A DNA stretch of 40,741 nt from NCBI GenBank assembly GCA_903871775.1, contig CAIQIA010000010.1, forward strand, positions 1 through 40,741, in the 5' to 3' direction. Positions 1-40,741 of this stretch are shown here, in pieces (positions within the stretch are counted from its first letter, which is position 1; each line of letters opens with the position of its first letter). The DNA comes from an uncultured cyanobacterium. Its GTDB lineage: Bacteria; Cyanobacteriota; Cyanobacteriia; PCC-6307; Cyanobiaceae. Made by a program: the position numbers and the translations under genes. A model generated the notes under the pieces. It was given only the letters and a program-made list of their open reading frames with translations. It was not told the DNA's origin and did not search any database.

Positions 1-1
1 A

Positions 2-405
2 GAGGGCCGGCCATCGGTGCCGCCCGAGCAACTGTTGCTGGCCTCGTTGCTGCAGGCGTTCTACGGGATCCGCTCCGAGAGGTTGTTGCTGGAGCAGCTG
101 CACTACAACCTGCTGTTCCGCTGGTTTGTGGGGCTGAGCCCGGATGATCCGATCCTGGTGACGCTGATGGGAGCCCCGGAGGTCAAACCGCTGCTCAGCG
201 ACGAGCACTTCTCGGTGGATGGCACCCTGCTGCAGGCCTGGGCGTCCCATGCCTCGCTGGAGCGGATCGACGGCATCAAGCTCAGCAACAAGACCCATCG
301 ATCTGGCGTCGATCCGGATGCCTTGCTCTGCCGGAAATCCAAGGCCCATCCGGCGTTGCCCAGCTACCGGGGGCACGTGCTCATGGACAACCGCCATGCC
401 CTGAT
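2..405 (+). mobile_element. IS5-type transposase remnant (N-terminal part, internally deleted)
   Basis: The reading frame is open from base 2 and encodes the N-terminal part of an IS5/IS1182-like transposase, recognisable from the segments LLLASLLQAFYGIRSERLL, LFRWFVGLSPDDP and EHFSVDGTLLQAWASH. In intact relatives a stretch of roughly 20-25 residues (the 'W..TTFTKNR.RLL' region) lies between SPDDPI and TLMGAPEVKPLL; here the two are joined directly, so there is an internal in-frame deletion. After GHVLMDNRHALM the similarity stops, and the frame runs into unrelated sequence that is the antisense of a HEPN gene. The catalytic C-terminal half is missing. I infer a dead element whose insertion or decay removed the end of the neighbouring HEPN gene. 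The junction near 405 is approximate. Confidence 0.8.
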
Positions 406-492
406 GGCAGGGTCATCCAGCAGCCTGTCGAGCACGGCCAGGTCTTGGGCCGCCTTGCGCTGAAGCAGCCGTGCATGATCAGAGCGAGTCAT
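406..492 (-). pseudogene. truncated HEPN-domain gene (toxin half of a MNT/HEPN pair)
   Basis: An ATG at 492 opens a frame beginning MTRSDHARLLQRKAAQDL followed by AVLDRLLDDPAI, which is the usual start of HEPN-domain proteins of the minimal-nucleotidyltransferase/HEPN toxin-antitoxin family. The start overlaps the end of the upstream MNT gene by 14 bases, as expected for a translationally coupled pair. After about 29 residues the HEPN similarity ends where the transposase remnant on the opposite strand begins. The Rx4-6H ribonuclease motif that lies later in the domain is absent, so the product cannot be an active HEPN RNase. The family assignment rests on the N-terminal helix only. Confidence 0.65.
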
Positions 493-847
493 GGAGCACC
501 CGTCCCTCGCGGTGCGCGGCGTATTCGAGCGTGCCGGGAATGCGGCAGCGTTCGTTGTAGCGGGCTTCACTGGTCACCACCAGATCCACCGACATCAGCA
601 CGCCGCGCAGGGCTTTTTGCAGGCGCACCATTTCGGTGTAGCGGCTGGTGAGTTCGGGCTCAACAACCAGCAGATCCAGATCGTTTGCGGCGGCCAGATC
701 GCCGCGGGCGGCCGAACCAAAGGCGATCAGGCGCAGCGGAGAGGCCGCAGCCACGAGCCGATTCACCACATCGTTCACCTTCTCGCTGGTGACTTCCCAG
801 GCCTGGCCTTGAGCCCCAGCGGCAACAGCAGGATTGGCTGGAGTCAT
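479..847 (-). CDS. MNT-type nucleotidyltransferase (antitoxin of a HEPN/MNT pair)
   Basis: This small protein of about 122 residues has the minimal nucleotidyltransferase signature: GSAARGD around residues 44-50 followed by NDLDLLVVE, with the metal-binding aspartates at about 56 and 58. In HEPN/MNT systems the MNT protein neutralises the HEPN ribonuclease, in some cases by AMPylation of the toxin. The gene sits just upstream of, and overlaps, the truncated HEPN gene, which supports this pairing. An in-frame ATG at 883 would add 12 residues; I chose 847 because the domain begins shortly after it, but the ribosome binding site does not decide. With its partner truncated this is now an orphan antitoxin. 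Confidence 0.75.
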   Translation of the reverse strand: MTPANPAVAAGAQGQAWEVTSEKVNDVVNRLVAAASPLRLIAFGSAARGDLAAANDLDLLVVEPELTSRYTEMVRLQKALRGVLMSVDLVVTSEARYNERCRIPGTLEYAAHREGRVLHDSL

Positions 848-908
848 CGGATCAGAGCCATCAGCCGGCGAGCGGGCCGGCACCCAAGGCTAAGGCTGGC
901 GGACGATC

Positions 909-1530
909 TCACGACTCTCCCTCCAACTGCCGCTCCAGCGACTGGCGGATCAGACCCATGGCATAGGGCACCTCCGCCATGGTGGCAACCCCGAGCTCCA
1001 CGTCGCCATTGCCCAGCGGCCGATTCCAGCGACGTTGGTGGCCACACCCTTGGGATCATCCAGCTCAGGGAAGGGCATGTTGAGGCTGAGGCGGAGCCGC
1101 TTGGCCTGGGGAACAATGTCGACAAAGTTGGTTTCGGCCTTGTAGGCGATGGTGAGCTTGAGGATTTCCTGGCTGACATTGGGATCCAGGCTGCGGATGC
1201 CGGCATCAAGGGCATCGAAGTCGGCTCGGATCACTGGGCTGGCCAACTGGGGATGGTCCGCCAGGGTGTACGGGGTGGCCTTGCTGCGCGAACGCGCAGG
1301 CTGATAGGCCAGACGCTCCTCTTCGCTGAGCTGGGGAGCAGGCCACACCTCCAGTGCTCGCTCGGCGAGGCGTTCACCTCGCCGACGCATGGCGTCGACA
1401 TCCCAGCGCTCCAGCTGGCCCAGGCCCTCGTTGAGATGGAGCGGGCTCTTGGCGAAGCCGCCCTTGCCGTCGCGCTTCTCCAGGAAGGGACGATCGCCCA
1501 GTTCGGGGTTATCGAGCTCCAGAAGCAGGG
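909..1530 (-). pseudogene. 3' fragment of a DUF262-type gene (C-terminal part), with a frameshift
   Basis: The minus-strand frame carries the typical end of large DUF262/DUF1524 proteins: LDNPELGDRPFLEKRD, LHLNEGLGQLERWDVDAM and KAETNFVDIVPQAKRL. After GIGRW (near 1020) the frame is lost, but the neighbouring frame continues with LGNGDVELGVATM, then PYAMGLIRQSLERQLEGES and a TGA at 909-911, exactly the expected family ending. Adding one G to the GGG run at this point restores one continuous frame, so a single-base deletion (or sequencing error) is seen. The 5' part of the same gene lies at 2110-2317, separated by a toxin-antitoxin pair. The left boundary of similarity, near 1530, is approximate. 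Confidence 0.7.
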
Positions 1531-1626
1531 GGCTAACGACGACGATCCTCACAAGCAGCCTGGCTTGCCAGACCTGCTGAGCCGAGGCACCTGCCCTAGG
1601 ATGCACCGATGTATTCAGGTGACTGC

Positions 1627-1863
1627 ATGGCCACCACCGTCCGGCTGGAGCCGGCAACCGAGCAGCGGCTCGATCAGCTTGCCCAGCTGACCGGGCGCAC
1701 CAAGGCCTTCTACCTGCGGCAGCTGATCGAAGCCGGCCTGGACGACCTTGAGGATGCGTACCTCGGTGCAGCGGTCGCGGAACGGATCCGCCTGGGCAAG
1801 GAGCGCACCTACAGCCTGGATGACGTGGTGAGCGAGCTTGGCCTGGACCCTGCGACTCTCTGA
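1627..1863 (+). CDS. RelB-like ribbon-helix-helix antitoxin
   Basis: A 78-residue protein begins MATTVRLEPATEQRLDQLA and continues TGRTKAFYLRQLIEAGLDD, the ribbon-helix-helix DNA-binding pattern of RelB/DinJ-like antitoxins. The C-terminal part, with an acidic helix ending ELGLDP, would bind the toxin. It lies immediately before, and overlaps by 26 bases, a RelE-type toxin gene, the standard operon order. An ATG at 1609 could add six residues (MYSGDC) but does not belong to the family consensus. The gene sits on the strand opposite to the flanking DUF262 fragments and occupies the place of the missing middle of that gene. Confidence 0.85.
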   Translation: MATTVRLEPATEQRLDQLAQLTGRTKAFYLRQLIEAGLDDLEDAYLGAAVAERIRLGKERTYSLDDVVSELGLDPATL

Positions 1864-2104
1864 GACAGCGAAGCGGCAGCTCAGGAAGCTGGACGCCGGC
1901 AGTGCCCAGGCCATCCTGCGCTATCTGAACCGGCTGTTGTTGGAAACGTCGGATCCGCGCGAGCGGGGCAGCGGCCTGCGGGCCAATCTCGCAGGCCTGT
2001 GGCGCTATCGCGTCGGAGACTATCGCGTGATCTGCAGTATTGAGGCTCACGAGCTGGTGGTCCTCGTTCTGCAGATCGGGCATCGACGGGATGTGTACAA
2101 ATGA
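1838..2104 (+). CDS. RelE/ParE-type toxin
   Basis: An 88-residue protein starting at a TTG (read as Met) that overlaps the end of the antitoxin gene. It has the RelE/ParE fold pattern: SETAKRQLRKLD in the first helix, GLRANLAGLWRYRVGDYRVI in the core strands and LVLQIGHRRDVYK at the end. The GLWRYRVGDYRVI and GHRRDVY segments carry the basic and aromatic residues typical of RelE mRNA interferases (family knowledge). No ATG lies near the family start, so the TTG at 1838 is the best choice. The coding sequence appears intact. Confidence 0.85.
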   Translation: MAWTLRLSETAKRQLRKLDAGSAQAILRYLNRLLLETSDPRERGSGLRANLAGLWRYRVGDYRVICSIEAHELVVLVLQIGHRRDVYK

Positions 2105-2109
2105 GCTCC

Positions 2110-2317
2110 GTGTGATTTCACCGGTGCTCTCATCGATATGCACCACTGAACCGATGAAGTGCACACCGATCTCGTCGGAGGAAACTGCACGTAGAATGTC
2201 AGACCAGAGCTGCTGGCATTCCTTCTGTGTCCACGAATAGGTGCGCTGGTAGATCGGGATGATGAACTGAGAGAAGTTTCTCAGGATCTCGAGGAGCTTA
2301 GCTTCTGTGGCTTTCAT
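2110..2317 (-). pseudogene. 5' fragment of a DUF262-type gene
   Basis: The frame starts MKATEAKLLEILRNFSQ and contains IPIYQRTYSWT, the hallmark of DUF262 proteins, then VHFIGSVVHIDESTGEIT. Shortly before the conserved DGQQR motif should appear, the similarity ends and the sequence becomes the antisense of the RelE gene. The ATG at 2317 lies 2 bases after the hsdS stop, so the gene was probably co-transcribed with hsdS. DUF262/DUF1524 proteins are common in restriction and defence islands (GmrSD-like). The central part is missing and the 3' part is found at 909-1530, so the gene is broken. Confidence 0.75.
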
Positions 2318-2319
2318 GC

Positions 2320-3450
2320 TCAAACTGCGACCTGCATTAGCGAGCCAGTGAGACTGCTTTTCAGCTGCTCTGACACTTGTGCAAACAAGGCGAACTTGCG
2401 ACCGACGTGGAGCTCGACAGCATCGAGACGCGCGGCAATTTCCACCTGACTCTCAAGTGGAGGCAACGGGATTTCAATTGAACTGACAATAGAAGTGTTT
2501 AAGTTCTTGACGGTTGCCCCAGCGGCCGCCCGCGCAAATTGTGCGTAACACATCGGAGATCCAAGAACGTGATAGAGGTAATCGGAGCTGCACATCGCAT
2601 GGGCGTCACGAAGCACTATCCATCCGTCGTGAATGGCTCCATTTGTTTTCATGATGTAAGGACGTCCAAAGCTCATCGAATTCGAAAGCAGAAGATCACC
2701 CTCCTTCACCACGCCAGTCTTCGATAGCCCCTCAGCACGTATCTTCTTGGCCGTATTGGCAATGTATTTCTCGCCTACGCCAGCATCTCCGATCATGATC
2801 CAGTTGATTCCATCGGGATCATCAGTCAGATAAGCCTGAATGGGCCTAGGCGAGCCGCCGCGAGCAATCTCGAGCACATCGCCCAATTGAACCCACTCCA
2901 CCTCAGGCTGATCGAGCTCCTGTGTTAACAACGATCGATACAGAGCTGCAGCGGAGCTCTTGGCCTTTCCTGCAGCAAGAGCATGAATATTGTTGGCTTT
3001 ATCCAGAATCGCCGCGATGCGCCGCTGCTCCTCCAGTGGGGGGAGGGGGATATTCAGGCTGAGCAGCATCTCTCGAGTAATTACTCCTTGCGCAAGGCCT
3101 TGAGATCCATGACGAAGCACCATAGTCTTGGTTCGCAAGAAATGATGGAGATAGTTTGTGTCCAACCTCTGAGGAAGGGGTCTGACTGCCGCGACCGATC
3201 GTCCAATGGCGCAATCAATAGCCAGATTCACCTTGCCAGCAGTGGCTCCAACTACACAGACCAGCACATCACCATTTTTCGCTCTCTTGAGTGGATTGGT
3301 TGTCCATTCACGAACTATTGGCTTATCGGCCGAGAACTCGCCGGCTTTGACAAAAGGTTCACCCCTGCCTTCTTTATTGCAATCGCTCCCTGGTGGCGCC
3401 TGACCCATAACGACGCTCGCAATGTCACCAAGTTGACAGGTTGGCGTCAT
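2320..3450 (-). CDS. hsdS: type I restriction-modification specificity subunit HsdS
   Basis: This 376-residue protein has the two-repeat layout of HsdS: a first target-recognition domain (from MTPTCQLGDIASVVMGQ) ending in PLPPLEEQRRIAAILDKAN, then a second domain (QLGDVLEIARGGSPRP) ending in PLPPLESQVEIAARLDAVE. The LPPL..Q..IAA.LD segments start the conserved spacer helices that contact HsdM. The ATG at 3450 overlaps the stop of an hsdM 3'-end copy in an ATGA arrangement, which fixes the start. The region is clearly richer in A+T than the surrounding genome, as is usual for frequently exchanged specificity genes. HsdS would guide a HsdM2S methylase; no hsdR is seen in the window. Confidence 0.92.
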   Translation of the reverse strand: MTPTCQLGDIASVVMGQAPPGSDCNKEGRGEPFVKAGEFSADKPIVREWTTNPLKRAKNGDVLVCVVGATAGKVNLAIDCAIGRSVAAVRPLPQRLDTNYLHHFLRTKTMVLRHGSQGLAQGVITREMLLSLNIPLPPLEEQRRIAAILDKANNIHALAAGKAKSSAAALYRSLLTQELDQPEVEWVQLGDVLEIARGGSPRPIQAYLTDDPDGINWIMIGDAGVGEKYIANTAKKIRAEGLSKTGVVKEGDLLLSNSMSFGRPYIMKTNGAIHDGWIVLRDAHAMCSSDYLYHVLGSPMCYAQFARAAAGATVKNLNTSIVSSIEIPLPPLESQVEIAARLDAVELHVGRKFALFAQVSEQLKSSLTGSLMQVAV

Positions 3451-3538
3451 CGCAGCATCCCCTCCAGCTCCTCGATCCCCTGCAGGATCTCCTGCTCGAT
3501 CGCGCGCAGTTCCGCCAGGATCTCCAGGGGAGGTCGGT
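3447..3538 (-). repeat. hsdM 3'-end copy 1 (fragment directly before hsdS)
   Basis: About 90 bases encode RPPLEILAELRAIEQEILQG plus IEELEGMLR and a TGA, almost identical to the end of the full hsdM at 6519. It is positioned so that its ATGA forms the start codon of hsdS, as in an ordinary hsdM-hsdS junction. Upstream of base 3538 the sequence is unrelated to hsdM. The fragment has no start codon of its own and is best read as the remains of a former hsdM or as a recombination junction. Confidence 0.85.
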
Positions 3539-3598
3539 ATAAGGGCTTCATTGGACACATGGAATGGCAGGCAAGGAGTTCAGAAATGGCAAGAAGAT

Positions 3599-4132
3599 TC
3601 ACAAGCCTCGAAAGGAGCTGCCGATGTACTTTCTTGGGTTTCGGATCACCTGACAATTCCACAGGCAGATCTGAATCTGCTGGCGGGGATACAGATGGCC
3701 GTCGGGCAGAGTCGGCTCTCCGAGGCAGAAGGCCATCCGGATTCCTGCGTATTGCTTCTCGAAGCCTGGACGTAGGCGATTGATCAGTTCACCATCCAGG
3801 CCAAAGTATTCTTTGCTTCTCTCATTGGGTGGGCAGCTGCTGGATTGGAGGGCAGCGACATGCTCCTCGGCGAGTTTCCAGAACGCCTGGCTGCGTTGGT
3901 CGTCAATCAGCAGGTCGATCAGCAGCTCTGTTTCCAGCTGGCATTCCAGAATCATCTCCCGCACATTCCGGATCGCCCATTTTTCGGCGCGACGGTGGTC
4001 GCTCTCCCAGAAATACACGCCTCTTCCCAGCCAGTTCGTCGGGCTCTGGCTTTCCGCGATTCCCGCAGCGCCATCAAGAAATGGCTGGATCTCAGAGGCA
4101 TAGCCAGCATGATAGGCGCGAACCAAGCTCAT
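3599..4132 (-). CDS. uncharacterised protein with an ART-like N-terminal motif (predicted toxin or effector)
   Basis: A 177-residue protein with no family I can name with certainty. The N-terminus reads MSLVRAYHAG, then NWLGRGVYFWESDHRRAEKWA. A His in the first strand (residue 8) and a G-G-V-Y-F segment followed by a helix with A..WA (Tyr at 40) resemble the ADP-ribosyltransferase-like DUF3990 and related toxin folds, in which the His and Tyr bind NAD. The C-terminal part (GHLYPRQQIQICLWN) has no motif I recognise. Its ATG overlaps the stop of the preceding 115-residue gene (ATGA), a gene pair of toxin-antitoxin shape. The local base composition is less GC-rich than the core genome, suggesting transfer. 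The ART reading is inference from motif shape. Confidence 0.6.
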   Translation of the reverse strand: MSLVRAYHAGYASEIQPFLDGAAGIAESQSPTNWLGRGVYFWESDHRRAEKWAIRNVREMILECQLETELLIDLLIDDQRSQAFWKLAEEHVAALQSSSCPPNERSKEYFGLDGELINRLRPGFEKQYAGIRMAFCLGEPTLPDGHLYPRQQIQICLWNCQVIRNPRKYIGSSFRGL

Positions 4133-4476
4133 GCGTTCACAACATCCCTAGCGCGCACATAGCCCAGATAGTTCAAGAGCGTCTTGCGGATCTCGTCACG
4201 CTCGTCAATCATCTTCACTAGCAATTCGCGTTCGTCTGCAGAGGAAGTCTGTGCATCGGCCAGATCGAGGCTCTTCTGCCACCACTGCTGATAGGAGACC
4301 AGGAAGCGGTGCAACAATTGATGGGCAATGTGATCGGATCTCTTGATGGCCGTATCCAGATCAGAGTCGATTAAATCTGGTGCATTGGAAATGCCGAGCG
4401 CCAGTGCGGTTTGCAGGCGGGCTTCCCTGCGGACGCTCTGGTAATCCTGCTCAGTCATGCTCAGATACATCTTCAT
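4129..4476 (-). CDS. uncharacterised small protein, first gene of the pair with the ART-like protein
   Basis: A 115-residue, mostly helical, charged protein (MKMYLSMTEQDYQSVRREA at the start; ERELLVKMIDERDEIRKTLL near the end) without a domain I recognise. It lies just upstream of the ART-like gene and overlaps it by four bases, so the two are very likely translated together. By position it could be the antitoxin or immunity partner; no ribbon-helix-helix, helix-turn-helix or SpoVT motif is evident. Start candidates are the TTG at 4482 and the ATGs at 4476, 4470 and 4458; I take 4476 without strong support. Confidence 0.55.
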   Translation of the reverse strand: MKMYLSMTEQDYQSVRREARLQTALALGISNAPDLIDSDLDTAIKRSDHIAHQLLHRFLVSYQQWWQKSLDLADAQTSSADERELLVKMIDERDEIRKTLLNYLGYVRARDVVNA

Positions 4477-4637
4477 GGCCAACTAGGTGAGATCATTTTA
4501 GCGGTGCCCGCCTCTGCTGACTGAGGGTTGGAAGCAGCTCAAACTTCTGAAGCGGCTGCAAAATCGAAAACAGACGACCGGCGGCCACCAGCACCGCCAG
4601 CTACGGCTAGTGCCATGTAACCGTTGCAGGACCTGCC

Positions 4638-4916
4638 ATGACACCGGAAGCCGCCCCAGAGGCGAGTGGCTCAGAGGCCTCGATGCAGGAAGTGCGCCGC
4701 GCCGCCAACCGCCGCAAGGTGCGGGAGCACCGCGAGCGCCTGCGGGCCCAGGGCATGAGGCCGATCCAGATCTGGGTGCCGGATGTGCATTCACCGGAGT
4801 TTGCCGCCGAGGCGCGGCGGCAGAGTCTGCTGGTGGCGCAGAGCCCAGAGGAGGCCGACATCCAGGCCTTCATCGATTCGGTGACCGAATGGCCCGATGA
4901 CGAGTACAGCCAGTGA
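4638..4916 (+). CDS. DUF3018-type MazE-like antitoxin, orphan copy
   Basis: A 92-residue protein that contains RKVREHRERLRAQGMRPIQI followed by WVPDVHSPEFAAEARRQSLL, the signature of DUF3018/MazE-like antitoxins found next to MazF/PemK toxins. It is nearly identical to the antitoxin at 5912-6175 over its last 75 residues and ends with the same TEWPDDEY tail. The promoter regions of both copies share a catgtaaccg block about 20 bases before the start. The partner toxin here is only a stub, so this copy has no active cognate toxin next to it, though it could still neutralise the MazF encoded 1.2 kb away. Confidence 0.8.
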   Translation: MTPEAAPEASGSEASMQEVRRAANRRKVREHRERLRAQGMRPIQIWVPDVHSPEFAAEARRQSLLVAQSPEEADIQAFIDSVTEWPDDEYSQ

Positions 4917-4951
4917 AGCGCGGTGAAATCTGGACCAACATGTCCCGTTGA
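4913..4951 (+). pseudogene. MazF stub (first codons only)
   Basis: Starting at a GTG that overlaps the stop of the antitoxin gene, the frame reads (V)KRGEIWT, the same as the start of the full MazF at 6172, then diverges to NMSR and a stop. Only about 8 of roughly 109 residues remain. The break lies some 20 bases before the end of the convergent vapC gene, so the toxin was probably cut off when the vapBC segment was joined here. Confidence 0.75.
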
Positions 4952-4971
4952 GGGGTAGCTCACGACTCCTC

Positions 4972-5370
4972 TCACAACGCCACCTCCAGATCGGTGTGGC
5001 TGAAATCGTTGCCGACGAACAGCAGAGGTACCTGCAGCCGTTCCGCCAGCGCATAGGAAAAGCAATCGCCGAAGTTCAGGCCACTGGCATGGCGCCCCTT
5101 GCCGAAGCGCTGAAACGCCTGTGCGGAGGCATCGGCCAGCTCCTGATCCCAACCCACCGTGAGGATCGCCTGCCGTTCGAGAAACTCTCTGGCCCGCTCC
5201 TGCCCGACGTCACCCAGCTTCGCCAGCGCCACCAGCATGATCTCGGTCCGGGTCGGTGCCGCCACGGCCGGTTGGCTCGCCCTGCAGAGTCGCTCCAAGA
5301 CTCCATCACAACTGGGCTCCCGCAGCAACACCGCCAGCACGGCGCTGGTGTCGACGGCCAGGTCGATCAC
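4972..5370 (-). CDS. vapC: VapC-type PIN-domain toxin
   Basis: A 132-residue PIN-domain ribonuclease. From the GTG start the acidic residues expected at the active site are Asp7 (AVDTSAVLAVLL), Glu43 (RTEIMLVALA), Asp102 (NFGDCFSYALAE) and Asp122 (FVGNDFSHTDLEVAL). VapC toxins cleave tRNA or rRNA and are held inactive by VapB. The GTG at 5370 has a good GAGGGC ribosome site a few bases upstream and begins after the vapB stop; an ATG at 5400 overlapping vapB would add ten residues. The active-site set looks complete, so the toxin should be functional. Confidence 0.88.
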   Translation of the reverse strand: MIDLAVDTSAVLAVLLREPSCDGVLERLCRASQPAVAAPTRTEIMLVALAKLGDVGQERAREFLERQAILTVGWDQELADASAQAFQRFGKGRHASGLNFGDCFSYALAERLQVPLLFVGNDFSHTDLEVAL

Positions 5371-5380
5371 CAGGGCGCCC

Positions 5381-5641
5381 TCAGCCGCAGAGACCGTCAT
5401 CGCCATAGCCCAGGATCTCTTCGGCGCTGCGCCCATCCAGCACCGGTAGCGACCACACCTGTTCTTCCAGCCAGCGGCGGCTCTCTTCCATAGTCGGGCG
5501 CTCCGCCGCTGGCTCCCCAGGCAAACCGGCCTCCAGCGCCAGGATGGCCTCCTGGTTCATCGAGCGTCGGTGGGCGGCGGCCACGGCTTTGAGCCGGCGA
5601 TACAGGGTGTCCGGCACCTGCCGCAGGACCAGGGTGTTCAT
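5381..5641 (-). CDS. vapB: VapB/FitA-type ribbon-helix-helix antitoxin
   Basis: An 86-residue protein starting MNTLVLRQVPDTLYRRLKA and continuing AAHRRSMNQEAILALEAGL, the ribbon-helix-helix pattern of FitA/Arc-type VapB antitoxins. The C-terminal part (WSLPVLDGRSAEEILGYGDD) is typical of the toxin-binding tail. It is followed directly by vapC. The gene starts 60 bases after an hsdM 3'-end copy, so it appears to have travelled as cargo placed behind an hsdM gene. A near-perfect palindrome lies 20 bases upstream of the start. Confidence 0.85.
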   Translation of the reverse strand: MNTLVLRQVPDTLYRRLKAVAAAHRRSMNQEAILALEAGLPGEPAAERPTMEESRRWLEEQVWSLPVLDGRSAEEILGYGDDGLCG

Positions 5642-5660
5642 CAGACCTGTACGCCGATCT

Positions 5661-5677
5661 GTTAGCAGAATGCTAGC
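5661..5677. promoter_or_regulatory. palindrome upstream of vapB (possible VapBC operator)
   Basis: GTTAGCA and TGCTAGC form an inverted repeat (6 of 7 positions pair) around a 3-base centre, 20 bases before the vapB start. VapBC complexes commonly autoregulate through such palindromes. Assignment is by position and symmetry only. Confidence 0.4.
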
Positions 5678-5700
5678 TGGATGGCCCGGTGAACACCGTC

Positions 5701-5852
5701 TCATCGCAGCATCCCCTCCAGCTCCTCGATCCCCTGCAGGATCTCCTGCTCGATCGCTCGCCGTTCCGCCAGGATCTCCAGCGGTGGGCGGTGCTCCACT
5801 TCGTCGTGCACCAGCTCCTTGGTGCGGTTGAGGCTGAGGTCGTAGTCCTGGG
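5701..5852 (-). repeat. hsdM 3'-end copy 2
   Basis: About 150 bases encode DYDLSLNRTKELVHDEVEHR followed by PPLEILAERRAIEQEILQG, IEELEGMLR and TGA. This corresponds to the last 50 or so residues of the full HsdM (which has GYDLSLNRYKELIYEEVEHR), with scattered differences. There is no upstream hsdM sequence and no start. It lies between the DUF3018/MazF module and vapBC, showing that vapBC once followed an hsdM gene. Confidence 0.88.
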
Positions 5853-5911
5853 ATGCGGAGCGACCCGGCCAGAGCGGCCTAGGATGACATGTAACCGCAG
5901 CTGAAACCGCC

Positions 5912-6175
5912 ATGGACGCGGAAGCCGCCCCAGGCGTGGATCCCCAGGCCGCCCGCCGAGCCGCCAACCGCCGCAAGGTGCGGGAGCACCGCGAGCGCCT
6001 GCGGGCCCAGGGGATGCGGCCGATCCAGATCTGGGTGCCGGATGTGCATTCACAGGAGTTTGCCGCCGAGGCGCGGCGGCAGAGTCTGCTGGCCAATGCC
6101 AGCCCGGAGGAGGCCGACATCCAGGCCTTCATCGATTCGGTGACCGAATGGCCCGATGACGAATACACCCAATGA
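5912..6175 (+). CDS. DUF3018-type MazE-like antitoxin
   Basis: An 87-residue protein with the same core as the copy at 4638: RKVREHRERLRAQGMRPIQI and WVPDVHSQEFAAEARRQSLL, ending TEWPDDEYTQ. This family is the antitoxin that accompanies MazF/PemK toxins in many proteobacteria and cyanobacteria. Its stop overlaps the ATG of the toxin (ATGA). The first 15 residues differ from the other copy, while the rest is nearly identical, so the two modules descend from a common ancestor by duplication or by independent arrival of close relatives. Confidence 0.88.
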   Translation: MDAEAAPGVDPQAARRAANRRKVREHRERLRAQGMRPIQIWVPDVHSQEFAAEARRQSLLANASPEEADIQAFIDSVTEWPDDEYTQ

Positions 6176-6501
6176 AGCGGGGTGAGATCTGGACCATGGC
6201 CGGCGGATCCGGCTACGCCGGCAAGCCCCGCCCTGTGCTGATCGTTCAGGATGACGCCTTCGCCGAACGCGACTCGGTGACGGTGTGTCTGATCACGACC
6301 GACCCCGCTGATCTGCCCGTGTTTCGCATCCCTGTGGAGCCAACGGGAGACAACGGCCTTCGTGCCGCCAGCCGCCTGATGGTCGACAAGGTCACCACCG
6401 TGCAGCGCAGCCGGCTCGGTCAACGCATCGGCCAGCTGGCCGATGACGACCTGCTGCGGCTCAACCGCTCGCTGCTGGTGTTTCTGGGCCTGGCCCGCTG
6501 A
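6172..6501 (+). CDS. mazF: MazF/PemK-type mRNA interferase
   Basis: A 109-residue protein with the MazF plan: MKRGEIWTMAGGSGYAGKPR then PVLIVQDDAF, a TVCLITTDP strand, a GLRAASRLMVDKVTTVQRS segment with the conserved MVDK(V/I)TTV signature, and a C-terminal helix IGQLADDDLLRLNRSLLVF. MazF toxins are single-strand RNA endonucleases. All the family blocks are present and the length is normal, so it should be active when not bound by the DUF3018 antitoxin. It ends 17 bases from the convergent end of hsdM. Confidence 0.9.
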   Translation: MKRGEIWTMAGGSGYAGKPRPVLIVQDDAFAERDSVTVCLITTDPADLPVFRIPVEPTGDNGLRAASRLMVDKVTTVQRSRLGQRIGQLADDDLLRLNRSLLVFLGLAR

Positions 6502-6518
6502 GCCGTGTTGGCAGCACC

Positions 6519-8372
6519 TCATTGCAACATCCCCTCCAGTTCCTCGATTCCCTGCAGGATCTCCTGCTCGATCGCCCGCAGTTCGGCCAGGATCTCCAGA
6601 GGCGGGCGGTGTTCCACCTCTTCGTAGATCAGCTCCTTGTAGCGGTTGAGGCTGAGGTCGTAGCCCTGGGCGGCGATTTCCTCCTTGGGCACACAGAAGC
6701 TCTGGGCGGTGCGCTCGCGCTCCCGCTCTGAATCCTTGCGCTGGCGCCAGCGGTTGAGGCAGTCGGGCAGGTTGTTCTTCTCGTGCTCGCCCTCTTCGAG
6801 GGATTCCTTCGGCGTGGGGCCGAGCTTCGTCAGCGGCAGCAACGGGTTGCGCTTGTCGTCGAGGCTCCAGCCGTCGGCGGTCAAGTCGTAAAACCACACC
6901 TGATCGGTGCCGCCCCGGCCGGTTTTGGTGAACAGCAGGATCGCCGTGCTCACGCCCGCATAAGGGCGGAACACACCGCTCGGGAGGGACACCACGCCCT
7001 CCAGAAAATGGTCTTCCACCAGGGTGCGGCGCAGTTCCTTGTGGGCATTCGACGAGCCGAACAGCACGCCATCGGGCACGATCACCGCCGCCCGGCCGCC
7101 GGGTTTGAGCAGCTGCAGGAACAACGCCATGAACAACAGCTCGGTCTTCTTCGTCTTCACCACCCGCTGCAGCTTGCCGCTGGTGCTCTCGTAATCCAAT
7201 GAACCCGCAAAGGGCGGATTGGCCAGGATCAGGGTGTATTTGTTCTCCTCAATGGCGCTGTCTTCCGACAGCGAATCGCGGTAGCTCACATCGGGGTTCT
7301 CCACCCCGTGCAGCAGCATGTTCATCGCGCCGATGCGCAGCATCGTGGTGTCGAAATCGAAGCCATGGAAGAGGCCATGGTTGAAGTGCTCGCGCAGCTC
7401 TGGATCGCTGAGCACCTCAGGGTGGTGCTCGCGCAGGTATTCACCCACCGCCACCGGGAAGCCGCAGGTGCCGCAGGCCGGATCCACCATCACCTCGCGC
7501 GGCGTGGGCTCGGTGATCGCCACCATCAGTTCGATGATGTGGCGCGGCGTGCGGAACTGGCCATTGGTGCCGGCGGTGGCCAGCTTGCCGAGCATGTACT
7601 CGTAGATGTCGCCCTTGGTGTCGCGGTCCTCCATCGGCACCGCATCGAGCAGCTCCACCACCTTGGTGAGCAAAGCCGGCGTGGGGATCGTGAAGCGCGC
7701 GTCGCGCATGTGGGTGGCGTAGGCCGATTCCTCACCGCCCAGCTCCCGCAGGAAGGGGAAGACCCGCTCACCCACCACCTGAAACATCGAGGCGGGATCA
7801 CCCAGCTCCTTGAAGCGGCTCCAGCGCAGCTCCTGCCTGTCTTCCGGAAAGATGCTGCGGCGCATCGGCTGGCTGGATCGCTGGCTGCGGCGCTCCTCCA
7901 GGGTCTCCAGTTCATCGAGCCGGCGGATGAACAGCAGGTAGGTGAGCTGCTCCAGCACCTCCAGCGGGTTGGCGATGCCGCCACTCCAGAAGGCATCCCA
8001 GATCCGGTCGATCTGGTTGCGCAGCTCGCCGGTGAGCACCGAGGCCGCGGTGGTACCGGGGGCGATGGCCGCCTGGGGGGCTGAGGCGCTGGCGCCGTTG
8101 CCGCTGCGGCGACTCCTGGTACCGGCAGTAGCTGGGACCGCCCGCGGTGGTGCATCCACACCTGCAGCCTTCAGGCCCCCGCCGGGGCCTTTCACGCCCT
8201 CGGCGGCACCCATGGCCACCACCAGCGCCTTGAGCTCCTTCAGCTCGTCATCGCTGATCGGTTCACCTGCCTCGGACTCCAGGGCAACACGGATCTCCTC
8301 ATTCGTGATCCGGCTGCCGTCCTCCGGAATGAGGGCGATCAGGGCGTCGGTGAGGTCGTCGCGGCTGGGCAT
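6519..8372 (-). CDS. hsdM: type I restriction-modification methyltransferase HsdM
   Basis: A 617-residue N6-adenine methyltransferase subunit. After an N-terminal winged-helix-like extension (EEIRVALESEAGEPISDDE) and a low-complexity linker, the HsdM N-terminal domain begins at ELRNQIDRIWDAFWSGGI. The AdoMet-binding motif I is DPACGTCGFPVA (about residue 295) and the catalytic motif IV is LILANPPFAGSLD, both intact. QFRTPRHIIELMV is the usual segment before motif I. It should methylate DNA together with HsdS. The start is uncertain: ATGs at 8450, 8405 and 8372 are in frame; I take 8372 because MPSRDDLTDAL resembles the family start. Normally hsdS follows directly, but here 3 kb of toxin-antitoxin cargo lies between. 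Confidence 0.92.
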   Translation of the reverse strand: MPSRDDLTDALIALIPEDGSRITNEEIRVALESEAGEPISDDELKELKALVVAMGAAEGVKGPGGGLKAAGVDAPPRAVPATAGTRSRRSGNGASASAPQAAIAPGTTAASVLTGELRNQIDRIWDAFWSGGIANPLEVLEQLTYLLFIRRLDELETLEERRSQRSSQPMRRSIFPEDRQELRWSRFKELGDPASMFQVVGERVFPFLRELGGEESAYATHMRDARFTIPTPALLTKVVELLDAVPMEDRDTKGDIYEYMLGKLATAGTNGQFRTPRHIIELMVAITEPTPREVMVDPACGTCGFPVAVGEYLREHHPEVLSDPELREHFNHGLFHGFDFDTTMLRIGAMNMLLHGVENPDVSYRDSLSEDSAIEENKYTLILANPPFAGSLDYESTSGKLQRVVKTKKTELLFMALFLQLLKPGGRAAVIVPDGVLFGSSNAHKELRRTLVEDHFLEGVVSLPSGVFRPYAGVSTAILLFTKTGRGGTDQVWFYDLTADGWSLDDKRNPLLPLTKLGPTPKESLEEGEHEKNNLPDCLNRWRQRKDSERERERTAQSFCVPKEEIAAQGYDLSLNRYKELIYEEVEHRPPLEILAELRAIEQEILQGIEELEGMLQ

Positions 8373-8529
8373 CGGGGCGGGATGGGGACGCTGGGGCCAG
8401 GTCATGCAGAGCAGACGGATGGGCCGGTGCTTGGCCTCAATGGGAGTCACGATGCCTGGTTGGGCACCAACCCGACTCAGCTGTCATGCGAAGGACGGTC
8501 CCTCCGCTGGTTGGTGGCCATCGCCTGCC

Positions 8530-8872
8530 TCAGCCCGCCCCAGTTTGCTGCCAAGTTGAACCATCACCCCTATGCAACCGCACCGCCTCCTGGTCCTCCA
8601 CCTCGATCCCCAGTCCTGAGTCCTCACCCGGCGTCAGCCACTTCATGCCCACGTGGATCAGGCAGGCCAGGGCCATATCGCACCTGCTGCCGGGCAGGTT
8701 CTTGAGGCTGCGGGTGGTGCGCCTGACCGGGGAACCGCTCACCGGTGATCAACTCCAGCTGCTGACACCAGCGGTCCCAGCGGCTGGGACGGAAGTGCAG
8801 CACCCGCCGGCCATCAGAGATCCAGGCTTCGGGGGGTGGTTGGCGCCAGATGCGGCTCGAGACCCGTGTCAT
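8530..8872 (-). pseudogene. uncharacterised second gene of the LexA-box operon, frameshifted
   Basis: The ATG at 8872 overlaps the stop of the preceding gene (ATGA). The frame reads RIWRQPPPEAWISDGRRVLH and RWDRWCQQLELITGERF, then would continue out of phase. In the adjacent frame the sequence goes on as RRTTRSLKNLPGSRCDMALA, CLIHVGMKWLTPGEDSG to a stop at 8530. Removing one C from the CCCC run near 8736 joins the two into a single protein of about 113 residues. I do not recognise the family. Either the gene is recently inactivated or the homopolymer is a sequencing error. Confidence 0.5.
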
Positions 8873-9153
8873 CCCATTTCCGGCGCCCAGCCCTGCTGCT
8901 GATGTTGCGGTGGGCGCCAGCTGCTGCAGCGATGGCTGAGGTGCTGCCCCTGGGCGATCTGGCGTTGATGCCAGCCGCAGAGCAACAGCGGCACACAGCT
9001 GGGCCCCGGATGGTGCTGGAACCACTGGCACGAGAGGCAGAAGCTGCGGCCCCGGCTGCGTTGCAGCTGCTCGTCATCGAGGAACGGCCAGTGCTCGGGG
9101 CCGAGATCGGCGTTGGTCAGCTCTTGGGGGGAGGCAGAAGAGCGGCGGACCAT
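8869..9153 (-). CDS. small cysteine-rich (putative zinc-binding) protein under a LexA box
   Basis: A 94-residue protein of unknown function. The middle reads FCLSCQWFQHHPGPS then VPLLLCGWHQRQIAQGQHLS and HRCSSW: a CxxC pair, then C..H, then H.C, which would make a plausible zinc site. The C-terminal half is rich in Gln/His/Pro. The start ATG at 9153 follows 16 bases after a perfect cyanobacterial LexA operator, so expression is expected to be induced by DNA damage. The stop overlaps the start of the next, frameshifted gene. The role in the SOS response is inferred from the operator alone. Confidence 0.6.
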   Translation of the reverse strand: MVRRSSASPQELTNADLGPEHWPFLDDEQLQRSRGRSFCLSCQWFQHHPGPSCVPLLLCGWHQRQIAQGQHLSHRCSSWRPPQHQQQGWAPEMG

Positions 9154-9168
9154 GGTGCCATGCGCTAA

Positions 9169-9182
9169 AGTACACCTGTACT
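9169..9182 (-). promoter_or_regulatory. LexA (SOS) box
   Basis: AGTACACCTGTACT (AGTACAGGTGTACT on the coding strand) matches the cyanobacterial LexA operator consensus RGTACNNNDGTWCB at every position; it consists of two AGTAC half-sites as an inverted repeat. It lies 16 bases upstream of the ATG at 9153, where a bound repressor would block transcription. Confidence 0.75.
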
Positions 9183-9245
9183 AGCGCAGGTGGGCGCGGC
9201 TGTCTGCAGGCTGACGGGGCGGCAGCGGGCCGCCCCAGGGCCGCC

Positions 9246-9419
9246 TCAGCGCATCAGCACCCAGCACAGGGGTTCGGTGCAGAGCACGTGCTCTGTCGAT
9301 GGCCGGCGCCCCGGCTGGCGGCGGATGGGCACCACCCAGGCGCTGAGGCCCTCACACCAGACATGACCCCGGGGGCCAGGGCTGAAAGGAACGGACACGG
9401 AAGGATGCGGAACAGCCAT
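9246..9419 (-). CDS. possible small hypothetical protein
   Basis: A 57-residue frame starting MAVPHPSVSVPFSPGPRGHV and ending SAWVVPIRRQPGRRPSTEHV followed by LCTEPLCWVLMR. The C-terminal half has a protein-like mix of residues, but no family is recognised, there is no clear ribosome site, and the GC-rich sequence produces long chance frames on both strands. It sits between the LexA-box operon and the tRNA gene. Confidence 0.3.
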   Translation of the reverse strand: MAVPHPSVSVPFSPGPRGHVWCEGLSAWVVPIRRQPGRRPSTEHVLCTEPLCWVLMR

Positions 9420-9726
9420 GGCTGTGGCGTGCGCAGGACGACCCTGCCACGCCTGCCTGGCTGCCCCGGCAAGGGAAGGGGCGTTGCACGTCAGGGCCAT
9501 GCCCCACCACCGCGACCTGCTGGCGACCGTGCTGGCGGGTGACCGGCCGGCTGCAGGGTCAGCGGCTGCAGATCAGCAACAGGCGCCGCAGCCGCGTGAT
9601 CCGGGCCGTGGAGCTCGAACACCACCTGCGGAACCCCGAACGACCCTGACCGGTCCCGGGGGCTCGGAGGGGGCGTTTTGTGCTCATTTTGCGCTCAACC
9701 CCAGGGGCCAATCCCTGAAAAGTCAG
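9420..9726. other. region without a supported gene
   Basis: The only hint of coding is a plus-strand stretch ending at 9649 that reads GQRLQISNRRRSRVIRAVEL then EHHLRNPERP and a stop, possibly the end of a small or decayed gene with a GTG start at 9539. No family, ribosome site or partner supports it. The last 60 bases before the tRNA are relatively T-rich and contain no hairpin of note. Confidence 0.35.
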
Positions 9727-9800
9727 TCGGGGCGACAGGATTCGAACCTGCGACCTGATGCTCCCAAAGCACCCGCGCTACCAAACTGCGCTACGCCCCG
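9727..9800 (-). tRNA. trnP-UGG: tRNA-Pro (anticodon UGG)
   Basis: The minus strand folds as a standard tRNA: acceptor stem CGGGGCG with CGCCCCG and discriminator A, D-arm with AGTTTGGTAGC, anticodon stem GGTGC/GCATC around the loop TTTGGGA (anticodon TGG), and T-arm with GGTTCGAATCC. Length is 74 bases and CCA is not encoded. Its 3' end faces the accessory island at 1-9.2 kb, a common position for integration events; no integrase or duplicated tRNA end was found in the window. Confidence 0.97.
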
Positions 9801-9828
9801 TCATGACCAGCCTAGACGGCGGGGCGGG

Positions 9829-11127
9829 TCAGGCCCCCTGCAGCAAGGGGAGCACCACCTCAAAGCAACTGCCCTGGCCCGGCTGGCTGGTCACCAGGAT
9901 GCGGCCGCCATGGGCCTGGCAGATCTGGGAGGCGATGGCCAGCCCCAGACCGGTGCCGCCATCGCTGCGGTCGCTGCTGGCCCGCCAGAAGCGGTCGAAC
10001 ACCCGCGACATCTGCTCGCGGTTGAGGCCGATGCCCGTATCGCTGACCGACACCAGCGCCTGATCGCCCCGCCGCCGCGCCGAGATCGTCAGTCGGCCCT
10101 CGGCGGGGGTGTAGCGCATGGCGTTGTCGATCAGGTTGCGGAACAGCCGTTGCAACAACAGCGGCTGGCCCTGCACCAGCAGCTGCGGCGTGATGGCCAC
10201 CTCCACCGCCTGCCGCCGCAGGGTCATGGCGTCGTGGTTGAGGTTCAGCTGCTCCTGCAGCAACAGGCTGAGGTCCACCGGCTGGGCGTGTTCCAGCCGT
10301 TGCTCGTCCTGGCGGGCGAGCAGCAGCAGGTCATCGACCAGGTGTTCCATCTGGGCGGCAGCCTGGCCGATGGCGGCATACCGGCGCTGGTGCGACGCAT
10401 CGGGCTGGTCTGCGGTCAGCAGGCCCATCTCGACATTGGCGGCCATGGCCGCCAGGGGGCCCCGCAGCTCGTGGGAGGCATCGAGGCTGAACTGCCGCAA
10501 CCGCGCCAGGCTGCGTTCGAGCGGTTCCACCGCCCGGCGGGTCAGGCCGCGGGCGACCAGGGCCGAGAGCAGCAGGGCCAGCAGCACGGCGGCGGCGAGG
10601 GCGAGATCCAGCTGCGACAGCTCGGCTTCGGTGGTTTCGAGCCCTTCGCTCACCCGCAGCCACACGCCACTGGACCCCGAGCCCGCCTCCGGCGGGGCAT
10701 CAACGGGCCGCAGCACGGCGATCCAGTCGGGCCCCTGCTGCCACAGCAGCCGTTTGCCCCGGGGCAAGGGCGGCAGCGGCCCGATCGTGCGCACCTCCCC
10801 CAACCGTGCCACCGGATGGGGTTTGCCGGGCAGCAGCCATTCCACCTGCTGGTGCGAGGCGGCGAAATCACGACGGGTCTCCTGCAGGTTGCGTTCACTG
10901 CCGGGTTCGGGCAGGGGCAGGCTCGACAGGTCTTCGCTCACCACCAGCAGGGCGCTGCGGATGGTCGCCAGCTGGCTCTGCTGGAACACCCCCCGCACCA
11001 CGGCCGCCGTCACCAGCAGCACCATCGCCAGGCTGCCGATGTAGAGCCACCAGAGTTCGAGCTGCTGCCGCTGCAGCGGTTTGCCCGGCCTTGCCACCGG
11101 CCAGCGGGGGGCGCGACCGGCCGTCAT
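9829..11127 (-). CDS. sensor histidine kinase of a two-component system
   Basis: A 432-residue membrane kinase. Two transmembrane segments (about residues 24-44 and 173-192) enclose a periplasmic sensor region of about 125 residues without a recognised ligand domain. The dimerisation/phosphoacceptor site is FSLDASHELRGPL with His219; the usual T after ELR is G here. The ATP-binding domain has the N box (LFRNLIDNAMRYTP), G1 (VSDTGIGLNREQ), F box (FDRFWRA) and G2 (GGTGLGLAIA). It overlaps the response regulator gene by four bases, so the two form one operon. The layout is that of OmpR-family partners such as the cyanobacterial RppB/NrsS group, but the signal cannot be read from the sequence. 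Confidence 0.93.
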   Translation of the reverse strand: MTAGRAPRWPVARPGKPLQRQQLELWWLYIGSLAMVLLVTAAVVRGVFQQSQLATIRSALLVVSEDLSSLPLPEPGSERNLQETRRDFAASHQQVEWLLPGKPHPVARLGEVRTIGPLPPLPRGKRLLWQQGPDWIAVLRPVDAPPEAGSGSSGVWLRVSEGLETTEAELSQLDLALAAAVLLALLLSALVARGLTRRAVEPLERSLARLRQFSLDASHELRGPLAAMAANVEMGLLTADQPDASHQRRYAAIGQAAAQMEHLVDDLLLLARQDEQRLEHAQPVDLSLLLQEQLNLNHDAMTLRRQAVEVAITPQLLVQGQPLLLQRLFRNLIDNAMRYTPAEGRLTISARRRGDQALVSVSDTGIGLNREQMSRVFDRFWRASSDRSDGGTGLGLAIASQICQAHGGRILVTSQPGQGSCFEVVLPLLQGA

Positions 11128-11810
11128 GGCGCCTCTCCATAGGGGCGAAGGCGGTAGCCGATGCCATGGAGGGTGTCGATCGGATCCTCCAGGCCCTGCT
11201 GCCGCAGCTTGCGCCGCAGGTTGTTGAGGTGGGTCTTGACGGTGTCGTCACCGGCTTCGGCATCGAGGGGCCAGAGCAGATCGCGCAGGCGGCTGCGGCT
11301 GAAGCACTGGCCGGGATGGCGCAGGAACCACTCCAGCAGCTGAAACTCCTTGCTGGTGAGCGCCAGGGGCACCCCATCGCAGGCCACGCTCGCCGCCGAC
11401 CGGTCGAGGCTGAGCCGCCCCCACCGCAGGCAGGCCTCCCGCCAGGGCTGCGGCGCCCGCCGTTCCAGCGAGCCGATGCGGGCCAGCAGTTCCTGCAGGC
11501 GGAACGGTTTGACCAGATAGTCGTCGGCGCCGGCCTCGAGGCCCTGCACCACGTCGTCGAGGCCATCGCGGGCGGTGAGCATCAGCACAAGCAGCGGCAG
11601 GCGCGCCGCCCGCACAGTTCCGATGACGGCGCAACCGTCGCGGCGGGGCAGCATCCAGTCGAGCAGGGCCAGGTCGTAGCCGCCGCCCAGCAACTCCTGA
11701 AGCGCCGTCTCGCCATCGGTCACCCAGGTCACGACGTGCTGATGCCGCTGCAGAAATTCCCGCAGCGGTTCCGCCAGCAGAGCGTCGTCTTCAGCCAACA
11801 GGATGCGCAT
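11124..11810 (-). CDS. OmpR-family response regulator
   Basis: A 228-residue regulator. The receiver domain begins MRILLAEDD (acidic pair at 8-9), has the phosphoacceptor Asp51 in LALLDWMLPRRDG and the conserved Lys in ADDYLVKPF. The C-terminal winged helix includes LTSKEFQLLEWFLRHPGQ and THLNNLRRKL, ending with the GIGYRLRP motif of OmpR-type DNA-binding domains. It is co-transcribed with the histidine kinase downstream (4-base overlap). The start at 11810 is the family start and overlaps the end of the upstream gene by 20 bases. Confidence 0.95.
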   Translation of the reverse strand: MRILLAEDDALLAEPLREFLQRHQHVVTWVTDGETALQELLGGGYDLALLDWMLPRRDGCAVIGTVRAARLPLLVLMLTARDGLDDVVQGLEAGADDYLVKPFRLQELLARIGSLERRAPQPWREACLRWGRLSLDRSAASVACDGVPLALTSKEFQLLEWFLRHPGQCFSRSRLRDLLWPLDAEAGDDTVKTHLNNLRRKLRQQGLEDPIDTLHGIGYRLRPYGEAP

Positions 11811-12318
11811 CGCGCTCGTCGATCGTCGGCTGGCCCATGGCGATCCGCGGACGGCAGCGGATGGCGGTGATCTGTCCCCGTTCGTCGTGATGCACGGTGC
11901 AGATGGCGGCGTGCTGGGCCCGAAAGAGGCTGGCGCCATCGAGGCCGAAATGGCCGGCGCGGGCCCCATGGCTGGCGTCGGGAATGCTGACCGTCAGGGT
12001 CAGGGGGGGCACCACCGGGTCCGGCGGCCCGACCACGGGCTGCGGCACACCCAGGGGACGCCGGCGGCGGTTGTGCCCCCAGCGCCAGAGCAGGCCCCCG
12101 CCGAGCAGGGGCCAGAGCAGGGGCTTGGCGAGGGCGACACCTGCGCCGGTCATGGCGGCCTTGGCGGCCAGGGTCCACAACGCCACCGTGCCCGCTTCAC
12201 TGCCGAGCTGCCGCCGCCAGCCACGGCCATGGCGCAGGTCAATCACGGGGCTGAAGGAGTGATCAGGGACCACGGCTGGAGTCACGGAGGTGGGTTTCGG
12301 CGTCGTTGGACGCATCCT
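11791..12318 (-). CDS. hypothetical protein with one hydrophobic segment
   Basis: A 175-residue protein with no family I recognise. A hydrophobic stretch (VALAKPLLWPLLGGGLLW, about residues 60-77) may be a membrane segment, followed by a basic run (NRRRRP) and a proline-rich linker. The C-terminal part (LTLTVSIPDASHGARAGHFG and ICTVHHDERGQITAIRCRPR) looks like a folded domain. It overlaps the start of the response regulator by 20 bases and may belong to the same operon. An ATG at 12354 is an alternative start. Confidence is limited because long frames arise by chance in this GC-rich DNA. Confidence 0.55.
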   Translation of the reverse strand, partial: RMRPTTPKPTSVTPAVVPDHSFSPVIDLRHGRGWRRQLGSEAGTVALWTLAAKAAMTGAGVALAKPLLWPLLGGGLLWRWGHNRRRRPLGVPQPVVGPPDPVVPPLTLTVSIPDASHGARAGHFGLDGASLFRAQHAAICTVHHDERGQITAIRCRPRIAMGQPTIDERDAHPVG

Positions 12319-12361
12319 GACGACAGAAGGAAAGGAAATCGGAAAGACCGGCACCGGCGGA

Positions 12362-13591
12362 TCAGATCGGTCGCACGCCCCGGTCCGGGCTGACCCAGCG
12401 GGCGCGCCGGCCGGCGGGCCGCAGCAGCACCCGCGGCAGGGCCACCACCGCCGCCGCCGTCGTCAGCATCCAGAACACCACCGGGTACCAGATCATCCAG
12501 AACAGCACCGGCGCCAGCTGGCGGTCGTAGGGATGGTCAAGCCAGAGGCTGAAGCAGAACTGCAGCAGACACACCAGCCCCAGCAGCAGCCAGGGGCCGT
12601 GGTCCGTCGGGGTCGACCAGCCGCCATGGCCCAGCAGCAGGCCCGCCAGCTGCAGCACCACGGCGAGCAGCATCGCCTGCGACCAGACCAGGCTCAGCAG
12701 CGGTTCGATGAGCAGCGGCAGCAGGCGCCACTGGCGGGGCAGGCGCAGGAGGTCCAGCTGGCTGCGCAGCACCTGGATGCCCCCTTCGGCCCAGCGCAGC
12801 CGTTGCTTCCACAGCCCCGCGAGGGTTTCGGGCATCAGGATCCAGACCAGGGCATGGGGTTCGTAGGCCACCTGCCAGCCCTCCCGCTGCAGATCCCAGG
12901 TGACGGCGATGTCTTCGGTGAGGGCATCGAGGCGCCAGTAGCCGATGGTCTCGAGGGCCTGGCGGCGGAAGGCCGTGATCACCCCCGACACCGTGAACAG
13001 GCCGCCGAGCATCGACTGGGCCCGTTTGATCAGGCCGATGATCGACGAGAACTCGCCCACCTGCAGCCGGCCGAGCAGGGTGCTGCGGTTGCGGATGCGC
13101 GGGTTGCCGGTCACCGCCCCCAGCTGCGGTGCCCCATCAAAGCGGCGCACGAGCCAGCCGACGGCGTCGGGATCGAGCAGCGCGTCACCGTCGATGCAGA
13201 TCAGCAGGTCATGGCGGGCCAGCAGGGCGCCGGTGCGCAGGGCCATCGCCTTGCCCTGGTTGCGGGCCAGGTGCACCACCCGCAGCCGCGGCTGTGTGGC
13301 GGCCCAGCCGTCGAGCAGGGCACCGGTGTCGTCGCTGCTGCCGTCGTTGATGGCGATCACCTCATACGACGGCCAGTGCAGGGCCAGGGCATGGCGAAGG
13401 GTTTCGGCGAGGGTCGCCGCTTCGTTGAAGCAGGGGATCAGCACACTCACCTCGGGCCGGGGGCCCTCGGGGGGCTGCCGCAGCCCCCGCTGGCGGGCCT
13501 CGCGCCGCAGCACGAACAGGGCCGCCAGCAGCATCCAGACCACGGCCATCAGCAGCGGATAACCCAGCAGAAAAGTGCCGAGGGGATCCAT
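12362..13591 (-). CDS. pgaC: PgaC/IcaA-like poly-beta-1,6-GlcNAc synthase (GT2 family)
   Basis: A 409-residue membrane glycosyltransferase. An N-terminal membrane segment (LLGYPLLMAVVWMLLAALFV) precedes the GT2 domain: VSVLIPCFNEAATLAETL, the donor-site AINDGSSDDT, the DxD-like ICIDGDALLDPDA, and the acceptor/product motif TEDIAVTWDL with the (Q/R)xxRW motif in KQRLRWAEGG. Three or four C-terminal membrane helices follow. These are the marks of processive polysaccharide synthases such as PgaC/IcaA. Its ATG overlaps the pgaB stop (TGATG), so the two are translationally coupled. The product is expected to be an exported N-acetylglucosamine polymer. Confidence 0.88.
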   Translation of the reverse strand: MDPLGTFLLGYPLLMAVVWMLLAALFVLRREARQRGLRQPPEGPRPEVSVLIPCFNEAATLAETLRHALALHWPSYEVIAINDGSSDDTGALLDGWAATQPRLRVVHLARNQGKAMALRTGALLARHDLLICIDGDALLDPDAVGWLVRRFDGAPQLGAVTGNPRIRNRSTLLGRLQVGEFSSIIGLIKRAQSMLGGLFTVSGVITAFRRQALETIGYWRLDALTEDIAVTWDLQREGWQVAYEPHALVWILMPETLAGLWKQRLRWAEGGIQVLRSQLDLLRLPRQWRLLPLLIEPLLSLVWSQAMLLAVVLQLAGLLLGHGGWSTPTDHGPWLLLGLVCLLQFCFSLWLDHPYDRQLAPVLFWMIWYPVVFWMLTTAAAVVALPRVLLRPAGRRARWVSPDRGVRPI

Positions 13592-15639
13592 CAGACGGCC
13601 GGGGCGCTGGAGTGGGCGGCGAGCACCGGGGCGATCACGGCGGGATCGGGGGTGCCGCGATGCAGGTTGTCGGGGTAATAGCCGACGTGGTGCACACCGA
13701 GGGCGTAGAGGGTGCGGATCTGCTCGGCCAGTTCGGCTGAGGGCAGATCCTGGCGCCGGCGCCAGTCGGTGCTCTGCAGCTCGAAGAGGGTGTGCTCCAG
13801 GCCCCGGGGCTGATCGACCACCCGGTCCACAAGCCGCCGCAGGAAGCGCTCGCCGTCGTCCTGCCGTTCCATGTAGGGCATCGCCATCACCGCCGTGAAG
13901 TCGTACTGGCGCAGGGCCTCGTCGAGCGACTGCGAGTACCACACCTCGGCCTTGGGGTTGAGCACCACCTGGGCGTAGAGGTTGCGGGCGGTGCGCAGCT
14001 GGGGCTGGTTCTCGCGCACGATTGCCGCCAGGTCAGCCGTGAGGCGGTTGAGATGGCGGGTCTTGGCATGCACCCAGCGGCCCTGCAGCGGATCGCTGGC
14101 GCGGATGCGGGCCAGGTCGGCGGGCAGGCCCCAGCGTCGGTACTGGGCCAGACCCCAGGGGCTCGCGTCTTCGTAGTCCGACAGGGTGGCGTCGTCGTGG
14201 AACAGCAGGCCGTCGAAGGTGGCCCGTCGCGACAGGTCGGCGTAGATCTCGCGCACGGTCGCCATCGCCTCGGGGGCGAAGGGGCTCAGCCGCGGATACC
14301 CCATCGTCAGGTGGCCGCTGCGGGAGGGCTGGCTCACCACCCGCTGGCCGGCGGCCGGGTGCTGCCGCGGCAGTTCGAAGGCCAGCACCGGCATCCAGGC
14401 GTAGAGCCGTTTCACCGGCGTGCGGGTGCGGATCTCCCAGGCCACGTGGTTGAACAGGTCGGCCCGCACGGGCAGGTGGCGGTTGGGGAAATAGAGGGCA
14501 TCGGCGGCACCGTTGCCGTCGGGGTCGGCGTAGGCCTGCAGGTAGACGGTGTTGACCCCCATGGCGCGGATGCGCCGCAGCAGCAGCTGCAGGTTGCGTT
14601 CGGTCTGCTGCGGGTCAGGGTCGTAGACGTTGTCGAGGTCCACGTGCATGACCTTGGCGGCCCGCAGGGTGTCGTCGGCGTTGCGCTGGCGCAGGGCCAG
14701 CTCCTGGGCCAGGCCGGCCACGCCGTTCATCTCCCGCGTCATCAGCACCCGCGGCAGGGCCGCCAGGCTGGTGGTGCCGGTGATCGCCCCGTCGTCGAGG
14801 GTGAGGCCCACGGGCATGCCCAGCTCCCGGGCGACGGCCATCGCGGTGGCGTTGTAACGGCCGTAGGGCCAGGCGACGGCCCGGGGCCGCCGGCCGAGGC
14901 GTTGCTGCAGCAGCTGGTTGTTGCGGATCAGGTCCTGGCGCAGCCGCTCGCGGTAATGCGGTTCGCTCTCGTAGCCGTCGGCGGCACTCCAGCGGCGGCT
15001 GGTCACCGCCGGTTCCGAATTGCCCTGGGGATTGGCGCTGATCCCGCGGTGCAGATCATGGGTGTGGCTGGCCACCTCCACCAGCCCGCCGGCCGTCATC
15101 TCCTGCAGCTGCGCCCAGCTGAGCAGCTTCTGCCGCGGCAGGGTGCCGTCACCGAAGGGCACCAGGCCATCGCTCGGTTCGAGCCAGCGGCCCACCAGGG
15201 CCAGCACCGCCGGGGCCTTGTGGCGCTGCAGCACCGGCCAGGCGTCGGTGTAGACGCTGCGGTAGCCGTCGTCGAAGCTGAGCAGCACCGACCGGGGGGG
15301 CAGGGCCCGGCCACCGGTCCGGGCCCGCAGCACCTGCTCGAGACTCACGAAGTGGTGCCCCTCGTGCTCGAGCCAGTCGAGCTCGGCGGCGAACTGCTCG
15401 GGCGTCACGGCGTAGTCGGGCATCACCGCCTCGTCGGCCGGCGCGATCTCGTGGAACGCCAGCACCACCAGGTCGCTGTCCGCCGGGGCGGCCGCCGCCG
15501 GCTGGTTCCAGGGGCCATGGCTGCCGAGGCCGAGGGCGAGGCCGCAGGCCAGCAGCACCAGGGCCAGCCGTCGCAGGAGGGGGAGGGGGGCCAGAACGGA
15601 TCTGCGATCAAGGGCGCCAGCCTGCCCGGCGGCCGACAA
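13591..15639 (-). CDS. pgaB: PgaB-like poly-GlcNAc N-deacetylase with C-terminal glycoside hydrolase domain
   Basis: A protein of about 680 residues. A hydrophobic export segment (LLRRLALVLLACGLALGLGS) is followed by a polysaccharide deacetylase (CE4) domain: LVVLAFHEI, SVLLSFDDGYRSV with the catalytic Asp pair, VEVASHTHDLHRG with the metal-binding histidines, and RPRAVAWPYGRYN. The second half, from KVMHVDLDNVYDPDPQQ through FDGLLFHDDATLSDYE to AVMAMPYMERQDD, matches the C-terminal hydrolase domain of PgaB. PgaB partially deacetylates poly-GlcNAc during export. The start is uncertain: no ATG is near the signal segment; the TTG at 15639 and a GTG at 15558 are candidates. No pgaA porin or pgaD is seen nearby. 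Confidence 0.88.
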   Translation of the reverse strand: MSAAGQAGALDRRSVLAPLPLLRRLALVLLACGLALGLGSHGPWNQPAAAAPADSDLVVLAFHEIAPADEAVMPDYAVTPEQFAAELDWLEHEGHHFVSLEQVLRARTGGRALPPRSVLLSFDDGYRSVYTDAWPVLQRHKAPAVLALVGRWLEPSDGLVPFGDGTLPRQKLLSWAQLQEMTAGGLVEVASHTHDLHRGISANPQGNSEPAVTSRRWSAADGYESEPHYRERLRQDLIRNNQLLQQRLGRRPRAVAWPYGRYNATAMAVARELGMPVGLTLDDGAITGTTSLAALPRVLMTREMNGVAGLAQELALRQRNADDTLRAAKVMHVDLDNVYDPDPQQTERNLQLLLRRIRAMGVNTVYLQAYADPDGNGAADALYFPNRHLPVRADLFNHVAWEIRTRTPVKRLYAWMPVLAFELPRQHPAAGQRVVSQPSRSGHLTMGYPRLSPFAPEAMATVREIYADLSRRATFDGLLFHDDATLSDYEDASPWGLAQYRRWGLPADLARIRASDPLQGRWVHAKTRHLNRLTADLAAIVRENQPQLRTARNLYAQVVLNPKAEVWYSQSLDEALRQYDFTAVMAMPYMERQDDGERFLRRLVDRVVDQPRGLEHTLFELQSTDWRRRQDLPSAELAEQIRTLYALGVHHVGYYPDNLHRGTPDPAVIAPVLAAHSSAPAV

Positions 15640-15738
15640 GAAACGGGCAAGCCGGCGGCAACGGCGCCCCCCATCGGCGGCAGGGTCGCCCCGCCGGCCC
15701 TGGGGCGCTCCAGCCTGCGGCCAGCGTTGCTCATTCCC

Positions 15739-16176
15739 ATGCGATTCCCCGGCACCCTCGCCCTGCTGCTGCTCCCGGCGCTCCCTGCCTTGCTGCCCGC
15801 CGCCGCCGCCGCCGGTGGCCTCGAGGCAGGCAGCCGCAACCGCATCGGCGACACCAGCCGTTTCGAGACCGTCCATGACGGTTACCGCGACGTGCTGTCG
15901 CAGACCCAGTCGGTGCAGGCCTGGCAGGGTTCGAGCCGCAGCGGTGAGGCCACCTCCGAGCTGCTGCTCGACTTCGCGGTCGATCCGGGAACCACCAGCG
16001 GCCTCGCGGCCCTGAAGGGCCGGGTGCAGCTTGGGGAAACGTTCACCGCGACCAGCTTCGATGCCAGCGGCAGCGAGCGGTCCGACACGATGCTGCGGCT
16101 GGTCGAGCGTTACACCAGCCACGACCTGCAGCGGGACCAGAGCCGCGAGATCAGCTCCTTCGGCCATGTGTTCTGA
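15739..16176 (+). CDS. secreted protein of unknown function
   Basis: A 145-residue protein starting MRFPGTLALLLLPALPALL and AAAAAGG, a clear Sec signal peptide. The mature part (SRFETVHDGYRDVLSQTQSV, LLLDFAVDPGTTSG, LRLVERYTSHDLQRDQ) has no family I know. It is transcribed divergently from pgaB and followed by a second exported protein whose start overlaps its end by 11 bases, so both form one operon, possibly connected with the cell surface. Confidence 0.7.
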   Translation: MRFPGTLALLLLPALPALLPAAAAAGGLEAGSRNRIGDTSRFETVHDGYRDVLSQTQSVQAWQGSSRSGEATSELLLDFAVDPGTTSGLAALKGRVQLGETFTATSFDASGSERSDTMLRLVERYTSHDLQRDQSREISSFGHVF

Positions 16177-16732
16177 GGCCCGGGGCCTGACGCTGCTGGC
16201 CATGGGCCTGGCGCTCTGGGCCCTCGCCGTCCCCGGCCGGGCCCAGACCAGCGGCAGCAGCGCCGCCGCCGACAGCCAGGCCTTCGGGGCCGCCAGCAAC
16301 AGCCAGACCAACCAGTCGGCCAGCCAGTCCTACGGCGGCAGCGTCAACAACTATCAGTACAACACCGAATTCGGCCGGGCCTCCGAGTACGGCTTCAGCA
16401 CCCGCCAGCTGCGCTGCGAGGGCCCGCGGGCGTTCATCGGCGCCTGGGCCGATCCCCAGGCCGACCAGTGGGTGGGGGGCCAGTGGGTGGGGCAGAACAG
16501 CTGGGATCTGCGGGCCGGCGGCGGCCTCACCGTTCCCTTCGGCAGCAGCACCGCCACCTGTGCGGCCATGAGCCGCCTGCTCGAGCGGCAGCTGGGGTTC
16601 GACACGGCCGTGGGCATGGTGCGGGCCTGTGCCGAGCTGCTGCGCAGTGGCGTCAGCCTCGACGACACCCTGCTCGAGGCCTATCCGACCCTGGCGGCCT
16701 GCCGGGTGGTCAGCGTGGGCCGCCGGCCCTGA
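16166..16732 (+). CDS. secreted protein of unknown function, Ser/Asn/Gln-rich N-terminus
   Basis: A 188-residue protein. After a signal peptide (LTLLAMGLALWALAVPGRAQ) comes a Ser/Ala/Gln/Asn-rich stretch (about residues 28-65), then a compact domain with RQLRCEGPRAFIGAWAD, a GGQWVGQNSWDLRAGG turn-rich part and two to four cysteines (TCAAM, RACAEL, AACRV) that could form disulfides. The family is not recognised. It overlaps the upstream secreted protein gene by 11 bases. The 3' end overlaps that of the convergent DUF2811 gene by 23 bases. Confidence 0.7.
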   Translation: MCSEARGLTLLAMGLALWALAVPGRAQTSGSSAAADSQAFGAASNSQTNQSASQSYGGSVNNYQYNTEFGRASEYGFSTRQLRCEGPRAFIGAWADPQADQWVGGQWVGQNSWDLRAGGGLTVPFGSSTATCAAMSRLLERQLGFDTAVGMVRACAELLRSGVSLDDTLLEAYPTLAACRVVSVGRRP

Positions 16733-16943
16733 GGGCGGCGGTCGGATCGCGGCGCACCTCGCCGCGGAAGAGGCTGTCGAGGTAGAGGCGGCTCACGGCC
16801 CGGTCGTTGCAGCCCTGCTGGAACAGAAAGCCCGCCACCGCCGCCTGCATCAGCCGGTACTGGTCCCATTGCGGATGGTCGGCGATGAACAGACGCATCG
16901 CATCGAACAGGTCCTTGGGGAACTGGTTCTCGACGCTGACCAT
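16710..16943 (-). CDS. DUF2811 family protein
   Basis: A 77-residue protein beginning MVSVENQFPKDLFDAMRLFI and continuing DHPQWDQYRLMQAAVAGFLF then QGCNDRAVSRLYLDSLF. This pattern is that of DUF2811, a small, widely conserved cyanobacterial protein family of unknown function. Two upstream in-frame ATGs (16964, 16991) exist, but the family similarity begins at 16943. The gene overlaps the convergent secreted-protein gene at its 3' end. Confidence 0.8.
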   Translation of the reverse strand: MVSVENQFPKDLFDAMRLFIADHPQWDQYRLMQAAVAGFLFQQGCNDRAVSRLYLDSLFRGEVRRDPTAALRAGGPR

Positions 16944-17210
16944 GGCCGGGGGGCTGGGGACCATCAGGGGGGCTCGGGGGTGATCTCCCATCTGGCCATG
17001 GCCGGGGCCGTTCCGTCAAAGGGCCAGCTGTGGCTCCGGCCCGGGGGCCTGTCCTGGCGTCAACCCTGGCAGCGGCTGGGTTCTGGGGCCCGCTCGTGCT
17101 CCCATGGGCCGCCGGTCGGCGCTTGCCGGGCCTGCCGTCAAGGGGAGGGGCGGATCCCACAGCGGTCGCCGTCCCGGCCGCCATGGCGGTGCCCCCAGCG
17201 GCCCTGCGAT

Positions 17211-17261
17211 GGTGGAAAACCGCCTGCTGGCGGTGGAAAACGCCGGATCGTCTGTGGAAAG
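17211..17261. other. three DnaA-box-like 9-mers at 21-bp spacing
   Basis: GGTGGAAAA at 17211 and 17232 and TGTGGAAAG at 17253 read on the other strand as TTTTCCACC, TTTTCCACC and CTTTCCACA, each one or two mismatches from the DnaA box TTTTCCACA/TTATCCACA. The start-to-start distance is exactly 21 bases twice, two helical turns. The region lies in the 370-base gap between DUF2811 and the small membrane protein, where I see no gene. Confidence 0.45.
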
Positions 17262-17280
17262 CCCCGGGCGATCAGCACTG

Positions 17281-17329
17281 CTGATCAACACGGCTGATCC
17301 GTCACTCCTGATCCGTCAGTCCTGATCCG
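17281..17329 (+). repeat. CTGATC short tandem-like repeat array
   Basis: CTGATC occurs at 17281, 17294, 17308 and 17322 (13-14 base spacing), the last copies as CTGATCCGTCA-type units. An inverted copy (GATCAG) lies just before the first at 17270. The array follows the DnaA-box-like triplet and runs over the 3' end of the small membrane protein gene. Confidence 0.6.
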
Positions 17330-17612
17330 CCGCCGCCGCTGCCTTCGCCCGGGCCCGCCGGCGGGAGGGCAGGGCGTACATCCCCACGCCGCTGAACACC
17401 AGCACGAGGGTGCACACGGCCAGCAGCACCGAATACCAGGGCTTGAGGTTGAGCTCACCGAACCGGCCGATGTGCAGCCGCATCACCCAGAACGGCGGCT
17501 TGATGTCCATGGCCCGCAGCACGCTGTAGAGGGCGCCGGTGAAGGCCGTGAGCAGCAGGGGCAGGGAGGCGATCGGCACCAGAGCCCGATGCAGCACCCG
17601 CAGGTTGATGGC
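17316..17612 (-). CDS. small PepSY-associated-TM-like membrane protein
   Basis: A protein of about 98 residues with two transmembrane helices: VLHRALVPIASLPLLLTAFT and WYSVLLAVCTLVLVFSGVGM, separated by a loop with WVMRLHIGRFGELNLKPWY, and ending in a basic tail (PSRRRARAK). The N-terminal LRVLHR...P...LLLTAFTGALY pattern resembles the first membrane helix of PepSY-TM proteins, which are often linked to iron and siderophore uptake. A possible Fur box lies about 35 bases upstream of the start. An ATG at 17627 could add five residues. Confidence 0.7.
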   Translation of the reverse strand, partial: AINLRVLHRALVPIASLPLLLTAFTGALYSVLRAMDIKPPFWVMRLHIGRFGELNLKPWYSVLLAVCTLVLVFSGVGMYALPSRRRARAKAAAAADQD

Positions 17613-17645
17613 CATGGAGCGAGGCACAAATCACACGGGCCGAAG

Positions 17646-17664
17646 TTTAATGCGTCTGATTCTC
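17646..17664 (-). promoter_or_regulatory. possible Fur box upstream of the small membrane protein
   Basis: GAGAATCAGACGCATTAAA on the minus strand matches 12 of 19 positions of the Fur consensus GATAATGATAATCATTATC. This is an AT-rich patch in an otherwise GC-rich region, placed where a promoter is expected. The match is marginal. Confidence 0.35.
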
Positions 17665-17728
17665 AATAGGGGTGGTGGACGGCCCGGTCGGGGCGGCGTG
17701 AGAGGCTCACACCAGTGCCGTCGGCAGC

Positions 17729-19630
<1,902 letters not shown>

Positions 19631-19654
19631 GTCACAGACCAGGTCATCTGAGCC

Positions 19655-19897
19655 ATGGACACCAGCATCGGTGCATTCGAGGCCAAGGCGCAATTGTCGC
19701 GTCTGCTGCGGGCCGTGGAGCAGGGTCAGCGGTTCACCATCTCCGTGCGGGGTAAGCCGGTGGCCGATCTGGTTCCCCACCATGCCGTCACAACAGAGGC
19801 CGTGGCTGCCGCCGTTGCGGCCCTGCAGGCGACCCCACGCATCCGTGGCGTCAGCGATGCCGATGTCGCCGGCTTCGTGGGCGAGGGGCGCCTGTGA
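19655..19897 (+). CDS. Phd/YefM-type antitoxin
   Basis: An 80-residue protein: MDTSIGAFEAKAQLSRLLRA followed by VEQGQRFTISVRGKPVADLV, the typical Phd/YefM DNA-binding N-terminal domain, and a C-terminal tail (VSDADVAGFVGEGRL) that would bind a PIN toxin. It starts 24 bases after the ABC-F gene and its stop overlaps the GTG of the toxin gene. It is the second PIN-type module in the window and lies outside the accessory island. Confidence 0.9.
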   Translation: MDTSIGAFEAKAQLSRLLRAVEQGQRFTISVRGKPVADLVPHHAVTTEAVAAAVAALQATPRIRGVSDADVAGFVGEGRL

Positions 19898-20334
19898 GCA
19901 GCGCGCCGGCTCCGGTGGTGATTGACGCCTCCATGGCCCTGGCCTGGCTGTTCGAGCGCCAGCATCCCAGCGATGGCGCGCGCGCCGAACAGCTGCTGGC
20001 CACCTGCGGCAAGGTGCCCTGGTGGATCCCGGGGCTCTGGCACCTGGAGGTAAGCAATGCCCTGCTGGTTGCGGAGCGGCGGTCGCTGCTGCCCCAGGGC
20101 GACAGCGATCGCTTTCTCGACAGGCTCAGCAGCCTGCCTTTCCTCACGGACAGCGATCCCGTCGCAGAGCGAAGCGTCCGGATTGTGGCCTTGGCCCGAT
20201 GCCATGGCCTCAGCAGCTATGACGCCACCTATCTGGAGCTCGCCCAGCGGCTTGGCGCTGCCCTGGCCAGCTTCGATCGGCAGCTCAACCGCGCGGCCGA
20301 CAGCATCGGTGTCGCTCTGTTCAACGCCCCGTAG
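19894..20334 (+). CDS. vapC: VapC-type PIN-domain toxin
   Basis: A 146-residue PIN ribonuclease. Active-site acids are Asp11 (VVIDASMALAWLFE), Glu52 (WHLEVSNALLVAERR), Asp110 (LSSYDATYLELAQRLG) and Asp128 (LASFDRQLNRAAD), all present. The start is a GTG overlapping the antitoxin stop (GTGA). This SSYDA-type PIN subgroup is usually paired with Phd-like antitoxins, as here. It should be functional. Confidence 0.9.
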   Translation: MSSAPAPVVIDASMALAWLFERQHPSDGARAEQLLATCGKVPWWIPGLWHLEVSNALLVAERRSLLPQGDSDRFLDRLSSLPFLTDSDPVAERSVRIVALARCHGLSSYDATYLELAQRLGAALASFDRQLNRAADSIGVALFNAP

Positions 20335-20351
20335 CCGCCGTCAGTTGTGGG

Positions 20352-20741
20352 CTAGGCCTGGCCCAGCAGCGCCACGCAGTCGATCTCGACCCGCGCGCCC
20401 TTCGGCAGGGCCGCCACCTGCACGCAGGCGCGGGCCGGTGCCACCGGCCCGTCGAACACCTCGGCGTAGAGGGCATTCACCCGCCCGAAATCGGCCAGGT
20501 CGGTGAGGAACACCGTCGTGCGCACCACCTGGCCCGGGCTGCTGCCGCCGGCGTTGAGCACCGCCACCAGGTTGCGCAGCACCTGCCGCGTCTCGGCCTC
20601 CACGTCGCCCTCGCCCACCAGCACGCCGCTGGCGGGATCAAGGGCGATCTGGCCCGAGCAGAACAACAGTCCACCGGCCTTCACGGCCTGGTTGTAGGGC
20701 CCCACCGGGGCCGGTGCCCCCTCGGTCACCACCGCTTCCAT
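20352..20741 (-). CDS. ridA: RidA family enamine/imine deaminase
   Basis: A 129-residue protein with the full RidA (YjgF/YER057c) pattern: GPYNQAVKAGGLLFCSGQIA, LRNLVAVLNAGGSSPGQVVR, and the active-site arginine segment ARACVQVAALPKGARVEID. RidA hydrolyses reactive enamine/imine intermediates released by PLP enzymes. The length is typical. It is convergent with the vapC gene and is followed, on the same strand and upstream, by gloB, 67 bases away. Confidence 0.95.
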   Translation of the reverse strand: MEAVVTEGAPAPVGPYNQAVKAGGLLFCSGQIALDPASGVLVGEGDVEAETRQVLRNLVAVLNAGGSSPGQVVRTTVFLTDLADFGRVNALYAEVFDGPVAPARACVQVAALPKGARVEIDCVALLGQA

Positions 20742-20808
20742 CGCCTGCCGGATGCCGCTGTCGCCATCATCTCCGACCGCACCACGGATGGGCGCTCAGC
20801 ACCCGGCC

Positions 20809-21585
20809 TCAGAACACATCCTTGCGGCGCCGCAGTTCGGCCAGCACCGCCACCGGCTCCTGGGCGCCCGTGGCCTGCTGCAGCGCCGCCGTGCGGCAGC
20901 GCAGAAAGGGATTGGTGGCCCGTTCCAGGTCGATGCGCGACGGCACCGTCGCCGTGCCGGCCATCCGCAGCTCGGCCACCGCTCTGATCCGCTGCTGCAG
21001 GGCGCCGTTGGCGGGGTCGACGCTGGCGGCGAAGCGCAGGTTGGCTTCGGTGTACTCATGGGCGCACCAGACCCGGGTCTCGGGGGGCAGGGCCGCCAGC
21101 CGCTCGAGGGAGGTGAGCAGCTGGGCCGGGGTGCCTTCGAACAGGCGGCCGCAGCCGCCAGCGAACAGGGTGTCGCCGCAGAACAGTTCGGGGCCGTCGT
21201 CGCCAGCGGCCGGCAGCACGTAGGCCAGGTGGGCGCGGGTGTGGCCTGGCACCGCCAGCACCTCCACGGGGCGCCCGAACAGGTCAAGCCGATCCCCGTC
21301 CGCCAGGCTGCGGGTCTGGAACGGGATGCGGTCGCGGTCCGCCGCCGCCGCCCACACCTCCGCCCCGGGCCAGCGCCGCAGCAGCTCCGGGGTGCCGCCG
21401 ATGTGGTCGCTGTGGTGGTGGGTCTGCAGCACCACCGCCAGGGCGCAATCCGCCGCCTCGAGCCAGGCGATCACCGGTGCCGCCACCGCCGGATCCACCA
21501 CCGCCGCCCGCCGGCCGCCGCGGTCGACCAGCAGGAACACGTAGTTGTCGCGCAGCACCGGCAGGCGCACGATCTCGAGGGCCAT
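20809..21585 (-). CDS. gloB: hydroxyacylglutathione hydrolase (glyoxalase II)
   Basis: A 258-residue metallo-beta-lactamase-fold enzyme. It carries the two-metal motif [10 protein letters not shown], the second-sphere residues in [16 protein letters not shown] and [19 protein letters not shown], and the [13 protein letters not shown] segment with the glutathione-binding C-terminal helices (NPFLRC) typical of GloB. It hydrolyses S-lactoylglutathione to lactate and glutathione in methylglyoxal detoxification. The start at 21585 ([19 protein letters not shown]) is the family start. It is divergent from hisG with 78 bases between. Confidence 0.95.
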
Positions 21586-21663
21586 CGGCGGCGCTGCTGC
21601 AGAACGTCGGCCCCAGTCTGGCGGGCTGCCGCTCGTTAGAGTCCGACGCCGGGGGGACCGGCC

Positions 21664-22299
21664 ATGATCACCGTCGCGCTGCCCAAGGGGGCCCTGCTCA
21701 AGGATGCGGTGCGGCGCTTCGCTGCCGCCGGCCTTGATTTCAGCGCCATCACCGATCCCGACAACCGTCTGCTGATGGTGCCCAGCGCCTGCGGCAGCGC
21801 CCGCGCCCTGCTGGTGCGCAACGGAGATGTGCCGGTGTATGTGGCCTATGGCCAGGCCCAGCTGGGGGTGGTGGGCTACGACGTGCTGCGGGAGCAGCAG
21901 CGGCCGGTGGCCCAGCTGCTCGACCTCGGTTTCGGCGGCTGCCGCATGGCCGTGGCGGTGCGGGAATCGAGCCCCTACCGCCGCGCCGCCGACCTGCCGC
22001 CCCACTGCCGGGTCGCCAGCAAGTTCACCCGCTGCGCCGCCGAATACTTCGACGCCCTCGACCTGCCCGTCGATCTGATCCACCTCACCGGTTCGGTCGA
22101 GCTGGGGCCGCTCACCGGCGTCTCGGAGGCGATCGTCGATCTGGTGGCCACCGGCCGCACCCTCCGCGACAACGGCCTGATCGCCATCGAAGATCTGTTC
22201 CACAGCACCGCCCGCCTCGTGGGCCATCCCCTGGCCCTGCGCCTCGATGACGGCCGTCTGCAGGAGCTGGTCCAGGCCATGGCCGGGGTGACCGCCTGA
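21664..22299 (+). CDS. hisG: ATP phosphoribosyltransferase, short form
   Basis: A 211-residue protein with the HisG pattern: [60 protein letters not shown], the PRPP-binding [20 protein letters not shown]. It catalyses the first step of histidine synthesis. It lacks the C-terminal regulatory domain, so it belongs to the short form that needs HisZ, which is not in the window. A GGGGGA ribosome site precedes the ATG. Its stop overlaps the start of the ABC transporter gene (TGATG). Confidence 0.96.
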
Positions 22300-24083
22300 T
22301 GGCCGCCACCCAGGACCTGCGGCGGCTGAAGAGCCTGCTGCCCTACCTGCGCCCCGACCGCCGCCGCGTCGCCCTCGCCCTGCTGCTGCTGGTGCCGGTG
22401 GCGGCCTCGAGTGCCATCCAGCCGCTGCTGGTGGGTCAGACGATCGCCGTGCTGCGCCGCGAGCCCAGCTGGTCGTGGCTGCAGGGCCTGCCGCTGTCCC
22501 AGGCGGTGGGGCAGCTCGTGGCGCTGCTCTTGATGGCGGTGGTGCTGCGGCTGCTGCTGCAGGGCAGCCAGAGCCTGATGGTGCAGACCATCGGCCAGCG
22601 CCTCACCCACCGGCTGCGCATCGACCTCTTCGGCCATGCCCTGGCCCTGCCGCTGGCGGTGCACGACCGCACGCCGGTGGGCAAGCTGCTCACCCGCCTC
22701 ACCAGTGACGTCGAGGCCCTCACCGAACTGGTGGGCACCGGTGCCATCGGTGTGCTGGCCGATGTGGTCACCCTGGTGGTGATCGCGACCCTGATGCTGT
22801 CGACCGAACTGCGGCTGGGGCTGATGCTGCTGGCCCTGCAGCTGCCGATGGGCTGGCTGGTGATCCGCCTTCAGCAACGCTACCGCCGCGCCAACTACCG
22901 CGTGCGCGAAGAGCTGTCGCAGCTCAATGCCGACCTGCAGGAGAACCTGCAGGGGCTGGAGGTGGTGCAGATGTTCGGCCGGCAGGCCCACAACAGCGCC
23001 GCCTTTGCCCGCACCAGCGAGCGTTACCGCCGTGCGATCGATGGCACGGTGTTTTACGACAGCGCCATCTCGGCGTTGCTCGAGTGGGTGGCGCTGGTGG
23101 CCATCGCCCTGGTGCTGGCCCTCGGGGGCAGCCTCGTCACGGGCGGCGTGATCGGCCTGGGCACCCTCACCACGTTCATCCTCTATTCCCAGCGCCTGTT
23201 CGATCCGCTGCGGCAGATGGCCGAACGCTTCACCCAGCTGCAGGGGGGGCTCACCGCCATCGAACGGATCGGTGAACTGCGGGAGCTGGACACCGAAGCC
23301 GATCCCGCCGCCGGCCGGCCCCTGCCACCGGCCCGCCATGGCGGCGGCGGGGCGGTGACCTTCGACGACGTCTGCTTCGGCTACCGCCCCGACGAACCGA
23401 TCCTGCGCCATCTGCAGCTCGAGATCGCCCCCGGTGAGCACGTGGCCCTGGTGGGTCCGACGGGGTCGGGCAAGAGCACCATCATCCGATTGCTTTGCAG
23501 GCTCTACGAACCCCAGAGCGGTCGCATCCTGCTGGATGGCGTCGACATCCGCGAACTGCCCCTGGCCGACCTGCGCCGGCGGCTGGGGGTGGTGCTGCAG
23601 GACACGTTCCTGTTCAGCGGCACCGTGGCCGACAACCTGCGCCTGGGCGATGACCTCAGCGACGCCACCCTCAGCCGCCTCTGCCATGACCTGGGCCTCG
23701 ACGGGCTGCTGCAGCACCTGCCCCGGGGCCTCGACACGCCCCTGCGCGAACGGGGCGGCAACCTCAGTTCGGGGGAACGGCAGCTGCTGGCCGTCGCCCG
23801 GGTCGCCGTGAGGGATCCGGCGGTGCTTGTGATGGACGAGGCCACGGCCTTTCTCGACCCCTCCACCGAAGCCGCCTTGCAGCGCGACCTCGAACGGATG
23901 CTCAGCGGCCGCACCGCCATTGTCATCGCCCACCGCCTGGCCACCGTCGAGGCGGCGGATCGGATCGTGGTGCTGCGGCGGGGTGCGGTGGTCGAGCAGG
24001 GCCGCCACGATGAGCTGCGGCGCCAGGGGGGCCTCTATGCCCAGCTGGCGTCGCTGCAGGAGCGGGGGCTGGCCAGCCTCTGA
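22299..24083 (+). CDS. MsbA-like ABC exporter (fused permease-ATPase)
   Basis: A 594-residue half-transporter. The N-terminal half has about six membrane helices (for example [56 protein letters not shown]), and the C-terminal half an ATPase with Walker [18 protein letters not shown]-loop [13 protein letters not shown], signature [14 protein letters not shown], Walker [14 protein letters not shown] and H-loop [11 protein letters not shown]. The signature has LSSGE in place of LSGGQ. It is a homodimeric exporter of the MsbA/multidrug type; the substrate (lipid, peptide or drug) cannot be told. It is translationally coupled to hisG, an arrangement also seen in other picocyanobacteria as far as I recall. 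Confidence 0.93.
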
Positions 24084-24153
24084 GCCGCCACGACCTGACT
24101 ACAGTCGACCAAACCAGTCATTCCCCACCGCCGCCGGCGTTCGCCCCTCCACC

Positions 24154-24675
24154 ATGGTCTCGTCCCCGGCCGTCGGATCCATCAGCGCCCCGGACGATCC
24201 GCTGCTGCACGACCTCTACGGCAGCACCTGCCGGGAGCTGCCCACCGCCAGCGATCGCCTGCGGCTGGTGGCCAGCTTCGAGCGGCCCATCGACCTGGTG
24301 GAACTCGAGCAGCTGTGCGACGCCGTCGGCTGGAGCCGCCGGCCCCTGCGGCGGGTGCGGCGGGCCCTCGACAACAGCCTGCTGGTGGTGGGCCTCTGGC
24401 GCCATGATCCCCGGGTGCCGCGGCTGGTGGGTTTCGCTCGCTGCACCGGTGATGGGGTGCTCGACGCCACGATCTGGGACCTGGCGATCCATCCGCTCTA
24501 CCAGCGCTCGGGCCTCGGCCGCGGCCTGATGCAGGCCATCGTCGAGCGTCTGCAGACCCTGGGGGTCGAGCGGGCGACGCTCTTCGCCGATCCCGACGTC
24601 ATTGACTTCTACCAGCGCCAGGGCTGGACCCTCGAACCCGACGGCGTGCGCTGCGCCTTCTGGTACAGCCGCTGA
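24154..24675 (+). CDS. GNAT acetyltransferase, Ycf52-like
   Basis: A 173-residue GNAT-family enzyme. The acetyl-CoA site is in IWDLAIHPLYQRSGLGRGLM then QAIVERLQTLGVERATLFAD, followed by VIDFYQRQGWTLEPDGVRCA. The N-terminal part (RPIDLVELEQLCDAVGWSRR) matches the Ycf52 group found in cyanobacteria and red-algal plastids, related to plant plastid GNAT enzymes that acetylate proteins or serotonin. The in-frame ATG at 24154 is chosen because the Ycf52 domain follows; it lies 70 bases after the ABC exporter. Its 3' end overlaps the end of the convergent glycosyltransferase gene by 67 bases. Confidence 0.88.
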   Translation: MVSSPAVGSISAPDDPLLHDLYGSTCRELPTASDRLRLVASFERPIDLVELEQLCDAVGWSRRPLRRVRRALDNSLLVVGLWRHDPRVPRLVGFARCTGDGVLDATIWDLAIHPLYQRSGLGRGLMQAIVERLQTLGVERATLFADPDVIDFYQRQGWTLEPDGVRCAFWYSR

Positions 24676-25400
24676 GGGTCAGGACCGGCTCTTCCTGGCC
24701 CGCTTCTCTGCCCCTGCTGGTACAGCTCGGCCAGCCCCTGCGGATTCTCCCCCCGGCGCCAGGCCCGTCGCAGCCGGGCGTTGCGCCAGGCGGTGCGCCA
24801 CACCCCCAGGGCCCGCCAGCGCCGGTCTGACACCCGCACCGCCGCCGGCACCAGCGCCAGCCGGCCGTGGCGGGCCAGGCGTTCCACCAGCTCCAGGTCT
24901 TCCATCAGCGGCAACGGCCGCACGCCGCCCACCGCCAGGTAGGTGCTGCGCCGCAACGCCAGCCCCTGGTCGCCGTAGGGCCGCTGGCCCCAGCCGCTGC
25001 GCAGGTCCACCAGCCGCTCGAGCAGGCGCAGCTTCCAGCCGGGCCCCCGCACCCGCAACCGAAAGGCCGCCGCCACCACCCCCGGTTGCTCCAGGGCCGC
25101 CGCCAGCAGCGGCGCCCAGCCCTCAGGCAGCCGCACATCGGCGTGCAGCAGCAGCAGAAACGGCCGGCTCGCCTCGGCGGCCCCCCGCTGCAATTGGATG
25201 CCGCGCCCCCTGACCCCGGTGATCACATGGGCACCCATCCGGCGGGCGATGGTGCGGCTGCCGTCATCGCTGCCGCCATCCACCACCCACACCTCCCCCG
25301 CCGCGGCCACCCCCGCCAGCAGTCCGCCGAGTTCGTCGGCTTCGTTCAGCACCGGCACCACCACACTCCAGTCGTCGGGCCGTCGTCCGTCGCCGCTCAT
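24609..25400 (-). CDS. GT2 glycosyltransferase (TIGR04283-type)
   Basis: A 263-residue soluble GT2 protein: WSVVVPVLNEADELGGLLAG, EVWVVDGGSDDGSRTIARRM, RPFLLLLHADVRLPEGWAPL and YGDQGLALRRSTYLAVGGVR, then PLMEDLELVERLARHG. The LHAD in place of DxD and the GDQ(G/A) segment are characteristic of the TIGR04283 family, which is nearly always encoded next to a TIGR04282 (DUF2064) gene, as it is here with a 4-base overlap. The substrate is unknown. The C-terminal 22 residues are encoded opposite the end of the Ycf52-like gene. Confidence 0.88.
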   Translation of the reverse strand: MSGDGRRPDDWSVVVPVLNEADELGGLLAGVAAAGEVWVVDGGSDDGSRTIARRMGAHVITGVRGRGIQLQRGAAEASRPFLLLLHADVRLPEGWAPLLAAALEQPGVVAAAFRLRVRGPGWKLRLLERLVDLRSGWGQRPYGDQGLALRRSTYLAVGGVRPLPLMEDLELVERLARHGRLALVPAAVRVSDRRWRALGVWRTAWRNARLRRAWRRGENPQGLAELYQQGQRSGPGRAGPDPQRLYQKAQRTPSGSRVQPWRW

Positions 25401-26014
25401 TCCAGCCATGGCGCCAGATCCGCGGGCCGGTCGAGATCCCAGGCCGTTCGCAGCAGCCCCACCGCCAGGCCCAGGGCATCGGCGCGGGCCCGGGTGGTGG
25501 CCAGCACCTGATCCCCACCCCAGGGAATGCCAGCCAGCAACCGGCCACCGGCCACGGCCGTCGGCACCGACGCCGCCAGCCCCAGCAGCCAGTAGCCGCC
25601 ATCCGCCGCCGGCCCCAGCACCAGCGGTCGTTGTCGCAGTTCTGCGCTGGCCTGCAGCAGGTCCTGCACCGCCAGGTCGGGCAGGTCGGCGCCGATCAGC
25701 AGCACCGACCCATTGCCCCGGCGCCGGGCCGTCACCAGGGCCCGCTGCAGCCGCAGCCCCAGGCCACCGGCCCCCTGGGGTTGCGGCTGCCAGGCCCGCC
25801 AGGGGTCGCGCCGGCAGCTGCGGGGGCCGGCCGCCGCCAGCTGCAGCTGCACCGTGCCGCCGGTCTCGCCCGCCCAGGCCTCGGCCACCGCCAGGGTGTG
25901 GTCGAGCAGCCGGGCCTGCAGCCGGGCGCAGGCCTCGAGCGACAGCCGCCCCTGCAGGCGGGTCTTGCCCCGCCCCGGGGCGGGCCGGCGGGCCAGCACC
26001 ACCAGCTGCGGCAT
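25397..26014 (-). CDS. TIGR04282/DUF2064 glycosyltransferase-like protein
   Basis: A 205-residue protein starting [20 protein letters not shown], the usual nucleotide-sugar pyrophosphorylase-like start of DUF2064, with GSVLLIGADLPDLAVQDLLQ and LVLGPAADGGYWLLGLA as further family blocks. It forms a conserved pair with the downstream GT2 gene (ATGA overlap) and its own ATG overlaps the htrA stop (TGATG), so htrA and both genes appear to be one operon. The biochemical role is not established for the family. Confidence 0.88.
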   Translation of the reverse strand: MPQLVVLARRPAPGRGKTRLQGRLSLEACARLQARLLDHTLAVAEAWAGETGGTVQLQLAAAGPRSCRRDPWRAWQPQPQGAGGLGLRLQRALVTARRRGNGSVLLIGADLPDLAVQDLLQASAELRQRPLVLGPAADGGYWLLGLAASVPTAVAGGRLLAGIPWGGDQVLATTRARADALGLAVGLLRTAWDLDRPADLAPWLE

Positions 26015-27117
26015 CAGCGCGGAAGTTCGCCGGGCTTCACCTGCAGGTTCTCGCTCCGGCCCTGGCGTTCGACCACCACCGGCAGCGCCACGCCGACCCG
26101 GCCCCGGTCGACGGCCACCTGCACATCCGAGGGGCTCTTCACCTCCTGGCCGTCCACCTTCACGATCAGGTCGCAGGCCCGCAGGCCCCCCTGGTCGGCC
26201 GGGCTGCCCTGGGCCACGTCGACCACCACCACCCCGTTGCGTTCGGGCAGGCGGCAGCGGTTGCCCGTGGCATTCACCTCCCGCGCCAGTTGCGGTGTCA
26301 GCGCCTGCAACCGCACCCCCAGGTACGGATGGCTGGCGCGGCCCCGCTGCAGGATCTGGTCGGCCACCGCCTGGGCCTTGTTGATCGGGATCGCAAAGCT
26401 CAGGCCGGCGCCCGGCGCCTGGCGGATGGCGGTGTTGATGCCGATCACCTGGCCGGCGGCATTGATCAGCGGTCCGCCGCTGTTGCCCGGATTCACGGCG
26501 GCATCGGTCTGGATGTAGGCGACGCGCTGGCCGCTGCCGAGGGCGTCGGTGCGGGCCGTGGCGCTCACGATCCCCAGCGTCACCGTGTTGTCGAGGCCGA
26601 GGGGATTGCCGATGGCGATCGCCCATTCACCTGGCCGCACCTTGCCCGAATCCCCGAGGGGTGCCACCGGCAGGCCCTGGGCCGCCACCTTGACCACGGC
26701 CACGTCGGTGAGGGGATCGGCCCCCACAACCTTGCCCGGGAAGCTGCGCCCGTCGGGCAGGGTCACCGACACGGTGTCGGCTCCGTCGACCACGTGGGCA
26801 TTGGTGAGCAGCACGCCGTCGGCATTGGTGATGAAGCCCGACCCCAGGCCCTCCTGCTGCTGCACCGGCGGACCGCCGCCGAAGATGCCGCCCATCGGGT
26901 TGACCACCTCCTTGCGGGTGTCGATGCGCACCACCGCCGGACCCACCCGGGCGACGGCATCGGCGACGAAATTGTTGTCGACCCGGGCCGGCGCCGGCGG
27001 CGGGCCACTGGTCACCGACAGGGCCTGCCGGGCCTGGGGCTGGCGCAGGGGCCACTGGCATCCGGCCAGCAGCAGCAGGGCCGCCAGCGGCAGGGACTGG
27101 CGCAGAAGCGGGGGCAC
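26014..27117 (-). CDS. htrA: HtrA/Deg-type serine protease, predicted lipoprotein
   Basis: A protein of about 367 residues. It begins with a lipoprotein signal peptide ([16 protein letters not shown]; lipobox Cys20), then a trypsin-like domain with the triad His108 ([12 protein letters not shown]), Asp138 ([11 protein letters not shown]) and Ser213 ([20 protein letters not shown]), and one PDZ domain (about 285-350; [20 protein letters not shown]). Cyanobacterial HhoA/HhoB/HtrA proteases of this layout degrade damaged envelope and thylakoid proteins. The start is a GTG at 27117 or a TTG at 27123. The gene is divergent from dnaA with about 112 bases between. Confidence 0.93.
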
Positions 27118-27183
27118 GGTCAAGGCTCGCGAATGGTGCGGAACTGCAGTCTTGCCGCGGCTGTGGGGCCGGGGCACTCCCCC

Positions 27184-27189
27184 TATATT
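27184..27189 (+). promoter_or_regulatory. possible -10 element of the dnaA promoter
   Basis: TATATT lies in the htrA-dnaA intergenic region, 40 bases before the dnaA GTG. It is one of very few AT-rich hexamers in the local sequence. No clear -35 element is visible at the proper distance. Confidence 0.35.
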
Positions 27190-27229
27190 CGGATTTCCCC
27201 CAGCCCAGCCCCGGACTCTTCCCATCGCC

Positions 27230-28642
27230 GTGTCCGCCGTCCCCGTCCAGGAACCTGACCACGGCGGTGACGGCGACCTCTGGGCCCGGGTGCGGGCCGA
27301 GCTCCAGTCGAGCCTCAGCAAACCGACGTTCGAAACCTGGATCCGTCCGGCCCGTTGCCTCTCCAGCGGTCGCGGGCAGCTCCACCTCGAAGCCCCCAAC
27401 CCCTTCGCCGCCGGCTGGCTCCGGCGCAATTACCAGGGGCTGATCTGCGATCTGGCCAGTGCCCATGCCGCCGCGCCGGTCGAGGTGCGCATCAGCCATG
27501 CCGGCGGTGACGGCGATGGCGCCCCCGGGGCCGCGCCCCAGCCGCCCAGCGCGCCAGCGGCGGCCCCGGTACCAGCTGCACCGGCGGCGGCGGCGGCACC
27601 CCCCCGCCTGCGCACCAACCTCAATCCCCGTTACGTCTTCCAGCGGTTCGTGGTGGGGCCCAACAACCGCATGGCCCATGCCGCCGCCCTGGCGGTGGCC
27701 GAATCGCCCGGTTGCGAATTCAACCCCCTGTTTCTCTGCGGTGGTGTCGGCCTGGGCAAGACCCACCTGATGCAGGCCATTGGCCATTACCGGCTCGAGA
27801 TCGACCCGGCGGCGCGGGTGTTCTACGTCTCGACCGAGCAGTTCACCAATGACCTGATCCAGGCGATCCGCAAGGACGGCATGCAGGCCTTCCGCGATCG
27901 CTACCGCGCCTGCGACGTGATCCTGGTCGACGACATCCAGTTCCTGGAGGGCAAGGAATACACCCAGGAGGAGTTCTTCCACACCTTCAATGCCCTGCAT
28001 GAGGCGGGCCGGCAGATCGTCATCGCCAGTGACCGGCCCCCCAGCCAGATCCAGCGATTGCAGGAACGGCTGATCTCACGCTTCTCGATGGGTCTGATCG
28101 CCGACATCCAGGCGCCCGACCTCGAGACCCGCATGGCGATCCTGCACAAGAAGGCCGAGGTCGAGCAGATGCGGCTTCCCCGCGATCTGATCCAGTACAT
28201 CGCCGGTCGCTTCACCTCCAACATCCGCGAGCTCGAGGGGGCCCTCACCCGCGCCGTCGCCTTCGCGTCGATCACGGGCCTGCCGATGACCGTCGAAGCC
28301 GTGGCCCCGCTGCTGGGCACCGCTGTGCCCGACACCGACGTCGATCCGTCGCTGGTGATCGACAAGGTCGCCGAGGTGTTCGGTGTCAGTGCGGATGACA
28401 TGCGCAGCAGCAGCCGCAAACGGGCCGTCAGCCAGGCCCGCCAGGTGGGCATGCACCTGATGCGCCAGTGCACCGACCTCAGCCTGCCCAAGATCGGCGA
28501 ACACTTCGGCGGCAAGGATCACACCACCGTCATGTATGCGGTGCAGCAGGTCGAACGCCGCCTGGCCAGCGACCCGGCCCTGGCCAGCCAGGTGCAGCAG
28601 GTGCGCGACCTGCTGCAGATCGATTCCCGCCGCCGCCGCTGA
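27230..28642 (+). CDS. dnaA: chromosomal replication initiator DnaA
   Basis: A 470-residue DnaA. Domain I is [20 protein letters not shown] to about residue 90; domain II is a Pro/Ala-rich linker (about 91-126); domain III is the AAA+ core with Walker [11 protein letters not shown] (171-180) and Walker [16 protein letters not shown]; domain IV holds the DnaA-box-binding signature ([19 protein letters not shown], then [11 protein letters not shown]). It opens the replication origin in its ATP form. The GTG at 27230 is the only sensible start at the family N-terminus. In this lineage the origin is not necessarily next to dnaA. Confidence 0.97.
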
Positions 28643-28659
28643 TCCCGTCGCAACGCTGA

Positions 28660-28923
28660 TCAGCCGTCCGTCGGCTCGTCGATCAGGGCATCAATGCGGG
28701 CGGCGAAGGCCTGGTCGTCTGCTTCGACCGGCCCGTCATCCTGCAGCGGCCGCACGGTCAGGTTCACGTAGGTGCGCCCGAAGCTGATGTCGGGATAGCG
28801 GGTCTCGGCCGCCGACAGCTGCTCCAGCCGTTCCAGGAACCGGCGGGTGGGCTCGTAATCGTCGAAGGTGATGCGCCGCTCGAGGCGTTCGGGACGCTGG
28901 CGGTGGGTCCAGGACGGGTCCAT
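28660..28923 (-). CDS. PCD-like alpha-carboxysome RuBisCO assembly factor (acRAF)
   Basis: An 87-residue pterin-4a-carbinolamine-dehydratase-like protein: PERLERRITFDDYEPTRRFL, ERLEQLSAAETRYPDISFGR, TYVNLTVRP. In the usual PCD family the active site is H-H-x(n)-H; here the equivalent segment reads ETRYPDISFGRTY with no histidine pair, as in the degenerate carboxysome-associated proteins called acRAF that assist form I RuBisCO assembly. It is the last gene of the cso-ndh cluster, 9 bases after chpX. The start codon is enclosed in a 7-bp hairpin (28916-28933). It is convergent with dnaA, 17 bases apart. Confidence 0.88.
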   Translation of the reverse strand: MDPSWTHRQRPERLERRITFDDYEPTRRFLERLEQLSAAETRYPDISFGRTYVNLTVRPLQDDGPVEADDQAFAARIDALIDEPTDG

Positions 28924-28933
28924 GGATGGACCC
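28916..28933 (-). promoter_or_regulatory. hairpin enclosing the acRAF start codon
   Basis: On the mRNA strand GGGTCCA TCCA TGGACCC forms a perfect 7-bp stem with a 4-base loop. It contains part of the AGGG ribosome site on one arm and the ATG in the loop and second arm. The chpX stop codon (TAG, 28935-28933) touches its base, so ribosomes finishing chpX would open it. Confidence 0.6.
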
Positions 28934-30081
28934 TACCCCACGCTGGGGCGGGGCCGGTCTTGCTCCGCCGCCAGGCAGTCGGTGCGGGCGATCGCCAGCC
29001 GCTCGGCCCAGGCACCGGCGTAGGCGGCCCGTTCGTCTGGTGTTTCCGGCAGCGTGCCGGCGATGGCGGCGTTGGTGACGCAGAACATCGCCTTCTGGAA
29101 GCTCATGCAGATCTTCACCCGCACGTCGCCTTCGCCGCGCCCCCGGCGGCGGTACCAGCCATGGAGCCGTTCCGGCAGATGGCGGTACATGTCCTGCATC
29201 AGCAGGCTCGGCGGAATGCCGGCCCCCATCGTCGGCAGCGGGTCGGCGTAGAGGGCTCCGTAGGCGAAGCGCGACTGGTCCACAGGGATCTGACCCGCCT
29301 GGGCGTTGAACGACACGGTGCCCAGGAACGGTGTTCCACGCAGGAACACCGCCTCAACGTAGGGAACGGCCACATCGACGAGGAAGGTGAGCCCCGCTTC
29401 GGGGGGCAGCACCCAGCAGCGCTCGCCGGCGATCTCGACCGAGTAGGTGATCGGCAGCCCCGCCGCCGCCACCAGGCCATCCCGCAGAAAGCCGACGACA
29501 TCGGCGATCGACTGCACCCGGCCCTCGTGCTCGGCGATGGCCAGATCCCGGAACAGATCGCTCATCACGCGCCAGAACTGACCCAGGGCATGGGTGGTGG
29601 CGGCGGTGCGGATCAGTTCCGGCAGAAACCCGGGAAACAGCGGATTCAGCAGGGCCAGCAAAGGATCCCGGCGCCGCTTGCGAGCGATGATGGTGGCACA
29701 GCCGTCGAGAAATTCAGGGCTGTCGAGGTAAGCATCGAGACCACCGGTGCCATGCCAGAGCATCGCCTTCATGCAGTATTCGGCGTACTCGAAGTTGATG
29801 CGATCGTGGAGCAGGTGCCGCCAGATCCTGGCGGGGCTGGGGTCACCGTCGAGGAACCGCAGCACCGGGAAGGGATTGAGAAACTGGGCTTCGGCCTGGT
29901 AGATGAGGTTGCGGCTGTAGGCATCGAGCACCTCTCCGTAGCTGGCCAGCACATCCACCACCTGCAGCAGATGGTCGGCGCTGTCGGCCAGCAGGGTTTC
30001 CCCCGCCAGCAGCCGCCGCTGCAGTTCGGCGGCTGGCACCGGGGTGCCGGGGTGGGCAAGCAGGGCGGGAATGACGGGCAT
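28933..30081 (-). CDS. chpX: CO2 hydration protein ChpX/CupB
   Basis: A 382-residue protein of the ChpX/ChpY (CupA/CupB) family: YSRNLIYQAEAQFLNPFPVL, LLHDRINFEYAEYCMKAMLW, ALGQFWRVMSDLFRDLAI, and a C-terminal AGIPPSLLMQDMYRHLP with VRVKICMSFQKAMFCVTNAA. These proteins are the peripheral subunits of the NDH-1 CO2-uptake complexes, where a zinc site hydrates CO2 to bicarbonate. It follows ndhD4 with overlapping stop and start (TGATG), defining the constitutive NDH-1 type 4 module placed inside the carboxysome locus. The family assignment as the ndhF4/D4 partner comes from this context. Confidence 0.92.
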   Translation of the reverse strand: MPVIPALLAHPGTPVPAAELQRRLLAGETLLADSADHLLQVVDVLASYGEVLDAYSRNLIYQAEAQFLNPFPVLRFLDGDPSPARIWRHLLHDRINFEYAEYCMKAMLWHGTGGLDAYLDSPEFLDGCATIIARKRRRDPLLALLNPLFPGFLPELIRTAATTHALGQFWRVMSDLFRDLAIAEHEGRVQSIADVVGFLRDGLVAAAGLPITYSVEIAGERCWVLPPEAGLTFLVDVAVPYVEAVFLRGTPFLGTVSFNAQAGQIPVDQSRFAYGALYADPLPTMGAGIPPSLLMQDMYRHLPERLHGWYRRRGRGEGDVRVKICMSFQKAMFCVTNAAIAGTLPETPDERAAYAGAWAERLAIARTDCLAAEQDRPRPSVG

Positions 30082-31592
30082 CAGCCGGCGCCTCCGGGCA
30101 GCAGATCGAGGGCCATCACCTGGCTCGCCGCCTCACTCAGGTGGCCCAGACCTGCAGGCAGCAGGCCGATGGCCACCACGGCGATGGCCAGGGCCGTGGC
30201 CGGCACGGTCTCCCGCAGGGCCACCGGTGCCAGTCGCACGTCCAGCAGTGCATCCAGCCGGGCATCCTGGGGGGGCGTGATCGCCAGCCGCCCGAAGAAG
30301 GCCCGGTTGACCAGCAGCAGAAAGTAGACGGCGGTGAGGGCAGAGCCCACCATCGAGACCAGGGTGGCGACGGGAAAGGGCGTGATGCTGCCGCGGAAGA
30401 TCAGAAATTCGGAGATGAAGCCCGCCATGCCCGGCAGCCCCGCACTGGCCATCACCCCCAGGATCATCAGGGTCCCCGTGTACGGCAGGCCCCGTTCGGG
30501 ATTGAGCAGTCCCCGCAGCACCTCCAGGTCGCGGGTGCCGGTCTTGCGATACACGATCCCCACCAGCAGGAACAGCAGGGCCGAGATCACCCCATGGCTC
30601 ACCATCTGGAACACCGCCCCCAGCAGGCTGATGGGGGTGGCGGCGGCCGCCGCCAGCAACACATAGCCCATGTGGCCCACCGAGCTGAAGGCCACCATCC
30701 GTTTCATGTCGCGCTGGGCGATGGCCGCCAAGGAGCCGTACAGCACCGACAGGGCCGCCCAGCCCGCCAGCCATGGGGCCAGCACCGCCCAGGCTTCGGG
30801 GAAGAGGCCGAGGCCGAAGCGCAGCAGGCCATAGGTGCCGAGCTTGAGCAGCACCCCAGCCAGCAGCACCGACACCGGCGTCGAGGCCTGGGTGTGGGCA
30901 TCGGGCAGCCAGGTGTGGAAGGGCACCAGGGGGATCTTGATGCCGAAGCCGATGAGCAGCGGCAGCAGCAGCGTCAGCTGGCTGGCCAGGGGCAGGCTGC
31001 CCGCCAGCAGCGGGCTGATGCTGAAGTCGACCGATCCGGTGGTGAAGGCCAGCCCCAGGAACGATCCGAGGATCAGGAAGCCCGAGACGGCGGTGAAGAT
31101 CAGGAACTTGGTGGCCGCGACAGCCCGGCCGGCGCCACCCCAGACGGCGATCAGCAGCCAGAGGGGGATCAGCTCCAGCTCGTAGAACAGGAAGAACAGC
31201 AGCAGGTTGTCGGCCAGGAACGCCCCGTTCACGGCGGCGCTGATCAGCATCAGCAGGGCGAAGTAGAGCCGTGGTCGCTGGCTCAGGTCGCGGGTGCAGA
31301 GGGCCGCCACCAGGGTGAGGGCGCTGTTGAGCAGCACCAGGGGCAGCGACAGGCCATCGATGCCCAGCCGGTAATCCAGGCCGATCAGACCCACCCAGGT
31401 CACGGATTCCTGCAGCTGCAGGCCCCCCTGGGTCGGATCGAAGGCCAGCAGCACCCGCAGGCTCCACATCAGCTGCAGGGCCAGCACCACCAGGGTGAAC
31501 ACCCGTCCGCGCTGGGGCGGCAGGCCCGCCGGAAGCAACAGCAGCAGCAGGGCGCCGAGGGCGGGAATCAGCAGCAGCAGCGACAGGGTCAT
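30081..31592 (-). CDS. ndhD4: NAD(P)H-quinone oxidoreductase subunit 4, NdhD4
   Basis: A 503-residue proton-pumping membrane subunit with about 14 transmembrane helices. Family blocks include LLLFFLFYELELIPLWLLIA (the conserved Glu in the membrane), KFLIFTAVSGFLILGSFLGL, FGIKIPLVPFHTWLPDAHTQ, LKLGTYGLLRFGLGLFPEAW, and RDMKRMVAFSSVGHMGYVLL. NdhD4 with NdhF4 forms the distal part of the CO2-uptake NDH-1 complex in the thylakoid membrane. The ATG at 31592 lies 7 bases after the ndhF4 stop. The assignment to type 4 rests on the chpX and ndhF partners and the carboxysome context. Confidence 0.95.
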   Translation of the reverse strand: MTLSLLLLIPALGALLLLLLPAGLPPQRGRVFTLVVLALQLMWSLRVLLAFDPTQGGLQLQESVTWVGLIGLDYRLGIDGLSLPLVLLNSALTLVAALCTRDLSQRPRLYFALLMLISAAVNGAFLADNLLLFFLFYELELIPLWLLIAVWGGAGRAVAATKFLIFTAVSGFLILGSFLGLAFTTGSVDFSISPLLAGSLPLASQLTLLLPLLIGFGIKIPLVPFHTWLPDAHTQASTPVSVLLAGVLLKLGTYGLLRFGLGLFPEAWAVLAPWLAGWAALSVLYGSLAAIAQRDMKRMVAFSSVGHMGYVLLAAAAATPISLLGAVFQMVSHGVISALLFLLVGIVYRKTGTRDLEVLRGLLNPERGLPYTGTLMILGVMASAGLPGMAGFISEFLIFRGSITPFPVATLVSMVGSALTAVYFLLLVNRAFFGRLAITPPQDARLDALLDVRLAPVALRETVPATALAIAVVAIGLLPAGLGHLSEAASQVMALDLLPGGAG

Positions 31593-31599
31593 GGCGATG

Positions 31600-33456
31600 T
31601 CATCCGTGGATCCAGACCAGGCCGGAGAGCAGCAGCACCAGGGCCACCACCGCCGTGAGCACATAGCTCTGCAGCTGGCCGCTGACGCCGAACCGCAGGC
31701 TTTCGGCACTGGCCAGGGAGGCGGTGCCCAGGCGGCGGGCCAGGCCGCTCACGACCACCTGATCGAAGCGTTCCACCGTCTGGGCCACGGCAGCCACGAA
31801 GGCCACGATCGTGTTGCGGTACAGCTGGGCGGTGTAGAAGTCGTTGGCCAGCAGGTCCTGGAACCAGCGCAGGGTCGGCTGGGCTGACCGGGCCGAGAAG
31901 CGCTGCAGGGGCAGCATAAGGCCGACGGCGACCCCGCCCGCTCCACTGGCCAGCACCAGCGCCGCTGCCAGGGGATCGAGGGCGTCGAGGCCCGGCAGCA
32001 GGGCCAGCCGGGCGAACACCGCCGGCGTCAGCAGCACCACGACCGTGAGGCTGACCATCGGCAGGGCCATGAGCCAGTTCACCTCCGGGGTGCGCCGGGT
32101 CTTGGGGTGGGGCTGGTCCAAAAACACCTGCCGGTAGACCCGCACAAGATTGACGGCCGTGAGGCCGTTGGTGAGCAGCACCACGAACGCCAGCAGCGGC
32201 TGGCTGGCCATGAAGGCCTGCACGAGCGGGGTGAAGCACCAGAAGCAGCCCAGGGGCAGCAGCCCCGTCAGCCCTGCGGCCGCCACCAGGTAGGCGCTTG
32301 TCGTGGCGGGCATGCGGCCGGCCAGACCGCCCAGTTCGGTGATGTCCTGGCAGTTGGTGGTGGCGATGATGCTGCCGACACTCATGAAGATCAGGGCCTT
32401 GGCCAGGCCGTGGGCGAACAGCAGCAGCAGGGCCACCGCCGGCTGCTGCAGGGCGATCGCCAGGAACACCAGCCCCAGATACGAGGTGGTGCCGTAGGAG
32501 AACGCCCGCTTGAGGTCGACCTGGGCCAGGGCCACGAGGGCTCCGCCCAGGGCACTCACCGCGCCGACCACCACCAGCACCACCAGGGCGAGGGGCGAGA
32601 TGCGCAGCAGCGGCATCACCTTCAGGAGCACGAGGGCACCGCAGGTGACCACCGCCGAGTTGCGCAGGATCGAGGCCGGGTTGGGACCCTCCATGGCCTC
32701 ATCGAGCCACAGGTGCATGGGGAACTGGGCACATTTGCCCATCGGTCCGGCGATCAGCCCAAGGCCCAGCAGGGTCGGCGCCAGGGTGCCCACGGCGCCG
32801 GCGCGCTCGAGGCTTCCGCCCCAGGCGTAGAGGTCGTCGAATTCGAGCGATCCAGCCGCGGCCGACAGGCCCACCAGGCCCATCAGCAGCATCACATCGC
32901 CCACCCGCTTGGTGAGAAAGGCATCCCGGGCCGCCGTCACCACCAGGGGCTGGGCGTACCAGAAGCCCACCAGCAGGTAGGTCGAGAGGGTGAGCATCTC
33001 GAGCAGAAAGAAGCTCAGGAAGAGGTTGCTGCTGAGCACCACCCCGGCCATCGCCCCTTCGAAGAAGCCCACCAGCGCGTAGAAGCGGGCCAGCGACCAT
33101 TCCTTGTCGAGGTAACCCAGGGCGAACACCTGGCCCAGCAGGCTCATGCCCGTGACGAACTCCAGTGCCGCCAGGTTGGTGACGCTGAGGTCAAAACCGA
33201 TGCGCAGGTCGAGGTCGGCGGCCTGGAACCAGGGAAAGTCGATGTGCAGCGCCCCGTGCAGCAGCACCTCGCGCAGCAGCAGGCTGCCGTGGAGCACCGC
33301 CACCAGGGTGACGATCAGGTTGAGATAAGCCGCCGGCCGGGGCCCCTCCCGCTTGATCAGACCGCTGGCCCAGGGGAGCGACAGCAGCATGCCGCTGAAG
33401 CCGTAGAGGGGGAGGAGCCAGACGAGCTGGGCGACCAGCGGCGGAGAGGGGGACAA
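31600..33456 (-). CDS. ndhF4: NAD(P)H-quinone oxidoreductase subunit 5, NdhF4
   Basis: A 618-residue membrane protein of the NuoL/NdhF family. Typical parts are SLARFYALVGFFEGAMAGVV, SSNLFLSFFLLEMLTLSTYL with a membrane Glu, LIAGPMGKCAQFPMHLWLDE (the conserved Lys/His region), AMEGPNPASILRNSAVV and LALVALVAL-like helices with VDLKRAFSYGTTSYLGLVFL. It acts with NdhD4 and ChpX in CO2 uptake. The gene begins 9 bases after the ferritin-like gene; NdhF4 proteins are shorter at the C-terminus than respiratory NdhF1. Confidence 0.95.
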   Translation of the reverse strand: MSPSPPLVAQLVWLLPLYGFSGMLLSLPWASGLIKREGPRPAAYLNLIVTLVAVLHGSLLLREVLLHGALHIDFPWFQAADLDLRIGFDLSVTNLAALEFVTGMSLLGQVFALGYLDKEWSLARFYALVGFFEGAMAGVVLSSNLFLSFFLLEMLTLSTYLLVGFWYAQPLVVTAARDAFLTKRVGDVMLLMGLVGLSAAAGSLEFDDLYAWGGSLERAGAVGTLAPTLLGLGLIAGPMGKCAQFPMHLWLDEAMEGPNPASILRNSAVVTCGALVLLKVMPLLRISPLALVVLVVVGAVSALGGALVALAQVDLKRAFSYGTTSYLGLVFLAIALQQPAVALLLLFAHGLAKALIFMSVGSIIATTNCQDITELGGLAGRMPATTSAYLVAAAGLTGLLPLGCFWCFTPLVQAFMASQPLLAFVVLLTNGLTAVNLVRVYRQVFLDQPHPKTRRTPEVNWLMALPMVSLTVVVLLTPAVFARLALLPGLDALDPLAAALVLASGAGGVAVGLMLPLQRFSARSAQPTLRWFQDLLANDFYTAQLYRNTIVAFVAAVAQTVERFDQVVVSGLARRLGTASLASAESLRFGVSGQLQSYVLTAVVALVLLLSGLVWIHG

Positions 33457-33465
33457 GGTCTCAGC

Positions 33466-33942
33466 TCAGCGGGGGGCGCGGGCGAGGGCCACCGGCATCG
33501 GCCCCTGCTGGTCGGCCAGCCAGGCGGCCACCTCACGGCCGTGGGACTGTTCCTCGGCGAGCAGCGCCTCGAAGAAGCTGAGGTTCTCGCTGTCCTGGAT
33601 CTGCTGGCAGAAGCGGCTGGCTTCGGCGTAATGGCGGATGAGCTGATCCTCCAGCTCGGTGTTGCGCTCCAGCAGGCCCTCCAGGGTGGGGGCCGTGCTG
33701 ACGGTCCGGAGCTGGGAGGCGCCGGGGGCGACCCCCAGGCTGATCATGCGGGCGACGATGCGCTCGGCATGCTGCATCTCTTCGACGGTCTCGTGGCGGA
33801 AGCGGTCGGCGGCCTCGCGGTCGCCCCACGAGTCCGCCAGGGAGGCCTGGGTCATGTACTGCTGCACGGCCGACAGTTCGAGGCTGAGGGCCCGACCCAG
33901 ATAGGCCAGCACCCGTGGGTGCACGGTGGCGGTCATGCCCAT
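33466..33942 (-). CDS. ferritin-like (bacterioferritin-type) protein of the carboxysome locus
   Basis: A 158-residue four-helix ferritin-like protein: VLAYLGRALSLELSAVQQYM, ADRFRHETVEEMQHAERIVA, and NLSFFEALLAEEQSHGREVA. The E..xxQ/E..xxH pattern (SLELSAVQQY, ETVEEMQHAE, AEEQSHG) gives a plausible di-iron centre. Such bacterioferritin-like genes are regular members of alpha-carboxysome clusters, but their function is not established. The start overlaps the stop of the shell protein gene (TGATG). An ATG two codons later is possible. Confidence 0.88.
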   Translation of the reverse strand: MGMTATVHPRVLAYLGRALSLELSAVQQYMTQASLADSWGDREAADRFRHETVEEMQHAERIVARMISLGVAPGASQLRTVSTAPTLEGLLERNTELEDQLIRHYAEASRFCQQIQDSENLSFFEALLAEEQSHGREVAAWLADQQGPMPVALARAPR

Positions 33943-34499
33943 CAGCTGCGGCGGGCGCCGGCCGGGCTGGCCGCCAGGGCCGGCTCCACTTCGGCGTGGG
34001 GACGGGCAATGATGTGGGCGGCCACCAGGCCATCGCCGACCCGCTCGCAGGCATCGGCACCGGCCCGCACCGCGGCGTTCACGGCGCCGGTCTCGCCGCG
34101 CACCATCACGGTCACATAGCCGCCGCCGACGAATTCGCGGGCCACCAGGGTGACCTCGGCGGCCTTGGTCATGGCGTCGGCGGCCTCGATGGCGGGCACC
34201 AGGCCACGGGTCTCGATCATGCCGAGGGCGATCCCCTGAACGGAAGAGGTCATGGCGGTGCTGCGGGTGCGGGTGGAAGGGGTTGACCGCGCCGGGCGCG
34301 GGGCCGGCGGAACCGGCGTGGTGTCGGGGGTGCTGGGCTCCGCCGGCGTGGTGGCGGCGGGTTCGGACCCGGCCTCAGGGGTCGGGGCGGCGGCTGATTC
34401 TATAGCTGCCGGCAGGGCCGGCGGCCCAGAGGAAGCCGCCGCCGGACGGGCGTTGCTGCGGCGGCGGCTGGAGGGCTGGCGGGGGGAGGAGCTGGTCAT
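33942..34499 (-). CDS. csoS1E: BMC-domain carboxysome shell protein with long N-terminal extension (CsoS1E-like)
   Basis: The C-terminal part is a complete hexamer-forming shell domain of the CsoS1 type: VQGIALGMIETRGLVPAIEA, ADAMTKAAEVTLVAREFVGG, GYVTVMVRGETGAVNAAVRA, VAAHIIARPHAEVEPAL. In front is an extension of about 82 residues rich in Pro, Ala, Ser, Thr and Arg, without predicted structure. Shell proteins with such an extension (CsoS1E) are known in some Synechococcus and low-light Prochlorococcus. An internal ATG at 34253 starts exactly at the BMC domain (MTSSVQGIAL) and could give a short CsoS1-like form. The start at 34499 is 42 bases after csoS4B. Confidence 0.85.
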   Translation of the reverse strand: MTSSSPRQPSSRRRSNARPAAASSGPPALPAAIESAAAPTPEAGSEPAATTPAEPSTPDTTPVPPAPRPARSTPSTRTRSTAMTSSVQGIALGMIETRGLVPAIEAADAMTKAAEVTLVAREFVGGGYVTVMVRGETGAVNAAVRAGADACERVGDGLVAAHIIARPHAEVEPALAASPAGARRS

Positions 34500-34541
34500 G
34501 GCGGCAGGCGGGGGCGAACGGGAGAGGGGGCGGTGAGGCGG

Positions 34542-34793
34542 TCAACCGTCCGGTGACCAGTGGTCGATGATCCCGCCGATCGTCAGATCGGTGTGGGCCT
34601 CGGGATCGCCGCAGGCGAAGCGGGCGGCCGAGCCGCTGGCGGTGAAGACCCAGTTGCCGGGGGAGGCCCCCACCGGGTCGACGGCGACGCTGAGCTTTCC
34701 CTTGCCGGTGCGCAGCACCCGCAGGTTCCAGTGGCCCAGACCGGGCACGCGATGGGTGCAGACCAGGGAGCCGACCACCTGCATGATCTCCAT
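34542..34793 (-). CDS. csoS4B: carboxysome vertex protein CsoS4B (pentamer)
   Basis: An 83-residue BMV/CcmL/EutN-family protein: MEIMQVVGSLVCTHRVPGLG, LRVLRTGKGKLSVAVDPVGA, GNWVFTASGSAARFACGD, LTIGGIIDHW. The GxWV and G(S)AAR segments are the pentamer core. These proteins close the vertices of the icosahedral shell. The start overlaps the csoS4A stop (TGATG). The gene is the second of the usual csoS4A-csoS4B pair. Confidence 0.95.
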   Translation of the reverse strand: MEIMQVVGSLVCTHRVPGLGHWNLRVLRTGKGKLSVAVDPVGASPGNWVFTASGSAARFACGDPEAHTDLTIGGIIDHWSPDG

Positions 34794-35092
34794 CAGGCTC
34801 CCCCCGGTGCCGGTGCCGGTGCAGCGGGCGCCGCTGGGGGTTTCGGTGGGTCGGGTTCCCAGTGGTCGATGATCCCCACGATCGTGAGATCGCTTGGGTA
34901 CGACTTGCTGCCGGCGGCTTCGCGGGCGGCGGAACTGCCGACGCAGATGACCCAGTCGCCGGGCACGCAGCCCACGGCATCGACGGCCACCTTCTTGGTG
35001 CTGCCGTCGAGCACCACCTGCAGGTGCTTGTGCTCAAAGTCTGGGATGCGGTTGGTGGAGACCAGTGGTTTGACGACCTTGCAGATGAGCAT
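34793..35092 (-). CDS. csoS4A: carboxysome vertex protein CsoS4A (pentamer), with Pro/Ala tail
   Basis: A 99-residue pentameric vertex protein: MLICKVVKPLVSTNRIPDFE, LQVVLDGSTKKVAVDAVGCV, PGDWVICVGSSAAREAAGSK and LTIVGIIDHW. After the core, at about residue 79, comes a tail of some 20 residues rich in Pro and Ala that is not part of the family fold. The ATG follows the csoSCA stop after one base. With CsoS4B it closes the carboxysome shell. Confidence 0.95.
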   Translation of the reverse strand: MLICKVVKPLVSTNRIPDFEHKHLQVVLDGSTKKVAVDAVGCVPGDWVICVGSSAAREAAGSKSYPSDLTIVGIIDHWEPDPPKPPAAPAAPAPAPGGA

Positions 35093-35093
35093 C

Positions 35094-36617
35094 TCAGTGG
35101 CCTCCCGTCGGGGCGAAGGTGATCGTGGAGCGCACGGTCTCGGCCGGGATGTCGCGATCGCGGTCCCGCACCGACAGCAGCAGGAACAGCAGGCCCATCG
35201 AGGCCAGGTCGGCGTAGCGAAGGCGCAGGGCCTCCATCACCCGTTCGCCGTGTTCGATCGCCCGCTCCCGCGCCCCCGGCACGGTGCCGCGGTAGTCGAA
35301 CCGCACCACCACCGGGATGGGCAGTCCGCGGGAGACGTTCAGCCCCCGGAAGATGCGGATGCCCACGTCCAGGTCATCGGCCCCTTCTTCCACCGTGTCG
35401 AGATGGGCGAAGTAGGTGAGGTTGCGCAGATGGATCTCCTTGAAGCCGATGCCCACGCCGATGAAGCGTTCGGCATGGCCGGCATCGCTGTAGGCGCCGC
35501 CGTGGAACCAACGCACGTAGTCGATCTGGGAGATGTTGTGTTCGATCAGCCGGGCCAGCAGCCGGGCCATGCCCCCATCGACGGGACCCGGCGCCGCGGC
35601 CGTGACCCGTTCCAGCAGGGCTGCGCGGGCGGCGTCGGCCGAAAGACCCGACGTGGCGCCGTAGAGCTCGGCGGCATCGAGCCACTGGTCCAGCTCCACC
35701 CGGCCGTCGCGGTCAGGCACATGCACCCGCAGGGTGTCGGTGTCGGTGTCGAGGCCCAGCAGCAGCAGATCGACCGAGGCGCCGCAGCAGAAGCTGTTCT
35801 CCACCGCCTGGCGGAAGGCCTCGAGCCGGTCCATGCCCGCCCGACGGGCGGCGGCATCGTCGGAGCCGTGGGCGGCGCAGCCCTCGTGGCCGGGATCCAG
35901 CGAACTGAAGTGATAAACCACCACCTTCAGGTAGCGGGTGGGGGCATGGGCCTCGTTGGGCACCGCCTCGCGGTAGCGCCGGTGTTCGGTCTTGACCCAG
36001 CGGTCGACGGTGTTCTCGACGTCGAACAGGGCCCCGGCATGGGGGCGGCGGCGCACGCAGCTGGTGGGAATGCGCAGGGCATAGGCGATGGCATGGGCCA
36101 GCCTGCCGTCGGCGCAGGGGGTGATGTCCAGCAGGTGGAAGCCGCAGTCGAGCAGGAACTGCTGGAATCCGTCGCTGTCCCTGGCGGCCAGGGGATGGTC
36201 GCGGAAGAAGCCCGTGCTCACCTGTTGGTAGGTCTCGAAGACGCACCAGGCGAAGAGGGTGCGCATGTCGAGCTGGGTCACCCAGGCGTTCTCGAGCAGC
36301 GGCAGGGGCAGCTGAAATCCCAGCTCGCGCACGGCGATCGCCTGGGCCCGGGCCACGAAGTCGGGCTCGTGCTGCTGGGCTGACAGCTCCTTCAGCACCG
36401 GCACGATCCGGTCGAAGGCCTGCTTGGTGCGTTCGTCGTAGCGCTGCAGCAGATCGTTGGCGGCGCCGTCGGTGAGGGGGTGACGGTCCCGGGGCCAGCC
36501 CGCGGGACCCGGCCGGCGCAGCGGCTGACCGCTGGCGGCGGCATCAGCCGGTGTGGGCCGCCGGCGCGGGGCCGTCGGGGCCAGGGACCGTGGGGGGAGG
36601 GCAGGACGTCGGGGCAT
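35094..36617 (-). CDS. csoSCA: carboxysomal carbonic anhydrase CsoSCA (CsoS3)
   Basis: A 507-residue shell-associated carbonic anhydrase. The zinc and catalytic residues can be placed: Cys168, Asp170 and Arg172 in DITPCADGRLAHA, His236 in VVVYHFSSLDPG and Cys247 in HEGCAAHGSDDAA, in the same order and spacing as the characterised Halothiobacillus enzyme. The N-terminal 50 residues are basic and Pro/Arg-rich, a likely binding tail for RuBisCO or the shell. It converts imported bicarbonate to CO2 next to RuBisCO. The start overlaps the csoS2 stop (TGATG). Confidence 0.95.
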   Translation of the reverse strand: MPRRPALPPRSLAPTAPRRRPTPADAAASGQPLRRPGPAGWPRDRHPLTDGAANDLLQRYDERTKQAFDRIVPVLKELSAQQHEPDFVARAQAIAVRELGFQLPLPLLENAWVTQLDMRTLFAWCVFETYQQVSTGFFRDHPLAARDSDGFQQFLLDCGFHLLDITPCADGRLAHAIAYALRIPTSCVRRRPHAGALFDVENTVDRWVKTEHRRYREAVPNEAHAPTRYLKVVVYHFSSLDPGHEGCAAHGSDDAAARRAGMDRLEAFRQAVENSFCCGASVDLLLLGLDTDTDTLRVHVPDRDGRVELDQWLDAAELYGATSGLSADAARAALLERVTAAAPGPVDGGMARLLARLIEHNISQIDYVRWFHGGAYSDAGHAERFIGVGIGFKEIHLRNLTYFAHLDTVEEGADDLDVGIRIFRGLNVSRGLPIPVVVRFDYRGTVPGARERAIEHGERVMEALRLRYADLASMGLLFLLLSVRDRDRDIPAETVRSTITFAPTGGH

Positions 36618-38968
36618 CAGCCTCGGGCACCTCCGGAGACGGTGATCAGGGAGCCCTTGTCGGTGTTGCCGCTCGAACCGGTCACCCGGCTCACGGGCTG
36701 CTCGACCGTGTCGTTGCGCTTCTGCTGGAGCATGGCCATGGCGCCGACGGGGCCGCTGCGGCTGGGGTTGCGGCGACGGGCCGAGACCCCTTCGGTGCCG
36801 GTGACCCGGTCACCACGATCCCAGTCATCGCCGGTGATCTTGTGGCCCGATCCTTCGCCGGTCACCCGGGAGATGGGGCGAGCCGCGTCGCCGGCTTCCG
36901 CCGGAGCCGGGGCCGCGACCGCAGGACGACGATCGAAGCGGAACTGTTCGGTGCCGGTCACCTTGTTGCCGGCGCGGTCAAAGGGGCCGGTGATGCGGGC
37001 CGAACCCTGGACGTCGGTGCGGGTGCCGGTCACGGCCCGGGCGGGGGAGGTGACGCTGAAGCGCTCCCAGGGGGCGCCCTCCAGGGGTTGGGGCATGTCG
37101 GCCGCGCCGCTCACGTCGCTGGGGCAGGCCTCGGCGAACTGGTCGCTGCCGATGTACGGGGTGCCGCTGATCGGTTCACAGGCCCCGCGGGACGCTCCCG
37201 TCAGGCTGCCGCCGATGCCGGGCTGCTGCCCCGTGAGGCGCGCCCCGGGGGTGGCGGCGCCCATGGGCGTGCGCTGGCGGATCTGCTGCACCTGGGGGCC
37301 GGCGCACCAGCTGCCCGCCTCGTCGAAGCCGGCGTAGGGGGTGCCGGTGACGGCCTTGCAGGTGCCGGCCTCGTCGCCGGTCACCTTCTCGGAACGGCCG
37401 GTGCGGGTGCCGCTCACCACCAGGGAGCGCTGGGTGAGGCTGAAGCCCACCTTGGGGGCCTCGGGGGCTGGCCGCGTGCCGCAGAAGCGGTCGTACTGCT
37501 CGCTGCCGATGTATTCGTCACCGGTGATGAGGCGGCAGCTGCCGGGCTCGTCCCCGGTCATCTTGTCGGAGCGGCCCACGTGGGTGCCGGTGACGCCGGT
37601 GCCCCGCAGGGTGTTGAACCTGTTCACCTTGGCCGGCGCCTGGCCGGGCACCTGGCGCTGCAGCGGTTCGGTCACGTACTGGTCGCCGGTGATCTGACGG
37701 CCCGATCCGGGCTCATCGCCGGTCACTTTTTCTGAACGGCCCACCATCACCCCGGAGACCGGGCGGCCCGCCTGGGTCTGGCTGAGGCCCACCTTGCGGG
37801 GGGAGGGGCTGCCGGTGCCGCACCAGGCGGCCGACTGGTCGGCACCGATGTATTCGGTGCCGGTGATCGTCTTGCAGGTGCCGGGTTCGTCACCGGTGAC
37901 CTTCTCGGAGCGGCCCACCTCGTTGCCGGTGACCCGGTTGCCGTGGCTGGTGGCGCTCACCCGCACCTTGTCGGGTTGCAGGGGGCGGGCGTCACTGCCG
38001 CAGAAGCTGCGGAAGATCTCGGAGCCGAGGTATTCGGTGCCGGTAATCGGACGGCAGGTGCTGGCCTCGTTGCCGGTGGTCTTGTCGGAGCGGTTGGCCA
38101 TGGTGCCGGTCACCACCTGCCCGCGGCTGGTCGTGCTGGCGCCCACTTTCCAGGGGGCGTCCTGGGCAGGGGCGGGGCCGCTGGCCTCGGGTGCCCGGCG
38201 TCGGGGGCCCGATGGACGGGCGGGACCGCTGCTGATGCCGGTGGCGGCGGCGGCGCCGCTGCGGCTGCGCAGCTCACGGATCTTGAGGGCGAGTTCGCGG
38301 CTGTTCAGATCGGGGTTGGACTGCCGCACCACCGCCGCCGTGCCGGTGCCGCGGGGGGTGTTTGCGAGCTTGCCCCGCTGGCTGAGGGCTTCGCGGCGGG
38401 CCAGCACCAGGGCGCGGCTGGGGTTGTGCTGGGCGGTGCGCTTGACCGCAGAGCTGCGGCCGTTGCTGCGGCTGGACCCCGGGGCCGGCGTTTCGAGGCT
38501 CAGGCGGGTGCGCTGGGGGGCGACCTCACGGCTCTTGCCCTCCTGGCACTGGCATTTGTGCTCCGTGCTGGCCGCGACCGGAGCGGCTGCGGCGGGCTTG
38601 CTGGCCTCCTCCCGGGCGACATCCACGCGGGTGCGGTCGCGGCTGGTGTCGGCCCGCTTGCCACGGCGGCTGAGGGCCTCCCGGCGGCTCAGCACCAGAT
38701 CGCGGCTGGGGTTGGCGATGCGGGTGGCCTGGGTGTGTTGCCGGGGGGCCGAGGGCTCGGCGCTCAACCGCCGGGCCACCACGGGCTCGGGGCGGCTGAT
38801 GGCAGCCGGGGCCTGAGGGGCCGGTGTCTGGGTGCGGCTGGGGCGGGCGTCGGCGGCGGTGCGGACGCGACCGGTCGCCGTGGAGTGGCGGTTCTCGGCG
38901 GTCTTTCCTCCCGAGGACAGCGCCATCCGGCGTGCCAGGGCTGCGTCGCGACTCGATTGCTTGGCCAT
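36617..38968 (-). CDS. csoS2: carboxysome assembly protein CsoS2
   Basis: A 783-residue intrinsically disordered scaffold. N-terminal region: four RuBisCO-binding repeats (RDAALARRMALSSGGK, RDLVLSRREALSRRGK, RALVLARREALSQRGK and a weaker RELALKIRELRSRSG). Middle region: about six repeats with V(T/S)G(T/N), RS(D/E)K(V/T)TG(D/N)E and ITG(T/D)xY motifs, most with paired cysteines; the third, near residues 395-440, lacks them. C-terminal region ends VTGSSGNTDKGSLITVSG, the shell-binding tail. CsoS2 links RuBisCO to the shell. A good GGCGGAA ribosome site precedes the ATG. A single A-rich SEK codon set at 37727-37732 may allow frameshifting. Confidence 0.95.
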   Translation of the reverse strand: MAKQSSRDAALARRMALSSGGKTAENRHSTATGRVRTAADARPSRTQTPAPQAPAAISRPEPVVARRLSAEPSAPRQHTQATRIANPSRDLVLSRREALSRRGKRADTSRDRTRVDVAREEASKPAAAAPVAASTEHKCQCQEGKSREVAPQRTRLSLETPAPGSSRSNGRSSAVKRTAQHNPSRALVLARREALSQRGKLANTPRGTGTAAVVRQSNPDLNSRELALKIRELRSRSGAAAATGISSGPARPSGPRRRAPEASGPAPAQDAPWKVGASTTSRGQVVTGTMANRSDKTTGNEASTCRPITGTEYLGSEIFRSFCGSDARPLQPDKVRVSATSHGNRVTGNEVGRSEKVTGDEPGTCKTITGTEYIGADQSAAWCGTGSPSPRKVGLSQTQAGRPVSGVMVGRSEKVTGDEPGSGRQITGDQYVTEPLQRQVPGQAPAKVNRFNTLRGTGVTGTHVGRSDKMTGDEPGSCRLITGDEYIGSEQYDRFCGTRPAPEAPKVGFSLTQRSLVVSGTRTGRSEKVTGDEAGTCKAVTGTPYAGFDEAGSWCAGPQVQQIRQRTPMGAATPGARLTGQQPGIGGSLTGASRGACEPISGTPYIGSDQFAEACPSDVSGAADMPQPLEGAPWERFSVTSPARAVTGTRTDVQGSARITGPFDRAGNKVTGTEQFRFDRRPAVAAPAPAEAGDAARPISRVTGEGSGHKITGDDWDRGDRVTGTEGVSARRRNPSRSGPVGAMAMLQQKRNDTVEQPVSRVTGSSGNTDKGSLITVSGGARG
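37727..37732 (-). other. possible -1 frameshift site in csoS2
   Basis: In the third middle-region repeat the RSEKVTGDE motif is written TCA GAA AAA GTG, with five to six A in a row, while the other repeats with the same residues use GAG AAG. A -1 slip here leads to a stop codon (TGA) about four codons on, giving a product of about 418 residues, similar in plan to the short CsoS2A made by frameshifting in Halothiobacillus. The sequence is not a classical X-XXY-YYZ heptamer. Confidence 0.35.
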
Positions 38969-38996
38969 TTCCGCCCCGTGAATGAAAAAGCTGGTG

Positions 38997-39024
38997 AAAA
39001 AAGGTCCCTGCGTCAGCAGGGACC
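38997..39024 (-). terminator. intrinsic (partial) terminator between cbbS and csoS2
   Basis: On the minus strand GGTCCCTGC TGAC GCAGGGACC forms a perfect 9-bp stem with a 4-base loop, followed at once by TTTTTT. It lies 13 bases after the cbbS stop and 28 bases before the csoS2 ATG. In an operon that continues, this would reduce read-through and so lower csoS2 and shell gene expression relative to RuBisCO. Confidence 0.85.
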
Positions 39025-39036
39025 GGATGGACCGAT

Positions 39037-39378
39037 TCAGCGTGCTTCGAAGACAACGAAGCAGGAACCCTGGCTCTGGGTGTAGGCGTCGTAGCCCACG
39101 AGCCGGACGTGGTGGTCGGGGTAGGCGCGATGGCAGGACTCGAGCTCACTCACGATGGCCGAGAGATCCTTCTCCCCGAAGAAGGGGAGCTTCCAGTACG
39201 ACCAGTAGGTCGCCATGGAACGGCTGGGGTGGGTGTGCTCGATCACAGGGCTCCAGCCCTGGGCAATGATGTACGCGATCTGGTCATAGATCTCGTCCTG
39301 GGTCATCGGCGGCAGGAAGCCGAAGGTCTCCAGTGTGGCGACTGTTTGATAGTCACCCACGGTGCTCTTGAAGGGCAT
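39037..39378 (-). CDS. cbbS: RuBisCO small subunit, form IA
   Basis: A 113-residue small subunit: MPFKSTVGDYQTVATLETFG, FLPPMTQDEIYDQIAYIIAQ, SRSMATYWSYWKLPFFGEKD, HHVRLVGYDAYTQSQGSCFV. This is the form IA type found with alpha-carboxysomes. It caps the L8S8 holoenzyme. The gene lies 81 bases downstream of cbbL. Confidence 0.97.
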   Translation of the reverse strand: MPFKSTVGDYQTVATLETFGFLPPMTQDEIYDQIAYIIAQGWSPVIEHTHPSRSMATYWSYWKLPFFGEKDLSAIVSELESCHRAYPDHHVRLVGYDAYTQSQGSCFVVFEAR

Positions 39379-39418
39379 GCTGATCCTTGGGGTGAAGGGT
39401 GTGTTGCGCCAGGTGCGA

Positions 39419-39440
39419 GGGAGTGGTTATGGCCACTCCC
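39419..39440 (-). other. hairpin in the cbbL-cbbS intergenic region
   Basis: GGGAGTGG and CCACTCCC form an 8-bp stem around a 6-base loop, 20 bases after the cbbL stop. No T-tract follows, so it is not an intrinsic terminator. It could protect the cbbL mRNA end or mark a processing site. Confidence 0.6.
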
Positions 39441-39459
39441 TTCCGTCACCTGAAGACGA

Positions 39460-40741
39460 TCACTTGACGTCGAGCTTGTCGACGGTGTCGAACTCGAACT
39501 TGATCTCTTTCCAGGTCTCGAGGGCGATGGCCAGCTCGGGGCTGTGCTTCGCGGCTTCCGTGAGGATGTCGCGGCCTTCCTTCTCGATCTCGCGACCGGC
39601 GTTGCGGGCCTTGACGCAGGCCTCGAGGGCCACGCGGTTGGCAGCGGCACCAGCGGCAGAACCCCAGGGGTGACCGTGGGTACCACCACCGAACTGCAGC
39701 ACCGAATCGTCACCGAAGATGCTGACGAGGGCCGGCATGTGCCACACGTGGATACCACCGGAGGCCACGGCGAAGACGCCGCCCATTGAGCCCCAGTCCT
39801 GGTCGAAGAAGTTGCCGCGGCTGCGATCTTCGGGAACGAAGGATTCACGCAGCTGGTCGATGTAGCCGAGGGTCGACTGGCGGTCGCCCTCCAGCTTGCC
39901 GACCACGGTGCCGGTGTGCAGCTGGTCACCGCCGGAGAGGCGCAGACACTTGGCGAGCACACGGAAGTGGATGCCGTGCTTGGGATGGCGGTCGATCACC
40001 GCGTGCATGGCGCGGTGAATGTGCAGCAGCATCCCGTTCTTGCGGCACCACTTGGCAAGACCGGTGTTGGCGGTGAAGCCACCGGTGATGTAGTCGTGCA
40101 TGATGATGGGTTGACCCAGTTCCTTGGCGAACTCGGCCCGCTCATACATCTCCTCAGGAGTGGCGGCGGTGCAGTTGAGGTAGTGACCCTTGCGCTCGCC
40201 GGTCTCCTGTTCCGCAGCCTTGACGGCCTCGGCGACGAACTCGAAACGGTTCTGCCAGCGCTGGAAGGGCTGGGAGTTGATGTTCTCGTCGTCCTTGGTG
40301 AAGTCGAGACCGCCGCGGAGGCACTCGTACACCACACGGCCGTAGTTCTTGCCGCTCAGGCCGAGCTTCGGCTTGATGGTGCAACCCAGCAGGGGACGGC
40401 CGTACTTGTTCATACGGTCACGCTCAACCTGGATGCCGTTCGGCGGACCCATGCAGGTCTTGATGAACGCCAGGGGGAAGCGGATGTCTTCGAGGCGCAG
40501 GTGACGCAGCGCCTTGAAGCCGAACACGTTGCCGACCAGGGAGGTCAGAACGTTGGTGATGGAGCCTTCCTCGAACAGGTCGAGGGGATAGGCGATGAAG
40601 GCATAGAAGGATTCCTTGTCGCCAGGAACGTCTTCGATGCGGTAGCAACGGCCCTTGTAGAAGTCGAGGTCGGTGAGGAGCTCGGACCACACAGTGGACC
40701 AGGTGCCGGTGGAGGATTCAGCGGCCACAGCGGCGGCCACT
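39460..40741 (-). CDS. cbbL: RuBisCO large subunit, form IA (5' end outside the window)
   Basis: The window contains the last 426 or so residues; by comparison with the family about 40-45 N-terminal residues lie beyond base 40741. The frame enters at [14 protein letters not shown]. Active-site segments are present: [17 protein letters not shown] (catalytic Lys), [17 protein letters not shown] (carbamylated Lys and the Mg-binding Asp-Glu), [12 protein letters not shown], and [11 protein letters not shown]. The high similarity to proteobacterial form IA and the neighbouring csoS2 identify the alpha-carboxysomal enzyme. It fixes CO2 inside the carboxysome. Confidence 0.98.

Follow-up and report, generated by a model that had tools for sequence, protein, structure and literature searches.

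The cso operon of Halothiobacillus neapolitanus holds the same genes as the carboxysome operon described here, in what we take to be the proteobacterial order, with the csoS1 genes last. Secondary-structure elements in this operon were reportedly proposed by Cai et al. in 2008. According to PMC2760150, which cites Cai et al. 2008, the transcript and protein levels of this operon are correlated. A cyanobacterial example is provided by the phycocyanin operon of Synechococcus elongatus PCC 7942, where an incomplete terminator is reported to set the ratio of cpcBA to linker mRNA at 6:1 (PMC3219970). The two cases are alike in that a terminator would lie within an operon, between abundant subunits and low-copy partners, in a cyanobacterium devoid of Rho; they differ in that the operon is another one, that the transcript ratio was measured for cpc but is deduced from sequence for cso, and that conservation across the family is documented for the latter.

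Rho is absent from cyanobacteria, and only 22% of the transcription units of S. elongatus are reported to end at intrinsic terminators, with higher U content and U-tract strength correlating with lower read-through (PMC13289151). The terminators mapped there by Rend-seq share the GC-rich hairpin and U-tract of our element, but they were scored at the ends of transcription units, whereas the one between cbbS and csoS2 is situated inside an operon. Intergenic stem-loops also set the stoichiometry of a multi-protein complex in the cip-cel operon of Ruminiclostridium cellulolyticum, although they are described as working through endonuclease cleavage and transcript stability, not through polymerase release (PMC10311766).

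Here, we analyse a hairpin located directly after cbbS in a window (i.e. the whole stretch of DNA under study, 40,741 nucleotides) from an uncultured member of Cyanobiaceae. We reason, with a probability of roughly 0.6, that it acts as an intra-operon intrinsic terminator that is partly read through. A literature search (titles and abstract openings) returned no report of a cbbS-csoS2 hairpin in alpha-cyanobacteria, and the portions consulted of PMC12918739, PMC4633670, PMC2570492 and PMC2897979 held nothing relevant to it.

Operon organization and anatomy of the hairpin

The features of the operon are as follows:

39460..40740, minus strand: cbbL, RuBisCO large subunit, 5' end lost at the contig end (PF00016, E 1.6e-139)
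39418..39441, minus strand: second hairpin, in the cbbL-cbbS gap, without a U-tract (tail CGCACC; gap fold z -3.94)
39037..39378, minus strand: cbbS, RuBisCO small subunit, upstream of the terminator-like hairpin (PF00101, E 1.8e-36)
39003..39024, minus strand: predicted terminator hairpin, nine perfect pairs, TGAC loop (sequence and fold)
38997..39002, minus strand: six-U tract, immediately 3' of the stem (sequence)
36617..38968, minus strand: csoS2, scaffold protein, first gene 3' of the hairpin (PF12288, E 1.6e-194)
35094..36617, minus strand: csoSCA, carboxysomal carbonic anhydrase (PF20686, E 2.2e-113)
34542..35092, minus strand: csoS4A and csoS4B, pentameric vertex proteins (PF03319 in both)
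33942..34499, minus strand: BMC-domain shell protein, judged by position a minor shell paralogue (PF00936, E 7.2e-26)

On the minus strand, positions 39024-39003 read GGTCCCTGC-TGAC-GCAGGGACC and are followed by TTTTTT (39002-38997). The stem of nine perfect pairs and the 4-nt loop reach about -17.9 kcal/mol in the computed fold; a spacer of 12 nt (39036-39025) separates the hairpin from the end of cbbS (39037), and 28 nt lie between the end of the U-tract and the csoS2 ATG (38968). With a stable GC-rich hairpin and a U-tract right after the stem, the element is, as judged from its sequence, a canonical intrinsic (Rho-independent) terminator located within the carboxysome operon; the original prediction had placed and described it correctly, as a perfect 9-bp GC-rich stem followed by six U between cbbS and csoS2. 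Rfam covariance models, searched over 34000-40741, gave no match at the hairpin site at E values up to 1. Adjoining the csoS2 ATG, a GGGCGGA-type leader (38969-38977 in the window), unlike a standard Shine-Dalgarno sequence, is kept in most relatives, the AT-rich genus g18 excepted.

The window contig ends inside cbbL and thus csoS1 is not visible in the operon of this genome. In Synechococcus RCC307 (L047) the BMC gene directly 5' of cbbL is csoS1 by both sequence and position, and csoS1 was found directly upstream of cbbL in 88 of the 141 loci that include the 5' part of cbbL (88 of the 91 with sufficient upstream sequence). Among the 53 others, 50 have at most 1500 nt before cbbS, too little to reveal csoS1, while L033, L152 and L153 have sufficient upstream sequence and yet no csoS1 before cbbL. 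CsoS2 is encoded downstream in 149 of 152 loci. The original prediction held that the hairpin separates the RuBisCO genes from those for scaffold and shell: the boundary between RuBisCO and csoS2 stands, but the major shell gene csoS1 lies on the RuBisCO side in relatives. Hence, the hairpin would divide the high-copy components (csoS1-cbbL-cbbS) from the low-copy ones (csoS2 onward), and the gene order in the window and its relatives fits the copy numbers published for H. neapolitanus and Prochlorococcus MED4 (values of other species).

Occurrence in the source genome

The own-genome sample, to which the window belongs, comprised 814,936 bases or 32% of the genome and has a GC content of 69%. 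Stems of -8 kcal/mol or stronger followed by at least five T in the next six positions occurred at 25 sites, against 9-16 in five first-order shuffles, and those of -15 kcal/mol or stronger at 10 sites, against 0, 1, 2, 1 and 2. The cbbS-csoS2 hairpin ties for third to fourth in strength among these 10 (the two ranked above it being one identical sequence at two contig ends) and no second site of this class lies on the minus strand of the 40.7-kb window. Strong canonical terminators are thus very rare in this GC-rich genome, in agreement with the report that S. elongatus ends most of its transcripts by other means. A consensus terminator scan, whose loose threshold accounts for its lack of significance, found 3 sites against 2.7 expected, and the 75-nt minus-strand fold at the site had a modest z-score of -1.58 (12 of 200 shuffles were equally good).

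Conservation in relatives

We assembled 173 sequences (80 named relatives, further family members, two proteobacterial plasmid operons and the window itself), from which 21 near-duplicates were removed to give 152 distinct loci; as the loci are mutually related, the counts below are not independent. Counts were made at fixed distances from the cbbS stop, and the cbbL stop was located with a CbbL query. Genus names and habitats (e.g., "freshwater") were assigned by interpretation.

In 137 of the 152 loci the 70 nt past the cbbS stop contain a perfect-stem hairpin that reaches -10 kcal/mol or better, compared with 1/152 for a control in the 3' end of cbbS; conservation among close relatives, on which the original prediction had staked its case, is therefore borne out. 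The stem starts at a median of 20 nt past the stop codon (IQR 15-22). For the 70 nt that follow cbbS, the fold has a median z of -3.05, with values below -2 in 113/152 loci, as against 1/152 for the last 70 nt of cbbS, 22/152 at 90-160 nt past the stop and 42/148 before cbbS (the window's own value, -1.83, is not exceptional). At least one hairpin locus was present under 24 of the 27 genus labels, and a hairpin plus U-tract under 21.

About ten of the 15 loci without a perfect-stem hairpin fold an imperfect one at the same place (judged by eye), and L033, L038, L145, L146 and L152 have no convincing hairpin after cbbS. A hairpin plus U-tract was absent from both proteobacterial loci examined (L152 and L153, from plasmids, the H. 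neapolitanus gap not being among them). The outer stem of L123-L125 (genus g18) is likewise CTTTCTCC, but the inner part is longer and AT-rich, so that the perfect-stem filter passed over these loci despite the T-rich tail that follows. Two records with foreign names, L033 ("Betaproteobacteria bacterium REEB420") and L073 ("Bifidobacterium breve"), have a cyanobacterial-type cbbS (93% and 92% identical) and are thus probably mislabelled or contaminated bins.

The 137 loci hold 115 different hairpin sequences, with a GGTCCC-type in freshwater forms, GAGCCCTGA and TAGCCTCGA in others and CTTTCTCCAA in the AT-rich genus g18. Covariation was assessed in two sets of 32 and 25 hairpins, selected from the 115 distinct ones for similar stem type; since choosing in this way biases the pairing percentage upwards, it is the double changes that carry information. 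In the freshwater set 7 of 9 pairs showed compensatory changes, with 32 double-changed cells versus 8.2 in shuffled data (none of 500 shuffles as high). The second set had such changes in 4 of 9 pairs, with 27 double-changed cells versus 10.2, while two of its five measures were not above the shuffles (further pair types, 499/500 as high; double-change pairs, 62/500). The hairpin has been conserved by compensatory change, and is retained at one site through complete sequence turnover.

U-tract strength

Tails after the hairpin are poor in G and rich in U: at least four U in eight follow it in 108/137 loci (25.7% of background windows), and a T-run of at least four in 62/137 (45%, versus 5.8%), while 29/137 have fewer than four U in any eight of the 12 nt past the stem. 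U is maximal at positions 4-8, which places the tract of most relatives a few bases away from the stem. Only 16/137 loci have at least five T within the first six positions: thirteen of them belong to a single AT-rich genus, and the others are this window, its sister L002 and L136.

By a terminator score of the d'Aubenton-Carafa type, the median locus is at the threshold (0.8), with 70/137 above 0 and 67/137 at or below zero, and the window ranks third of 137. The original claim of a strong terminator consequently applies to this locus and a few others but does not extend to the median relative; from its sequence features, the element resembles a strong terminator in this window and a marginal, leaky one in most relatives. 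Of the bins in the 4 kb surrounding cbbS, the 100 nt just past this gene hold the most terminator-like sites (83 over the 152 loci), and the next-densest bin (22 sites) is the one that holds the cbbL-cbbS gap.

The other intergenic gaps

Hairpins were also present in the cbbL-cbbS gap (81 nt long in L002) of 94/148 loci, 45 of these 94 with at least four U in eight, and in the csoS1-cbbL gap of 4/88. Among the 85 operons with hairpins both before and after cbbS, a U-tract accompanies only the cbbS-csoS2 one in 37 and only the cbbL-cbbS one in 7, and the former outscores the latter in 62/85 (same terminator score; Wilcoxon p 1e-8). As far as sequence goes, we consider this comparison within operons the strongest argument that termination occurs at the cbbS-csoS2 gap, and the cbbL-cbbS hairpins the best indication that stabilisation may matter too.

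The start of cbbS is itself unusual: at codons 6-24 (39363-39307 of the window, minus strand) synonymous positions hardly vary among 98 GC-rich relatives, with four-fold heterozygosity averaging 0.08 in codons 1-15, 0.18 in codons 16-30 and 0.28-0.45 later. The AT-ending codons CAA ACA at the cbbS start are retained in GC-rich genomes, and in the window this near-invariant stretch folds into a hairpin around TAYCAAAC and may harbour a hidden element of RNA or DNA. It is an unlikely extension that in Cyanobiaceae the two hairpins of cbbL-cbbS-csoS2 and the near-invariant cbbS start form one conserved RNA module with a condition-adjusted RuBisCO:CsoS2 ratio. Such a module would both fix and adjust the ratio, with ribosome coupling at the cbbS stop or a small RNA as conceivable means. 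In MED4, the small RNA Yfr10 is reported to target csoS1 and csoS2 and no other genes of the operon (PMC6778093).

Alternative explanations

The main rival is processing and stabilisation: the whole operon would be transcribed, an endonuclease would cut 3' of the hairpin, and the hairpin would block 3'-5' exonucleases, so that the cbbL-cbbS mRNA outlasts the csoS2 part and the U-tract is secondary. A tract of the strength found in the window is uncommon among relatives, which keeps this explanation alive, and the hairpin, kept in 137/152 loci, is far better conserved than an immediate U-rich tail (16/137), which counts against termination. Intercistronic stem-loops of the kind expected for a processing element lie in both gaps, the cbbL-cbbS one mostly with a poorer U-tract (and with none in the window), and stopping at the latter would upset the 1:1 subunit ratio. 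There is also a precedent for stem-loops in cellulosome stoichiometry, in the cip-cel operon already mentioned. Nevertheless, the tails are G-poor and much richer in U than background, for which stabilisation has no need, and within the same operons the U-tracts are systematically better at cbbS-csoS2 than at cbbL-cbbS; both observations favour termination. In S. elongatus, moreover, defined 3' ends without U-tracts are reported mostly to lack stabilising structure (PMC13289151). We regard processing alone as rather unlikely, although termination and RNA stabilisation may act together.

A true end of the transcription unit, with csoS2 onward served by its own promoter in cbbS or in the gap and the terminator insulating the two units, appears improbable. 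It would accord with the high terminator score in the window, and GC-rich cyanobacterial promoters can lack a consensus. A consensus search, which can miss such promoters, found no sigma-70-like promoter on either strand of 34000-40741 and no hexamer within one mismatch of TATAAT from 34402 to the contig end, which suits the condition set in the original prediction, by which the downstream genes would depend on read-through if they lack a second promoter. Only 28 nt lie between the U-tract and the ATG, and a hidden promoter in the 3' half of cbbS was considered and rejected, as synonymous variation there is normal and not reduced.

Very improbable, in our estimate, is a translational role, in which the hairpin would affect csoS2 initiation or the ribosomes leaving cbbS. 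The distance from stop codon to stem would suit it, placing the hairpin just beyond a terminating ribosome, given the size of the ribosome footprint. The distance from hairpin to csoS2, however, ranges from tens of nucleotides to well over 100 (starts called from peptide patterns, some of them wrong), and in the centroid fold of the window no pairing involves the csoS2 leader. A chance or compositional palindrome, for which the non-significant consensus scan and the modest 75-nt z-score might speak, is scarcely credible in view of 137/152 loci, 115 different hairpin sequences and compensatory changes.

Discussion

Partial termination remains the reading that we favour. The polymerase would start upstream of csoS1/cbbL and transcribe the high-copy genes; at the hairpin and U-tract a part of the polymerases would be released, and the remaining ones would proceed into csoS2, csoSCA, csoS4A/B and the minor BMC gene. 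No second promoter would then be needed to separate the genes of the operon by copy number. From the sequence we infer that termination takes place in vivo, that a fraction of transcription reads through and that protein ratios are affected.

The CbbL:CsoS2 ratio is given as 8:1 in H. neapolitanus, and that of Rubisco:CsoS2 as 1:1.1 in MED4 (PMC9040747). With CbbL:CsoS2 at about 8:1 and translation per mRNA equal, approximately one polymerase in eight would be reading through. An RNA-seq map of MED4 reports the cso cluster as an operon, using as criterion the lack of a sharp coverage drop between genes (PMC3898218), and may speak against a large coverage step at the hairpin in that strain.

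If the partial stop holds true, the hairpin would be a simple way to make far more enzyme than scaffold, and, by analogy with the phycocyanin operon (PMC3219970), this mechanism has a published cyanobacterial precedent. Alpha-carboxysomes hold about eight CbbL per CsoS2 in the measured cases, and the conserved hairpin is a concrete candidate for how a single operon yields this ratio. Much of the CO2 fixation in the oceans is due to the alpha-carboxysomes of Prochlorococcus, marine Synechococcus and Cyanobium. In transfers of the operon to plants or to other bacteria, the hairpin would be worth keeping or retuning.
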